A stretch of 51,711 nt of DNA from a virus. Below are positions 1 through 51,711 of this stretch, piece by piece; the first letter of the stretch is position 1; the number at the start of each line of letters is the position of its first letter. Position numbers and translations under genes: made by a program. Location: positions 1-51,711 of IMG/VR virus record IMGVR_UViG_3300045922_000428. One strand, 5' to 3'. The notes beneath the pieces are model-generated. The model was not told the DNA's origin. It was given only the letters and a program-made list of their open reading frames with translations, and did not search any database.

Positions 1-121
1 GCGCGCCGCCTCATCTCCGGGATCACCGCGCCGCAATCGCAGCACTCGCGCGCGTCCACCGCCTCTAGCTGCCGCTGCGCGTGCGCCACGCGGGCGGCGA
101 TCAGCGCAGCCTCGCGCGCTT
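1..121. repeat. Terminal direct repeat, left copy (circular closure)
   Basis: These 121 bases are identical to positions 51591-51711. An exact overlap of this size is typical of a circular contig from a de Bruijn assembly and shows that the genome closes at about 51,590 bp. With a P22-like packaging module the natural molecule is probably circularly permuted, so the ends shown here are arbitrary. Confidence 0.95.
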
Positions 122-146
122 CGGTCATTTCGAGGTCGTTAGGCAT
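1..146 (-). CDS. TraR/DksA-like C4 zinc-finger protein (N-terminal part, continues across the circle junction)
   Basis: Leftward ATG at 146 with a strong AAGGAG ribosome site. The gene runs off the left end and continues at 51590 down to 51533, giving 67 aa once the ends are joined. The joined protein has an alpha-helical N-terminus, then C-C-D-C-G, IPE, R-R-R and R-C-I-K-C, the signature of the TraR/DksA zinc-finger family. Phage and plasmid TraR proteins bind the RNA polymerase secondary channel and mimic DksA with ppGpp, changing promoter choice. That role is inferred here. It lies in the early small-gene block and its stop overlaps the next start. Confidence 0.8.
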   Translation of the reverse strand, partial: MPNDLEMTEAREAALIAARVAHAQRQLEAVDARECCDCGAVIPEMRRR

Positions 147-328
147 TGCGACTCCTTCTGCATCCTGCGCCGCACGCTGCCCGGCACGCTTGCCTTGGGC
201 ATGTTCCGCGTGCGAGCCGCTTTTGCTGGTGGCGCCGGGTTGCTTGTCAGACGAAGCCCCGCCTCGCGCCAAAGCGAGTCCAGAACGGCCCGCTTCATCG
301 CAGCCACGTCATCCGTCTTCGCGTCCAT
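125..328 (-). CDS. Small hypothetical protein
   Basis: 67 aa. The ATG at 328 overlaps the TAA stop of the upstream gene (TAATG), and the 3' end overlaps the start of the zinc-finger gene. The protein is basic and has no cysteine cluster or membrane segment; a short helix near the N-terminus contains a DSLW motif. I recognise no family. Tight coupling on both sides supports it as a real early gene. Confidence 0.55.
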   Translation of the reverse strand: MDAKTDDVAAMKRAVLDSLWREAGLRLTSNPAPPAKAARTRNMPKASVPGSVRRRMQKESQCLTTSK

Positions 329-576
329 TAGGAGGTCAATTCCTTCACGGTCCACATCACGCTTTCCTCCAGCGCCGTCATGCCGAGTGAGCGGTAGCGA
401 CCGGGCTTCACCTGCTCAAACAGCGCCTCTAGTTCGGCGGCCTTGGCCTTGATGGCATCGTGAAGCGCCTTCTCCTCCTCGGTCAGGGCGCGATAGCGCG
501 GGCGGAACCGGCTCACCGGCTCATCCACGCGGGAAGACTGGCGCGCGTCGGGCGTGCCTTCAAAAACGTGGGTCAT
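328..576 (-). CDS. Acb2/Tad1-hairpin-like protein, candidate anti-CBASS nucleotide sponge
   Basis: 82 aa. The C-terminal half reads L-T-E-E-E-K-A-L, an amphipathic helix (IKAKAAELEALFEQV), then a second helix with T-x-L-E-E-x-x-M-W-x-x-K-x-L-T. This helical hairpin pattern is the one I associate with the Acb2/Tad1 hairpin domain of phages. Characterised members bind cyclic oligonucleotides and so block CBASS or Thoeris immunity. The N-terminus is a variable Arg-rich linker. The start is ATG at 576, overlapping the upstream TGA (ATGA). Its place among small early genes fits a counter-defence role. Ligand binding cannot be read from the sequence; the assignment rests on my memory of the motif. 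Confidence 0.7.
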   Translation of the reverse strand: MTHVFEGTPDARQSSRVDEPVSRFRPRYRALTEEEKALHDAIKAKAAELEALFEQVKPGRYRSLGMTALEESVMWTVKELTS

Positions 577-839
577 GACTTGCTCCGTTCGTGTTCAGGG
601 GCGGCGATGGGGTCTTTCCACTGAGGGCGCGCGCCGGTCGCTTCCTCAATGATATCTGCCACCACTCCGCGCATCAGGTGCATGAAGGTCAACTTGGTCG
701 CAGGCTGCGTGGCAAATCGCATGTGCAATGCGCCGAGCAGAAGCGCGTCACGCATCGTGTCGGGCATCGCGTAGTAGGCGCACCACAGATCGCCTTCTTG
801 GCGGAAAGCGAGGCGTCCTATCTTCGTGCAGTCAGGCAT
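573..839 (-). CDS. Small conserved-looking phage protein
   Basis: 88 aa. The ATG at 839 follows a purine-rich GAGGGG and overlaps the upstream TGA (TGATG). I prefer it to upstream in-frame starts, which would translate through the GA dinucleotide repeat. The sequence has LWCAYYAMPDTM and LLLGALHM segments followed by an amphipathic helix and an IEEATG.RP.W tail. It resembles proteins often found beside Acb2-like genes in proteobacterial phages, but I know of no function. Confidence 0.65.
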   Translation of the reverse strand: MPDCTKIGRLAFRQEGDLWCAYYAMPDTMRDALLLGALHMRFATQPATKLTFMHLMRGVVADIIEEATGARPQWKDPIAAPEHERSKS

Positions 840-1006
840 CACGCCGCGCCCCTCTGACCGGCGCGCTCGCGCTCGCACCAAGCCTGCCACCCGTGTGTGA
901 CGTCCTGGTTGAGAATGGCACCAGATCCGATGGCCTGCAACTCGCATTCCATCCGGACGCACGGGTGCAGCCCGTGTCGCTTCTTGAAACGGCGAGCAGC
1001 ACGCAT
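839..1006 (-). CDS. Small hypothetical protein preceded by a GA-repeat leader
   Basis: 55 aa with three cysteines and three tryptophans or histidines near the C-terminus (HGWQAWCERE). The ATG at 1006 is preceded by GAGAGAGGGG, so the GA dinucleotide tract (1013-1056 on the plus strand as CT) supplies the Shine-Dalgarno region. The stop overlaps the next gene as TGATG. Family not recognised; start-stop coupling at the 3' end supports it. Confidence 0.5.
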   Translation of the reverse strand: MRAARRFKKRHGLHPCVRMECELQAIGSGAILNQDVTHGWQAWCERERAGQRGAA

Positions 1007-1007
1007 C

Positions 1008-1060
<53 letters not shown>

Positions 1061-1063
1061 GTC

Positions 1064-1267
1064 TCAATGTCTGGTCGGCTTGCCAAACACGTGGCTTGCC
1101 ACAAAAATAGGTCCTTCGCGGACTTCAACGACTGCCACAAAAAGCTTGGTACGGCGCGCCAGCTGTTGCGCCCGAAACTTCGCAAGCCCCTGGTTGGTAA
1201 AACAACGCTGCAGGAGCCGACGGTTCGTGTACGGGTCCACGACGTAAAAGCGCGTGCTCATGTTCAT
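1064..1267 (-). CDS. Small hypothetical protein
   Basis: 67 aa starting at ATG 1267, which overlaps the upstream stop (ATGA); a second ATG lies at 1261. The protein starts with an STRFYVVDPYTN segment and has a short beta-rich centre (KLFVAVVEVREGPIFVA). There is no recognisable catalytic or metal-binding motif. The gene ends just before the GA repeat. Confidence 0.55.
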   Translation of the reverse strand: MNMSTRFYVVDPYTNRRLLQRCFTNQGLAKFRAQQLARRTKLFVAVVEVREGPIFVASHVFGKPTRH

Positions 1268-1503
1268 TCCCCGCGAGGAGGCCTTGCGACCTCGAACCCC
1301 TCACGAACAGCCTGATTGAGAGCTGCGACGACCTGCGCTTTGGCGTAGCCGATCTCCAGCTCCGCGATACGGGCATCATCCGGCGCCTTGCGGACAGACA
1401 AGCCGACGTCAGCAAGCATCTCCCTGAGACACTCGCGAGCCTGAGCCTGAGTGGACGCGTACCGCGGGACACAGTCCGGGACACTGATGAAGTAGACTCT
1501 CAT
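1264..1503 (-). CDS. Small hypothetical protein
   Basis: 79 aa from ATG 1503, with AGGAAAG upstream. I chose this start because the in-frame upstream sequence has the composition of a shadow frame and overlaps a separate small membrane-protein gene. It contains a short helical region (QARECLREMLADVGL) and a second helix ending in ALNQAVREGFEV. No known family seen. Confidence 0.55.
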   Translation of the reverse strand: MRVYFISVPDCVPRYASTQAQARECLREMLADVGLSVRKAPDDARIAELEIGYAKAQVVAALNQAVREGFEVARPPRGE

Positions 1504-1670
1504 TTCAATCTTTCCTGAAACGGCTCGTCTTGTTGACACCTGTGAAGCCGGGTCCGAATCCGTCGGACGGCGCGCTGCTTGGAAAGCCTGACAAACGCAT
1601 AGACTGCCACCAACGTAATTGCTGACAGCCACAATACGTCGACCAACCAACCAAGCAGCGCGACTAGCAC
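1500..1670 (-). CDS. Small predicted membrane protein
   Basis: 56 aa, GTG start at 1670, ending in an ATGA overlap with the next gene. Residues 2-27 are almost wholly hydrophobic (LVALLGWLVDVLWLSAITLV and on to AFVRL) and are followed by a strongly basic tail rich in Arg and Lys, so a single N-terminal membrane helix with a cytoplasmic tail is likely by the positive-inside rule. A lysis accessory or superinfection-exclusion role is possible but not shown. Confidence 0.5.
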   Translation of the reverse strand: MLVALLGWLVDVLWLSAITLVAVYAFVRLSKQRAVRRIRTRLHRCQQDEPFQERLK

Positions 1671-1684
1671 AGCGTTTCCGTGCC

Positions 1685-1906
1685 TCAGTTTTCTTCGTAC
1701 ACGTCGATGCGCGGGGCGTCGATCTCGTTCTTGAACATCGCCTTGATGTCCTTGCGGAGGAGGGAGACGACCTTGGCACCGCTGGGGTTGCCGTCGTCCT
1801 TCAGATCGTTGGCGACTTTGGTGACGAGCTCAGCGATCTCGTTCCCGAGATCCTTGAGCATGAACTTGACGTCCGCCTGCTTGTACAAGTTGGGCTTCTT
1901 GGCCAT
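1685..1906 (-). CDS. Small helical hypothetical protein
   Basis: 73 aa from ATG 1906 preceded by AAGGA. The sequence is mostly amphipathic helix (LKDLGNEIAELVTKVANDLK) with a charged C-terminus. No motif was recognised. It sits between the 150-aa gene and the small membrane protein in the leftward early operon. Confidence 0.6.
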   Translation of the reverse strand: MAKKPNLYKQADVKFMLKDLGNEIAELVTKVANDLKDDGNPSGAKVVSLLRKDIKAMFKNEIDAPRIDVYEEN

Positions 1907-1911
1907 TGCGG

Positions 1912-2364
1912 TCAGTCCTTCTTTGTGATGTGGCTTGATTGCCACGTTTCACCTATCTGTCGGGCACGTCGTAACGTTTTCTCCGACATGTCCGAGCCTC
2001 GCTCGAACAGCTGGAAGCGCGGCAATGCACCGCGCAGAAATTCGTCTTCAGTGCGGTCGTGCGGGCCGAGCACGACGCAAGGCAAGCACAAGGCACCTTC
2101 GGGGAACTGCAAATCGACGTATTTGAATTTGAATACGTGCGAGGTGCCAGACTGCCGCTCTTCTTTGGGAGGAGCCGGCTCTCCGTCCACCAGGTGCAAC
2201 AACCTCTCGGCAATCTGCTCGTCAGTGGGCCTTGACACGACCTCGAACATCGAGTCGTGCTGCGGCGGTGGATTCAGCTTGCATGTGCCAATAGGCGACA
2301 CACGGCCGCCACCGCGGTCGACCACGACAATAATATTGTTCTCAGGTTCGTAGGTGCGCGACAT
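1912..2364 (-). CDS. Hypothetical early protein
   Basis: 150 aa, ATG at 2364 with an AGGAG site. First gene after the promoter at 2385-2413. Contains a short beta segment (NNIIVVVDRGGGRVSPIG), a helical centre (DEQIAERLLHLVDG), and a FKYVDLQFPEGALCLPCVVLG stretch. No catalytic signature recognised. Its position at the head of a promoter-led unit suggests early expression. Confidence 0.65.
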   Translation of the reverse strand: MSRTYEPENNIIVVVDRGGGRVSPIGTCKLNPPPQHDSMFEVVSRPTDEQIAERLLHLVDGEPAPPKEERQSGTSHVFKFKYVDLQFPEGALCLPCVVLGPHDRTEDEFLRGALPRFQLFERGSDMSEKTLRRARQIGETWQSSHITKKD

Positions 2365-2384
2365 TTGAGGATCTCCTGGCGTAA

Positions 2385-2413
2385 AGGATACGAAGCCGCA
2401 AAGGCTCTGTAAA
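2385..2413 (-). promoter_or_regulatory. Sigma70-like promoter for the 2364 gene
   Basis: On the leftward strand: -35 TTTACA, 17-bp spacer, -10 TATCCT. It lies about 20 bp upstream of the ATG at 2364 and matches the genome-wide promoter family. Confidence 0.75.
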
Positions 2414-2464
2414 CATGTGGTTATGTGTAGAAATCGACTTTGAGCGATTCAGCCTAGTTGTGAA

Positions 2465-3874
2465 TCACAGCGGTCGAGCCTGTGCCTGAAGCAGCTCGGG
2501 TTCGTTGTGACGTGCGGGCCGGTCAAGTTTTATGTGCAACCCACGGGCCAGCAGCTCTTGGTCGTGTTGAAGAACACGCACTTCGGGAGACAACACAACC
2601 CGCAACATCTTTTGGCCCGTCTGTTCAGCCGAACGCTGCGCAAGACTTTCGTTTGTGGTCAATGAAACCCAGCCATGAACATCAAACGCCTTGTTGCCGA
2701 TGCCGGTCTTGGCGATAAGGAAGGCAGCCTGCGGCTGTTCGAGCGGCCTGGCGAATTGTTCAAATTCCTGCTCAAGCTCTGCGTGCGCCTGTCGTGCCTG
2801 TTGAAGAGTCACACCATGAACACGCTCAAACGCATCTTCAGGCGTCTTTCCATCATCCACATCTCTCATAGCACGCCTGAACGCGTGGTCACGAAAGAAT
2901 TCAACGACCGGGTTGGTTGCACTGTGAAAACTTTGAAGACTTTGCGGCGTCGAAGACTCCATGGGCGTGGTCAAAGTGCCTGGCGCAAGCTCGGCTTCGT
3001 CGCCGGCGGCCCCTTGCACACCGTACAGGTCTTGAAGAAAGCTGTGATAGTTTTCGTGTTGCGAGGGATCATACTCCTCGTCCAACTCAGTCAACTGGTC
3101 GTTAGAAAGCTGGCGGTACCCACGAAGCACCTGCGTAGGACCGTCCGCATGGTTCACAGCAATTTTGACAAGCTGATGGGGGCCCGTTATTTCAAAATCA
3201 TGGTAGGCCGTACCGTGCCACCTGCTGCTGTCTATTTCAGAATTCTTCAACTCGAACTTGAGCATGCCGATTTCGTTTTCTGTGAACCCTCGTTCGCGAA
3301 GCTCGTTCTTCAATGCTTCGATGAACTCATCCGGTGCCTCGTAAAAGGCCGCATCTTGTGCAACCTCTCGGGCGTCCCCGTCGCTGTAGTGTGGAAGATC
3401 TGTGTCGTTTTGCAGATTCTCCAAATACATGCGACGAGCTGATTCCTTCGCCTCATCCTTGAGGCGATCACGAACTTGATACGGAACACTCCTAAGTCGT
3501 TCAAAATAAGTCTTTTTTTCAGCAGGTGAGTTTTCAGGTTGACGTGTGTCTTGGTCACTAAGATACTTGGAAACAAGCTGGTTGTAAAGATTGCGCCAAT
3601 CAGGCTCTCTTGGGTCGTAGTCGCTGAGACCCACCGTCCGAGGCCACGTAATTGTAAGCATCGGCCCCAAGTTTCTGGTGGCCTGATTTTGTGTCGCAAC
3701 AGCAGGAGAACCCACGGCGGCAGCGGTCAAGCCGGCCGTTACACCTAGAAAGGCACGACGACTAAGTGACGGCTGCTGGAAGCCGCTCGGTGCCTGCTGC
3801 GCAGGCCGACTACCGGCGGCAACACTGGCAGTCAGGTCGATTTGGTCGGCGTGGTGCGGAACAAGTTTGTCCAC
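2465..3874 (-). CDS. Tat-signal protein with R-S-E type ADP-ribosyltransferase-like C-terminus
   Basis: 469 aa from a GTG at 3874 with AAGGAG upstream; the longer TTG-started frame would begin inside the likely transcription start. Residues 38-60 form a textbook twin-arginine signal: SRRAFLG, a hydrophobic core, then AVA before T. The n-region of 37 residues is long but allowed. The C-terminal part has, in order, VLRGYRQL (249-256, like the Arg motif of R-S-E toxins), GWVSLTTN (401-408, like the S-T-S motif), MLRVVLSPEVRVL, and NEPELL (457-462, like the catalytic E-x-E). This order is that of C3/CT-type mono-ADP-ribosyltransferases. Export and ART activity are inferred. It has its own promoter. 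The Tat signal is the firmer of the two calls. Confidence 0.6.
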   Translation of the reverse strand: MDKLVPHHADQIDLTASVAAGSRPAQQAPSGFQQPSLSRRAFLGVTAGLTAAAVGSPAVATQNQATRNLGPMLTITWPRTVGLSDYDPREPDWRNLYNQLVSKYLSDQDTRQPENSPAEKKTYFERLRSVPYQVRDRLKDEAKESARRMYLENLQNDTDLPHYSDGDAREVAQDAAFYEAPDEFIEALKNELRERGFTENEIGMLKFELKNSEIDSSRWHGTAYHDFEITGPHQLVKIAVNHADGPTQVLRGYRQLSNDQLTELDEEYDPSQHENYHSFLQDLYGVQGAAGDEAELAPGTLTTPMESSTPQSLQSFHSATNPVVEFFRDHAFRRAMRDVDDGKTPEDAFERVHGVTLQQARQAHAELEQEFEQFARPLEQPQAAFLIAKTGIGNKAFDVHGWVSLTTNESLAQRSAEQTGQKMLRVVLSPEVRVLQHDQELLARGLHIKLDRPARHNEPELLQAQARPL

Positions 3875-3903
3875 CGGTGCTTCTCCTTGAAGACACTGCA
3901 AAG

Positions 3904-3932
3904 AGTGTATATTCAGGACGATCTTTTGTAAA
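3904..3932 (-). promoter_or_regulatory. Sigma70-like promoter for the Tat-ART gene
   Basis: Leftward strand: TTTACA, 17 bp, TACACT. It lies in the 66-bp gap between the primase-helicase stop and the GTG at 3874, so the Tat-ART gene can be expressed apart from the replication gene upstream. Confidence 0.65.
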
Positions 3933-3940
3933 TGAATAAG

Positions 3941-6013
3941 TTATGGGCGACGGTACTTGGCGCGGCTTTTTGTGGACTTGTCCGGTTCGCGGGCCTCGAT
4001 GTGATCAATTGCCTCCTGGCGCGTGGCGTTTATCCAACGTTGGTAGTTGCGGACAGCATAGTAGCGGTCTACCCCGGCCGTCGTCTTGATAGGCGAGCCG
4101 TCAAATATTTGCGAAACGCCTGCGCGGCGCAGCTCACGGCCTAATCCGTTGGCAGTCACACGACCCCGACCGTCTGGGTCGTAAAGTGCCAACAGCTCGG
4201 CGTTGGTGAAAAGGTCCTTCTTGATCGGCACATTGCCGACCTTGAGCACCGTATCTGGGTTGTGAATAAGGCGGCGGACCCAGCTGGCAAGATCCGAGCG
4301 CACGTCCTCGGTCATCCGGTCCTTTGCTGCAGTGCGGATGGCCGTGCCCGCTGGGTTGAATTCTGAGCAGTCGTGTTTGAGCAGCCAGTCGAAGACGTAA
4401 CTGGCACCGCCAGCTTGCAGCCACATGTTGAATTCCACATAGAATTCCTCTGGTAACGGTGGGACGACCACCTCGTGGATAAAGAACCGGCGGTCGGTGT
4501 CTTCAAGAAAGAACGCGTCGGGCTGGTTTGTGGTAAACAAGTAGTTGATGCAGTCGGGCACGACGTAGGTCGGCATGTATTTGGCGTTGATGCGAATGGA
4601 CTGTTGTGTGATGAGCTTTTTGAGCATGTCCGCGTCGGCGCGTTTGTCGGAACCGGTGACGTCGTCGCCTAGCACAAACTGCTTGTTTTCGGCCCACTCG
4701 TTGAACGAGGCGTGGAGATCTGACTGGTTGATCTCGGCGAAATTGTCACCGTAGATGCGGCCAAGTGTGTAGCCGATGAGCGATTTGCCGGTGCCGTGAA
4801 CACGGCCATGGATGACGGCGGAGGAAAAAAGCTTCGTGCCTGGGTGTTGCAACGGGTAGGCGCACCAGTCAAGGAACCAACGCTTCGCAGCAGGCTCGGC
4901 CCCGGTAAAGAGATGGTCGATCAGTTGGAGAAAAGGTTTGACGTTGCCGGCCCGTGGCTGCACACCCCAACCGCGCCAAGCGTTGTATTCCAGGTCGTGC
5001 AGTTGCGGCAGGCCTGGCTTGTAGGTGATGCGCCTGACCTGGTGGCGCAACGGCCACTTGAGCCACGCCTCGGCTGCCGGTGTCGGCCTGATGTCCATCG
5101 TGCCGTCATCTTTGAGCACCTGCTCGGCGTGCCTGACGTTCGCGTACGCGTGCTCTTTGAATTGGCTGGGCGAGAGCTTCTGGCCGTTCTCAAGTTTGAT
5201 AATGATGCCGGGGTCCTCGACGTAGGCCAGCTTGTCGTTGAGTTCCCACAGCGTCTTGGCAAGCGTCATGGGTTGCGCATGTTGGATAATCAGGTCGTCA
5301 ACGGCCTGTGGACCGACCTGCACGATGTAGTCGTCGAGGCCAGTCTTGTCCGGGTTGCCGTCGCCACCGAGGTGCGGCAGGGGGAGCACAAACGGCCGGG
5401 CGCCCCGGTCGCACAGAAGCTCAGCGAGCTTGCGCAGGGCCTTGCAGACCTCCGGCTTTGTGTTGAAATCACTGTCGAAGCAGATGTAGACGATGCGCCG
5501 GGCCCATGTGAACGCCTCAAGCTCGGGCAGGAAGGTGAGCGCCAGGCGCTTGCTCGAGTACGCGGAGACACCGCCGAGCCCGATGGTCGGCATGCCGTGC
5601 AACGACGCCGAAGCCGCCTTGAGCTCACCCTCGGTGATGGTGACTGGGGTGCGCCAGTCCGAGGCGAGAAGCTTCCAATCGACGTTGCGTGGAAAGTAGG
5701 CGGCCGGTGCCGAGTCCGGAAGCTGTGTGTACTTGTGGACAATCGGCTTGTCTGTGCCGGGTCTGAGCGGAATGTTGAGATACCGTAACCGGTAGAAGTG
5801 TGGAATGCCGGGCTGGCTGAGAGGCCTGCCGTCGAGGTCGTAGTAGTTGAAACGGAGGGCCTCGAGCGGCTTGAAGGATTCGTGAAGGGACGCGGTCTGC
5901 TTTTCAGTGAGGCCCACTATGTCCAATGCAATGGCCTGCTCGGCTGTGATGGCGGATTGCCGCAACTTTTCCAACTGGGCCTCTGAGTACCCAGCGCTTG
6001 GCTTCTTAGCCAT
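3941..6013 (-). CDS. DNA primase-helicase (TOPRIM-like plus D5-type ATPase)
   Basis: 690 aa, ATG 6013. The N-terminal half has a TOPRIM-like arrangement: TITEGELKA (Glu-Gly), GLGGVS, then YICFDSDFN (DxD), as in DUF3854/primase domains. The C-terminal half is a superfamily 3/D5-type ATPase with Walker A GRVHGTGKS, Walker B FVLGDDV, a sensor-like LFTTNQPDAFFL and an arginine-finger-like DTDRRFF. A wHTH-like C-terminus follows. The expected role is to unwind the fork and prime lagging-strand synthesis for the family A polymerase at 43765-45738. It is the only recognised primase in the genome. Confidence 0.85.
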   Translation of the reverse strand: MAKKPSAGYSEAQLEKLRQSAITAEQAIALDIVGLTEKQTASLHESFKPLEALRFNYYDLDGRPLSQPGIPHFYRLRYLNIPLRPGTDKPIVHKYTQLPDSAPAAYFPRNVDWKLLASDWRTPVTITEGELKAASASLHGMPTIGLGGVSAYSSKRLALTFLPELEAFTWARRIVYICFDSDFNTKPEVCKALRKLAELLCDRGARPFVLPLPHLGGDGNPDKTGLDDYIVQVGPQAVDDLIIQHAQPMTLAKTLWELNDKLAYVEDPGIIIKLENGQKLSPSQFKEHAYANVRHAEQVLKDDGTMDIRPTPAAEAWLKWPLRHQVRRITYKPGLPQLHDLEYNAWRGWGVQPRAGNVKPFLQLIDHLFTGAEPAAKRWFLDWCAYPLQHPGTKLFSSAVIHGRVHGTGKSLIGYTLGRIYGDNFAEINQSDLHASFNEWAENKQFVLGDDVTGSDKRADADMLKKLITQQSIRINAKYMPTYVVPDCINYLFTTNQPDAFFLEDTDRRFFIHEVVVPPLPEEFYVEFNMWLQAGGASYVFDWLLKHDCSEFNPAGTAIRTAAKDRMTEDVRSDLASWVRRLIHNPDTVLKVGNVPIKKDLFTNAELLALYDPDGRGRVTANGLGRELRRAGVSQIFDGSPIKTTAGVDRYYAVRNYQRWINATRQEAIDHIEAREPDKSTKSRAKYRRP

Positions 6014-6024
6014 AGTGTGGACCC

Positions 6025-6576
6025 TCAGAAAAGAGGCGCCAGGTCCGGCAGTCGCTCGAGATGCGGCGAGCCGTTGCGCAAGATGTGGCGCAGCGCCCAG
6101 AGCTCGTGTGTAGGTGCCGAGGAAGAACGTCGCGACTCTCCGAGTGTGACGTAGACCAGGCCGCGGTTGCTAGAGATGAGGACGGGAAGCGACTGCTCGC
6201 GAAGCAGAATAAGGCCGAGCAGCTTTTCCTTGTCGCGCACAAGACGAAGCTCACCAGTCTCGATCTCGCGCAGAAGGTAGTCGTAGCCACACATGTGGAC
6301 GAGCACACCCATCGCGCCAAGCACAGCAGCCGTCTTCTCCATCTGCCGGCTCGATGAAGACGAGACAAAGTGCGCCTTGTGTTCAGTCAGCTGGTCTAGC
6401 CGTGCCTCGAGATCAGCGCGCTTCTCGTGGTGTTGAGCGTCAGAGGCAGCGGCCGCCTCGACGCGATCTATCTCAAGCTCCCAGTCCTCCTTGATGTTGC
6501 TGTGCAGCGCACGGGCTTGGAGTTTGTGAGACTGGAGCTGGGCGGCCTTGGACCCGGCTACTCGGTTCTTGGACAT
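6025..6576 (-). CDS. Coiled-coil hypothetical protein
   Basis: 183 aa from ATG 6576 with a GAGGG site; the ATG six codons upstream of it lacks one. The N-terminal half is a long charged helix (about residues 10-75) likely to form a coiled coil; the C-terminal half mixes short hydrophobic strands (LPVLISSNRGLVYVTLG). It sits directly upstream of the primase-helicase, 11 bp apart, under the promoter at 6604-6632, so a replication accessory or loader role is possible but not supported by any motif. Confidence 0.6.
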   Translation of the reverse strand: MSKNRVAGSKAAQLQSHKLQARALHSNIKEDWELEIDRVEAAAASDAQHHEKRADLEARLDQLTEHKAHFVSSSSSRQMEKTAAVLGAMGVLVHMCGYDYLLREIETGELRLVRDKEKLLGLILLREQSLPVLISSNRGLVYVTLGESRRSSSAPTHELWALRHILRNGSPHLERLPDLAPLF

Positions 6577-6603
6577 GTGACCCTCGTTAGTCAAAACAGT
6601 CCA

Positions 6604-6632
6604 ACTTTAACATATTTTAGTCAAGTTGTAAA
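6604..6632 (-). promoter_or_regulatory. Sigma70-like promoter for the primase operon
   Basis: Leftward strand: TTTACA, 17 bp, TAAAGT, 28 bp upstream of the ATG at 6576. The flanking DNA is unusually AT-rich for this genome. Confidence 0.7.
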
Positions 6633-7093
6633 TACTAAAACTTGTGTACGGATGTTCAAAATGACACAAGGAACAGAAACAAAATTATCGCGAAGCTTAT
6701 ATATCTATCTTTCCTACCCTCTCTAATAATAATAATAATAATCACCTTTTTTCGTCTCTACTAGGAGGATAGCGAATGCGCATTCTGTAATCTCGTTTTT
6801 CACATAAATTGCCACATTTGACGTGATACTTGGCCACTTGGGACTTTGCGCCGTTCAATTTTGCCCGTTCAATCTCCCTCCGCAAGATGCGGCTGGTCGT
6901 CATCAGTCTGGTTGCTTGTCGTTGTGTTGAAAAATGGTTTGGTGTTAAGCCACAGCCTGGCCATTTTAGTTTCACCTGAAACTATTTTGGACAGTCTCGA
7001 GGAGGCTTGTCGCCTTCCGTGGCGTCCCCAGAAACTAGGTTTTGTGCACCTGGTGCCATGTCTTGTGAGCATCGGACGCGTGCGCATGCAACA
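6633..7093. other. AT-rich interval with (TAA)6 tract and a palindrome
   Basis: About 460 bases between the primase-operon promoter and the terminator at 7094. It holds a (TAA)6T tract at 6724-6742, a very AT-rich stretch (about 6600-6760) unlike its neighbours, and a perfect TAGTTTCA-CC-TGAAACTA palindrome at 6967-6984. On the leftward strand the palindrome lies just before a 31-codon reading frame (6869-6964). No recognisable protein family is present. It could be a regulatory or replication-start region, or decayed small genes. Confidence 0.5.
6742..6903 (-). CDS. Possible small basic protein
   Basis: 53-codon leftward frame from ATG 6903, rich in Arg and Lys with a YHVKCGNLCEKRDYR segment. 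No clear ribosome site precedes the ATG, and it overlaps a 31-codon frame (6869-6964) that has a better one. Either could be real; I recognise neither. Listed because it is the longest plausible frame in the AT-rich interval. Confidence 0.25.
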   Translation of the reverse strand: MTTSRILRREIERAKLNGAKSQVAKYHVKCGNLCEKRDYRMRIRYPPSRDEKR

Positions 7094-7122
7094 AGGGGCC
7101 CAGAGCAATGCTCCAGGCCCCT
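7094..7122 (-). terminator. Hairpin terminator after the 7147-7542 gene
   Basis: AGGGGCC pairs with GGCCCCT, with an inner GAGC/GCTC stem. It is followed on the leftward strand by TTGTTGC, a weak T tract. It lies 25 bp past the stop of the leftward gene. Confidence 0.6.
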
Positions 7123-7146
7123 GTGCTTGGTGCGCGGCGCTCTGGT

Positions 7147-7542
7147 TCAGGCGCGCGGCGTCGGCACCTCGATCCCGGCCCGCCGCATCTGGCAGCGGTA
7201 CCAGGTCGGATAGTGGTTCTTGTGGGACGGCAAGTCCAACTCCGTGAGGATCTCACGGTTGGTCTTGCCCGCGAGGATCATCTCGCGGATCCGAGCGGCC
7301 GTGCTGTCGGCGCGGGCCGTACGGACCTTGCGCTCCTCGCTCTTCTTGGAGGCGGCCGCAACCTTGCGGGCCACATCCATCACGCTCTCCAGGCGCCGGA
7401 TACCGGTCGCCCGGTCCTTGAACTTGGCCACGGCGTTCGCGTTTGCGAACGGGGCCACAATATTGAACGCTTCGACCAGCTGCGGGCCGGTCAGCTCGGC
7501 GATCTGGTCGGCGGTCAGTGCGGCGATCTGCTGGATGTTCAT
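7147..7542 (-). CDS. WYR-module protein, putative DNA-binding regulator (copy 1 of 3)
   Basis: 131 aa, ATG 7542 with GGAGA. The C-terminal 45 residues (IREMILAGKTNREIL, then LDLPSHKNHYPTWYR, then RRAG) match a module that also occurs in the proteins at 39681-40196 and 40308-40916: a helix, a [D/N]xxI helix, and a final Y.x.WYR..[LM]R..G helix. The layout resembles a small helix-turn-helix domain. The N-terminus is a separate helical region. It is the first leftward gene from the divergent promoter, as expected for an early regulator. DNA binding is inferred. Confidence 0.6.
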   Translation of the reverse strand: MNIQQIAALTADQIAELTGPQLVEAFNIVAPFANANAVAKFKDRATGIRRLESVMDVARKVAAASKKSEERKVRTARADSTAARIREMILAGKTNREILTELDLPSHKNHYPTWYRCQMRRAGIEVPTPRA

Positions 7543-7583
7543 GTTGGTCTCCCATATGGCACCGCATCGCGCGGTGTGTGTTC

Positions 7584-7612
7584 TGTATACCCACTTCCAG
7601 CGGCCGTGTAAA
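7584..7612 (-). promoter_or_regulatory. Leftward arm of the divergent early promoter
   Basis: Leftward strand: TTTACA, 17 bp starting CGGCC, then -10 TATACA, about 40 bp upstream of ATG 7542. Its -35 box lies within the inverted repeat 7607-7673. Confidence 0.8.
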
Positions 7613-7673
7613 CAGCTATTTTCATCCGGCCCAAAGATTTTTTGTGTGGTCCGCTTGAAAATAGCTGTTTACA
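7607..7673. promoter_or_regulatory. 18-bp perfect inverted repeat between divergent promoters
   Basis: TGTAAACAGCTATTTTCA at 7607-7624 is the exact reverse complement of 7656-7673, with 31 bp between. Each arm contains the -35 hexamer of one divergent promoter. The pattern suits an operator pair that sets both directions at once, or a shared upstream element. Confidence 0.7.
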
Positions 7674-7696
7674 AGCGGCCCCAAACGTGGTAGGAT
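7668..7696 (+). promoter_or_regulatory. Rightward arm of the divergent promoter
   Basis: TTTACA (7668-7673), 17-bp spacer starting AGCGGCC, TAGGAT (7691-7696). It drives the gene at 7734 and possibly the late block. Confidence 0.8.
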
Positions 7697-7733
7697 GCGC
7701 TCGTTCCAACCACTAACTGGGAGACTGAGGTCC

Positions 7734-8066
7734 GTGACCTTCAACGAACGCAACTACCTGCCGCCCAACGCGCGGCTCTCGCTCTACGTCCATCCGTGGT
7801 CGGCTCGCGACCGCACCTACCTGCGGCTCCCCGACGACGTGTTCTTTATGGACGTGCGGCTCGACAGCTACGCTCGCGCGGTCTATGACCACGCTCGCGC
7901 GCTGATCGCCGCCGGCGCCGTGGACCGAGACGAGTTGTGCGTCTCGGTTACATGGCACAACGGCTGGGGGCCGTTTGAGTGGACGACCATGGACTTCGAC
8001 GACTTTGAGCGTCGCATCGAGCACGGCCAGAGGGTAGAGGAGGTCGCGCCCGACACGGGCGGCTAG
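7734..8066 (+). CDS. Hypothetical protein, first rightward gene
   Basis: 110 aa from GTG 7734 with GAGGT upstream; an upstream in-frame ATG at 7695 would begin inside the -10 box and is rejected. The sequence is rich in Tyr, Trp and Asp (LSLYVHPWSARDRTYLRL, VTWHNGWGPFEWTTMDFDDF) with no membrane segment. I recognise no family. It stands alone between the divergent promoter and a hairpin plus second promoter at about 8.2 kb, so it may be expressed early, apart from the virion genes. Confidence 0.6.
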   Translation: MTFNERNYLPPNARLSLYVHPWSARDRTYLRLPDDVFFMDVRLDSYARAVYDHARALIAAGAVDRDELCVSVTWHNGWGPFEWTTMDFDDFERRIEHGQRVEEVAPDTGG

Positions 8067-8183
8067 ACCTGGCTGGCTGTGTCCTTGGCGCAGGCAAGGC
8101 TTGGCCAAGGACGCATGCCCTGTGGCCATTCTTGCGCGTCCACGGGGCAGTCGGCTCGTGCTGAGCGCCTTGGCTCTATGCTC

Positions 8184-8204
8184 CGCGCCGCGTAGCGCGT
8201 TTTT
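8184..8204 (+). terminator. Possible terminator before the late block
   Basis: CGCGC/GCGCG stem with six-base loop followed by TTTTT, downstream of the 7734-8066 gene. A longer hairpin, GTCCTTGGC paired with GCCAAGGAC, lies shortly before it. The 8067-8183 stretch holds no gene that I can see. Confidence 0.4.
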
Positions 8205-8207
8205 ACG

Positions 8208-8236
8208 TGTACACGCGGCGTCGAACGTGGTAGCCC
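8208..8236 (+). promoter_or_regulatory. Late-block promoter, TGTACA-type
   Basis: TGTACA (8208-8213), 17-bp spacer with CGCGG and AACGTGG, then TAGCCC (8231-8236). The spacer resembles that of the promoter at 7668 (both end in AACGTGG), and the -35 is the same as at 22268. The -10 is weak. Confidence 0.5.
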
Positions 8237-8291
8237 TGCCCCTGGTGCAGGGCGCATGTCCCTCAGCACCTCCACAGAGGGACAACCCAAC

Positions 8292-9521
8292 ATGAGCCTC
8301 CTCAAGAACTTCGGCCCCGCCATCGACCCGGACGGCAACGAGCTCCTGATGCTCGACACGCTGCGTGCCGGTAACGGCTTTCCACAGAACGTCTCCATGG
8401 GTGCGCTGCAGGTCAGCGGAACCCAGATCGGCAATCTGAAGAACCTCATCATCGGTGGGGACTTCAGTGCCAACCCGTGGCAGCGTGGCACGTCGATCGG
8501 CTCGATCACCAACACCCTGACCTACACGGCCGACCGCTGGGCCGCTGTGTCTGGCACTGCCGGTGCCAGCATCACCGTCTCGCGCCAGTCCGACACCACC
8601 ACGCCCGGCGTCCAACACGGGCTGCGCTTCCAGCGTGCGTCGGGTAACACCAACACCTCGCCGCATCGTCTGGTGCAGGTCCTCGAGAGCGCCGTGGCGC
8701 TCCGTGCGCAGGGCCGGCGCGTGGCGCTCAGTTTCCGAGCGTTCCACGGTGCCAACTTCTCGCCCGTCGGTGGCACGCTCAATGTCGTGGTGGCGACAGG
8801 CACCGGCACGGACGAGTCGGCCACATCCTTCGTCGCCGGCACCTGGGCGGGCTACACCGCGCTTCCCACCTTCGTGCCAGTGGGCGCAACCACCCAGATC
8901 CCGGGTCCGAACGCCAACACCATCAGCGGCCTCGAGGGTGGCTTCGGACTCATTCCGGCGTCCTCCGTCGCGCTGCTGCCACGTGAGCAGTACTTCCAGA
9001 TGGTGTTCGACGTGCCCTTCAACGCCACGCAGCTGGGTGTCATGTTCGTCATGAACCCGGTCGGCACGGCCGGCGCCAACGACTGGTACCAGATCAAGGA
9101 TGTGCAGCTTGAGGTGGTGTCGACCACGCAGCCCTTCTCGTCCATGTTCACCAGGCGCTCCGCCGTTGAGGAGAGGCTGCTTGCTCTCCGCTACTTCTGG
9201 CGCCTGAACGAGCCCGAGACGGCTGCTGCCGTGGTCGCCAACGGCATGATTTCCGCCACCAACGCCCAGACGATCCTCATCCCGACCCTTGTGCCCATGC
9301 GCGTACCGCCGACGGTGACCGTGGTCGCTGGCACGTGGCGCTTCAACATCGCGGGCACGCTCACGGCAGTTGCGGGCTTCGCCGGTGGCGCAGCGGCCAC
9401 GCAGACGACTACCGCCATCAACGTGGTGGGGACGGTCACGGCGACGGCAGGCCAGGCCACGCAGCTGGTGTCCGGTGCCTCGGGCTTCGGTGGCCAGATC
9501 AACGCGAATTCGGAACTCTGA
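8292..9521 (+). CDS. Virion surface/fiber-like protein
   Basis: 409 aa from ATG 8292 with AGAGGGAC upstream. After a short N-terminus it has the phage-fiber signature LIIGGDFSANPWQRGT followed by TADRW, then long beta-rich Thr/Ser/Gly/Ala sequence to a Gln/Asn-containing C-terminus. This N-L-I-x-G-D-F...W.RG...Y.ADRW pattern is common in carbohydrate-binding tail or capsid-decorating proteins. Codon use is very GC-rich. It precedes the small terminase. A role in host surface binding is inferred; the tailspike at 33294 is the main receptor-binding candidate. Confidence 0.65.
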   Translation: MSLLKNFGPAIDPDGNELLMLDTLRAGNGFPQNVSMGALQVSGTQIGNLKNLIIGGDFSANPWQRGTSIGSITNTLTYTADRWAAVSGTAGASITVSRQSDTTTPGVQHGLRFQRASGNTNTSPHRLVQVLESAVALRAQGRRVALSFRAFHGANFSPVGGTLNVVVATGTGTDESATSFVAGTWAGYTALPTFVPVGATTQIPGPNANTISGLEGGFGLIPASSVALLPREQYFQMVFDVPFNATQLGVMFVMNPVGTAGANDWYQIKDVQLEVVSTTQPFSSMFTRRSAVEERLLALRYFWRLNEPETAAAVVANGMISATNAQTILIPTLVPMRVPPTVTVVAGTWRFNIAGTLTAVAGFAGGAAATQTTTAINVVGTVTATAGQATQLVSGASGFGGQINANSEL

Positions 9522-9555
9522 GCTACGTGATCGGGCGGATGGGAGGTTAGTCGAC

Positions 9556-9957
9556 ATGGGACTGCGTGGACCGAAACCGGGCACGCCAAGCCCGAACCGT
9601 GGTAAGACGAACCTCTCCGTCCGCCCGTTCTCAGACGCGTTGAATTTGGCAATCAGACGCATCATCGAAAGCGGTCCTGACAAGGGTCGCCGCCGCCTGG
9701 ATGTGATTGCCGAGCGCCTGGCACTTGCTGCCTTGAACGGGGACCCGTGGGCCATCACGGAGGTGGCCAACCGCTTGGACGGCCGTCCCGCGCAGCAGGT
9801 CTACTCGCTTGACCAAAGCGGTAATCAGATGCCCGCATCGCTGGCCATTATGTTCGTGTCGCCCGACGGCAAGACGGCAGTGCCGAGCCAGACTTACTTT
9901 CCACCGACAATCGAGCACGAGCACGTGCCTCACCGTGACGAGGAGCGCGGCCCGTAG
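9556..9957 (+). CDS. Terminase small subunit (putative)
   Basis: 133 aa from ATG 9556 with GGGAGGT. Begins MGLRGPKPGTPSPNRG, a pattern seen at the start of many phage small terminases and related DNA-packaging proteins, followed by a helical body (GRRRLDVIAERLALAALNGDPWAITEVANRLDG). It lies 1.5 kb upstream of the large subunit, with two small structural-type genes and the holin in between. Role: recognise the packaging site and start headful cleavage. The call is by motif and position. Confidence 0.7.
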   Translation: MGLRGPKPGTPSPNRGKTNLSVRPFSDALNLAIRRIIESGPDKGRRRLDVIAERLALAALNGDPWAITEVANRLDGRPAQQVYSLDQSGNQMPASLAIMFVSPDGKTAVPSQTYFPPTIEHEHVPHRDEERGP

Positions 9958-10041
9958 GCCGTCTGAATTCACAGCGTACCCGGTCCTTGCGACCCGTCTG
10001 CAAAAGTTTTGGCAGACACTTCGCTGGTTGAGGAGGCAGAG

Positions 10042-10452
10042 ATGGGACAGACATTGAACACAGTTGACCCGTACTTCAACGCACTGAAGACCGGCGTTGT
10101 TGAGATTCAGAGCGGCGAATCACTTTCCTCGCCTATTTGGATCGGTAACTGGGCGCTGACCGCCATTCGCATGCCGTCCAGTTGGACAGCTGCACCGATC
10201 ACGTTCCAGGCTGCAACATACATTGACCAGAACATCCCGATCGGCTTCGGTCCTGACTCGGACTGGCTCGATATCCACGACGCTCAAGGCGACGAGTCTG
10301 CGTGTTTTGTCGGACCCGCGATGCACGTGGCACTCTGGCACATTGGGCTTCGAGGCAACCTGTACATTCGGATCAGGTCCGGCTTCGCGGCCAGTCCGGT
10401 TGCTCAGGGCGACCTCCGAAAGATCACACTTGTTTTTGGCGGGGTCAGCTGA
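10042..10452 (+). CDS. Hypothetical virion-type protein
   Basis: 136 aa from ATG 10042 with a perfect AGGAGG. Beta-rich, with GESLSSPIWIGNWALTAIRMPSSW and YIRIRSG segments, resembling small beta-sandwich virion decoration proteins in composition. No family named. It ends two bases before the next ATG. Confidence 0.6.
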   Translation: MGQTLNTVDPYFNALKTGVVEIQSGESLSSPIWIGNWALTAIRMPSSWTAAPITFQAATYIDQNIPIGFGPDSDWLDIHDAQGDESACFVGPAMHVALWHIGLRGNLYIRIRSGFAASPVAQGDLRKITLVFGGVS

Positions 10453-10453
10453 C

Positions 10454-11095
10454 ATGAGTGCATCACTTTTTGGTGGACCGTTCGGCGGCCCAGGTTATCG
10501 GACAGCACTGCACCTGCCCTACCGAAATGGAGTTTGGTACGGCACCGATATTGGTTCCGGGGTACGGCTCTCAGATCCGTTGCCGACGGATACAGTGTTC
10601 TTTTTCCCCCTCTTCATTGAGTTTCCGACGCCTATGAAGAGGATTGCTACGGGCGTCGGCACGTCCGTTGCCGGTGCAGTTCTGAGACTCGGCTTGTATG
10701 CGAATCGTACTGACGGCGTTTTGGGGCCGGGAAAAGCTGTCATCACCTCCATGGACGAGTACGACATGGGTCTGACGACACATACAATTATTGCTTTTAA
10801 TTTCAACACGCCCGTCCAACTGCCACGCGGCATATACTGGGGTGCTGCACGTGGGGGCGGCAGCGCGGCTCCGCAGCCGTACGTGGTCAATATCAACCAA
10901 ACCGTTTCAGCGACTTTTACGAGACATCTGGGCGGTATTGACCCCCGACGCGTGTACTTTGGAGGAGCGGGGCTTTCGTTTACTGGGGTATCTGCCCCGC
11001 TCACGTATACGGATCCTTGGCCCGACATGGCTCCGAATGTCACAGTGATAAACACGACACCCGGCAGCGTCGTCATTGCATGGCGGAGGGACTGA
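10454..11095 (+). CDS. Hypothetical beta-rich protein
   Basis: 213 aa from ATG 10454, right after the previous stop. Gly-rich start (LFGGPFGGPGYR) and repeated beta segments with aromatic residues; the pattern suggests a jelly-roll-like virion or fiber-associated protein. No catalytic motif or membrane helix. Adjacent to the other beta-rich gene and the holin. Confidence 0.6.
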   Translation: MSASLFGGPFGGPGYRTALHLPYRNGVWYGTDIGSGVRLSDPLPTDTVFFFPLFIEFPTPMKRIATGVGTSVAGAVLRLGLYANRTDGVLGPGKAVITSMDEYDMGLTTHTIIAFNFNTPVQLPRGIYWGAARGGGSAAPQPYVVNINQTVSATFTRHLGGIDPRRVYFGGAGLSFTGVSAPLTYTDPWPDMAPNVTVINTTPGSVVIAWRRD

Positions 11096-11100
11096 GAACC

Positions 11101-11445
11101 ATGCCTTGGGTGCAGATTGCGGAGCTTTTTTCGGCTGGCGCACTTGCCGGTGTGGCAGGTGCCGTCGCACGTATCGCGCACCCTCGTCGTCGCCGTCTTG
11201 GCAAATGCGTGTTGTGGGAGTTTCCCAGCGCATGTCTGCTCGGTTCTGCGGGCTTTGCGCTCGGGGGCCTGCTTGAATTCAACGAGTATGGTCGGTTTCT
11301 CATCGGGATGGCTTTTGGTTACTTGGGCGTCGCGGCTATTCACGACCTCGTCGTGTCCTTGGTATCATTGCGTATGAAAATGTCTAAGAAGGATGTCGAC
11401 GAGCTCATCATACGTCAATCTTCGGACAAGGATGGTGGCTCATGA
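11101..11445 (+). CDS. Holin (putative, LydA/phage_holin_3-like)
   Basis: 114 aa with three predicted membrane segments (about 9-25, 42-58, 66-88) and a charged C-terminus (KMSKKDVDELIIRQSSDKDGG). The first helix is followed by a basic loop (HPRRRRLGK). Size and topology suit a class I holin, which forms the lethal membrane lesion at the end of infection. It lies just before the large terminase and overlaps its start (ATGA), as holin and terminase are neighbours in T7-like phages. No separate endolysin was found next to it. Confidence 0.7.
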   Translation: MPWVQIAELFSAGALAGVAGAVARIAHPRRRRLGKCVLWEFPSACLLGSAGFALGGLLEFNEYGRFLIGMAFGYLGVAAIHDLVVSLVSLRMKMSKKDVDELIIRQSSDKDGGS

Positions 11446-12809
11446 CAGACGCCACTTCCTCAGAATCACTGAAATTACAGTTTCCTGAAAAGCTCAAAAT
11501 ACTTTTTGAGCCGAAGCGCTACAAGATCCTCTACGGAGGACGTGGCGGCGCCAAGTCTTGGGGTGTTGCTCGTGCGCTTCTTGTACTTGGTGCTCACAAG
11601 AAATTGCGCGTGCTCTGCGCCCGTGAGTTTCAGAACTCAATCCAGGAGTCGGTTCATCACTTGCTTGAGTCTCAGATCAAGTCACTTGGTCTTGGGGCAT
11701 TCTACAACACGACGCAATCAAAGATCACTGGTGTCAACGGTACCGAATTCATTTTTGTGGGTCTGAAGAACAACATCAACAACATCAAGTCCTACGAAGA
11801 TTGCGACATCGTCTGGGTCGAGGAGGCTGCCAACGTCTCTAAGCGCAGTTGGGACGTTTTGATCCCTACGATCCGCAAGGAAGGCAGTGAGATCTGGATC
11901 ACTTTCAACCCCGAACTTGAGACTGACGAGACTTACAGCCGCTTCGTCATGTCACCGCCCGAAGACGCACACGTTGTCATGATCAACTGGCGGGACAATC
12001 CGTGGTTCCCTGAAGTGCTGCGAAAAGAGATGCTGGCGCTGAAGGCTCGGGACCCAGCCTCATGGGTCAATGTGTGGGAGGGTCAGTGCTCGCAGACTAT
12101 CGACGGCGCCGTCTATGCCGTTGAGCTTCTAAAAACTTTGGAGGAGAACCGCCGCACGCGTGTGCCGCACGATCCGTCAAAGCCCGTCTATACTGCGTGG
12201 GACCTTGGACGAAGCGACTCTACCAGCATTTGGTTCATACAGCTTGTCGGCTATGAACGCCGATTTATTGACTACTATTCCACGACAGGGCACACGGCTG
12301 AGCACTTTGTTTCAGTGCTCAACGGTAATCCGGAAACAGGTGCCCATCGTTCAGCCTACCACTACGCCACGCACTACTTGCCGCACGACGCGGCTGCCAA
12401 GACAATACTTCACCCGTTGTCTTTTGAGGGCCAGTTGAAGGCGTTGATGCCGAATTCGCGCACCGTGGTGGTTCCGCAAATCTCGATACACGACGGCATC
12501 AACGCTGTACGTACCATGTTTCCGCGCTGCGTGTTTGACCAAAACTTGACGCAGGACGGTTGGCAAGCACTTTCTCATTACCAGTACGAGGTCAAGGACG
12601 GGCGGCGTTCAAAACTGCCTATGCACAATTGGGCGTCGCATGGTGCAGACGCGTTCAGATACGCCGCGGTTGGATTGCGTGACTACTCGAAGCCTGCCGC
12701 CAGCCAGATCCTCCAGGCGTTGGAGTCTGCAAAGAGACCGCGGGTGTCGCAAGATCTCCAACGCTTCAAGTACGGTGGCGGCGGCAACAGTGATTGGATG
12801 AGCCGATGA
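11442..12809 (+). CDS. terL: Terminase large subunit
   Basis: 455 aa, ATG 11442. Walker A is GGRGGAKS (32-39), with REFQNSIQES typical of the adenine-binding part, Walker B CDIVWVEE (121-128), and a C-terminal RNase H-like nuclease beginning YTAWDLGRSDSTSIW. This is the PBSX/Terminase_3 group. It powers DNA translocation into the prohead and cuts the concatemer. Its stop overlaps the portal start. Confidence 0.95.
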   Translation: MTDATSSESLKLQFPEKLKILFEPKRYKILYGGRGGAKSWGVARALLVLGAHKKLRVLCAREFQNSIQESVHHLLESQIKSLGLGAFYNTTQSKITGVNGTEFIFVGLKNNINNIKSYEDCDIVWVEEAANVSKRSWDVLIPTIRKEGSEIWITFNPELETDETYSRFVMSPPEDAHVVMINWRDNPWFPEVLRKEMLALKARDPASWVNVWEGQCSQTIDGAVYAVELLKTLEENRRTRVPHDPSKPVYTAWDLGRSDSTSIWFIQLVGYERRFIDYYSTTGHTAEHFVSVLNGNPETGAHRSAYHYATHYLPHDAAAKTILHPLSFEGQLKALMPNSRTVVVPQISIHDGINAVRTMFPRCVFDQNLTQDGWQALSHYQYEVKDGRRSKLPMHNWASHGADAFRYAAVGLRDYSKPAASQILQALESAKRPRVSQDLQRFKYGGGGNSDWMSR

Positions 12810-15202
12810 GCGAAAACCTCAGCGCACAAGCTGGTACAGAGGGCGCCCAGCGCGAACGCGATCGTGTTCGCACAGTGTCTAAGCGGCAGAGCGACATGCT
12901 GATGCCGGAGATCAAGGAGCGTTTCAAACAGTGCGAGGAATTCGAGGCTTACACCAGACCTATCAACCTTGACGACCGTCGCTTCTACCACGGCGACGCT
13001 GAAAACTTGTTCCAGTGGCCGCGCGGCGTGCTTCAGGACCGTGGAGAAAAGCGGCCACGTATTACGATCAACAAGACACAACACCACGTTGCGTTGATCA
13101 TCAACGACCAGAAGCAGAACAAGACGTCTATCAAGTATCGTGCAACGGGGTTTGGGGCTACGGCGCAATCGGCCCAGATAAACCAGGCACTTGCCAGACA
13201 CGTGATGGCTCAAAGCAATTTTGAAGACATCATGGACAAGGCATGCGAGTTTCAAGTAGTCGAGGGCATGGCTTACTGGCGTGTGGTCACTGATTACGTC
13301 TCGCCGGACTCGTTTGAACAAGAAATCTACATCCGGCCGATCAAAGATCCCCGGATGGTCTATTTGGATCCAAATATTTCGGCAGACGATGGCTCGGACG
13401 CACGGTTTGGGTTCATTTTCTCAGATGTACCGCGATCACTGTTTGAAGCGGAATATCCAGCCTATCGCAATCTTCTTTCGTACTCCAATACTCTGGGGTC
13501 CGACTTCCAAAACATGTGGTACGACAAACACATCGTGCGTGTGGCTGAGTACTATCGACTCTCAGAGGAGCAGGATGAGTTGATCGAGTACGAGGTCGAG
13601 GACGGTTCAGGTGAACGTCGTGCTGTCCGAGCTTCAAAATTGCCGCGCAAGCTGGTTGAACAATTGAAACAGATGCCGACTTCGCGGGTGCGCGAGATCA
13701 CAACCAATAAGTGTGAGTGGTTCAAGATCGTCGGCGGGCGTGTTATCAAACGTGGCGATTGGCCTGGCGCCTATATTCCGATCGTGCGTGTGCCGGGGAT
13801 CGAGTCTATTATTGACGGAAGGTACGACCGACGCGGCCACGTGCGTATGCTGAAGGATCCTCAACGGGTCTATAACTACTATTCCTCTGCTGGTGTTGAG
13901 ACCGTGGCGCTTCAGTCTCGCACGCCGTACATGGCTTCCGCGAAGGCTATCGAGGGGTACGAGGCCTTGTGGGCATCGGCTAACATCGACAACCCATCCG
14001 TGTTGGTCTATAACTCTTATGATGACGAGGGAAACAAGCTTGAGATGCCGCAGCGCATCGAGGGTCCTCGGATGCCGGAAGCGGTTGTCCAGGGTCTGAT
14101 GATTGCATCAAATGAGATGATGTCAGTTTCGGGCCAGTACCCGGCGCAACTTGGGAAAGACGAACAGGAAGTTTCGGGTGTTGCAATCGCCAAGCGTCAG
14201 CAACAGGGTGACACCTCTACCTACCATTTCATCTCCAAATTGTCCATGGCAATCCGCCATACCGGTGTCATTCTTCTGGATCTTTTTCCCAAGGTCTACG
14301 ACACCGAGCGCGTCATCCAGATTGTTGGAGAAGATGGCACCGAGAGTGCGGTGAAGATTGACCCGATGTTGGATTCCGCGTCCGTTGGGTTGTTCGGCGA
14401 GAACGTGCCTGAAAAAGAAGCCCAGAAGATGCGGCGTCGCGGGATGGTCGAGTTTGCGCTCAATCCGGCAATTGGCAGATACGCGGTTTCGGTGGATGTG
14501 GGTCCGTCTTACAACACCCAACGTCAAGAGGCGTGGAACGCACTCAGCCAGATCATCACACAAAACGCGGACCTTACTGCAATCATCGGCGACCTTGCAC
14601 TCAGGTCCGCGGACTTCCCATTGGCGGACGAGGCTGCGGAGCGGCTGCGCCGTATGGTGCCAGCGCAGGCACTTGGTGACGCTCCGTCGCCGGAGGTAAC
14701 CGCGCTGCAACAGCAGGTGCAAAACCTCACGTCAAGCCTTGCTGCGGCTATCCAGGCGCTTGGAGACAAGGCTGCTGACGTCAAGCGGGACCAGGAGAAG
14801 GTCCAAGTTGAAGTCTATAAAGCTGAGACCGACCGCTTGAAGACTATGTTGGATCAGTTGAACCCGGAAGCGTTGCGAGCTTTGATCACGACGACTGTGG
14901 TCGAGGCGTTGAGCACGTCGTTGCAAGACGTGAAGCGCACGACCGAGGCTTTCCTGGCGCCGCCTGAGCTGCCGCCGAATATTCCGGCTGAACTTGGACA
15001 GCCAGAACCTGAGCCATCGACACCGGGTCCGCTTGCAGACCAGGTTGCCCAGGAGCTGGATCAGAGTCTCATTGAAGCCAACGCTATGCCTGCAGGTGAT
15101 GCCAACAACGTGCTTGCGGGCATGCGGCAGGCGCCCGACGGCAAGTGGTACCTGCCGGATCCGCAGCGACCCGGTCAGTATCTTGAAGTTTCGAAAGGAT
15201 GA
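12806..15202 (+). CDS. Portal protein, P22 gp1-like
   Basis: 798 aa from ATG 12806, overlapping the terL stop; a TTG twelve bases upstream is less likely. Contains the P22-type portal segments NLDDRRFYHGDAENLFQWP, RPRITINKTQHHVALIINDQ, IYIRPIKDPRMVYLDP and a long helical barrel region towards the C-terminus (about 610-720). The length is close to P22 portal plus an extra tail. The last 25 residues hold the motif DGKWY-x-PDP-x-RPG-x-YL, which is repeated at the end of the next gene product. Confidence 0.92.
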   Translation: MSENLSAQAGTEGAQRERDRVRTVSKRQSDMLMPEIKERFKQCEEFEAYTRPINLDDRRFYHGDAENLFQWPRGVLQDRGEKRPRITINKTQHHVALIINDQKQNKTSIKYRATGFGATAQSAQINQALARHVMAQSNFEDIMDKACEFQVVEGMAYWRVVTDYVSPDSFEQEIYIRPIKDPRMVYLDPNISADDGSDARFGFIFSDVPRSLFEAEYPAYRNLLSYSNTLGSDFQNMWYDKHIVRVAEYYRLSEEQDELIEYEVEDGSGERRAVRASKLPRKLVEQLKQMPTSRVREITTNKCEWFKIVGGRVIKRGDWPGAYIPIVRVPGIESIIDGRYDRRGHVRMLKDPQRVYNYYSSAGVETVALQSRTPYMASAKAIEGYEALWASANIDNPSVLVYNSYDDEGNKLEMPQRIEGPRMPEAVVQGLMIASNEMMSVSGQYPAQLGKDEQEVSGVAIAKRQQQGDTSTYHFISKLSMAIRHTGVILLDLFPKVYDTERVIQIVGEDGTESAVKIDPMLDSASVGLFGENVPEKEAQKMRRRGMVEFALNPAIGRYAVSVDVGPSYNTQRQEAWNALSQIITQNADLTAIIGDLALRSADFPLADEAAERLRRMVPAQALGDAPSPEVTALQQQVQNLTSSLAAAIQALGDKAADVKRDQEKVQVEVYKAETDRLKTMLDQLNPEALRALITTTVVEALSTSLQDVKRTTEAFLAPPELPPNIPAELGQPEPEPSTPGPLADQVAQELDQSLIEANAMPAGDANNVLAGMRQAPDGKWYLPDPQRPGQYLEVSKG

Positions 15203-15207
15203 CGCTC

Positions 15208-15402
15208 ATGACCTCGCACAAAAAAGACGACGACAACAAGGACAAGAAGAACCACAAAGAACGGCGGTTGGAGGACATGGCCGACCACGAGCTTGAGCTT
15301 TTGATGGCTGAGCATGCTTCGATCGGTCTCCGCCAGGCAAAGGACGGGAAGTGGTACATGCCCGACCCGAATCGTCCCGGCCGCTATCTTCAACTTTTGT
15401 GA
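15208..15402 (+). CDS. Small protein sharing its C-terminal motif with the portal
   Basis: 64 aa from ATG 15208, with AAAGGA nine bases upstream; an ATG at 15199 overlaps the portal stop but lies too close to that site. The N-terminus is very Lys/Asp-rich (KKDDDNKDKKNHKERR). The C-terminus reads RQAKDGKWYMPDPNRPGRYLQ, matching the end of the portal over about 20 residues. Unknown function; the shared tail suggests both bind the same partner. Confidence 0.75.
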   Translation: MTSHKKDDDNKDKKNHKERRLEDMADHELELLMAEHASIGLRQAKDGKWYMPDPNRPGRYLQLL

Positions 15403-15414
15403 GGAGTACGTGTT

Positions 15415-15735
15415 ATGAAACAACGTGCTGCACACATGTTGGTGGCCAAGATGGCTCGCGACATGGCCTGTGAGATCTACGAAGATTGCGCAAGGGACAA
15501 CGTCTTCCGGAAGCTCAATCCGAACATGGAAGATTTTGTCGAACGTACCTATGGGTCGCTTCTGGACCAAGCTCGGCAGGTTCTGGCGGCTATGCTCCAG
15601 CGTGATGATATCGGCGACCTCCTCAAGAACCAGATTTACGAGGCCCTGTGTCTCGACGAAATGTTCCAACGCCCGGCCAATGTGGTCGTACCGCAGAGTG
15701 GCCGAGAGGCGCGAGAAATGCTGACCAAGCACTGA
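15415..15735 (+). CDS. Hypothetical head-assembly-region protein
   Basis: 106 aa, ATG 15415 with GAGGAG. All-helical, with a compact mix of hydrophobic and charged residues; no coiled-coil repeat of note. It lies between portal and scaffold, where small assembly or internal head proteins are common. Not recognised. Confidence 0.65.
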   Translation: MKQRAAHMLVAKMARDMACEIYEDCARDNVFRKLNPNMEDFVERTYGSLLDQARQVLAAMLQRDDIGDLLKNQIYEALCLDEMFQRPANVVVPQSGREAREMLTKH

Positions 15736-15817
15736 GCTGTCCGCGAACAATCGCGGCTGAGGGCTTCCTGGGCGGCCCAAGCAAAACGCCCTGCGCAGAG
15801 AGAAGGTGTTTGAAACA

Positions 15818-16804
15818 ATGTCTACCAACAAGATTGAACCTGAAGACGGTTCCTTGCAGTTTTCAGGCAACGTGCCTCGTGGCGTCGGCTTTGGTGCCGG
15901 CGTGCCAGAAGAATTGCACCCAGCGCGAGTGCTGTCAGAAACCGCGCTGGCAGCTCGTCCGCCCGCGATCCAGCGGGTCGAGGAGGCCGAGGATAGGCCA
16001 GAAGAGAAGGTCGAGTCCGAGACCGAGGTTGACAAGAAGCAGTCTCCAGAGGTCTCTAAGGAGAACCAAGACGAGTCTGACGACGCGTCGAAGGATGATG
16101 CAATCGTCTCGGACGATGATGATGACGATGGCGACGACGAGTCGAAGCGTGGCAAACCGCCAAAGTGGGTCAGCCGTCGCATCGACCGGATCACAAGGGA
16201 CAAGTGGGAGGCGCGGCGGCAGGCCGAGGAGGCCAACAACCGTGCGACGGAGCTGTTCGCGCGACTACAGGCCGCCGAGGCGCGACTTGCTGAGTTGACC
16301 GCCGGCGCTGAACAGACGCCCCTCACTTCTGAAGATGTCGAGAAGCTCGCTGCAGCACGAGCTGAAAAACTCGCCGCCAGCAAGGCCGCCGAGTTGCAAT
16401 TCAACAACGACTGCAACGAGATCTTTGAGTCCGGTGTGCGTCGGTTCAGTGATTTTGAACAGATGATGAACAACTATCGGACAGTCGGAGGCCTCACCGT
16501 GGAGATGGTGCAAGCCGCAATGCTCACGGGAGACGCGCCTCTTGCTCTCCACAGGCTCGCGCACAATCTGGATGAGGCCCACGCAGCGCGTTTCATGCCG
16601 CGTGACCAGTTGGCGGTCAAGCTGACGAAGATGGTGGAAAAGGCAAAGCTCAAGCGCGTTGCCGCCTCCGTCAGCAAGGCCCCGGCTCCTGTCGAGCCGA
16701 TCCGCGGAGGTTCTCCGAAGCCGCCGGTTGATCTGGAAAAAGTGTCGATGGAGGAATTCATCGCAATGCGCAACGAGCAGATCGCGGCGCGACGCCGCCG
16801 CTGA
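15818..16804 (+). CDS. Scaffolding protein (putative)
   Basis: 328 aa from ATG 15818. The N-terminal third is highly acidic (ending with a DDDDDDGDDE run near residue 100), followed by KPPKWVSRRIDRITRDKWEARR and a long predicted coiled coil (RQAEEANNRATELFARLQAAEARLAEL). The C-terminus is basic. Acidic disorder, coiled coil and basic coat-binding tail match phage scaffolds such as P22 gp8. It directs coat assembly and leaves the head. Here it is separated from the coat gene by four genes (5.6 kb), which is unusual. Confidence 0.75.
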   Translation: MSTNKIEPEDGSLQFSGNVPRGVGFGAGVPEELHPARVLSETALAARPPAIQRVEEAEDRPEEKVESETEVDKKQSPEVSKENQDESDDASKDDAIVSDDDDDDGDDESKRGKPPKWVSRRIDRITRDKWEARRQAEEANNRATELFARLQAAEARLAELTAGAEQTPLTSEDVEKLAAARAEKLAASKAAELQFNNDCNEIFESGVRRFSDFEQMMNNYRTVGGLTVEMVQAAMLTGDAPLALHRLAHNLDEAHAARFMPRDQLAVKLTKMVEKAKLKRVAASVSKAPAPVEPIRGGSPKPPVDLEKVSMEEFIAMRNEQIAARRRR

Positions 16805-16833
16805 TTTGACCGTTTTGTACGGGGGTTCGTGGT

Positions 16834-18525
16834 ATGTCTGGGTCTAACAACAAACTCTCGCCGTACCTTCGTGCGTACCACGGCTCCCCGTATGATTTCC
16901 AGAAATTTGAAAACAGTGCCATCGGGACTGGCGAGGGCGGGAAAGCTTATGGTGCCGGTCACTACGTGGCTGAAGCCAGGGAAACCGGTGAGCATTACAT
17001 GCGGAGCGTGACTCGTGAGCGCACTAACGATAGCCTGTCTAGGCTAGTGTGGCGCGGTCATCCCGATTTTCCGGATGGATCGAGCCACCTTGACGTTGCC
17101 AAGTTGCTTGATCCTAAGACGGGTGACGACGTCGATTTAGATGACCACGTCAAGGCGTCTGTGGCTAGATTTCTAAGTGGAGAATACTACTTTCCAGACG
17201 TTTCTACATCTCGCGACGTTGATAAGGTGAAGTCAGCTGCTATTGACAGCGCGAATCGTGCGCTGGACATTGAGGCAAGGTACCGCCAAAAAAATCCAAA
17301 TATTCCCAAAGATGGGCTCGGGCCCGTTTTGGAATGGGTTGGAAAATCTAAGCTGACGGGACAGGACGTCAAATATTTTAATTTGTTAAATGATATTCTC
17401 AGCAATGACAGAACTACCGGGTTTTTTTCTAAACACGGACACGCAATTAAGGATGCTGAGCTATTTCCAGGTTGGCAGTTCGGAACCTCTAAGGAACTCA
17501 AAGCAGGTATCCACAGATACTTTGCAGGACTGTCAAAAATGGCTGGTCGAGTCGCGGCGCGCCGCGCGTCTCAAAAAGACTTTTTCAAGTCTCTGGAAAA
17601 AGACTACCAGGACGCGCGTGACGCTTCTGCCGACGTGTACAATCTATCAAAGTGGTATGCTAAAAATCAAACAAATATTGAGGCGGCAAAGTTTCCAGCC
17701 TACAACCGTATCAGAGAGATTGTAGACTATATTTTCAAAAACTCAAATTTTGAGACTACAAATAACGCTCCTCCCGGCCGTCTTTACGAGCTTGCTCTTA
17801 AGGTAGATCCAAACAAAATGTTGGATTGGGACAATTCTATTGGTAGCCACCATGTCGATCTTCAACAGGCTGTGAGGACAATACCTGAACTTGCTCGCGC
17901 CCTGGAACATACTTATGACAAGTCCGGGAAAATTGAACACTACGCTTATTTGAGCCCCAGATACTCAACCGGCGCTGATATCTACAAATATCTTGCCAAT
18001 CAGCGCGGCGGCCCAGTCTTGGCCACAAAGGCGCTTCATGAAGCTGGTATCCATGGAATCAAATACCTAGACTTGTTGTCACGTGGATCCAAACCGCATG
18101 CGCAAATCTATTTTGATGGAAAGCCCGTAAACAAGAACAGCCCGCCCGTTACGACGCCAGGGGCGGGAACGGCCGAGGAAAAAATTCAAAATGACCTTGC
18201 GCTTCTTCAGAGAACTGTTGAAGAGCACCGTGTCAATGCTGGAAATATTGACGAATTGTTCGACGATCTGCTGAACAGAACTGCTAATCTTTTAGGAGCC
18301 GTTAAATTACACAAATCCATACGTTCCGCCTATGAGTCTGCAAAGTCTCTGGGCGATCGTATCTCGGTCAAGCCCAATTCAAACGTGACTTATAACTATG
18401 TCATCTTCGATCCTGATATGATACAAATCGTCCGTAAGTACGATCTTGGTGGAAATTTGGTCGAAGATTACGGCTTCCATGTCAGGGAAGTCGACGGCAA
18501 TCCGTTTGAAGGAGAAGACAAGTGA
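16834..18525 (+). CDS. ADP-ribosyltransferase, ART-PolyVal-like (paralogue 1)
   Basis: 563 aa, ATG 16834. Motif I is YHGSPYDFQKF (15-25), motif II GTGEGGKAYGAGHYVAE (31-47), both typical of the ART domain of polyvalent phage proteins. Later come LDWD, IYKYLANQRGG...A.L...GIHGIKYLD.LSRG, TYNYVIFDPDMIQIV and a charged VDGNPFEGEDK end. Such enzymes would move ADP-ribose from NAD+ to host targets. The catalytic acidic residue cannot be fixed by eye. The gene is clearly more AT-rich than scaffold or coat. By position it could be a packaged, injected protein like T4 Alt. Confidence 0.75.
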   Translation: MSGSNNKLSPYLRAYHGSPYDFQKFENSAIGTGEGGKAYGAGHYVAEARETGEHYMRSVTRERTNDSLSRLVWRGHPDFPDGSSHLDVAKLLDPKTGDDVDLDDHVKASVARFLSGEYYFPDVSTSRDVDKVKSAAIDSANRALDIEARYRQKNPNIPKDGLGPVLEWVGKSKLTGQDVKYFNLLNDILSNDRTTGFFSKHGHAIKDAELFPGWQFGTSKELKAGIHRYFAGLSKMAGRVAARRASQKDFFKSLEKDYQDARDASADVYNLSKWYAKNQTNIEAAKFPAYNRIREIVDYIFKNSNFETTNNAPPGRLYELALKVDPNKMLDWDNSIGSHHVDLQQAVRTIPELARALEHTYDKSGKIEHYAYLSPRYSTGADIYKYLANQRGGPVLATKALHEAGIHGIKYLDLLSRGSKPHAQIYFDGKPVNKNSPPVTTPGAGTAEEKIQNDLALLQRTVEEHRVNAGNIDELFDDLLNRTANLLGAVKLHKSIRSAYESAKSLGDRISVKPNSNVTYNYVIFDPDMIQIVRKYDLGGNLVEDYGFHVREVDGNPFEGEDK

Positions 18526-19130
18526 GCGTCTCAAACAAATTGACAAGCTCGGCCGGCTTCTCTATCAGTGAAGTACGGGACCCACAAAAGCTTTACGATG
18601 TGTTCAAACAATCCTACACTGCGGAAACCGGCAAGTCGTGGGATCAACAAAAGTTTGAAAGTCGTGCCAGCAACTGGAGGTTCTACGGCGACGAGAACGG
18701 CTACGTGGCGGTCAGACCACAAAGGTCCGGGATGTACAAGTTGGTCGGCGTGGCTGGTGCACCGCGCAGCATCGTCAGGGGGCTCGACCAGCTGATAGCC
18801 GAGGACGTTCCGATCTGGGGCGCGGTTTCAGAGCCGTTGGCGCTCATGGCGCGTCGGAAGGGCTTCGTGGCACCGCACCTGCACTTTGGTGGGCCCACAC
18901 TGATCAAGCACGTGCTTAGCAACGTGCCTGACAGCGTGTTTGGGGGCATCAAGCCCACGATCAACAACGACGGTTCGATTGAACTTGACTACCCGGACAC
19001 TGGAAAGGCCACGAAATACCTCATTGCCAATAAAAAATACCTGAAGCAGCTGACCGGTGTTCCGCAAGTGGCTGATAAGATCAAGGAGTCGTCTGCCGTC
19101 AAAGCGTTCATGAGGCTTGTGGGTCTGTAA
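18522..19130 (+). CDS. GNAT-like acyltransferase domain protein (tentative)
   Basis: 202 aa, GTG 18522 overlapping the previous stop, with GGAGAA upstream. It has FYGDENGYVAVRPQRSGMYKLVGVAG (beta strands) and an IWGAVSEPLALMARRKGFVAPHLHFGGP segment, suggestive of a GNAT fold found in phage virion gene clusters, though the acetyl-CoA loop is not obvious. Sits between ART paralogues 1 and 2, and its base composition is GC-rich like the phage core, unlike the ART genes. Confidence 0.45.
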   Translation: MSVSNKLTSSAGFSISEVRDPQKLYDVFKQSYTAETGKSWDQQKFESRASNWRFYGDENGYVAVRPQRSGMYKLVGVAGAPRSIVRGLDQLIAEDVPIWGAVSEPLALMARRKGFVAPHLHFGGPTLIKHVLSNVPDSVFGGIKPTINNDGSIELDYPDTGKATKYLIANKKYLKQLTGVPQVADKIKESSAVKAFMRLVGL

Positions 19131-19131
19131 G

Positions 19132-20880
19132 ATGTCAGACACAAACGACGCCAAGAAGAACAATCGTGTGCACGCCGCCATCATGGCGTGGCACGCCTCG
19201 CCTTACAATTTTGACAAGTTTGCCCCCATGCGGAATGTTTCCGGCCAAGGACAAGGCGCCGCAACGTATGGACGCGGCGCGGCGTACCTTGCTGAAAGCG
19301 AGAAGGTTTCGGGGCCTGGTCTATCCGAATATATGAAGGAGTTTCGGTCGCATCCAGAAGTTACTAAACAACTGGATAAACCGAGATACCAGATCCGCGA
19401 TCCTAACAATAGGGATAATTGGATAGATCTTGCGGCACATCGTGACTTCTTCAAATTTCACGATAACTCGTCTTCGCAAGACCTTGATCATCCTGAATTT
19501 GGTAAAAACTTTGTACTATCTGAGCTTTCTTCTGACAACAGCGTTGGTAGGCGCAACGCATTTATTGATAGTCTTAAGAGTCGCCTAAACTTGTATCGCG
19601 GCGTTTCAGACGACGAGAAAAAAGAGCTGCTTGAGAAAACAAAAGAAGATATGCGGGCAAGGTTTGACTGGGAAGCGTACGACATTGAGCACGCCAAGAA
19701 AGTAATTGACTACCTCCAAAGCGATCATTACCGCAACGATGTCCGCTATTATAACCCCTATACTGAGGGGAATTATTTTTTGGACCAACCACTGTCCTAT
19801 TGGTCAACGGCTCTGAAGAACAATACAATTGAGCCTAAGCTGATCAAAAAATTCAAAGAACTTGGTTTGCTAACAGATGTTGACCATGAAGTCGCGGCTG
19901 AAGAAACTTCAAGAATGTTGGAATACATCATTGAAACCATGGATGACTCATATGAAGACCATATTTTTACCAGCGTTGAAGATATGGCCGAACACTATAT
20001 CGAAATGAAATTGGACACTATGGAACATGAGAATATATACGATCTTGAGAAGGAAGATGAATATTGGAAATATATCAAAAAGCATTTGATGCCAAAGTTT
20101 GAAGATCGTATGAAGTTGGGGGGGCCGTATTCCTATCGCGTGGCCGTTCACGCCAGACCGGAAACTCTGCTTGATTGGGACAAACCGTTTTCGAGGCAGC
20201 ATCCAAACGTCCAAGAGGCAATTCTGCGTGCCGTGCCAGTGCTAGATAGACAGTTGTTTCCAAGCGACGAGTCTCACAGAGCGGCTGTGGAGCTTATTCA
20301 AAAGAATGCACGACACATCTATGCCGGTCTTAAGACTGGTAGGAACATCTACGAAAATCTTTCGCATGCGCACGCACTCCCGGACTCGCAGGAGCATGAC
20401 GAGGAAAAACGGCTCCGCGACGGCGCGTACAACGCTTCTGAGGCGTTGTACAATGCGGGTGTTCACGGGATTCGATACTTGGACGGGAATAGCCGAGCGT
20501 TGGCATCAGAACTTTACATCAAAGAAAAAGACTCAGAGATGTATGTTTCACCGACTGCCCGTGGCCCAAACGCAAGGTGGGAAGCGGGATATGCTGCCCG
20601 GTATGTCGAAAAAAATCACATCGACAGTGTACCAGAGTTGATCCAAGCACTTTCTAATTCCGGCTATGTTGCAGAAAATGCTCTTAAATGGGTGGAATCC
20701 AACAAGGATAAATTGCATATCAAGGTCCCGAAGCGGACCTACAACTATGTCATCTTTCACCCCGAGGTGTTGGAAATATTGGCCAAGTACAATATTCATG
20801 GAGACATGATCGAGTCGTTTGGCCCAGGCGCGCACTTCAAGGAAGTTGATCACAATCCATTTGAGGATGAAGACAAATGA
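19132..20880 (+). CDS. ADP-ribosyltransferase, ART-PolyVal-like (paralogue 2)
   Basis: 582 aa from ATG 19132; a GTG at 19117 is an unlikely alternative. Motif I is WHASPYNFDKF (20-30); motif II GQGAATYGRGAAYLAE (40-55) has one more residue than the YGxGxYxAE of its sisters. Shared later blocks: PYSYRVAVHARPETLLDWD, NIYENL, ALYNAGVHGIRYLDGNSR, TYNYVIFHPEVLEILAKYN, and a VDHNPFEDEDK end. It has a long acidic, helical insert (about residues 160-330) rich in Asp, Glu, Tyr and His. AT-rich like paralogues 1 and 3. Probably an NAD+-dependent protein modifier; the target is unknown. Confidence 0.75.
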   Translation: MSDTNDAKKNNRVHAAIMAWHASPYNFDKFAPMRNVSGQGQGAATYGRGAAYLAESEKVSGPGLSEYMKEFRSHPEVTKQLDKPRYQIRDPNNRDNWIDLAAHRDFFKFHDNSSSQDLDHPEFGKNFVLSELSSDNSVGRRNAFIDSLKSRLNLYRGVSDDEKKELLEKTKEDMRARFDWEAYDIEHAKKVIDYLQSDHYRNDVRYYNPYTEGNYFLDQPLSYWSTALKNNTIEPKLIKKFKELGLLTDVDHEVAAEETSRMLEYIIETMDDSYEDHIFTSVEDMAEHYIEMKLDTMEHENIYDLEKEDEYWKYIKKHLMPKFEDRMKLGGPYSYRVAVHARPETLLDWDKPFSRQHPNVQEAILRAVPVLDRQLFPSDESHRAAVELIQKNARHIYAGLKTGRNIYENLSHAHALPDSQEHDEEKRLRDGAYNASEALYNAGVHGIRYLDGNSRALASELYIKEKDSEMYVSPTARGPNARWEAGYAARYVEKNHIDSVPELIQALSNSGYVAENALKWVESNKDKLHIKVPKRTYNYVIFHPEVLEILAKYNIHGDMIESFGPGAHFKEVDHNPFEDEDK

Positions 20881-22241
20881 GCCGCTTCAAGATTGCCTCG
20901 CGGCTGTACCACGCCTCGCCTTATGATTTCAACCAGCTTCGGGATCCACTGGATTACGTAGGAAAGGGTCAGGGCGCCAGTACGTACGGCGCCGGGCTGT
21001 ACGTTGCAGAGAGCCCCGAAATCAGTGGGCCCGGACGTTCTCACTACATGCTTGAATTTGATCTGCATCCGGCGGTCATTGCGCGATCAGGCGAGCCCCA
21101 GGAATTTTTTCTCAATAAAAAAGTGTCACCAAATGCAGGTGCTCTTAATGCATACTCGGACAATGATATTGAATATCTTCGCAAAATTGTCAATTCCGAA
21201 GCAGATCGTGTAAGTAAGACTAGGGATAATCATCCAATTTTTGACCACCAAGTAAATCTGAAAAATATGAGCAATGCAGAAGTAATTAGCGGTCTCCGGA
21301 GACTATTTTCAAAATACCGTTCTGTCTTTAACAGCGGTTGGTACGGTGATAATCTGAATTTTCACGATTTTTTACATTTGTATCCTACTAGTGTAGAGAA
21401 GCGTGCCCTGTCCAAGCCTGTTGACAAAAAAGAGCGCTCTGACGCAGAGTTTGCAAAAATGCTAGCCGGCGTGAGCAGTATTTTGCCTGGTGAAACATTT
21501 CAATATCGACGACTGGACGGCGGGCCACTTTCATATGAGATGTCGTTTGGACTCGGTCCGCACGAAGTGCTTCTGTGGGACCACCCGCTTGATGTTCACC
21601 ACCCAGACGCCCGCACGGCACTTGAGCAACTGTACGACGACGAGGTCGGTCTGCCACGCATACAATCGCGTATAGATCGTCGTGGAATTGGGGAACGTTA
21701 CTTTGTCGATATGGCTGAGTATACCAGTGGTGAAGAGCTGTATAAAGAGCTAGCAAACCGTCTTGGGGGCCGGGAAAAAGCATCTCGTTTGCTCCGATCA
21801 TACGGAATTCGCGCCATCAAATACCGGGATCAAAAAAGCAGGTGGTTGGACAACGAACTTTTGCTTGATCTGGACACCAATTCTGAAGAGTTTCCTAAGC
21901 CGACGTCCGACGAAGACGAGGCTTTTTTTGTTTTGAAAAACATGGTGCGGTCTAGGGAGTTTTACACGCTTGATGAAATCAATAGTTATATTGAAGACTT
22001 TATTAAAAGAAAACTTGCTTCCCCAGTTTTTGAAATTACTTTGAAAAATGCGCAGAAGTTCTTGAAAAAGTACAAAGATAGGTTGTCAATACGCGTGCCG
22101 GAGCGCACACACAATTATGTGTTGCTTGACGAGAAAGCTGCCAGGCTGCTTGCCAAGTATGACATTAAAGGAAACAAGGTAGAAGACTTTGGGGGCGAGG
22201 CCGTCGTATTGAAGCCTGTGGACCATGACCCGTTCAAGTAG
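20877..22241 (+). CDS. ADP-ribosyltransferase, ART-PolyVal-like (paralogue 3)
   Basis: 454 aa, ATG 20877 overlapping the previous stop. Motif I YHASPYDFNQL (11-21), motif II GKGQGASTYGAGLYVAE (29-45), then PLSYEMSFGLGPHEVLLWD, ELYKELANRLGG, YGIRAIKYRDQKSR, THNYVLLDEKAARLLAKYD and a short VDHDPFK end. It is the shortest of the three and has lost the acidic ExEDK tail; RYLD is KYRD here, so activity may differ. It lies directly before the coat promoter. Confidence 0.75.
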   Translation: MSRFKIASRLYHASPYDFNQLRDPLDYVGKGQGASTYGAGLYVAESPEISGPGRSHYMLEFDLHPAVIARSGEPQEFFLNKKVSPNAGALNAYSDNDIEYLRKIVNSEADRVSKTRDNHPIFDHQVNLKNMSNAEVISGLRRLFSKYRSVFNSGWYGDNLNFHDFLHLYPTSVEKRALSKPVDKKERSDAEFAKMLAGVSSILPGETFQYRRLDGGPLSYEMSFGLGPHEVLLWDHPLDVHHPDARTALEQLYDDEVGLPRIQSRIDRRGIGERYFVDMAEYTSGEELYKELANRLGGREKASRLLRSYGIRAIKYRDQKSRWLDNELLLDLDTNSEEFPKPTSDEDEAFFVLKNMVRSREFYTLDEINSYIEDFIKRKLASPVFEITLKNAQKFLKKYKDRLSIRVPERTHNYVLLDEKAARLLAKYDIKGNKVEDFGGEAVVLKPVDHDPFK

Positions 22242-22267
22242 CCGACACAAAGCTGGCTGATTTTTTA

Positions 22268-22296
22268 TGTACACGAGCCAAGAAACGCGGTAATCG
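22268..22296 (+). promoter_or_regulatory. Coat-gene promoter, TGTACA-type
   Basis: TGTACA (22268-22273), 17-bp spacer ending AACGCGG, TAATCG (22291-22296), in the 187-bp gap before the coat gene. It follows a T6 run (22261-22266) preceded by a short AGCC/GGCT stem that may end transcription of the ART genes. The rest of the gap (22297-22428) holds nothing I recognise. Confidence 0.55.
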
Positions 22297-22428
22297 TACG
22301 CCCACAACTGGGCTTCGGCCCTGCAGAGCCTGCATGACATCCTCGGTTGCTGGCGCCGAGAAAAACTTGTTGGATGCTCAAGATCTTCCGACAAGCCGAC
22401 GCCAACCCATCAACCGAAGGAGGCCCAC

Positions 22429-23664
22429 GTGGCCAATCAGCTTCTCACCATCAACATGGTCACCCGCGAGGCGGTGCGGCTGTGGAAGAACAGCAACGCC
22501 TTCCTCCAGAGTATCGACACCCAGTACGACGACCAGTACGCGCGTACCGGCGCAAAGATCGGGATGTCGCTGCGCATCAGGCTGCCGAACGACTACATCG
22601 TCCGTACCGGACCGGCAATCCAGACGCAGGGCACGACCGAACCGTCGATCAGTCTGGTCGTCGCGACCCAGAAGGGCGTCGACATCGACTTCAACTCCGC
22701 TGAGCGCACCATGTCGCTCGACGACTACTCCAGCCGGGTGCTGGCGCCTGCCATCAACAATCTGGCCGGCAACATCGCTGCGGACATCATGGGCGGCGTC
22801 GAGGGCGGGATCTGCAACTTCATCGCCAACGTCGACGGCGGCGGCAACATTCTCAGTCCGACCGCCGCCACCTGGCTGACCGCTGGGGCCATCCTCGACG
22901 CCAACTCTGCGCCCATGGCAGACCGCAAGGTGGTCAATGACCCGTTCTCCGATGCGCGGACGGTCGCCACGCTCGCGGGTCTCTTCAACCCGACACCGCG
23001 CATCAGTGAGCAGTACAACACTGGCGCGATGCGTGACGCGCTGGGCTACCTGTGGATGCGCGATCAGACTGTCATCAAGCACCGGAACGGCAGCTTCACG
23101 GCCGGCACGGTCAATGGCGCCAACCAGACGGGCACCACGCTGCTGGTCAACCCGATCACTGGTTCGCTGAACCAAGGCGACATCATCACCATCGCTGGCG
23201 TCAACGCGGTGAACCGTATCACCAAGGTGACGACAGGCCAGCCGCGACAGTTCGTCGTGACTGCGCCGGCGCCCTCGGGTTCGACGTCGATCAACATCTT
23301 CCCCGCACTGGTGCCGGGCACCCAGAACTACAATCCCGACACCGGCAACGGTGCGCAACAGTACCAGACAGTCGACTTCTCGCCGGCCAACGCCGCGCCG
23401 ATCGCGCTCACCTCGCTGCCCAACGCAGTCTATCGCAAGAACTTCCTGTTCGCGCCCGAGGCTGTGACCATGGCGGCGGCGGATCTTGAGCTGCCCACGG
23501 GCTCGGTGTCCGAGGCCTACCGAGAGAGCTTCGACAACATCTCGATCCGCATGGTCACCGGCTACCTGCTCGGCACGGACGTCACTGTGACGCGAATGGA
23601 CGTTCTGTACGGCTATGTCTGGGTGCGCCCGGAATGGGCAGTGGTCGTCGCCGATTCGATCTGA
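22429..23664 (+). CDS. Major capsid protein, P22 coat-like
   Basis: 411 aa from GTG 22429 with GAAGGAGG. It begins ANQLLTINMVTREAVRLWKNSNAF and has the P22 coat-type C-terminus (RKNFLFAPEAVTMAAADLELPTG, then IRMVTGYLLGTDVTVTRMDVLYGYVWVRPEWAVVV). The centre holds an Ig-like/insertion region (GTTLLVNPITGSLNQGDIITIAGVNAVNRIT). It forms the HK97-fold shell. The strong ribosome site and dedicated promoter agree with high expression. Confidence 0.92.
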   Translation: MANQLLTINMVTREAVRLWKNSNAFLQSIDTQYDDQYARTGAKIGMSLRIRLPNDYIVRTGPAIQTQGTTEPSISLVVATQKGVDIDFNSAERTMSLDDYSSRVLAPAINNLAGNIAADIMGGVEGGICNFIANVDGGGNILSPTAATWLTAGAILDANSAPMADRKVVNDPFSDARTVATLAGLFNPTPRISEQYNTGAMRDALGYLWMRDQTVIKHRNGSFTAGTVNGANQTGTTLLVNPITGSLNQGDIITIAGVNAVNRITKVTTGQPRQFVVTAPAPSGSTSINIFPALVPGTQNYNPDTGNGAQQYQTVDFSPANAAPIALTSLPNAVYRKNFLFAPEAVTMAAADLELPTGSVSEAYRESFDNISIRMVTGYLLGTDVTVTRMDVLYGYVWVRPEWAVVVADSI

Positions 23665-23702
23665 TCTACGATTGACTCGGTGAGTGTTTTGTTCAACTGA
23701 AC

Positions 23703-23730
23703 CGGGGTCCGCTGTAACTCAGCGGCCCCG
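23703..23730 (+). terminator. Hairpin after the coat gene
   Basis: CGGGG-T-CCGCTG pairs with CAGCGG-CCCCG around a TAACT loop: an 11-bp stem with one bulge. No T tract follows, so it may be a partial terminator or an mRNA stabiliser. Confidence 0.5.
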
Positions 23731-23751
23731 TCAACGCAAAGGAAACTTCCT

Positions 23752-24027
23752 GTGAACTACCCGGCAAACACGGGGCGCGTGCCAGAGCCGGCATACGTCC
23801 ATCAGGAGTTCCCGAAGTGGGTGAACGGGCGCATCGTCTATTCCGCAGAGGAAGAGCAGGCGGTGTCCAACAAAGAGCCCGAAGACCCGCCGACCGTCAC
23901 CGTGAGCGTGGCTCAAATGGAGCCGGCTCACGTTGAGGTGCCGCCGCCTCAGATGTTGAGCGGAGACTCCAACCACCTGTTCCCGACACCGACCAAGTCT
24001 GGTCGTCGGGCGGGTGTCAAGCGGTAA
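23752..24027 (+). CDS. Small hypothetical protein after coat
   Basis: 91 aa, GTG 23752 with AAAGGA. Pro-, Glu- and Val-rich, probably disordered, with a basic Gly-Arg-Arg-Ala-Gly-Val-Lys-Arg end. Its place between coat and adaptor suggests a minor head protein; no family recognised. Confidence 0.6.
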   Translation: MNYPANTGRVPEPAYVHQEFPKWVNGRIVYSAEEEQAVSNKEPEDPPTVTVSVAQMEPAHVEVPPPQMLSGDSNHLFPTPTKSGRRAGVKR

Positions 24028-24033
24028 CGTCAA

Positions 24034-25032
24034 GTGTCCGCCATCACCACCGCCCATGAGCTGATCGTCCAGGCCCTCAAGGAAGCGAAGATCCTTGGCG
24101 TCGGGCAGATGCCACAGGCGTCGGACGTTGACGATGCGTTGAAGCGCCTCAACATGATGGTGGGCCAGTGGAACGCCAAACGTTGGTTGATCTACAACCT
24201 CAAAGACGTGCCGCGTATTTCAAACGGCGGTCAGGTTTACACCGTGGGTCCAGGCGGCGAGATCAACATCACTCGACCAAACGCAATTCAGTCGGCTTAC
24301 ATCCGCGCACGTCCCGGTCCCGCCAACATTCAGCCATCTGCGAGCTACGTGGTGCCGGTAGGCCCGTCGCCTTTTGTCTACCAGACGCCGGTGCCCGGCA
24401 CAATGACGTCGGTTGGCGGCGTCGGCGTTTCCGTCCTGTACTCAAGCGGGCTTGGACCTCCGGTATGGACACCCAGCAATTTCCCGATTGCGCTCAACGC
24501 CCAAGACTCGATTCAAGTCGTGTATTCGTCGGCCCCGACTCTGACGTTTTTCCCGACATCGCAGACGCAGGTCTTGACCGACGCACCGTTGTTTAGTGTC
24601 GACCGGCCATTGACTAGGATTGCGTCTTATGAAGACTATTCCAGGTTGACTTTGAAGGGGCTTGAAGGCTATCCTACCTATTTCTTCTATGATCCAAAGT
24701 TTCCCCTGGGAGAATTGCGCGTGTGGCCTACGCCGCAAGCCAACATCTATGAAATCCACATCATTGTTCGTGATGTGTTGAAGACGTTTGAAAATCTGGG
24801 CGCTACACTGAACATTCCGCCGGAGTATACGGGAGCACTTCTCTACAATCTGGCAGTGCGATTGAGGAGTATGGTGGGCCTTCCGCCGGATCCTGTAATT
24901 GTGGGGTTGGCCCGCGACTCGCTTGAAGTGTTGCGCAGTACCAATGCAGCTATCCAGACGCTCAACATGCCGTTTGAGCTTCAGAACCGGCGCACCGGTG
25001 GCTGGCGCGGCGATGTGACAACGATCGTGTGA
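24034..25032 (+). CDS. Head-tail adaptor, P22 gp4-like
   Basis: 332 aa, GTG 24034. N-terminal helical region ELIVQALKEAKILGVGQMPQASDVDDALKRLN is typical of podoviral gp4-like adaptors, followed by YTVGPGGEINITRPNAIQSAYIR and, near the end, LNIPPEYTGALLYNLAVRL. It would bind below the portal and close the packaged head. A beta-rich insert at about 90-180 makes it longer than P22 gp4. Confidence 0.8.
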   Translation: MSAITTAHELIVQALKEAKILGVGQMPQASDVDDALKRLNMMVGQWNAKRWLIYNLKDVPRISNGGQVYTVGPGGEINITRPNAIQSAYIRARPGPANIQPSASYVVPVGPSPFVYQTPVPGTMTSVGGVGVSVLYSSGLGPPVWTPSNFPIALNAQDSIQVVYSSAPTLTFFPTSQTQVLTDAPLFSVDRPLTRIASYEDYSRLTLKGLEGYPTYFFYDPKFPLGELRVWPTPQANIYEIHIIVRDVLKTFENLGATLNIPPEYTGALLYNLAVRLRSMVGLPPDPVIVGLARDSLEVLRSTNAAIQTLNMPFELQNRRTGGWRGDVTTIV

Positions 25033-26453
25033 TGCCCCAGAAGATCCCCCTGTCAGGAGGTTCATATACAGCACGCTCGGTTATTTCCGACGCGCAGGCT
25101 TGCATCAACATGTTCCCAGAGAAGAACCAGCAGACTAGCGAGCTCCCGTTCGTCTATTACCCGACGCCGGGTCTTGTCAAGTTTGCCCAGGGACCTTTTG
25201 GAGCTGTTCGCGGATTGTACGAGGCGTCAAATAACAATGTCTATGCTGTAATTGACAACGGCTTCTACGAGCTGTCGTCGGGCGGCGCATTGACATTACG
25301 CGGAAACATCACGCCTGGCTCTAGTCCTGTTAGGTTTGTTGACAACACATTCGAAATTGTCATCTTTGACGGCACGTCCAACGGTTGGTACATGGATCTG
25401 ACTACCAACACATTTGCGGCCATCTCCGACCCTGCTTGGTACGGTTCCGTGGGTGGCGGTTACCTGGACTCGTTCATGGTGTTCAATCGTCCCGGCACGC
25501 GCGACTGGTACGCTACTGAGTCCAATCAATTTCTGCCGCTTAACCCGTTGTACTTTGCGCGTAAGACGGCGGCAGGCGATTTGTTGCGCACCGTCACAGT
25601 GCGTGATCGTTCTATCTTGCTGCTTGGTGAAAACAGCCTTGAATTCTGGTTCAACTCCGGTAACGAAAGTTTTCCGTTTGCCATCCAGGCGGGCGCGTTT
25701 GAAGACATCGGGATTGCGGCGCCTTATAGTCTAGCGCAATTTTCAGGCACGTCGTTCTGGCTTTCAAAGAACCTTGCCGGCGACTCTCTCGCGGTTTCGT
25801 GCACTGAGTATCGCGTGGATCGCGTGTCCAACTACGCCATCGAGGCCGAGTGGAAGACGTATACGACCGTTGAGGACGCTATTGGCTTCGTGTATCAGAG
25901 TGGCGGCCATGTATTCTATGTTTTGAATTTCCCAACTGCAAATCGCACATGGGTCTACGACGCACAAGAAAATCTTTGGCACCGACGCGCGTACTTAGAA
26001 AGTGATGGTACGTTCTCGCGCCACCGGGCAAATTGCCACGTGTATGCTTTTGGGCGCCAATTGGTGGGCGATTACCAGAATGGTGCCATTTACGACATGT
26101 CTGACTCTGCTTACACGGACGACGGCACGGCCATCAGACGAGTGCGAGGTTTTCCGACAATTTCAGCGGACCAGCGCCGTATTTCGTATCTGCGGTTTGC
26201 ACTTGAAATGGAGGTTGGTAGTGCGCCTCTCGGCGTGGTGCCAACTGTAGAAATGCGGTACAGCGACAACTACGGTCGGACGTGGTCCGATTATTTGCAT
26301 CAGTCGTTGGGAGAGACTGGAGAATTCAACAGGTCCGTGGTTTGGAATAGACTTGGACTTGGACGAAATCGCGTTTTTGAAGTATCGTGGTCGTTCAATG
26401 GGCCCACCGCGCTCAAGGGTGCATTTGTAGAAATGGAGGTGTCTGAAACATGA
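25032..26453 (+). CDS. Packaged-DNA stabilisation/tail nozzle protein, P22 gp10-like
   Basis: 473 aa from ATG 25032 (TGATG overlap; a GTG one codon earlier is possible). It starts PLSGGSYTARSVISDAQACINMFPE, the P22 gp10 type start, then has beta-propeller-like repeats with many aromatic residues and ends in a beta region with RYSDNYGRTWSDYLHQSLG. It extends the tail tube below the adaptor and holds the DNA in. Confidence 0.85.
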   Translation: MPQKIPLSGGSYTARSVISDAQACINMFPEKNQQTSELPFVYYPTPGLVKFAQGPFGAVRGLYEASNNNVYAVIDNGFYELSSGGALTLRGNITPGSSPVRFVDNTFEIVIFDGTSNGWYMDLTTNTFAAISDPAWYGSVGGGYLDSFMVFNRPGTRDWYATESNQFLPLNPLYFARKTAAGDLLRTVTVRDRSILLLGENSLEFWFNSGNESFPFAIQAGAFEDIGIAAPYSLAQFSGTSFWLSKNLAGDSLAVSCTEYRVDRVSNYAIEAEWKTYTTVEDAIGFVYQSGGHVFYVLNFPTANRTWVYDAQENLWHRRAYLESDGTFSRHRANCHVYAFGRQLVGDYQNGAIYDMSDSAYTDDGTAIRRVRGFPTISADQRRISYLRFALEMEVGSAPLGVVPTVEMRYSDNYGRTWSDYLHQSLGETGEFNRSVVWNRLGLGRNRVFEVSWSFNGPTALKGAFVEMEVSET

Positions 26454-27376
26454 GCACCTCACTGACAAACACGTTCAAGAACTCGTTTCCACTGGCAAAG
26501 CATCCGTTGGTGGACACCAGTGGATGCGTGACAGATCCGTGGCTGCGACTTATTCAGTCGTTGTGGAACCGCACTGGTAGTTACAATGGCTTCAACGGTC
26601 CGGGACTTGTTGACAACGTCAATTCAATTGTACTTTCTGATGTGACTAATCTTGACATGATAGCATTGGATGAAGTGCAGAATGTTCGGGATCCTTTTGT
26701 CGGGCTGCTCTCATCGAGTGAAGGCGTTCAGGATCCTTTTGTCGGGCTGTCCACGCCGAGTGAGTCCGATCCGTCAGCAATGCTTCCAGCAATCTCAGAA
26801 TTGCGCGAGCTTGGCTACGCAGCCGGATTCAACTATCCGTTGGTGTCGTGCAACGTTTCTGCAACTGGGGCGTTGGCAGCTGAAAATCGCATCTACCTTG
26901 TGCCTTTCTACGTTCGTGCCGCATCCGTGAGGTTCTCGTCATTCAGCGCACGCGTGGTGACCGGCGGCGCCGGATCTGCTGCCAAACTTGGCGTGTGGGC
27001 TACGTACCAAGGTCTTCCTTCTGGGCTTCCAATAGTTGCCGACAATACAGGCGTTGCCACCACTACTTCCGGCGCCATTGTCACGTTCGCAGCTGCTGCA
27101 ACGTTGACGCGAGGCTGGTACTACTACGGTGTCAAGGTGACAAGCGCCACGCGCCCAGTGTTTTTGAATATTCCAGGCACAGGTACGGAGGTCTCATCAC
27201 TTCACGGCGCGCCAACCGCATCGGCGGCTCTTGGGAACGGTGCCACAGTTCAAGCGGCTGGCTTGTTTGTTGATGACGCCTACGCCAACCCAATGCCAGA
27301 CTTAACTTCTGCGTCATTTTCCGCGTCTACGGGTGCGTCGCAAGGCGTCCCAATCATCTCCGCGCTTGTGGCATAA
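26450..27376 (+). CDS. Tail accessory protein with an internal duplication
   Basis: 308 aa, ATGA overlap with the nozzle gene. The N-terminus (SFPLAKHPLVDTSGCVTDPWLRLIQSLWNRTG) is of the kind found in small podoviral tail proteins with a Trp-containing helix. A 14-residue unit, [R/Q]DPFVGL-x-[S/T]-x-SE, is repeated twice in tandem at about residues 80-108. The C-terminal half is beta-rich and Ala/Thr-rich, fiber-like. Likely a tail or fiber connector. Confidence 0.65.
   Translation: MSTSLTNTFKNSFPLAKHPLVDTSGCVTDPWLRLIQSLWNRTGSYNGFNGPGLVDNVNSIVLSDVTNLDMIALDEVQNVRDPFVGLLSSSEGVQDPFVGLSTPSESDPSAMLPAISELRELGYAAGFNYPLVSCNVSATGALAAENRIYLVPFYVRAASVRFSSFSARVVTGGAGSAAKLGVWATYQGLPSGLPIVADNTGVATTTSGAIVTFAAAATLTRGWYYYGVKVTSATRPVFLNIPGTGTEVSSLHGAPTASAALGNGATVQAAGLFVDDAYANPMPDLTSASFSASTGASQGVPIISALVA
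26689..26749. repeat. In-frame tandem duplication with 42-bp period
   Basis: GGATCCTTTTGTCGGGCTG occurs at 26689-26707 and exactly again at 26731-26749. The flanks also match partly, so this is a recent-looking 14-codon duplication inside the tail accessory gene. Confidence 0.9.
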
Positions 27377-27387
27377 GGAGACCAGGC

Positions 27388-27723
27388 ATGGCATTCACAC
27401 CTCAACAACTGACGCCGACCCAAGCGGTGCCGACCACTGTTACGGCGGTTTATACGACACCCGCAGGTGCGCGTGCAATCATCCGTCAGGCCGTTTTGAC
27501 AAACGTCACAAACGGGCCGCACACAGTGACGATCCACGTGGTGCCTGCAGCTGGCAGCCCGACCACCGACAACATTATCACCTTTGAGCAACGTCTGGGG
27601 CCGGCCGAGACTCAGATTGTCCAACCTCTGCTCAACACCGTGTTGACTGGCGGCGTTACCGTTCAAGCCGTGGCTTCGTCAGCCGCCTCAGTCAACATCA
27701 CTTTGGGAGGATTGTTCGTGTAA
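27388..27723 (+). CDS. Small beta-sandwich virion protein
   Basis: 111 aa, ATG 27388 with AAGGAGA. Composed of Thr/Val-rich beta strands (TTVTAVYTTPAGARAIIRQAVLTN and on) ending VNITLGGLFV; resembles small decoration or tail-fiber accessory proteins. No catalytic residues. Its stop overlaps the next ATG (TAATG). Confidence 0.65.
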   Translation: MAFTPQQLTPTQAVPTTVTAVYTTPAGARAIIRQAVLTNVTNGPHTVTIHVVPAAGSPTTDNIITFEQRLGPAETQIVQPLLNTVLTGGVTVQAVASSAASVNITLGGLFV

Positions 27724-28211
27724 TGGCGGACGTCGGTTGCGCAGTTTCGAGGAAGATCAGGCCGGACCAAGTTTCGGTTGAGCTTGAACCATTTTCAAAC
27801 GCCTACGCTGACATCTGCAAAATCATGCACTACCATTGGTTGGAAGTGGCTAAGGATCTTGTGACTGAATTGGACCTTGACCACAGGTTCTTTGCCGCGA
27901 TGGATCGTGCTGGCAAGTTGGTGCTGGTAACGGCGCGCCACGGCAAGACACTGGTCGGCTACATCTTATTTTGCATCTTTAGGCCGCCGCACTATAATAT
28001 CATCGTGGCGGCTGACGATGCTCACTACTTGTTGCCTCGATATCGGACGCTCCCACTTTTTACGCGAATGGTTCGTTGCGGCGAGGCGGCGTTGAAGTCA
28101 AAAGGTGTACAGGTCGTGCGCTTTCACACAAAGACCAAGGTTGATCGCACCAAGGTCTTCAAGCATCTTGGTTACGAGCCCGAGGAAATCCTCGTGCAGC
28201 GGAGGATCTGA
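27723..28211 (+). CDS. GNAT-family N-acetyltransferase (putative)
   Basis: 162 aa. The strand-helix order fits GNAT: LVLVTARHGKTLVGYILFCIF (beta4 region), HYLLPRYR.LPLFTRMVRCGEAALKSKGV (the acetyl-CoA loop and helix 3 region, without a canonical Q/RxxGxG/A) and a final KVFKHLGYEPEEILVQRRI, the F...GY/F end typical of the fold. Genes like this are often found beside ejection proteins in podoviruses. Substrate unknown. Confidence 0.65.
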   Translation: MADVGCAVSRKIRPDQVSVELEPFSNAYADICKIMHYHWLEVAKDLVTELDLDHRFFAAMDRAGKLVLVTARHGKTLVGYILFCIFRPPHYNIIVAADDAHYLLPRYRTLPLFTRMVRCGEAALKSKGVQVVRFHTKTKVDRTKVFKHLGYEPEEILVQRRI

Positions 28212-28213
28212 AC

Positions 28214-29077
28214 ATGGCGTTTTCCGCAGTCGGCGCGCTGGGGGCAGCTACAGGACTGGCGTCTTCTCTGATTGGTGCGCGTGCGTCCAGGCGCGCCGCT
28301 AATCAGCAAGTTGCCGCTACACAAGAGGCCACGGCGGTTACGCAAAGAGAATTGGACCGCATTCGTGAAGACCTTGCCCCGTATCGTGGCATTGGTTTGC
28401 AGGGCGCGCAGGCGCTGCCGTGGTTGTTGAACCTTCAAGGCGACCCAAGATATTCTGCGCTTGGCGCTGGCGGTGAAGTGTACGGTCCTGATCTCGCCTA
28501 CCAGTATTTTCAACCCACAATGGCGCAGCTGCAGCAGACGCCTGGCTACCAATTTGCTCTCAATGAAGGCCTCCGAGCCGTCATAAACAATGCAGCGGCC
28601 CGCGGCCTGGCAGGTTCTGGCGCGCAGGCGCGCGGCATGATGCAGTTTGCAACCGGCCTGGCATCCAACACCTACCAGCAGCAACTTGGCAACCACATGG
28701 CGCAGTTTGGCACAGATCTGAATGCCAGGCTTAGTCAAAACGCGCAGCGGTTCGGTCAGCAGGTGGCCAATGACACCAACCTTTACAACCGGCTTATGGG
28801 CGTGGCAGGTCTTGGCCAGAATTCGGCAGCGTTGTCGGCAAATCTTGGCATGGCAGGCGCTGGACAGATCGGCTCCAACCTGATTGGTGGCGGTAACGCG
28901 GCGGCCTCCGGTGCCATCGGGAGTGCCAACGCGATCGCAGGCGGCCTCAACGCGATTGCAGGTGCAGCCCAACAGTCGCTGGTCTTGAACAGGCTTCTCG
29001 GCAACACCACATCTGGGTTTAACAACCCGCTGGCGTCATCCGGTGTAACGGATCCCAGCACGATTTCTCGGAGATAA
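28214..29077 (+). CDS. Ejection/DNA-transfer protein (P22 gp7-like)
   Basis: 287 aa, ATG 28214. It has a hydrophobic Gly/Ala N-terminus (SAVGALGAATGLASSLIG), then a coiled region and the motif QTPGYQFALNEGLRAVINNAAARG...GSGAQARGMMQ, which is characteristic of podoviral DNA-transfer proteins. A Gly/Ala-rich second half can insert in membranes. It probably leaves the virion at infection to help form the DNA conduit through the envelope. Confidence 0.75.
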   Translation: MAFSAVGALGAATGLASSLIGARASRRAANQQVAATQEATAVTQRELDRIREDLAPYRGIGLQGAQALPWLLNLQGDPRYSALGAGGEVYGPDLAYQYFQPTMAQLQQTPGYQFALNEGLRAVINNAAARGLAGSGAQARGMMQFATGLASNTYQQQLGNHMAQFGTDLNARLSQNAQRFGQQVANDTNLYNRLMGVAGLGQNSAALSANLGMAGAGQIGSNLIGGGNAAASGAIGSANAIAGGLNAIAGAAQQSLVLNRLLGNTTSGFNNPLASSGVTDPSTISRR

Positions 29078-29083
29078 GCCACT

Positions 29084-30781
29084 ATGTCAGGCACAGGTGT
29101 CGATCCGCGTATTGCGTTGGGATTCCAACAATCCCAAAACAATATGCTGCAGAACTTCATGCAGGCTGGTCAGGTAATCAGCGCTCTGAGCCAGGCCCAG
29201 GCCAACAACGAAATGTTGCAGGCGCGCCGTCAAATTGGCGCGGCCCTGCAAAACTCCATCGACCCCGTGACGGGTCAGCTCGACACACAAGCCTTCATGG
29301 GCGCAATTTCCAGAAACCCCATGGCTGGTTTCTTGGCACCTGAGGCTTTGGCACAGGCCCGCGCGGCACAGTTAGGCCAGCTGCAGGTGCAACAAAATCA
29401 AGCAGCACTTGGGATGAGACGTCTCGACAACTTGAGCCAGGTGCTTACCGGGTTGCTTGAAAATCCACAACTTACACGAGCCCAGGTCGTGGCGGCTGTG
29501 GGACGTGTCCTAGCACTGCCAGAGGCCGAACGACCGTTTTCCGCGCAGACCGCCGCGGCGTTCCTGGGAGACTTGCCAGAGGATCCGCGCGCCATCAGGC
29601 AAAAACTGATGGAGGTAGCCGGCTCGGTCAGAGAAAATCAGCTGAGGCTGCTTGACTTCCTGCCGCGTCCGCACGCTATCAACCTTGGTGGAAACGTGGG
29701 GATGATAGACCTCAACCCGCGCACGGCGCCGGGTCTTCCGGGATCTCGGCTGGAAATCACACCGACGCCAGGAGAACTCAACGAACCCCGTACCTTCATC
29801 GGCCCCAGCGGCGAGCCGCGTCAGGGAAGAGCAGCGGACGTGTTTCCAATGACGGGCGGTATGGGGTCACCGGCCCCAGGCCCTGGTCAGGTGGTCCCGG
29901 GCACAGGTCAGACGACCCCAGGCACTGGTCAGACCACGCCGCCCGGTCAAACCGGAGCCGTTCAGCCGCCTGGTGCCCAAAGTCCGGGCAGGCAGATTGG
30001 AAGCGGACGTTATCCCAGCCCAGACATCAACCCACCGGGCTCCACCGCGAGACCGCCCACGACTGTGCCGCCTCAAGCACCGGGAGGGGTCGCGATCGGA
30101 CTTCCGCCTGGTCGCCAGGAAGCAATGGAGATGGAAGGTCAGCGTTCAGCGCAATATTCTTCCGATCTTGCTTCCCGAGCTCGTTTTGCACCAGAAAACA
30201 TTGCAAATCTTCAACAGATGCGGGGTCTGCTTCGCCAGGTGACAACTGGTGGCCCGGTGCCCAGCATCATGAGGCGTGTAGTCACGGCACTGAACGCGAT
30301 GCTTCCTGAAAATATGCGCATTGCGTCCGACGGCATCGCGTACCAAGAAGAGTTTGTCAAGCTTGCCGAACGTTTGGCTCAACAGCAGCGACTTGCTTTT
30401 GCGGGCGCGTCGCAGGCCTCTAACATGGAACTTGAGTCCGCACGAATAGCCAGCCCGAATGAAGGGATTTCCAATCTGGGCAACGACCGCATCATCGCAC
30501 ACTTGCTTGGAAACGAGCAAGCGATCCTTGTGCGAAATCGTGCGTGGCAGCAGTGGCGCAACGTAAACGGGGCTGAGTCTTTCATGCAGTTTGAGGCTGC
30601 GTTTGACAGAGACTTTGACCCCCGTGTATTCCATTCTATGTTCATGTCGCCGCAAGACCGTGCTAGGATGGTGAGGGACATGACGCCGGGTGATCGACGG
30701 CGTTTCGAGAACGCGGTGCGGGCGGCCATTCGTAATGGCTGGGTGACGCGTCAGGATCTTGGACTTGGAGAGCGCCAATGA
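29084..30781 (+). CDS. Internal virion/ejection protein with Pro-Gly linker
   Basis: 565 aa, ATG 29084. The N-terminal half is Gln/Ala-rich helix; residues about 260-345 form a Pro/Gly/Thr linker with repeated PGTGQTTP units; the C-terminus is helical again (LAERLAQQQRLAFAGASQASNMELESARIA). Two helical domains with a flexible link suit a protein passing through a narrow tail. By order it corresponds to P22 gp20 or T7 gp15; sequence proof is lacking. Confidence 0.65.
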   Translation: MSGTGVDPRIALGFQQSQNNMLQNFMQAGQVISALSQAQANNEMLQARRQIGAALQNSIDPVTGQLDTQAFMGAISRNPMAGFLAPEALAQARAAQLGQLQVQQNQAALGMRRLDNLSQVLTGLLENPQLTRAQVVAAVGRVLALPEAERPFSAQTAAAFLGDLPEDPRAIRQKLMEVAGSVRENQLRLLDFLPRPHAINLGGNVGMIDLNPRTAPGLPGSRLEITPTPGELNEPRTFIGPSGEPRQGRAADVFPMTGGMGSPAPGPGQVVPGTGQTTPGTGQTTPPGQTGAVQPPGAQSPGRQIGSGRYPSPDINPPGSTARPPTTVPPQAPGGVAIGLPPGRQEAMEMEGQRSAQYSSDLASRARFAPENIANLQQMRGLLRQVTTGGPVPSIMRRVVTALNAMLPENMRIASDGIAYQEEFVKLAERLAQQQRLAFAGASQASNMELESARIASPNEGISNLGNDRIIAHLLGNEQAILVRNRAWQQWRNVNGAESFMQFEAAFDRDFDPRVFHSMFMSPQDRARMVRDMTPGDRRRFENAVRAAIRNGWVTRQDLGLGERQ

Positions 30782-33297
30782 CACGTGAACAGTTGGACGC
30801 ACTTTACTCTGAGGCCGGAAGGCGCTACAACGTCGATCCCAGGCTTCTTCGCGCTATTGCCGTGGTGGAGAGCGGCGAGCGTGCCGATGCGCTGGGCCCG
30901 CCGGTGCTAGTGAACGGCCAGACTGTGCGTGCCGTCGGGTTGATGCAGATCATCCCGTCGACGGCCAGAGCACTCGGCATCGATCCGCAAGATCCGCGTC
31001 AGTCTGTGTTCGGCGCTGCCCGTCTGATGTCCATGAACCTTGACCAAGCTCAAGGCGACGTAGAAGAGGCACTCCGCCTTTACTACGCGGGCCCCAGCAT
31101 GAGGAACCGTGGTCCGCGTACCGCAGCGTATCCCGGCCAAGTTGCTCGGGTCTATGTGAGTCTTCCCCCGTATTCCCCCCAACAGGCGGCTGCTCCTGCG
31201 ACGGGTGACGAAGATATTTTTGATGCACTGGCCGGCAGGTCTGACGCAGCCGCCCGCAGCAACGTTGTCACGCCGTCTGAGGATATTCTGCGTGAAATGG
31301 CTCAGGAAAGTGATGACGAAGAGCTGTTCAATGAACTGGTCCGCCCCAACGCCAACGTAATTCCTGAAAATCGTGTGGAGACGATGCCCCGCACACGCGT
31401 CGGGGCCGGTTCCAGGTTTGCCAGGGGACTTGAGCGTGGTATTCGGGACCTTGTGGACAAGCCTGCGGAGATATTGGCTGGCGCACTTTCTCCGTACATG
31501 GGCGGGCCGAGTCGAAGTGAAGTGGCCGCTGGCAATCGACAAGCTCGTGAAGCGTTCGACAACGAGATGCGAGGTTCTGGCTTTGCCACAGCGGGTCGCA
31601 TTACTGGGAATGTCGCAAGCGTACTGGGACCGATGGGCGTAGCTGCAGGCGTCGGTCGGGCAGCCTCTAGCCTGGTTCCGGGGTCCGCCGGGAGATTTCT
31701 TCAGGGATCGTCTGGCGCAGGACCTCTTGTCGGCGGTCTTGCCTCCAGGACTGCCCAGCGCGCGACCGGGGGCGCGGCATCCGGGGCGGTTGGTGGTGCG
31801 CTCTTGGCAGATCCCACAAAGGACATCAGAGACGAGGTCGGTTTGGGCGCGGCGATCGGAGCCGGTGTTTCCACAACGTTGGGACCACTTGCGGCGTCAG
31901 CCTATCGCGGCATCCGAAACACGTTTGGCGGATTCCCGTCACGCAACACCGCAGATGTTGCTGCACAGGCGATGCGGATGGGCATACCTGTGTACGGGCC
32001 GCAAATTACGACAAGCCCACCGATCCGGTACTTGGACAGCCACCTGAGAGACGTGATGTTCAGCGGCCACCAGGCGCGGACTGCTGGTGGTCGGGAGGCA
32101 TTCACCAGGGCCGTTGCTAGGTTGATCGGCGAACCAATGGCAATGCGCCTTGATGCGGACGTTCGTCGTGCTGCCAACCAACGCATCTCTAATGTGTTTC
32201 AGAATGTGGCGCGTGGTCGCTCTATCAATTTTGATGCTCAGGCTCAGGCTCGACTTGCACAGATCGAGAACGACATTCTCTCCACACCGATGGACTCCGG
32301 CGTACAGCGGGCTATGGCCAGGTTGATTGAAAATATTCGCAACGCCGGGGCTTCTGGCACCATGTCTGGCGAGGCGTATCTGGGTTTGACGCGATATGGC
32401 ACACCACTAGGACGCTCCATACGAAGCAACGACGTCAACATTTCATTTTATGCTCGTCAGCTTCGCGAAATGTTGGACGACATGTTGGAGCGCTCGGCGC
32501 CTGACGCCGCTGCAGAGCTTCGGCAAGCCCGTCAGCAATTCAGATACATGGTCAACCTCGTGTCCCCGTCCACAAAAGGCACACGTGAAGGTACCATCGA
32601 AGGAATCGTGGACCCCCTTATTTTTGCGCGCAACGCCTACCGCATGGATCCCAGACTTGCCAATATGCCTGTAGGCCAGAACCCGGTGGCCGACCTGGCG
32701 CGAGCGGGTCTGATGTTTGCGCAACCACCAAACTCTGGAACGGCGGCACGAATTGCAGCAACTACCGGTGGCTTCTTGGGGCTGCCCGGCTTGGGAACGG
32801 CGGCTGCCGGCCTTGCGTTTGGCTCTCCACAGGCTGTTGAGCTGGGCGTTGCGGGAGCCGTTGGTGGAGGCCTGGCTGCCAACCTGATGAGCCGGATCCT
32901 GGCCAGTGACGCCTATCGCAATTATATGTTGGCAGGCGCTCGACGCAATTCTCCATACGCCAATACACCAAGCCCGCCCAACTTGAATAACTTGGCCACC
33001 GCGGCTGGTATTTCTTCAACAGGCCAGGATTTCAGTATTCCCAACCCGCTGTCAGGAGCCGCCGTAGCGGCTTCGCCGGTACAGTTGGATGCCTTGCCGG
33101 AAGCATCGTCGACAAGTCCTGGAGCCGTGCAAGTCGGTGACACGTTCTACATACTCAATCGTGACGACAACGGTGTCTATTTCTGGCAGCCGACTTTGCG
33201 CCCACCCGGGTTTGGCACGCCCGGCCCAGGAGGTGAGCTGCCGCCACATTACGTGGCGCCAAATGTGATTGAAATCACTCGTGCGAGGCCGCGATGA
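30778..33297 (+). CDS. Ejection protein with N-terminal lytic transglycosylase domain
   Basis: 839 aa, ATGA overlap. Residues about 5-125 are a soluble lytic transglycosylase/goose-lysozyme fold: AIAVVESGE (catalytic Glu), VGLMQIIPSTARALG, and LRLYYAGP. The rest is long Gly/Ala-rich helical sequence with a few hydrophobic segments and a C-terminal GDTFYILNRDDNGVYFWQP segment. It resembles T7 gp16 in logic: it cuts peptidoglycan locally at infection while the rest joins the channel. It may be the only muralytic enzyme here. Confidence 0.8.
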   Translation: MTREQLDALYSEAGRRYNVDPRLLRAIAVVESGERADALGPPVLVNGQTVRAVGLMQIIPSTARALGIDPQDPRQSVFGAARLMSMNLDQAQGDVEEALRLYYAGPSMRNRGPRTAAYPGQVARVYVSLPPYSPQQAAAPATGDEDIFDALAGRSDAAARSNVVTPSEDILREMAQESDDEELFNELVRPNANVIPENRVETMPRTRVGAGSRFARGLERGIRDLVDKPAEILAGALSPYMGGPSRSEVAAGNRQAREAFDNEMRGSGFATAGRITGNVASVLGPMGVAAGVGRAASSLVPGSAGRFLQGSSGAGPLVGGLASRTAQRATGGAASGAVGGALLADPTKDIRDEVGLGAAIGAGVSTTLGPLAASAYRGIRNTFGGFPSRNTADVAAQAMRMGIPVYGPQITTSPPIRYLDSHLRDVMFSGHQARTAGGREAFTRAVARLIGEPMAMRLDADVRRAANQRISNVFQNVARGRSINFDAQAQARLAQIENDILSTPMDSGVQRAMARLIENIRNAGASGTMSGEAYLGLTRYGTPLGRSIRSNDVNISFYARQLREMLDDMLERSAPDAAAELRQARQQFRYMVNLVSPSTKGTREGTIEGIVDPLIFARNAYRMDPRLANMPVGQNPVADLARAGLMFAQPPNSGTAARIAATTGGFLGLPGLGTAAAGLAFGSPQAVELGVAGAVGGGLAANLMSRILASDAYRNYMLAGARRNSPYANTPSPPNLNNLATAAGISSTGQDFSIPNPLSGAAVAASPVQLDALPEASSTSPGAVQVGDTFYILNRDDNGVYFWQPTLRPPGFGTPGPGGELPPHYVAPNVIEITRARPR

Positions 33298-35600
33298 GCA
33301 ACACTCTATTCAGCGGGTACATCCCTAACGGCCGTCAACAATTCTATGATGCCGTCGGCCGAGCGTTGGTCGGAGGGCGTGTGTTCACCTACAAGCCGGC
33401 AACGCTCATTCCAGTAACCACGTACCGGGACCAGACGCTGTCCACACCTAACACGAATCCAATCATTCTTGATGGCGCAGGCTTTGCCGACATCTACTCA
33501 GCGTCCGATATTCGTCAGATCGTACAAGATCAGAATGGCAACGTCATCTGGGACCGGATCTGCCGCCCGGTTTTGACCGCGTCATCCGGTGCGTTTTTTT
33601 CGTTGCCCGACATTGCGTCGTTGCAAGCAAACACCACGCCACTCTCCCACGTCTACGTTGAAGGGTACTACACCTTCAACGACGGTGGTCAGGGCCTGTT
33701 CATCTGGGATCCAGCCGACACGGTTTCTACGTCCGATGGCGGAAGCATCATTGTGGATGCTAGCGGACGACGCTATTACCGCGACATGGAGCGTCGTGAC
33801 CTCATCAGTGTGCGTTGGTGGGGAGCTGCCGGCACTGGACTTGGAAATGACGCGCCCGCGATCCAAGCCTGTTTCAACTACGCGGCTTCTCATGGACTGA
33901 CACCGTTCGTACCAGCTGGCAACTACCGCACCACAGCGGCATTGTCTTTGGCAGAAGGCGCCAAAGGTATTCAGATGCAGGGCGTGATCCGCCCGACCGG
34001 TGGCTTTGTTGGGTTGACGCTGGGCAGCGGCGGAAGCGTCCGAAATCAAAATAAGGTTTACGGGCCTGTGCGTGTGGTTCGCGAGACCCAATCGGACTGG
34101 TCGTCGGAGGCAGACATCGGTGTTCGCATCTTCAACTTGGACAACGGTACGGCGATCATTGAGCAGGCTGAAAAGTTTACCATCAATGTGCAGTTGGCTA
34201 GCGAAGGCCGTGGCGTCGAAGACAGCAACTTCTACTATGGCCGCATCATTGATGGAAAAATCGGCGTCGATATGCGGACATTCCAACCGGGACCCAACAG
34301 CTACGTCAACTCAATCAGACACTACGGCGGGCACTTTGCATGCAGCAGTTCCACAAACACAACTTTGGACCGCTACGGCTTCAGGATGTCGCGAAACGCG
34401 CCTGGTGACTATGTACTGCACAATGGTCACAGGTTTTTTGGACCATCGTTTGAATTGCAGACCGGATCGTATCTGTCGATCCCGTTCCTTATGGAAGTTG
34501 ATGGGCGCGGCGTGCATGCTTACGGAATTCGCATGGAGGCGTGCTCACCGTTTGTGGCGCGGCACACATCGGCGATGAATGACTGTCTTTATGAAGTTGA
34601 GTTTGTCGGCACCTTTGGCCCGTATATCAGCATTTTGTACGACGCTTCCGCTACTCGAGCCGGTGGCACCATCAAAATAAGGCACCAGTCATGCGCGGCA
34701 TCTGAGACGCCGCGGCTGATTGCCGAGAACGCAAATATCAGAGCCACGGCGTTTCGGGACGTCCGTGATGACGTAAACGGCGTCGGGTTTGAGGGTCTGG
34801 CGGTTGCTTCGGGCAATCCGTCGGGCAGCCCCACCACGCTCAACACATTGATTTTTGGCGGGCTTTCCTCGTTTGGTCTGAATGCTGAAGATATCACAGT
34901 GCCGACGTCGCGCGCCGTGGGCTTCGTAATCAAGACGGATACAGTCCCAAATACTTTTGGACTGCTTCGTGAATACACCATTGCGGCCGAAGGATCCGAG
35001 TTGCGGCCTGTCGTAGTGCAATTTGATTCAAGCGAAAACGTCCTGACAAACACGTCTCCATTGTTGTTTTCAAATGCAAACGCTACGTGGGTTGGTGCGC
35101 CGTCATACTTCTGGGAAACCAACGTCAACATAGACCAGCTGTCGGCTGGCCTCCCACTGTTTTTCTGGCAGCGTGTGACCCTCCACGCGAATTGCGCCTT
35201 TGCTTTTATCGGGGTTCGCGGAGGCTCTGCTTCCGCGCGCCTGCGTGCACTCCGTCTGTACGCCCAACCACTACTTTCGCCACAAGTAATTTTTGGCAAC
35301 TCACGACGGTGGGGCAGCAGATTTTCGAGAGCCGAGGCCGACTGGACCGTGCCATCTCTTAGCTCAGGTGCCACGACCACTTTTGACATCACGGTGCCCG
35401 GTATTCGTCAAGGCGACTCGGTTCAGGTGGGCTTTGCCAAGACTTCAGGTTTCCAAAACGGCGGCGTAATTTTTCAGTCGGCAGTCGGCGGGATAGCATC
35501 GACGAACCAAGTCCGTGTCACCGCTCACAATATTTCAGGCGGTACGATTGTCGTTGGTGACGGCCGACTTTTTGTGACTGGCACGCGACCCTACGTCTGA
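33294..35600 (+). CDS. Tailspike with beta-helix (receptor-binding, possible depolymerase)
   Basis: 768 aa, ATGA overlap. The N-terminal ~110 residues look like a podoviral head-binding domain (GGRVFTYKPATLIPVTTYRDQ, NPIILDGAGFADIYSASDIRQIVQDQNGNVIWD). Next comes a FNDGGQGLFIWDP segment, then RWWGAAGTGLGNDAPAIQACFNYA, the usual start of a right-handed pectate-lyase-like beta-helix, and a beta-rich C-terminus. Such spikes bind and often cleave host surface polysaccharide. The gene ends overlapping the convergent dCMP deaminase gene by 10 bp. Confidence 0.85.
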   Translation: MSNTLFSGYIPNGRQQFYDAVGRALVGGRVFTYKPATLIPVTTYRDQTLSTPNTNPIILDGAGFADIYSASDIRQIVQDQNGNVIWDRICRPVLTASSGAFFSLPDIASLQANTTPLSHVYVEGYYTFNDGGQGLFIWDPADTVSTSDGGSIIVDASGRRYYRDMERRDLISVRWWGAAGTGLGNDAPAIQACFNYAASHGLTPFVPAGNYRTTAALSLAEGAKGIQMQGVIRPTGGFVGLTLGSGGSVRNQNKVYGPVRVVRETQSDWSSEADIGVRIFNLDNGTAIIEQAEKFTINVQLASEGRGVEDSNFYYGRIIDGKIGVDMRTFQPGPNSYVNSIRHYGGHFACSSSTNTTLDRYGFRMSRNAPGDYVLHNGHRFFGPSFELQTGSYLSIPFLMEVDGRGVHAYGIRMEACSPFVARHTSAMNDCLYEVEFVGTFGPYISILYDASATRAGGTIKIRHQSCAASETPRLIAENANIRATAFRDVRDDVNGVGFEGLAVASGNPSGSPTTLNTLIFGGLSSFGLNAEDITVPTSRAVGFVIKTDTVPNTFGLLREYTIAAEGSELRPVVVQFDSSENVLTNTSPLLFSNANATWVGAPSYFWETNVNIDQLSAGLPLFFWQRVTLHANCAFAFIGVRGGSASARLRALRLYAQPLLSPQVIFGNSRRWGSRFSRAEADWTVPSLSSGATTTFDITVPGIRQGDSVQVGFAKTSGFQNGGVIFQSAVGGIASTNQVRVTAHNISGGTIVVGDGRLFVTGTRPYV

Positions 35601-36172
35601 AGACTGACGTGAGGCATCTGGACCCACCGATCTAACAGCCGTGACTTGCGGTAGTCACAGGATTGGCCGAAGGATACCATGCGTTGTTCCCAAGAACTGA
35701 GCCAAAGATCCTTGGCCTCTTGGTGCGGGTACTCGTGGACAAAGTAGATTGAAGAACACCAGGTGTTCATGAGCATCTTGACGCAATGTATGCACGGGCT
35801 GTGTGTGACGTAGCACGCGTCAATCTTTGTGTGGTCTCTCACCTGGATCAATGCATTCTGCTCAGCGTGGATGGCGTGGCAACCGTCCAAGTTGGTCCCC
35901 GAAGCGCTTGACGCGCCGGGGCACCTGTACGGGTAATCCAATTGCATTGAGCCGTCTGCGGCCGTAGAGTACCGGGGCTCGTTGCAGTGATCAACACCCG
36001 AGGCCACTCCGTTGTACCCAGTGCTGAGCACAAAGCCGTTGACGTCCAACAACACGCATCCGACACGGCGGCGAAGGCACGTCGACCGTTGCGCCGTAAC
36101 AAGCGCCAACTTCAACGCCCATTGATGACGACAGATGCGGCCGTATGTTGCTGACGTGGTCGTTGTGTCCAT
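35591..36172 (-). CDS. dCMP deaminase
   Basis: 193 aa from ATG 36172 with GGAGA. The zinc/proton-shuttle motif is HAEQNAL (102-108; His102, Glu104) with PCIHC (126-130) as the other zinc ligands; more Cys and His near residues 63-99 suggest the extra zinc site of T4-type dCMP deaminases. It converts dCMP to dUMP, feeding the thymidylate synthase-fold enzyme encoded upstream. It is the last gene of the leftward cluster. Confidence 0.9.
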   Translation of the reverse strand: MDTTTTSATYGRICRHQWALKLALVTAQRSTCLRRRVGCVLLDVNGFVLSTGYNGVASGVDHCNEPRYSTAADGSMQLDYPYRCPGASSASGTNLDGCHAIHAEQNALIQVRDHTKIDACYVTHSPCIHCVKMLMNTWCSSIYFVHEYPHQEAKDLWLSSWEQRMVSFGQSCDYRKSRLLDRWVQMPHVSLQT

Positions 36173-36274
36173 GTGACATTCTCCAAAAGTAGCAGCGCGA
36201 ACCAAGATCTGCCCGCGCTGCCGAAATGGTCAGAATGTAGTGCTCTCTGCGACTAGGACTGCCATACTCTACAC

Positions 36275-37114
36275 CTAGGCGCAGCTGATACGTGACAGCA
36301 ACCCGTGGTCCGAGATGCCGCCGTGGTGCCGCGACGACTCCAAGAATTCGACGATGTCTTCGGGCGTCATGGGCAGCACACTGCTCAGAGGACGACACCG
36401 CGACACGTAGTGCGCAGGTGCTGGCTCGTTCAGAAGCTCAGTGCTCTGCGCAAGGTGGGAGGCGTAGAGGTGGCTGCTCCCAATGTTCAAGAACAGCGTC
36501 CCTAGACGCGGCGGCTTGATGTTACCGACGCGCACGGCAGTGGCTGCCACATAGGCCGTCATCATGGTGAAGTTGAAGATGTCATAAGGCACCCCCAACC
36601 AAATGTCTGAAGAACGCATGTTGACGACTGTGTGGATCTCCGTGTCTTCGGGGACCAGCGGGGACCTGCGGATCAGAAACTGCATGGACACGGTGCACGG
36701 GATGTCTTTGCTCGGTCCTGGGTTAGATTTCCAGGTGGTCAGCACTGCCTGACGGGTATCTGGCTCAAACGCCAGCTTTGACACCACGTAGTGGAGCTGT
36801 CTGATGAACTCAGGACCGTAGGCGCCGTCAAACGTGACGCCGTTGTTGGAGAAGCTGGAGATGTTCTTGTTGTACGGGGCGATGCCCGCGACGCTGTTGT
36901 CGCCAGTGATGATCCAGTAGGCCTCTGCCGCCATGAACTTGTAATTCAGTGCACGACGTTTGAACGTGATGACGGGATAGTCCATCATGATCCTGAGCTG
37001 TGTGCCCAGGATCTCCCGCGTCTGCATGCCGCGCGGAGCCACCTGACGGTCTTCCGCGGCGTAGAGCTTCCTGAGCTGGCCCAGCCAGGCATCGTTGGCA
37101 AGATCTGAATACAT
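36275..37114 (-). CDS. Thymidylate synthase-fold dNMP hydroxymethylase or synthase
   Basis: 279 aa, ATG 37114 with AAGGAGAAG. Fold motifs: GAYGPEFIRQL, DTRQAVLTTW, catalytic Cys140 in IPCTVSMQF, MRSSDIWLGVPYDIFNF, and LGTLFLNIGSSHLYASH. In thymidylate synthase the residue after PF/PY is Asn, which reads the uracil edge; here it is Asp178, as at Asp179 of T4 dCMP hydroxymethylase, and TS-type PCH is PCT. So a hydroxymethylase acting on dCMP (or dUMP) is at least as likely as dTMP synthesis. Its neighbours support base modification. Confidence 0.8.
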   Translation of the reverse strand: MYSDLANDAWLGQLRKLYAAEDRQVAPRGMQTREILGTQLRIMMDYPVITFKRRALNYKFMAAEAYWIITGDNSVAGIAPYNKNISSFSNNGVTFDGAYGPEFIRQLHYVVSKLAFEPDTRQAVLTTWKSNPGPSKDIPCTVSMQFLIRRSPLVPEDTEIHTVVNMRSSDIWLGVPYDIFNFTMMTAYVAATAVRVGNIKPPRLGTLFLNIGSSHLYASHLAQSTELLNEPAPAHYVSRCRPLSSVLPMTPEDIVEFLESSRHHGGISDHGLLSRISCA

Positions 37115-37135
37115 TGAGGCTTCTCCTTCTCCTTC

Positions 37136-38197
37136 CTACTTGTTCGTAAAGAACGCTTCGGCAAACGGGTACTCGCCGTCAGAAAAGCGCATGTGGTGCG
37201 CCGGGTGTGGCAGCTTGAAGACTGTCGTCTTTGACTTCGCCTCGCGCAGGTTCTTCTTGTGTTTCAACTTGGCAATCGCCGCCAACATGGTTGAGACCTT
37301 GTCATGCGCCGTGTTGCCGAGACAGATGATGCGTCGCGGAGAAGACGGGCAGCACGCTAACCACGCCCGGAACCATTCTGACATCTTTGGACAGTCCTGG
37401 TTGCCCCAGAACAGATCCCTCTCCGGTATCTTGTGCTGCTCCAACACGTCTGTCAGATAGGCGCTGCATCCCTGGCGCCAGAACGAGACAAACGGATATT
37501 GCACAAGATGATCATGTGGGCGATGGTTCGCGAACGACTCGCCGACCACAAGGACGCGCGCTTCCATATTCCCTGCGGTGCGCCATCCCGCCATCTGAGT
37601 CGGTCCGAAAGCCGACCCAAGATCTGACGTTTGCAGGTACTCCACAAGGAGGTCGAATGTGTCCTGCTCGGGCTCATCGAACTTGTATGTTTTTGTGCGA
37701 AGTCCCCAGCAATTTTTGGCGTACCCCTCGTCATAGAAGGCCACGACGCGGCTCCACTGCGCCTCGTCATCCAGCATCTCAGAGCCGCCGGCCAGCCGCC
37801 GTCTGAATTCTTCGACCATCCTGCTCCGATCGGGGCGGCAATAGACGATCCACGGCTTGCACCGCAACGCCACGCGTTGAAGCATGCGGGCGTAGACGCT
37901 TGGGACGCGAAGCGCGCTGTTTGGACGGTAGACCGCATGATAGTACGGCTCAGAGATCCAGCTGCGGTCCATGACGACCGGCGCCAGGCCCTGAAGCGCC
38001 GGCATCATAGCGTCCATGTAGATGCAACACAGTCTTTCGTCTGTGATGTGCTTGAATGAGCCGAGATGCATGCCGAGCACGCGGCGGCCAAGAGGTGCCT
38101 CCAGCAGATTGTGCAGGAGAGTGGACTTTCCAGCGCAATCAGGACCCTCTAAGATCAGCAACGGCTTTGCAGCCGTCGATCTGTTTTCAATGATCAC
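37136..38197 (-). CDS. P-loop dNMP kinase fused to a uracil-DNA-glycosylase-like domain
   Basis: 353 aa from GTG 38197, seven bases after GAGGAG; upstream in-frame codons overlap the MazG gene. Residues 1-195 are a thymidylate-kinase-like P-loop domain (GPDCAGKST, 18-26; VVMDRSWISEPYYH, a DRxxxS-type motif). Residues 212-353 read ARVLVVGES, then PFVSFWRQGCSAYLTDVL, WGNQDC, RRIICLGNTA and KLPHPAHHMRF, the order of UDG-superfamily motifs. This fusion is not one I know. The kinase could phosphorylate a modified dNMP or a hydroxymethyl base; the glycosylase-like half may act on bases in DNA. Confidence 0.7.
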   Translation of the reverse strand: MIIENRSTAAKPLLILEGPDCAGKSTLLHNLLEAPLGRRVLGMHLGSFKHITDERLCCIYMDAMMPALQGLAPVVMDRSWISEPYYHAVYRPNSALRVPSVYARMLQRVALRCKPWIVYCRPDRSRMVEEFRRRLAGGSEMLDDEAQWSRVVAFYDEGYAKNCWGLRTKTYKFDEPEQDTFDLLVEYLQTSDLGSAFGPTQMAGWRTAGNMEARVLVVGESFANHRPHDHLVQYPFVSFWRQGCSAYLTDVLEQHKIPERDLFWGNQDCPKMSEWFRAWLACCPSSPRRIICLGNTAHDKVSTMLAAIAKLKHKKNLREAKSKTTVFKLPHPAHHMRFSDGEYPFAEAFFTNK

Positions 38198-38684
38198 GGC
38201 ACCGCTCCTCCACGATCCCGAACATGTCGCAGTATGGCTCTTCGTCAAAGCCAAACCTGGTCAGGATCTCCTCAATGTTTGGAGGCGTCCAGCCCTCCGG
38301 CTTCATCAGATCGACCGCGTGGCCGCGTTTGGTCGCGCCACGCTCCTTGCTCATGTTGGCCCTGTGGACCTCGTCCCAGAGCTGTTGGAACGGCAAGCCG
38401 AGGATGACTGCGGTACCGATGGCGAAGTAGACCAAGTCGACCAGCGCATCGGCCTGCTTGACCAGGTCCTGGACCATGGCGGCGTCCTGGAATTCCTGAA
38501 GCTCCTCCATCATGCACGCAGCGCGCTCCTGCAACAGCCGTCGCGTAGCCAGGCCTGGCACCAGATGGTTGCAAAAGCCAAACTTTCGGTGCATGCGCAG
38601 AACGTCACAGAACAGGTTCCCGTGAGTGGACAGAAGATCCTCGACGTTGTTGCAACCGGGGACCGTGTCATTGTTGCTGCTCAT
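38187..38684 (-). CDS. MazG-like all-alpha NTP pyrophosphatase
   Basis: 165 aa, ATG 38684 with AGGAG. Motif EELQEFQDAA, then a helix with QADALVDLVYFAIGTAVILG (the ExxE...DxxxD type metal-binding helices) and WDEVHRANMSKERG. These are features of the MazG/PRA-PH-like family that hydrolyses dNTPs to dNMPs. In phages with modified DNA such enzymes remove the normal dNTP. It overlaps both the methyltransferase and kinase genes. Confidence 0.75.
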   Translation of the reverse strand: MSSNNDTVPGCNNVEDLLSTHGNLFCDVLRMHRKFGFCNHLVPGLATRRLLQERAACMMEELQEFQDAAMVQDLVKQADALVDLVYFAIGTAVILGLPFQQLWDEVHRANMSKERGATKRGHAVDLMKPEGWTPPNIEEILTRFGFDEEPYCDMFGIVEERCRDH

Positions 38685-39598
38685 CGCGTCTTGCTCCTGG
38701 TGGGGGCCGACGACTTGGCGCCGACCATGTTCTTGAGAGTGAACACTCTGACGAAATCGCTGGACGAACTGTGCTTCTCCGGCTCCTTGAGAAATGGATC
38801 CAACATCTTCTGCGTCAGAACTGGAGCCTCGCCGACATCAACATGCCACAAGCAGTTGCGTGAATATTCTGGATAGAGTGGTGCAAAGATGACTGCCAGC
38901 AACTCGGTGTTGTAGTATCCCGACAACTGATCAAACAGACCGCGCCACGACACGGGCAGCCGGTCCTTGTAATCACGTTTGGACGCAAAAGTGCCCCACA
39001 CGTGCTTGATCTTGAACCCCGCCCAACCGAGCATGGCTTGCATGAGCGGGAAACTCATCTCGCTGACGTGGTTGTCGGCAGCGCCAACGCGAGGGTCGTA
39101 GACCGGGGTCGAAATCATGGCCTCGCCGCCACTCTCGGCGACCAACTGGCGCATGAGACAGAGCATACGGAAAGCGTGGTCGGCCTCCACGTGCTCGAGC
39201 ACCTCAAAGCATGTGATCAAATCAAACCCACGCTTGTCCACGACTGCCTTCCGGGCCCAGTCCTCGAAGTCGGTGCGCTGGACAAACTCATGCTTCTGAG
39301 AGTTGGCAAAGACCCTCAGAGCTTCTTCGTTGATAGGTCCGTGGTCGATCCCGACATAACGGCCTGTGACAAACGTGAGCTGCGAGGTGTAGAGCGTCAT
39401 GGCGAGTGGCAATTCTCGCCCGCACCCGACGTCCAGAATGCGCGCCGTCTTGTACAGGTTGTTCTTGCGCAGGTACTTGACAACATGGTTCCACCTCAGA
39501 CAATGGGCAATGTAGTCGCGGTGGATGTACCCGCGCCTTGTGGCATGGTTCAACGAAAGGTAGGTGTTGTCGATAGATTTCCCACGCGCGTTAGCCAC
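38681..39598 (-). CDS. Class I SAM-dependent methyltransferase
   Basis: 305 aa, GTG 39598 with GGGAGA. Motif I ILDVGCGRELPLA, acidic loop YVGIDHGPI, motif IV-like FDLITCFEVLEHVEAD, then a Rossmann C-terminal half. No DNA target-recognition domain or NPPY motif is visible, so it is more like a small-molecule or nucleotide methyltransferase than a classic restriction-type enzyme. It is first in the five-gene modification cluster. Confidence 0.75.
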   Translation of the reverse strand: MANARGKSIDNTYLSLNHATRRGYIHRDYIAHCLRWNHVVKYLRKNNLYKTARILDVGCGRELPLAMTLYTSQLTFVTGRYVGIDHGPINEEALRVFANSQKHEFVQRTDFEDWARKAVVDKRGFDLITCFEVLEHVEADHAFRMLCLMRQLVAESGGEAMISTPVYDPRVGAADNHVSEMSFPLMQAMLGWAGFKIKHVWGTFASKRDYKDRLPVSWRGLFDQLSGYYNTELLAVIFAPLYPEYSRNCLWHVDVGEAPVLTQKMLDPFLKEPEKHSSSSDFVRVFTLKNMVGAKSSAPTRSKTR

Positions 39599-39618
39599 GA
39601 CACTTCTCCCAACTTGTG

Positions 39619-39655
39619 AAAAAAACTACGGCCCGCACCGTTACAGCACGGGCCG
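39619..39655 (-). terminator. Rho-independent terminator between 39681 gene and the methyltransferase
   Basis: Leftward strand: CGGCCCG...CGGGCCG stem of at least 7 bp, then TAG and seven Ts. This is the clearest intrinsic terminator in the genome; it separates the modification cluster from the WYR-module genes. Confidence 0.85.
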
Positions 39656-39680
39656 AGTTGCGTCCCGCCGGGGGTCGCGT

Positions 39681-40196
39681 TCAGTCCTCGCTCGAGCTCT
39701 CAGGGGCCGGCGCCGACGGCTTCTTCTTGGGCGCCCGGACACTGGTCTTCCCCGAAACGCCCTTGTCCTTGGCCGGCTTGGCCGCGGAGACCTTCTTGGC
39801 CTCCTTGGTCGCCTTGGCCTCCTTGGTCGCCTTGGTCTTGGCGGGCTCGACATTCTCCTTGGCCGGACGCACGGCGGCCGGCGGGTTCTGACCCTCCTTG
39901 CGCAGCTGACCACGGAACCAGGAGACATAGACGACGTGCTTGTCGGGCATCTCCGGGAACTTCTCGCGGGTCTTCTCGAAGATCTGACGATCGGTCAACG
40001 GGTTGGGTCCCGTGTTGGCCATGATCAGCGCCTTCATGACGGACGAGATGGACTCGGCCCGCGGCTTCTTGGCGACCGGCAGACGCTTGTCCTTCGGAGG
40101 CATGGGAAGCGGCTTGTTGGGCCGCGCCTTCTTCTTGGCGGTCTTGGTGGTCTCGATGGTCTCGGTGGTCTCAACGGTCTCGGTGTTCTCACTCAT
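39681..40196 (-). CDS. WYR-module protein with histone-like Lys/Ala-rich tail (copy 2 of 3)
   Basis: 171 aa from ATG 40196 with AAGGAG. Thr/Glu-rich start, then Lys/Pro-rich linker, then the shared module (SVMKALIMAN, LTDRQIFEKTREKFPEMPD, VYVSWFRGQLRKEG), then about 60 residues of Lys/Ala/Pro repeats (AKTKATKEAKATKEAKK). The tail resembles histone H1-like bacterial proteins and would bind DNA non-specifically. A role in coating phage DNA or tethering the module to DNA is inferred. Own promoter and terminator. Confidence 0.65.
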   Translation of the reverse strand: MSENTETVETTETIETTKTAKKKARPNKPLPMPPKDKRLPVAKKPRAESISSVMKALIMANTGPNPLTDRQIFEKTREKFPEMPDKHVVYVSWFRGQLRKEGQNPPAAVRPAKENVEPAKTKATKEAKATKEAKKVSAAKPAKDKGVSGKTSVRAPKKKPSAPAPESSSED

Positions 40197-40264
40197 GGTG
40201 TGGCTCCTTGCCATGTTCAGAGAGCGGGGATCCGCGCCCTGTAGAAAAAATCCAGAGGCATCCT

Positions 40265-40293
40265 TATCTACTGCGATTGATGGCCGCAGTAAA
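40265..40293 (-). promoter_or_regulatory. Sigma70-like promoter for the 39681 gene
   Basis: Leftward strand: TTTACT, 17 bp beginning GCGGCC, TAGATA. It lies in the gap between the two WYR-module genes. Confidence 0.7.
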
Positions 40294-40307
40294 CATGATG
40301 TTTGTGA

Positions 40308-40916
40308 TCAGACCTTCTTCAGCAGGCCTTTCTTGACCAGTTCCTTTCGGTACCAGTCGACATAGCTGCGGCGATTGTCGGGCAGCCCGAATTTCTCCTG
40401 CACCCGCTTGAAGATCATGTCGTCAGACAGCTCACCCGCAAGGATCAGTGACCTGAACAGGCTGGCGGCAGTCTCCTTCTTCTCGCCAGGCTTCTTGGGA
40501 CCAACGTTCTTCTCCTTGGCCGCTCTGGCCGGCTTCTCGCGACTCGGCTCGTCCGCCTCGTCGGAGGCATACGGGTCGTTGGCCTGCGCTCGATCCTGGG
40601 CCCGCCTCTCACGCACGGCGCGGAGAAGCGTGACCAGCTCGGTCAATTGGACGCCGGCCACGGCCGGTGTCGCATGGACCATTACGTGCTGATCGGTCTC
40701 GGACTCGATCTTCGCGAGCCCTCGTTCGACCAGCTCGTCGATCCCAGCGGTTCCGCCGTAGACCCTGCCGCTGCCAGGCATCTTCCACGTCCGCTTGCCG
40801 ACCTGCCAGGACACGGGACGCTCACCACGCTCGACCCTGAGCGGGTCCGCCAGCCAGGTCGACATCAACTGCCTCAACATGATCAAGGCATCGTCAGACA
40901 GTCCTTCCAATTTCAT
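40308..40916 (-). CDS. WYR-module protein (copy 3 of 3)
   Basis: 202 aa, ATG 40916 with GAGGAG. The N-terminal 90 residues (LSDDALIMLRQLMSTWLADP, WKMPGSGRVYGG) form a winged-helix-like region; then an Arg/Lys-rich linker; then the module SLFRSLILAGELSDDMIFKRVQEKFGLPDN, YVDWYRKELVKKG at the C-terminus. Likely DNA-binding. Immediately downstream of a near-consensus promoter. Confidence 0.65.
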   Translation of the reverse strand: MKLEGLSDDALIMLRQLMSTWLADPLRVERGERPVSWQVGKRTWKMPGSGRVYGGTAGIDELVERGLAKIESETDQHVMVHATPAVAGVQLTELVTLLRAVRERRAQDRAQANDPYASDEADEPSREKPARAAKEKNVGPKKPGEKKETAASLFRSLILAGELSDDMIFKRVQEKFGLPDNRRSYVDWYRKELVKKGLLKKV

Positions 40917-40941
40917 GCCGGTCTCCTCGCTTGGTAGGACG

Positions 40942-40970
40942 ATCTTACATTGGTCCAGCTCACTTGTAAA
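40942..40970 (-). promoter_or_regulatory. Sigma70-like promoter for the 40308 gene
   Basis: Leftward strand: TTTACA, 17 bp, TAAGAT, 26 bp before ATG 40916. Upstream AAATTACCTA resembles the region above the 50.9 kb promoter. Confidence 0.8.
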
Positions 40971-40978
40971 TAGGTAAT

Positions 40979-42454
40979 TTAGCCCCCGCGCTTCCTCTTG
41001 TATTTGATAAACGCGTCGACGAACGACTCTTGCTGTGCCGCCTTTCTCTTTTTTGTGGCGTATAGAAGCTCGTCAACGGTATCACGGGCTAAGATGTGAT
41101 GTATGTACACCTGGGCGGACTGGTTACCCTGCCGCCACACCCGGCGCACAAACTGATCATAGAGTTCATAATCCCATGTCATGGTGTACCACGCCAAGTG
41201 GTTACCGGCTTTCTGCAAATTGAGACCGTGCGCCATGGACATAGGGTTGCCGAACAAAAGTGGAATATTTCCAGCGTTCCAGCGATCTTCAATCTCTTTC
41301 AGATTTTCAATCTTGGAGCTATAAAACGGCACGCCTTCCTTAAAGTGCTCCATCAGCCTGTGGAGATCGTGGCTGAATTCGTACCCAACAAGAAGCGGCG
41401 ATCCCTGCAACTCGTTCACGATGCCCTCAAGATATTCAGCCTTCTCGTTGTGCAGACGTAGATACGTACGGCGATCGCCTAGTTTTATGTGAGCCGATTT
41501 GAACTTGCGTGGAACATTCCGGCCCTCCAGCTCTTCGACGTAGATCCCACCGGCTGCGATCTGCCGGCACTTGCCCATGGCCACGCCCTTTGTAGCAGCG
41601 ACCAGTGAATTGCCTGAGAATTCGGCAAAGAACTCTTCTTCAAATTCATCATAGAGTTTGCGCACATCAGGCGGAAGATCAATGTAGTGCACGCGGTCCA
41701 CCGGCTCAGGCAGACCCTTGGCCTTCAGCGACAGAATGGTTGGCGCCGCCGCCTTGCGGATCTTTTCCTCAGCACCCTCAGCAAGATGGTAGCCGAAGCC
41801 TGAATAATTTGGCACAAAATATTGATTTCGATAGTGTGTGATGGCTTGCCCGAAGGTACGGCCGCCGTCGATGACGAGCATCTGACCAAACAGGTCTTCG
41901 AGGCCGTTAGCCACGAGAGAGCCGGTCAGTCCCCAACGCCGCTGAAACGTGTTGATCACAGAGCGCAACACTTTTGAGCGTCCGGACATGTGATGCTTGA
42001 ACCGCGTCAGCTCGTCCACAATAAGGATGTCGAATCCAAATTCCCTGAAACCTCGCAAGTCTGAGACGACACGAACGCGGCCTGTGATTGGCGACTTTGA
42101 ACGTTCTGCCCCGACAAGCCAATCCAGGCCTTCCGGGTTGATCACACAAATATCAGACTCATAAATCAAATCCACATTTTTTGTCTTGCCGTGCAAGACG
42201 TTCAACTTGAAGTCATTGAACTCGATCCATTTTTCAACCTCTGCAGGCCACACAAGATGAGCCGGCTTGAGCGGCGCAATGATCAGGGCGCGGGTAAACA
42301 TGCCCTTGTCCTTGAGCACGCGCAACGCGCCTAGCGAGATGCTAGTCTTTCCGACCCCCGGCTCTGCTGCGATGATCGCCGCGTTCCTTTCGAGCAGAAA
42401 CTTCATAGCGGACTTCTGCTCCGGCGAAGGCTTCCAGTTTTCTGAAGGCGTCAA
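40979..42454 (-). CDS. SNF2-type superfamily 2 helicase
   Basis: About 491 aa. The start is uncertain: TTG 42454 retains the Q-like motif KPSPEQKSAMKF, while ATG 42406 (better ribosome site) would lose part of it; frames further upstream overlap the VRR-NUC gene. Motifs: I AAEPGVGKTS, Ia LIIAPLKP, II ILIVDELT, III LTGSLVANG, and a C-terminal RecA domain with NPMSMAHGLNLQ and VI QFVRRVWRQGNQ. It remodels or unwinds DNA, probably in phage replication or repair, next to VRR-NUC. Confidence 0.85.
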   Translation of the reverse strand: MTPSENWKPSPEQKSAMKFLLERNAAIIAAEPGVGKTSISLGALRVLKDKGMFTRALIIAPLKPAHLVWPAEVEKWIEFNDFKLNVLHGKTKNVDLIYESDICVINPEGLDWLVGAERSKSPITGRVRVVSDLRGFREFGFDILIVDELTRFKHHMSGRSKVLRSVINTFQRRWGLTGSLVANGLEDLFGQMLVIDGGRTFGQAITHYRNQYFVPNYSGFGYHLAEGAEEKIRKAAAPTILSLKAKGLPEPVDRVHYIDLPPDVRKLYDEFEEEFFAEFSGNSLVAATKGVAMGKCRQIAAGGIYVEELEGRNVPRKFKSAHIKLGDRRTYLRLHNEKAEYLEGIVNELQGSPLLVGYEFSHDLHRLMEHFKEGVPFYSSKIENLKEIEDRWNAGNIPLLFGNPMSMAHGLNLQKAGNHLAWYTMTWDYELYDQFVRRVWRQGNQSAQVYIHHILARDTVDELLYATKKRKAAQQESFVDAFIKYKRKRGG

Positions 42455-42704
42455 CAGGATCTGTTGCCGCAATGACGGTGAAGCCGAGTTCTTCAAGGAG
42501 CTGCGCTCGGTATTTTTGGATGGCACGGAGTGGTCTCCCGCTTCGCTTGAATTCAACAAAGAACACACGGCCGCCCGACAAAAGCACAAGACGATCAGGC
42601 CAGCCGTTTGAACCTGGTGTTGCAAACTTCAGGCACAGATACTTTGCACGCTTGCACAACTCGACAAAGCGCGCTTCTCCTCCGTCACGACCCTCAGCCA
42701 ACAT
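42342..42704 (-). CDS. VRR-NUC domain nuclease
   Basis: 120 aa from ATG 42704 (TGATG overlap). The core is TPGSNGWPDRLVLLSGGRVFFVEFKRSGRPLRAIQKYR: PD, then E-x-K in VEFK, then Q...R, the PD-(D/E)xK arrangement of VRR-NUC proteins. These are structure-specific nucleases, often paired with SNF2 helicases in phages; here the helicase gene overlaps its 3' end. Confidence 0.88.
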   Translation of the reverse strand: MLAEGRDGGEARFVELCKRAKYLCLKFATPGSNGWPDRLVLLSGGRVFFVEFKRSGRPLRAIQKYRAQLLEELGFTVIAATDPVDAFRKLEAFAGAEVRYEVSARKERGDHRSRAGGRKD

Positions 42705-42976
42705 CACCGATTGCCGCTGTAAACCCCGGCGACCAGGTCTCCGTTGGCCAAGCGCCCAGGCGCCGACGTATTGTAAGTCTCGTTGAACTCACCGCGGACA
42801 TCCCTGTTGAGAAAACACCAGAACTCCGGTCGCGAGCCCGCTCCGTCTCGATTTTCCGTCTGCACAAGCACGACCCAGACTAGATCGTACTCCGGCCCAT
42901 AGTCGATCAGGACGTGCGCTGCACCGCGACCTCGCGGGGTGTGCACGCGGATAGTGGGGTTCAACTGGATCATCAT
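42704..42976 (-). CDS. Small conserved-looking phage protein
   Basis: 90 aa from ATG 42976 with GGAGGT; in-frame upstream sequence overlaps the nuclease gene and is rejected. It starts IQLNPTIRVHTPRGRGAAHVLIDYGPEYDLVWVV, a pattern I have seen in small proteins of replication regions of podo- and siphoviruses. Function unknown. Confidence 0.7.
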   Translation of the reverse strand: MMIQLNPTIRVHTPRGRGAAHVLIDYGPEYDLVWVVLVQTENRDGAGSRPEFWCFLNRDVRGEFNETYNTSAPGRLANGDLVAGVYSGNR

Positions 42977-42992
42977 CTGATTGTACCTCCGT

Positions 42993-43763
42993 CTAGATCG
43001 TACAAGGTCCGCCGTTCTCCTTGCGGAAGTGGCAGAATTGGCAGTGGCTTCCTGGACGCGGCAGAAACTGTGTGTCGTTGAACATCTTGGAGACTCGCCG
43101 CTCCCAATCCGCCTGAAGCTTGGACAGCTCAGACTCGCGATAGTCGGCGTCGGGCACAAAGATCTCGCCGTTGTCAACGTAGATCAACGAAGATGTGGCG
43201 CGCTTGGCGCCGCCATGTATGGCCAGTGCAGTGGTGCAGTACAAATTCAACTGAAGCAGATACTCGTCGTTCTTTTGTGCACGAAACTTGCCGGACTTGT
43301 AATCGTCCACGTTGACGACGCCGGTGCGTGTATTGTAATGCGCAAAATCCACCTTGACACGCAACCAACAGCCGTCCCAGTCGTTCCAAGTCGTCAACGA
43401 CCAGTCTTTACGGAAGGCCCACGTGTCGTTGATCGTGACTTTTTGAGGCTCCTTGGCGTAAAGCTTCCGGTGAGTCTCGATCTTCTTGCGGGCGGGTTCC
43501 TGAGCGTGTACATCGAGTGTCTTGGTCTTACCCTTGACGTATTCCTCGATTGCGTCGTGGATCCTGTTGCCACGCTCAAGCGCCGGTGAAGAAGGCTCGA
43601 CCAATTTGTCGATGGCCTTCAGCTTGTACTTCAACGGGCAGGTCTCGTACTCGTTCCAGCGCGAGAACGACCAGCTTCGAACACGCGGAGCAGCAGACTG
43701 CTCAGCACGACGTCTTTGATACGTCGAACCTGCGCCAACACGTGTACTTCCAATCAACGGCAT
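42993..43763 (-). CDS. Cas4/RecB-like PD-(D/E)XK nuclease
   Basis: 256 aa, ATG 43763 with AAGGAG. It begins SWSFSRWNEYETCPLKYKLKAI, then GNRIHDAIEEY (motif I His), VNVDDYKSGK (catalytic Asp and Lys) and QLNLYCTT (motif with Gln, Tyr). The Cys in YETCP plus CQFCHFRKENGGPC at the C-terminus give four cysteines spaced as in Fe-S cluster nucleases of the Cas4/AddB type. Likely a 5' exonuclease in replication or recombination. Next to the polymerase gene. Confidence 0.85.
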   Translation of the reverse strand: MPLIGSTRVGAGSTYQRRRAEQSAAPRVRSWSFSRWNEYETCPLKYKLKAIDKLVEPSSPALERGNRIHDAIEEYVKGKTKTLDVHAQEPARKKIETHRKLYAKEPQKVTINDTWAFRKDWSLTTWNDWDGCWLRVKVDFAHYNTRTGVVNVDDYKSGKFRAQKNDEYLLQLNLYCTTALAIHGGAKRATSSLIYVDNGEIFVPDADYRESELSKLQADWERRVSKMFNDTQFLPRPGSHCQFCHFRKENGGPCTI

Positions 43764-43764
43764 G

Positions 43765-45738
43765 TCAGATCTCCTTCAGGACCACGCCCCTTTTGTCGAC
43801 ATCTTCCAAGACGGCCCAATTACGGTCAGACCAAGAGCCTTCCGAGAGCATTGGTACGTCAAACTCGATAGACTCCATGCACTCCTTCAGCTCGCGCATG
43901 GCCCATTTTGCCTCGTGCCGAGGTGCTGAGATGAGGATCTCGTCGTGCACCTGCATATAGACAAACCAAGTGTTCTGTTTGCCGAGTTCAAACACCCGCT
44001 GTTCAAACCGAACAAGAGCCTCTTTTGTGCAATCGGCGGCGGATCCCTGAACAAGAAGATTGACCATCTTATAGTCGAACTGGCGGAGACGTCCATTCAC
44101 AATGGCTGGCGGCTGGCAATAGTACTCACGACCACCCCAAGTCACGAGCGGTTGGTTGTCGCGGGCCAACACTTTCATCTCCTGATACATCTTACCGAGG
44201 CCCGGATAGAGTTTGAAGATTGCGTCACGCAGCCTCCTAGTCTCATCGATGGTGGAGTTGTTCTTTTCCGCCAAACTAGCAACCCCCTGTCCGTAAATGA
44301 TGCCTAGATTGATATTCTTCACCGGCTTACGCTCAAACTTACGGTTGAGGATCTTCTCAAGGTGTTCCTTGGCGTTGTCGTGGTAGTCAATCCATGGTGA
44401 GGCACGGTATTGCTCCATGAGCTCACCGCCTTCAAAATGGGCCAGGATCCTTGGCTCCTGCTGGCTGTAGTCGCGGTCAAGTAGTACGTGGTCTTCCGTG
44501 TACGGCACGACGTAACTACGGCACAGCGGCAGCGGTGGCAGATCCGGCCACGGGCATTTTGGGAGATGCGCCGTCAACTTCTTCAAGGACGCACTGCGCG
44601 TGTCTTTGAAGAGCGGGTCAAACTGCTTGGGAATGTTTTGGAAGTTTGGCGTGCTGGACAAACGCCCAGTGCGTGTGCCAAATTCACCTTTGATCTGATT
44701 CCAGTTGGTGAAAATGAGACCATTGGAAGCCTCAGCCATCTTGAGCCACTTGCTCAAAAACGTATTGAGGCAAGTACGCAACTGCGCACGGTACTGGAGA
44801 ACCTTAGAAAGCACCTGGTCAGACACTGCGCGATCCAGGGCGTCGGTGTCGGTGCGCAGTGCCCCCTTATCGGTATAACCAAGCTTTGAAAGCTCCACAA
44901 CATTTGCAGCTTGCAGCAGCTCGATAAGCTCTGCAGCCGAATTGAGATTTGGTGGTATCTCAGACTTGATTGTGGAACCGTAGCCGACACGTTTCAGGAT
45001 CCAGCTGTCGATCTTCTCCAGCCAATCACTGTACATGTTTACATCGTGGCGCAACCGCTTGAGATCCACACGAACGCCGTGTCGTTCGGATCTCATAAGC
45101 GCAGAGATCAAACGACGCTCTCGGTCGTAAGCGCCATGCATCCCACGCTCTTTGATGACCGTCTTCCAGAGCTTGCGGAACAGCCCGTCGGTGCGGTCGA
45201 CGTCGCCGTTGGCGTATTTGCCCACCAAGCCCCCAGGCGCATAGGCAACATAGGCGCCGGCGTACGGATTTTTTCCGTTGCGTGCTTTGGTGAGCTTTAC
45301 ACCCGGCACAGGCTGATTAGCAACCAGCCACTCAATCACCTCGTCACGCTCATCCGGCGGCAAACCAAGCTCGCGTTGGGCCGCGGACTTCAGTCCCGCG
45401 TCTTGCTCATGCGGGTTGTGAAGGAACACGAGAAAGGCTGTGTCATGCACCCGAGTCCAATGCGGCATCGGCAGCCCAAGCTTCTCTGTAGCCACTGCCA
45501 AATCAAACTTGGCATTGTGAAACAGAAGCTGCAACTTGGGATCGTTCCAGATCTTACCAAGCGCGTCCATCGCCTGCTTCTTCGTGTGCGTGTTCCCTGA
45601 CGGGTGACCCCACGCGTAATAGATCGGTCGACGGTTGTGCATCTTGATCGAAACACCTACCGGCTCCGGCGGGTACGCAGGTCGCAACTCGATCGGGAAC
45701 GTTTCAAAGTCCACCGTGACAACGTTTTTGAAAAACAT
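43765..45738 (-). CDS. Family A DNA polymerase with 3'-5' exonuclease
   Basis: 657 aa, ATG 45738 (TGATG overlap). Exonuclease motifs: VDFETFP (9-15), FHNAKFDLA, and YANGDVD (175-181). Polymerase motif A DRDYSQQEPRILAHF (421-435), motif B R470...K474-NIN-L478-GII-Y482-G, and motif C VHDE (597-600). The residue at the E. coli Pol I Phe762 position is Leu478. It replicates the phage genome with the primase-helicase and the likely ssDNA-binding protein. Confidence 0.95.
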   Translation of the reverse strand: MFFKNVVTVDFETFPIELRPAYPPEPVGVSIKMHNRRPIYYAWGHPSGNTHTKKQAMDALGKIWNDPKLQLLFHNAKFDLAVATEKLGLPMPHWTRVHDTAFLVFLHNPHEQDAGLKSAAQRELGLPPDERDEVIEWLVANQPVPGVKLTKARNGKNPYAGAYVAYAPGGLVGKYANGDVDRTDGLFRKLWKTVIKERGMHGAYDRERRLISALMRSERHGVRVDLKRLRHDVNMYSDWLEKIDSWILKRVGYGSTIKSEIPPNLNSAAELIELLQAANVVELSKLGYTDKGALRTDTDALDRAVSDQVLSKVLQYRAQLRTCLNTFLSKWLKMAEASNGLIFTNWNQIKGEFGTRTGRLSSTPNFQNIPKQFDPLFKDTRSASLKKLTAHLPKCPWPDLPPLPLCRSYVVPYTEDHVLLDRDYSQQEPRILAHFEGGELMEQYRASPWIDYHDNAKEHLEKILNRKFERKPVKNINLGIIYGQGVASLAEKNNSTIDETRRLRDAIFKLYPGLGKMYQEMKVLARDNQPLVTWGGREYYCQPPAIVNGRLRQFDYKMVNLLVQGSAADCTKEALVRFEQRVFELGKQNTWFVYMQVHDEILISAPRHEAKWAMRELKECMESIEFDVPMLSEGSWSDRNWAVLEDVDKRGVVLKEI

Positions 45739-45983
45739 CAGAACCGGACCTTGTAGGTGTTGTTGCGCAGCTGCTCGCGCTCTTCGGCGGCACGAAGCCT
45801 GTTGAGGCGGCTGTGGATCCGGATCATGAACCGCAACCGCCTCGGTCCGAGCATCTCAACCTGCATGGCCTTGAAGCAGTCCTTGAGGTCGCACGACATC
45901 AACTGCTCGTTCAGATCGCGCCAGTTGCTGGCTGGGATCCGCGTAACGCCAGGCGAGACGACGTCAGACTTCTTCGTGGCCAT
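45738..45983 (-). CDS. Small replication-operon protein
   Basis: 81 aa, ATG 45983. Basic, with RIPASNWRDLNEQLMSCDLKDCFKAMQVE and LRFMIRIHSRLNRLRAAEEREQL helices. It is coupled to the polymerase start by TGATG, so it is probably cotranslated with it. Not recognised. Confidence 0.6.
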   Translation of the reverse strand: MATKKSDVVSPGVTRIPASNWRDLNEQLMSCDLKDCFKAMQVEMLGPRRLRFMIRIHSRLNRLRAAEEREQLRNNTYKVRF

Positions 45984-45995
45984 GATAGATCAACC

Positions 45996-46904
45996 TTAGT
46001 TGGACGCTCTGGTAAACTTGCTGGCACCGACACGCGCCGAGGGCTTGGCCCGCGCAGCCGCGCGCTGTTGTGTGGAGCCGCGCGCTGCATTCGGATCGCC
46101 CAGTTGATACGGCGAGGCAATCGACTGCTTGGCCTCGTCATGCCGCGTCATGGCCGCCGCGATGTAATCGTCGTCCAGATCCGTCAGAGCCTCGATCGGC
46201 TCAAAGACGACACGGAACTGGGTCTTGGGGTCAGGCTTCACGGAAATCTTTGTGATGAGGCCGTGCGGCGGAAGCTTGAGGGCACCGGCCGCCGACTTGA
46301 CAAACTGGGCGAAAGCGGCGGTTGACGTGACTGGAAGCCTCATGTAGGCGATTTCGCCCTCCATAAGCTCCTTCGCGGAGAATCGCTTGAACACGCCGCG
46401 GGCGTCGAATGCGCCAGCCGCCACAAGAGCCAATCGACGCGTGTTCTTGCAGGCCTTGCCCCTGGCTGTCACGGGATTGCTGCCCCACTGGTTCATGGGA
46501 CAGACCTGACACGTGGATTCGGACTGCGCCTGCCCGGCAGCCACGACGTTTGGGTGTGGCGCCATATCCTTATCGGACTCCCCAAACGCGAAACAGATAG
46601 GGGAGGCGGGGTTGTCAGGGTCGTAGGGCGCATCGCCATAGTAGACGTTCTCGAGCACGTGAGCGGCGATGACGACGGGGATCTGGTTGCCCTCGATCGG
46701 AGTGTCGTTGTAGACGAGGACGCCGTTGCGGACGGAAAAGGTCTTCCCGCCCCCGACATGCTCCTCCATCTTGGCAGCGATCTTGGCCTGCTCGGCCAGC
46801 TGCTGACGCCAAGCCGTGAGCGCCTGGCTCTTGGCGCCGCCAGTGTTGGCGACAGGCAGACCGGTCTTCTCCTCGGAGTCCGGCTTGGTACGACGTGATG
46901 CCAT
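45996..46904 (-). CDS. Probable ssDNA-binding/replication accessory protein
   Basis: 302 aa from ATG 46904 with GGAGA; longer in-frame starts run through a hairpin and the previous gene. The centre has CQVCPMNQWGSNPVTARGKACKNTRRLALV, with three cysteines that could bind zinc, surrounded by beta segments (IPVVIAAHVLENVYYG, AYMRLPV, FRVVFEP). The C-terminus is Ala/Arg-rich and disordered. It sits upstream of the DNA polymerase, where phages often encode their ssDNA-binding protein, and no other such candidate is seen. The function is inferred from position and shape. Confidence 0.5.
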   Translation of the reverse strand: MASRRTKPDSEEKTGLPVANTGGAKSQALTAWRQQLAEQAKIAAKMEEHVGGGKTFSVRNGVLVYNDTPIEGNQIPVVIAAHVLENVYYGDAPYDPDNPASPICFAFGESDKDMAPHPNVVAAGQAQSESTCQVCPMNQWGSNPVTARGKACKNTRRLALVAAGAFDARGVFKRFSAKELMEGEIAYMRLPVTSTAAFAQFVKSAAGALKLPPHGLITKISVKPDPKTQFRVVFEPIEALTDLDDDYIAAAMTRHDEAKQSIASPYQLGDPNAARGSTQQRAAARAKPSARVGASKFTRASN

Positions 46905-46925
46905 CTTCTGTGTCTCCAGATGTAA

Positions 46926-46955
46926 AAGGCTCGAGCTGTTTGTATCCCGAGCCTT
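46926..46955 (-). terminator. Hairpin terminator between 46969 and 46904 genes
   Basis: AAGGCTCG pairs with CGAGCCTT (14-base loop), followed on the leftward strand by TTACATC. It lies between the upstream gene's stop and the ssDNA-binding candidate and could attenuate it. Confidence 0.5.
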
Positions 46956-46968
46956 CAGTTGCGTAAAC

Positions 46969-47352
46969 TCAGATTTTTGTGACTGAGAGCTTGATCTGCT
47001 CCATCGGCTCGACGCCGGGGACAGTCTTCGAGGCCTCCCAGAAACCCCGCACCGCCTCTGCTGAGACGCGCTGCGACAACAGGTCGAGACGCTTGTGCTT
47101 CTTGGCAAAGTTGACCAGCGCCTCAAAGTCATTGATGACGGGGATCTGAGACTTCACGACGACGGCCTTGTAGGCCTTTCCAACCGCACCGCCGTCACCC
47201 ACGGGAAGCCTGCTGAGAAGCTCGTCACGGATGCGCGCAAGCTCTTCGTCGCACTCGTCGACCTTGCGCTTCGCCTCCTTCTTCAGGACATCCCTGACGT
47301 AGGCATAGCGGTCAGCAAGCTCCCCGAGTGAGCGAGGCTTCTTGGTCGACAT
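46969..47352 (-). CDS. Hypothetical helical protein
   Basis: 127 aa, ATG 47352 with GGAGGT. Long helix (YVRDVLKKEAKRKVDECDEELARIRDELLSRL), then YKAVVVKSQIPVIND and FVNFAKKHKRLDLLSQRVSAEAVRGFWE-type helices, ending IKLSVTKI. This layout occurs in unnamed replication-region phage proteins. Function unknown. Confidence 0.65.
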   Translation of the reverse strand: MSTKKPRSLGELADRYAYVRDVLKKEAKRKVDECDEELARIRDELLSRLPVGDGGAVGKAYKAVVVKSQIPVINDFEALVNFAKKHKRLDLLSQRVSAEAVRGFWEASKTVPGVEPMEQIKLSVTKI

Positions 47353-47353
47353 G

Positions 47354-47548
47354 TCAGTACCTCCAGGGGATCATACCGGCGTCCCGCAGGATCTGGCGAG
47401 CCTGATCGGTCAACCGATAGAAGTGCGTGGATTGGAGATTGTTGTACACGACCTCAGTCACCGAGGCGACAAGAATGTCGCCAACGCAGACCTCGCCGCT
47501 GCCGCCCGGGTAGGCAAGCAAAGCGTTACGGATGTCCTCCGCCTTCAT
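47354..47548 (-). CDS. Small hypothetical protein
   Basis: 64 aa, ATG 47548 with AAGGAG. Has an N-terminal helix, GEVCVGDILVASVTEVVYNN, then LTDQARQILRDAG: a winged-helix-like pattern (LT..G at the end of a helix), so a small DNA-binding protein is possible. Not a firm assignment. Confidence 0.55.
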   Translation of the reverse strand: MKAEDIRNALLAYPGGSGEVCVGDILVASVTEVVYNNLQSTHFYRLTDQARQILRDAGMIPWRY

Positions 47549-47583
47549 CTGAATGCTCCTTGATTGATCGCCGGCGCGGCGGG

Positions 47584-47742
47584 CTACTTGTTGTTGAACC
47601 GACGGTTGGCCCGGATCTTGGCCTCCTCCAACTTACGGCGTTCCTTGGCCGCCTGGGCCACCGGGTCACGGCGAGCGCGCTTGATGTATCGCACGTCCTG
47701 CTTCATCTGGATCCGCTTGCGGCGGCAGGTCCTTGCACTCAT
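47584..47742 (-). CDS. Very small basic protein
   Basis: 52 aa from ATG 47742 with GAGG. Almost entirely Arg/Lys-rich helix (SARTCRRKRIQMKQDVRYIKRARRDPVAQAAKERRK, in part). May bind nucleic acid. No family recognised; supported by ribosome site and its position in the operon. Confidence 0.45.
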   Translation of the reverse strand: MSARTCRRKRIQMKQDVRYIKRARRDPVAQAAKERRKLEEAKIRANRRFNNK

Positions 47743-47796
47743 CTTGTGATCCTCATTGCATTGGTGTGAATGTACTTGAACGCGGGCAGAAAGCAA

Positions 47797-47819
47797 CCCC
47801 CGGGCACTGGTCCCGGGGG
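47797..47819 (-). terminator. Terminator after DUF932 gene
   Basis: CCCCCGGG and CCCGGGGG form an 8-bp stem with a 7-base loop, followed leftward by TTGCTTTCT. It is 22 bp past the DUF932 stop. Confidence 0.7.
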
Positions 47820-47840
47820 AGCTGTCTTTGGAGCGCCCCG

Positions 47841-48803
47841 TCAGACGAGCTCGAGGGCGCGGATCATGGCCTTGGTCTTGATGTCGTCGCCACGACCGAA
47901 CCAGGCGCTGTCCAGCCGGTTGTTCTGGCTGGCGGCCCGAGCGTGGTGGTCGACGTACTCGGTCACCGAGTTGACGAGGCCCCAGAGGGTCCCGTCGACA
48001 CCCTCCAGCGTCGAGCCGCGGCCGTCACCATCGAAAAGCCGGAACATCTCACGGAAGGGCCGCGACTGGGCGACGTCCTTCTTCGAGACCAACCCGGTCT
48101 CGGTCAGGAGGCCGCCGATGAAGTCCGAGGCGACGTCCTTGGTGACCGGCTTGGCGGCGAGCAGCCGCGTCTGCTTCATGAAGGCGTGGAAGTGGCCGCG
48201 GGCCAGCCCCAGCTTGTCCTTGACGGCATTCGCGTCGAACTTGGACCGGTGCGAGACGGCCACGATCGACGTGCGGTAGTCACCCCAGGACAGCGAAAGG
48301 GTGTTCTGGCAGACGACGCGCACCGCGGTCGGCTTGGCCGTGGTGCGGACACTGCCATCCGCCGAGGAGACGAGCAGCAGATAGCCCCGCATCTGGTCCT
48401 TGCCGATGACGATCGCGTCCTCGCCGATCGAGGCGAGGGCCCAGAACTTCTTGCCGCCGTGCAGCGTCCCGGCGGTCTCGAGCTTGTAGCCCACGGGCAG
48501 CAGATCGGCGAAGAACTCGAGCACCTCGCGCGGCTGGACGACCTTGTAGCCCTTGGACACGATGCCAAGGGGCTGCTTGGTGTCGGAACGGAAGAGGACG
48601 TGGTCGTCCTCGAGGATGTGGGTGCCCTCGTCGGACACGTACCGGATCCGGCTGCGCTGGATCCGCCAATCCATGCCGGCGGCCTGGAGCCAGACGTCGA
48701 GCCCAGCGTCGGGCGTGAGGCGCTGGCCGAGCCCGTGCCACGGGGTCTCGCCAACGTAGGCCATCTCGGCCTTGCCGTTGGAGCGCTCGGTGATCGCGTG
48801 CAT
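47841..48803 (-). CDS. DUF932 (phage/plasmid-like TIGR03299) protein
   Basis: 320 aa, ATG 48803 with GGAGA. It has the family's N-terminal AYVGETPWHGLGQ block, YKVVQPREVLEFFADLL, KKFWALASIG, YLLLVSSADGS and TAVRVVCQNTLSLS. DUF932 proteins are common in phages and plasmids; their function is not established. It forms a single-gene unit with its own promoter and terminator, implying tight or high early expression. Confidence 0.9.
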   Translation of the reverse strand: MHAITERSNGKAEMAYVGETPWHGLGQRLTPDAGLDVWLQAAGMDWRIQRSRIRYVSDEGTHILEDDHVLFRSDTKQPLGIVSKGYKVVQPREVLEFFADLLPVGYKLETAGTLHGGKKFWALASIGEDAIVIGKDQMRGYLLLVSSADGSVRTTAKPTAVRVVCQNTLSLSWGDYRTSIVAVSHRSKFDANAVKDKLGLARGHFHAFMKQTRLLAAKPVTKDVASDFIGGLLTETGLVSKKDVAQSRPFREMFRLFDGDGRGSTLEGVDGTLWGLVNSVTEYVDHHARAASQNNRLDSAWFGRGDDIKTKAMIRALELV

Positions 48804-48850
48804 GTGTAGGTCTCCGCTTGTTCAGAAGCATAATCGCCCTGACAAGAGAG

Positions 48851-48879
48851 ACCTTACAGCTTTCGCTGGCCGCTGTAAA
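48851..48879 (-). promoter_or_regulatory. Sigma70-like promoter for DUF932
   Basis: Leftward strand: TTTACA, 17 bp starting GCGGCC, TAAGGT, 48 bp before ATG 48803. Confidence 0.8.
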
Positions 48880-48887
48880 CGTTTAAT

Positions 48888-49592
48888 TTAGACGTGGTTC
48901 AATTTTTTCTGTGACGTCACGTGAACGTCAGTCGGGTTGATATCTTCGAGCTTGTGGAAGGTACGACGCAGCGCAGAGGCGGTGATGAAGAATTCCTCCG
49001 GCCTCTTGGGTTTGCCAAGGATCATTGGGATAATCTGAATGAAGGGCCTATCAGTTTTGAACGATGCCGCTGCACCAGACGTCATGAACCTGAAATTGAT
49101 GAACAACGGACGCGGCCGCTCGCTCGCGTCGACAACGTTTTCACAAAAAGAGATGTCGGGCATACGTGCAAAATTGGCAGGATACCGGATCCAGCACTTG
49201 AGGCCCGGATCATGCGTGAAGTAAAGTCCGCTCCAAATATGGAAATGGCCTTTTTCGCAAAGCGGTGCGATGTTGGGGTAGCACATCGACTTCAAGGACG
49301 GGAATTGAGCATCCCAGCGCTCGGAAACGCCGGGTAGATTCATCGGAGAACTCAAAAGCTGTGACGCCTCTGATTTCTCGCCGTCCCAGACGTTGACAAA
49401 CGCCTGGTTGCCGTCGTAATTGATGTCAAAATCGTGGCTGGGGAAGACGTAGAATCCGGCACCTGAGGCTGTGCGCACGTCCTCGCAATACACGCGAGGA
49501 TTCACAAACGAGGCCGCATCAATCAAGCGGTCGGCGACCTGTACCTTGATTGTTGAGCCGATGTACGAAAACGCAATCATCGGCATGCCCAT
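48888..49592 (-). CDS. Hypothetical protein
   Basis: 234 aa, ATG 49592 (a second in-frame ATG lies two codons later). Mixed alpha/beta with many aromatic residues (FYVFPSHDFDINYDGNQAF, FHIWSGLYFTHDPGLKCWIRY). No Walker, nuclease or zinc motif. The fold is not recognised. It lies downstream of the promoter at 49871. Confidence 0.6.
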   Translation of the reverse strand: MGMPMIAFSYIGSTIKVQVADRLIDAASFVNPRVYCEDVRTASGAGFYVFPSHDFDINYDGNQAFVNVWDGEKSEASQLLSSPMNLPGVSERWDAQFPSLKSMCYPNIAPLCEKGHFHIWSGLYFTHDPGLKCWIRYPANFARMPDISFCENVVDASERPRPLFINFRFMTSGAAASFKTDRPFIQIIPMILGKPKRPEEFFITASALRRTFHKLEDINPTDVHVTSQKKLNHV

Positions 49593-49941
49593 TTGCGGGG
49601 CGCGGCTCCGACCTTACCGGGAGACAGAGTTTGATCAGAGCCGCGCAGGCCTGCGAGGCGAGTCTTTGACCCAATCCGCAGGCTTTTCCTTGGGTTCATG
49701 TTTTTGGCGGGCGGTTTCATCAACCGGATATCTACAGACCGTCAAGGATCGTCATGTCGCCTCCTCCTGCGTTCTGCGAAGCATCCCCCCAAAACGGGGT
49801 AAACCACGACGGAGCCGCTGAGAAATATGCGGGGCACCGTCTGAGAGCCGCATCAATGGGGCTCAGGGATATCGTACGCGACTGAGAGTCGCCTGTAAAC
49901 CCCAAAAGTTATGTAGATTTTACGGAACCCGTGTTGAGCAG
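49593..49941 (-). other. Long leader region with tiny ORFs
   Basis: About 350 bases between two leftward genes. It contains the promoter at 49871-49899 and then about 280 bases of leader. In the leader, a perfect GGAGGAGG precedes a 7-codon ORF (MTILDGL, stop at about 49732). Shortly after, a 48-codon basic frame starts MKPPAKNMNPRK and overlaps the 48888-49592 start. A 36-codon frame in another register holds EKPADWVKDSPRRPARL. I cannot say which is translated. Confidence 0.4.
49871..49899 (-). promoter_or_regulatory. Sigma70-like promoter for the 48888 gene
   Basis: Leftward strand: TTTACA, 17 bp, TACGAT. The spacer contains the near-palindrome GCGACTCTCAGTCGC. Confidence 0.75.
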
Positions 49942-50490
49942 TCAGCCACCAGACTCCTCATCCTCACCCACCTGCATCATTTCAACCAACCAGGAATGCA
50001 CGGTCCCCCGGTCTTCGCCGTAACGTGAGCCGACCAAACAAAGCGCGTCCGTCATCCCCTCGATCAAATTGAGCAACTTTGGTGCCCTGGTCTGAAGTTG
50101 AGACAAACCTGTGCCCAGGCCATCGGCCGGAATGGCGACGTCGCCGACCTTGATCAGCCAAATTGTCATATAACTGAACGCCATGCGGATGCGCGCCCTG
50201 ACACGAGTGTCGTTGACAACGTCATCGTTGAAAAAACAGTCTTCACTCATACCGGGAGACCACTTGGTCGGCACCCCGAACGAGTTCGGCTCATGGCGCA
50301 TCTCGGCCGCCTGCCCACCCAAGCCGACCTGACACATGTTGTCGCCGAACACAAACAGGGTGCTCGGGTTGTTGCGCACGGTCTCGCGACGGATCATCGC
50401 GGGACGCAGCAACTGACCCTTGGGTTTGGCCACCATCAACTCGGTGAGCGTATCCAGGTCGCGCTCGTAGGTCTTGATAGCATTTTTCAC
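49942..50490 (-). CDS. Macro-like 'FGDN' domain protein
   Basis: 182 aa from GTG 50490, seven bases after GAGGAG. Contains STLFVFGDNMCQVGLGGQAAEMR (43-65), NSFGVPTKWSPG, and VAIPADGLGTGLSQL (118-132). The GDN...G.GGQA loop and IP.DGLGTG loop resemble the two ligand loops of macro domains, which bind ADP-ribose. Phage proteins of this kind are usually left as unknown. If it binds or removes ADP-ribose it would link to the phage ARTs. Homology is a suggestion, not shown. Confidence 0.55.
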   Translation of the reverse strand: MKNAIKTYERDLDTLTELMVAKPKGQLLRPAMIRRETVRNNPSTLFVFGDNMCQVGLGGQAAEMRHEPNSFGVPTKWSPGMSEDCFFNDDVVNDTRVRARIRMAFSYMTIWLIKVGDVAIPADGLGTGLSQLQTRAPKLLNLIEGMTDALCLVGSRYGEDRGTVHSWLVEMMQVGEDEESGG

Positions 50491-50522
50491 TGCAATTCTC
50501 CTCAAGCGTTGCCGACAAAGAG

Positions 50523-50543
50523 CCCGAGGCTTTTCGCCTCGGG
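50523..50543 (-). terminator. Hairpin after the 50559 gene
   Basis: CCCGAGGC and GCCTCGGG form an 8-bp perfect stem with a 5-base loop; the leftward side continues CTCTTTGT. Intrinsic terminator, moderate. Confidence 0.65.
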
Positions 50544-50558
50544 ATCTTGTCGTCGGGT

Positions 50559-50891
50559 TCAACCGCAGTTGCGGTCTTTCATCATAAAGTTATTGACGGA
50601 CGCAAGCGCCTTCGGCAACTCAACGAACGTGCCGCGGTAGCGGGACCACTCGGCCGGCTTGACGATCCTGCCGCAATCCGCCACGCGCACCATGCCCGTG
50701 GGTCCCACCAACTGCAGCCTGTCCCAACCGGTGTCAAGCGGCGAGCCGATCTTGTCGAGATCGGCGACAACCACGTCTTCCCCGTTGCGCCTGGCCGACT
50801 CGTATTCCTCGACGTGCAACCGGATTGCAGTGGCAACGTCGGTCACCAGATGATACCGCCGATTAGGCAGCGTCAAGACCATATGCGTCAT
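50559..50891 (-). CDS. Hypothetical early protein
   Basis: 110 aa, ATG 50891 with GGGAGA. Beta-strand start (THMVLTLPNRRYHLVTDVATAIRLHVEE), then EDVVVADLDKIGS and a GPTGMVRVADCGRIV segment. Not recognised. Lies 28 bp downstream of one of the strongest promoters and is followed by a terminator. Confidence 0.6.
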   Translation of the reverse strand: MTHMVLTLPNRRYHLVTDVATAIRLHVEEYESARRNGEDVVVADLDKIGSPLDTGWDRLQLVGPTGMVRVADCGRIVKPAEWSRYRGTFVELPKALASVNNFMMKDRNCG

Positions 50892-50918
50892 GGTAGGATC
50901 TCCCTGTTACAGGGGACT

Positions 50919-50947
50919 ATCTTACTGACATTTCCGGCCGTTGTAAA
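50919..50947 (-). promoter_or_regulatory. Sigma70-like promoter for the 50559 gene
   Basis: Leftward strand: TTTACA, 17 bp beginning ACGGCC, TAAGAT, with AAATTGCCTA upstream. Closest of all to the shared consensus. Confidence 0.85.
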
Positions 50948-50974
50948 TAGGCAATTTCGGGATGTCAGATTTGT

Positions 50975-51148
50975 TCAGTCCTCGTAAAGGCTCTCAAGGT
51001 CGCTGAAGATCGCCGCCTCAAATTCAGCGCCCAAGCGCTTCTGGCGTTGGGCAAAACTGTTGTAAACCGCGACCATTTCACTGACAAGGCCGGTTTCAAG
51101 TTGTGGCGGCCCCGCCACCTCCTCCATCGGCTTCTCATCATTGCTCAC
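50975..51148 (-). CDS. Very small helical acidic protein
   Basis: 57 aa, GTG 51148 overlapping the previous stop (GTGA coupling). Has SNDEKPMEEVAGPPQLETG, then a helix LVSEMVAVYNSFAQRQKRLGAEF. Not recognised. Its stop is followed at once by the promoter region at 50947. Confidence 0.5.
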   Translation of the reverse strand: MSNDEKPMEEVAGPPQLETGLVSEMVAVYNSFAQRQKRLGAEFEAAIFSDLESLYED

Positions 51149-51536
51149 GGCGTGCTTCCCCTGCGCGGATGGCGGCGGCGCTCAGTTCATGGATCATGGC
51201 ACGGTGGGCACAAACCAGCGGCCCCGGTGCCGCAGGGAGACTCAAAAAGAAGGGATCGCGGAACACGCGGGCTTGTTCGTCGTGCCATTTGGCACACGCC
51301 TCCCGCTCCTCCGCGACGGCGGCAGCGATGCGCGCCTCGACCTCGCCTCGCAGTGCATCCCGCTCGGCCAGCAGCGCGCGGAGGGTGTCCTCTGCGATTT
51401 GCAGCCATGAGGCGTGGATTGGAGGGATGCGGCCACCCGCGTCTGGCTTTTCGCGCAGGCGCAAGTGCGCGTTGTATTCACACAGGCCGGAACAGACTTT
51501 TTCCACCGCCTCCGCGCTCGTGTCGATCTCGCTCAT
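51138..51536 (-). CDS. Hypothetical coiled-coil protein
   Basis: 132 aa from ATG 51536, overlapping the zinc-finger gene stop (ATGA). The middle is a long Ala/Glu/Arg-rich helix (about residues 40-85: LRALLAERDALRGEVEARIAAAVAEEREA, in part) likely to form a coiled coil, with Cys residues before (VCSGLCEY) and after (CAKWHDEQ). No family recognised. Confidence 0.6.
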   Translation of the reverse strand: MSEIDTSAEAVEKVCSGLCEYNAHLRLREKPDAGGRIPPIHASWLQIAEDTLRALLAERDALRGEVEARIAAAVAEEREACAKWHDEQARVFRDPFFLSLPAAPGPLVCAHRAMIHELSAAAIRAGEARREQ

Positions 51537-51711
51537 CGCCGCGTCTCCATCGCCTGCTGGCACTTGATGCACCGCCGCGCCGCCGGGTGCGCGCGCCGCC
51601 TCATCTCCGGGATCACCGCGCCGCAATCGCAGCACTCGCGCGCGTCCACCGCCTCTAGCTGCCGCTGCGCGTGCGCCACGCGGGCGGCGATCAGCGCAGC
51701 CTCGCGCGCTT
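51533..51711 (-). CDS. TraR/DksA-like C4 zinc-finger protein (C-terminal part, copy at right end)
   Basis: Right-end portion of the zinc-finger gene that starts at 146 after circularisation. It carries the four metal-binding cysteines: a Cys-Asp-Cys-Gly pair, then Cys-Ile-Lys-Cys. The stop codon (51533-51535) overlaps the ATG of the downstream gene at 51536 as ATGA. It is the same gene as the left-end fragment, not a second copy. Confidence 0.8.
   Translation of the reverse strand, partial: AREAALIAARVAHAQRQLEAVDARECCDCGAVIPEMRRRAHPAARRCIKCQQAMETRR
51591..51711. repeat. Terminal direct repeat, right copy
   Basis: Exact copy of positions 1-121. It lies inside the TraR/DksA-like zinc-finger gene, which is whole once the ends are joined. 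Confidence 0.95.

What the first reader, a model, noticed from the sequence alone, without database searches (positions are those of the whole stretch)
35591..39598. Five-gene cluster that looks like a DNA base-modification pathway
Adjacent leftward genes encode a SAM methyltransferase, a MazG-like pyrophosphatase, a kinase-glycosylase-like fusion, a thymidylate synthase-fold enzyme with Asp178 in place of the dUMP-reading Asn, and a dCMP deaminase. Seen: the motifs and the tight coupling of the first three genes. Known: Asp at this position is that of T4 dCMP hydroxymethylase, and modified-DNA phages pair a hydroxymethylase with a nucleotide kinase and a pyrophosphatase that removes the normal dNTP. 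Inferred: phage DNA carries a modified pyrimidine, perhaps further decorated.
Basis: partly seen in the sequence, partly recalled or inferred. Interest (0 to 1): 0.85.

Follow-up and report, generated by a model that had tools for sequence, protein, structure and literature searches.

The report
Phage cassette for decorated 5-hydroxymethylcytosine
Five neighbouring phage genes form a widely conserved cassette that very probably replaces cytosine in the phage's DNA with 5-hydroxymethylcytosine, and a methyltransferase found almost only in this cassette probably decorates that base further, hiding the DNA from bacterial restriction enzymes.

Summary
All five genes are present, in tight leftward order, on a probably complete phage genome (121-bp terminal repeat). 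The thymidylate-synthase-fold protein has the residues of a dCMP hydroxymethylase: Asp178 as in T4 gp42, where the dUMP hydroxymethylases of SPO1 and M6 keep Asn, and Asp137 three residues before the catalytic Cys. The dCMP-type Ser168 and Arg121 replace the CMP-type residues of MilA.

The cassette recurs. I found methyltransferase–MazG–kinase(-UDG)–hydroxymethylase–deaminase in 89 other loci, 87 in the same gene order (about 53 clusters at 80% identity). The methyltransferase subfamily occurs almost only beside this hydroxymethylase. One carrier, Stenotrophomonas phage AXL3, has published restriction data: only AATT and TTAA enzymes cut its DNA, 35 enzymes with G/C in their sites do not. Its authors left this unexplained. 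I found no deazaguanine or C5-methylase genes in AXL3.

Best reading: a T4-like 5hmC pathway in which the methyltransferase takes the decorator position held elsewhere by glucosyltransferases, a carbamoyltransferase or a PLP enzyme. Hydroxymethylation is strongly supported. The methyltransferase's target and the UDG domain's role are inferred. The chemical product is unknown. New variant of a known kind.

The parts
38681..39598 (-). SAM-dependent (class I Rossmann, O-methyltransferase-like) methyltransferase; proposed decorator of 5hmC
   Evidence: Pfam Methyltransf_23; best sequence relatives UbiG and Hen1; AlphaFold2 model pLDDT 91, closest folds CmoM Z 18.0 and ChlM Z 17.8; co-occurs with the HMase in 68 of 80 MTase-selected loci, the remainder cut at contig ends except L073
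38187..38684 (-). MazG-like all-alpha NTP pyrophosphohydrolase, proposed dCTPase feeding dCMP to the HMase
   Evidence: PF01503; PDB relative DR2231; invariant E60, E61, E64, D79, D83, N110, K113 across 13 relatives
37136..38197 (-). Fusion: N-terminal P-loop dNMP-kinase-like domain (residues ~10-200) and C-terminal short UDG-superfamily domain (~205-350); start GTG 38197 proposed (ORF open from TTG 38254)
   Evidence: AlphaFold2 model pLDDT 92; kinase closest to YorR, deoxynucleoside and thymidylate kinases; UDG profile's best PDB matches are family-4 UDG/UdgX, best E 0.008; fusion in 110 ORFs
36275..37114 (-). Thymidylate-synthase-fold dCMP hydroxymethylase (Cys140, Asp178, Asp137, Ser168, Arg121, Glu64)
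35591..36205 (-). dCMP deaminase (Zn motifs HAE and PCxxC); start probably ATG 36172
   Evidence: PF00383 3.9e-17, PHROG dCMP deaminase 3.8e-31

Best explanation
The cassette makes a cytosine-modified phage genome. Proposed steps: (1) the MazG-like enzyme hydrolyses dCTP (and perhaps dUTP) to the monophosphate; (2) the TS-fold enzyme adds a hydroxymethyl group to C5 of dCMP, using methylene-tetrahydrofolate and water; (3) the kinase phosphorylates 5hm-dCMP, as T4 gp1 does, and host NDP kinase finishes 5hm-dCTP; (4) the phage family-A polymerase incorporates it in place of dCTP; (5) the deaminase turns surplus dCMP into dUMP for dTMP synthesis; (6) the methyltransferase decorates 5hmC, most likely by O-methylation of the hydroxymethyl group or of a group built on it, at nucleotide or DNA level. 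The result protects DNA from restriction. Shown by sequence: the genes, the diagnostic residues, their strict linkage in about 90 loci. Shown by published experiment in a relative (AXL3): DNA resistant to all tested enzymes with G/C in the site. Inferred: steps 1, 3, 4, 5 by family and by analogy with T4; step 6 by context and fold. The UDG-fold domain's role is unknown; a base-reading or discrimination role is my guess. The confidence given is for a cytosine (5hmC-type) modification pathway; for step 6 alone I would give about 0.55.
For: Residues: Asp178 in 142/142 sequences, Asp137 in 140/142, Cys140, Ser168 and Arg121 in 142/142. T4 gp42 shares Asp at 178, SPO1 gp29 and M6 gp58 have Asn, and ThyA lacks the Asp before Cys. 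T4 Asp145 and Asp179 are essential and proposed as signatures (PMC6400193). MilA, a cytosine hydroxymethylase, is the best PDB hit, above all thymidylate synthases. Linkage: same gene order in 87/89 loci, 53 clusters at 80% identity. In 50,697 phage records the MTase hits only 4 phages, all with the cassette. AXL3 DNA is cut only by TasI and Tru1I out of 37 enzymes; no TGT/DpdA, QueC or C5-methylase match in AXL3; it has ThyX, so it does not need this gene for dTMP. MetaGPA links Asp177, PF01503 and PF00383 to C-modified contigs. Decorator role: the PLP enzyme and the MTase never share a locus (0 with both, 7 PLP, 40 MTase, Fisher p 0.001), while the kinase(-UDG) occurs with either.
Against: No modified base has been measured in this phage or in AXL3. 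The T4 signature Ser94 is Gly97 here, though S94A keeps about 25% activity in T4 and the SPO1 and M6 HMases also lack it. AXL3's MTase belongs to the other subgroup (28% identical to the window's), and its HMase is about 40% identical to the window's. AXL3's restriction panel cannot tell bare 5hmC from a decorated form, nor C from G by itself. MazG similarity to T4 gp56 is very weak (E 0.0026 in a single-sequence search).
Confidence: 0.82

Rival explanations
1. The cassette is an ordinary dTMP-supply set (dCMP deaminase, thymidylate synthase, thymidylate kinase, pyrophosphatase), as the AXL3 and PW916 authors read it.
For: Family names and database annotations point that way; dCMP deaminase and thymidylate synthase are commonly paired.
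Against: Asp178 and Asp137 are invariant or nearly so; the TS C-terminal tail is absent; AXL3 already has ThyX; the restriction resistance would be unexplained; a methyltransferase is fixed in the cassette.
Confidence: 0.05
2. The TS-fold enzyme is a dUMP hydroxymethylase and the DNA carries 5-hydroxymethyluracil derivatives.
For: PW916's copy is annotated deoxyuridylate hydroxymethyltransferase; 5hmU hypermodification kits (M6) also pair a kinase with a glycosylase-fold enzyme (prior knowledge), and an M6 gp52-like PLP enzyme occurs in some relatives.
Against: SPO1 gp29 and M6 gp58 keep Asn, this clade has Asp in 142/142. AXL3 is cut at AATT and TTAA but not at G/C sites, whereas 5hmU DNA resisted only about 8% of enzymes (PMC7653180).
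Confidence: 0.05
3. The enzyme is a dCMP methylase giving 5-methylcytosine, as in Xanthomonas phage Xp12.
For: TS Asn-to-Asp mutants make 5-methyl-dCMP (cited in PMC8670742); Xp12 DNA has 100% 5mC.
Against: Asp three residues before Cys is the water-activating hydroxymethylase residue. Xp12 DNA is fully cut by KpnI and AhdI, whereas AXL3 resists KpnI and Eam1105I (I take Eam1105I to be an AhdI isoschizomer from general knowledge). I could not retrieve Xp12's enzyme for direct comparison.
Confidence: 0.06
4. The methyltransferase has another job (for example modifying a protein, RNA or host metabolite) and plain 5hmC is the end product. This rival shares the 5hmC core with the best explanation and differs only in the last step.
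For: Fold similarity spans O-, N- and C-methyltransferases of small molecules, RNA and proteins; some cassettes lack the MTase.
Against: Almost always the first gene of the cassette, not seen together with the PLP-type kit, and found almost only with this HMase.
Confidence: 0.35

Closest known systems
Phage T4 5hmC pathway (gp42 dCMP hydroxymethylase, gp56 dCTPase, gp1 dNMP kinase, cd deaminase, glucosyltransferases)
   Same: Same set of steps and the same Asp/Asp/Cys chemistry in the hydroxymethylase
   Different: Genes are one compact operon rather than scattered; no T4-type glucosyltransferase recognised in the genes scanned; a methyltransferase instead; kinase fused to a UDG-fold domain and only weakly like gp1; HMase is a different lineage without Ser94
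5hmC carbamoyltransferase phages (MetaGPA, PMC8670742)
   Same: TS with Asp177, PF01503 pyrophosphohydrolase and PF00383 deaminase on C-modified phage contigs
   Different: Decorator there is a carbamoyltransferase; the paper's main text mentions no methyltransferase, kinase or glycosylase
Thymidine hypermodification phages M6 and ViI
   Same: Conceptually similar: hydroxymethylase, kinase, glycosylase-fold enzyme, tailoring enzymes; some relatives of this cassette carry an M6 gp52-like PLP enzyme or HMUDK_hel proteins
   Different: M6's TS-like enzyme keeps Asn (uracil), and the cassette kinase is only marginally similar to an M6 protein (gp54)
Stenotrophomonas phage AXL3 (NC_071036) and Pseudoxanthomonas phage PW916
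   Same: Same five genes in the same order, with the kinase-UDG fusion
   Different: MTase 27-29% identical to the window's; annotated as dTMP synthesis; base identity unreported
CmoM (tRNA cmo5U34 carboxy-methyltransferase)
   Same: Closest fold of the MTase, Z 18.0, rmsd 4.7 A over 222 residues; also methylates a C5 substituent of a pyrimidine (prior knowledge)
   Different: Tied with ChlM and others; 17% identity; not evidence of the same substrate

Membership tests
T4-type dCMP hydroxymethylase (dCH) | Catalytic Cys (T4 Cys148) and Glu60 equivalent | tested here: met
   Cys140 and Glu64 in 142/142
T4-type dCMP hydroxymethylase (dCH) | Asp at the base-reading position (T4 Asp179) | tested here: met
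   Asp178 in 142/142; Asn in SPO1, M6, ThyA
T4-type dCMP hydroxymethylase (dCH) | Asp three residues before Cys (T4 Asp145) | tested here: met
   Asp137 in the window, 140/142 overall, one Glu, one Asn; signature from PMC6400193
T4-type dCMP hydroxymethylase (dCH) | Ser/Thr two residues before the active-site Tyr (T4 Ser94) | tested here: not met
   Gly97 here, Gly in 132/142; SPO1 and M6 HMases also lack Ser. So filed as a separate cytosine-reading lineage that works like dCH, not as a T4-type dCH
T4-type dCMP hydroxymethylase (dCH) | No TS C-terminal tail | tested here: met
   Alignment with ThyA
dCMP rather than CMP specificity | Ser and Arg at MilA positions 176 and 133 | tested here: met
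   Ser168, Arg121 in 142/142; MilA A176S/K133R switch reported in PMC6400193
Phage 5hmC genome system | 5hmC or derivative replaces dC in virion DNA | not testable with these tools
   Only indirect: AXL3 restriction pattern
MazG/dCTPase (T4 gp56) family | Recognisable homology to gp56 and the MazG-type acidic metal site | tested here: inconclusive
   Conserved acidic residues and DR2231 homology, but the gp56 match is marginal
dNMP kinase (T4 gp1) family | Homology to gp1 | tested here: inconclusive
   Score 3.2 bits only; fold is YorR/TMK/dNK-like
Uracil-DNA glycosylase family 4/UdgX | Homology to family 4 | tested here: met
   PF03167 above cut-off for the window domain; best profile hits in PDB are family 4/UdgX, best E 0.008, so the relationship is real but remote
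Uracil-DNA glycosylase family 4/UdgX | Intact GEAPG motif A and full-length DNA-binding loops | tested here: not met
   Motif reads VGESFANHRPHD in the window, domain about 140 aa against about 200; hence 'UDG-superfamily domain', not 'glycosylase'
5-hmdU DNA kinase (HMUDK) | Homology to the M6 kinase or HMUDK_hel | tested here: inconclusive
   9.8 bits over 20 residues (P-loop) against M6 gp54, which I take from memory to be the M6 kinase; HMUDK_hel found only in separate genes of two other cassettes

The most novel reading that the evidence does not exclude
The methyltransferase is the first known dedicated decorator of 5-hydroxymethylcytosine by methylation, giving a base such as 5-methoxymethylcytosine (or a methylated derivative of an activated 5hmC) across hundreds of uncultivated phages, with the UDG-fold domain of the kinase fusion serving as a base reader or transferase rather than a glycosylase.
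Probability: 0.4. Interest if true: 0.82.

Novelty: new variant of a known kind. Interest (0 to 1): 0.66.

Why it matters
It offers a specific, testable explanation for the unexplained restriction resistance of phage AXL3, questions 'thymidylate synthase/kinase' annotations in cultured phages (including Pelagibacter phages HTVC119P and HTVC200P) and in many uncultivated ones, and names a methyltransferase subfamily as a candidate new cytosine-decorating enzyme. Such enzymes are useful reagents for epigenetics and relevant to restriction, CRISPR and glycosylase-type defences. It also suggests that the decorator is exchangeable (methyltransferase, PLP enzyme, others) on a constant 5hmC core.

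Tried and rejected
(1) MTase as single query in IMG/VR found nothing; the alignment query found 299 relatives, 80 kept. (2) dUMP HMase, ordinary TS and 5mC readings: see rivals. (3) Deazaguanine or C5-methylase as cause of AXL3 resistance: no TGT, QueC or PF00145 match in AXL3 or the window, controls positive. (4) Kinase as 5hmU-type DNA kinase: marginal similarity to M6 gp54, and the kinase-UDG is also present in two cassettes that carry a separate HMUDK_hel gene, so a dNMP kinase is preferred. (5) Defence-type glycosylase: no meaningful PADLOC match for the UDG domain. (6) The solved-structure look for the kinase-UDG model was filled by the kinase half, so the UDG half was tested by sequence profile only. 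(7) Xp12 record not in the collection. (8) Carbamoyltransferase in the slot of MTase-less cassettes: the large ORF tested in L006 is a DNA polymerase and that in L013 has no Pfam hit. (9) Literature searches for methoxymethylcytosine in phage DNA or a report of this cassette found none in the held open-access library; subscription papers are not covered. (10) One kinase hit, AP013540, was not checked for the HMase.
Full report
OBSERVATION. The five genes exist as described on the minus strand and hit the expected families. The first three overlap. The kinase most likely starts at GTG 38197, 11 bases inside the MazG gene. The window is an IMG/VR virus record with a 121-bp direct terminal repeat, so it is probably a complete phage genome. 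The replication genes nearby include a family-A DNA polymerase, helicase and exonuclease; the plus-strand arm has terminase, portal and major head genes.

THE TS-FOLD ENZYME. I aligned it with relatives and with enzymes of known product. At the position that reads the base, E. coli ThyA and the 5hmU-type phages SPO1 (gp29, annotated dUMP hydroxymethylase) and M6 (gp58) have Asn; T4 gp42 and this enzyme have Asp. Three residues before the catalytic Cys, all the hydroxymethylases have Asp and ThyA has a hydrophobic residue. In T4 that Asp (145) activates the water that becomes the hydroxyl, and it has been proposed as a signature (PMC6400193). The best PDB match is the CMP hydroxymethylase MilA, ahead of all thymidylate synthases. 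Two MilA positions whose exchange (A176S, K133R) switches it from CMP to dCMP are Ser168 and Arg121 here. Over 142 sequences Asp178, Cys140, Ser168 and Arg121 are invariant and Asp137 is present in 140. One T4 signature, Ser94, is Gly here, so I treat this as a separate cytosine-reading lineage that works like T4 gp42.

A CONSERVED CASSETTE. Searches seeded with the HMase, the MTase and the kinase fusion, plus profile mapping of all loci, found all five genes in 89 other loci. In 87 of them the order is MTase-MazG-kinase-HMase-deaminase. By HMase identity the 90 loci form 70, 53 and 28 single-linkage clusters at 95, 80 and 60%. Among 80 loci found through the MTase alone, 68 have the HMase within 1.9 kb. 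Of the other 12, eleven end within 1.6 kb downstream of the MTase; L073 is the one exception with more room, and it still has the kinase-UDG. In 50,697 phage records the MTase matches only AXL3 (two records), PW916 and two Manatee Spring phages, all with the cassette. In bacterial and archaeal genomes only two contigs score like cassette members (L163, where the contig ends close to the MTase, and L164, full cassette); the rest score under 100 bits against over 300.

WET-LAB LINK. AXL3 carries the cassette including the kinase-UDG fusion. Its DNA was cut by only 2 of 37 enzymes, TasI and Tru1I, whose sites are A/T only; the authors state that the modification is unknown and read gp28/gp29 as dTMP synthesis (PMC7504290). 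T4 DNA (glucosylated 5hmC) is likewise fully cut by MluCI (AATT) and MseI (TTAA) and resists 94% of enzymes (PMC7653180). AXL3 has ThyX, so it does not need gp28 for dTMP, and no deazaguanine or C5-methylase gene was found. Xp12 DNA (all 5mC) is cut by KpnI and AhdI, while AXL3 resists KpnI and Eam1105I, which speaks against plain 5mC. The panel cannot tell bare from decorated 5hmC. PW916 is about 90% identical to AXL3 and is not an independent case. Independently, MetaGPA selected C-modified environmental phage DNA by resistance to enzymatic deamination and found the TS domain with Asp177, PF01503 and PF00383 together on such contigs, with a 5hmC carbamoyltransferase as decorator (PMC8670742).

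THE METHYLTRANSFERASE. Its model is confident (pLDDT 91). Best folds are CmoM (Z 18.0, rmsd 4.7 A, 222 residues) and ChlM (Z 17.8, rmsd 3.0 A, 191 residues), tied; best sequence relatives are UbiG and Hen1. These four are O-methyltransferases, but a shared fold shows no function and other chemistries are in the lists too. I saw no amino-methyltransferase (D/N)PP(Y/F) motif or C5-methylase PCQ motif in the sequence. Decorator role by context: in seven of 67 suitably long loci that were not selected by the MTase, a PLP-type enzyme (related to M6 gp52) is present, and never together with the MTase (7 PLP only, 40 MTase only, 20 with neither; Fisher p 0.001; loci are related, so the p-value is only indicative). 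Other MTase-less cassettes carry HMUDK_hel or GDSL/SGNH-type proteins. The HMase, and in most of them the kinase, stay constant, which suggests an exchangeable decorator on a fixed 5hmC core. That the MTase acts on 5hmC, and at which atom, is inference.

THE KINASE-UDG FUSION. Found in 110 ORFs, 65 of them non-redundant at 80%. The model is confident (pLDDT 92). The kinase half resembles YorR (Z 15.7, rmsd 2.8 A, 168 residues), deoxynucleoside kinases and thymidylate kinases. The UDG half matches family-4 UDG/UdgX by profile only weakly, keeps the HP and Asn motifs but not the GEAPG motif, and is short. Because the kinase persists across different decorator kits and in minimal kinase+HMase sets such as Pelagibacter phage HTVC119P, a 5hm-dCMP kinase is the likeliest role. 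The UDG half remains unexplained.

VERDICT. First-reader interpretation supported and sharpened: cytosine, not just pyrimidine. The 5hmC core is a known kind of system; the fixed methyltransferase and the kinase-UDG fusion make it a new variant. The open points are the chemical identity of the base, the MTase substrate and the UDG domain.

Noticed in passing
window 1-121 and 51591-51711: Exact 121-bp direct terminal repeat, so the window is probably a complete phage genome.
   Followed up: yes
L140:7097-7999, L155:7030-7992, L142:6653-7618, L130:4582-6117, L151:6531-7463, L152:6531-7463, L001:8004-8888, L005:3920-4903: PALP-type PLP enzyme related to M6 gp52 beside Asp-type hydroxymethylases, never with the methyltransferase; neighbours include GDSL/SGNH-like and unassigned 330-440 aa proteins. 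Possibly an amino-acid-based 5hmC decoration kit.
   Followed up: partly
L141:2858-3976 and L149:5128-6039: HMUDK_hel (5-hmdU DNA kinase helical domain) proteins near cytosine-type hydroxymethylase cassettes.
   Followed up: no
L021 (Pelagibacter phage HTVC119P) 5448-6729: Minimal kinase plus Asp-type hydroxymethylase, annotated hypothetical protein and thymidylate synthase; suggests cytosine modification in a SAR11 phage.
   Followed up: partly
L164: Full five-gene cassette with kinase-UDG on a contig binned as a Lentisphaera MAG; probably a phage contig.
   Followed up: no
window 39681-40214 and 40308-40916, minus strand: Two neighbouring proteins with lysine/alanine-rich linkers and a similar C-terminal segment (RQIFEKTREKFPEMPDKHVVYVSWFRGQLRK versus DMIFKRVQEKFGLPDNRRSYVDWYRKELVK): a likely duplicated small domain of unknown function.
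   Followed up: no
L073:7962-12647: The one long-enough MTase locus in which no hydroxymethylase was recognised although MTase, MazG and kinase-UDG are present.
   Followed up: no
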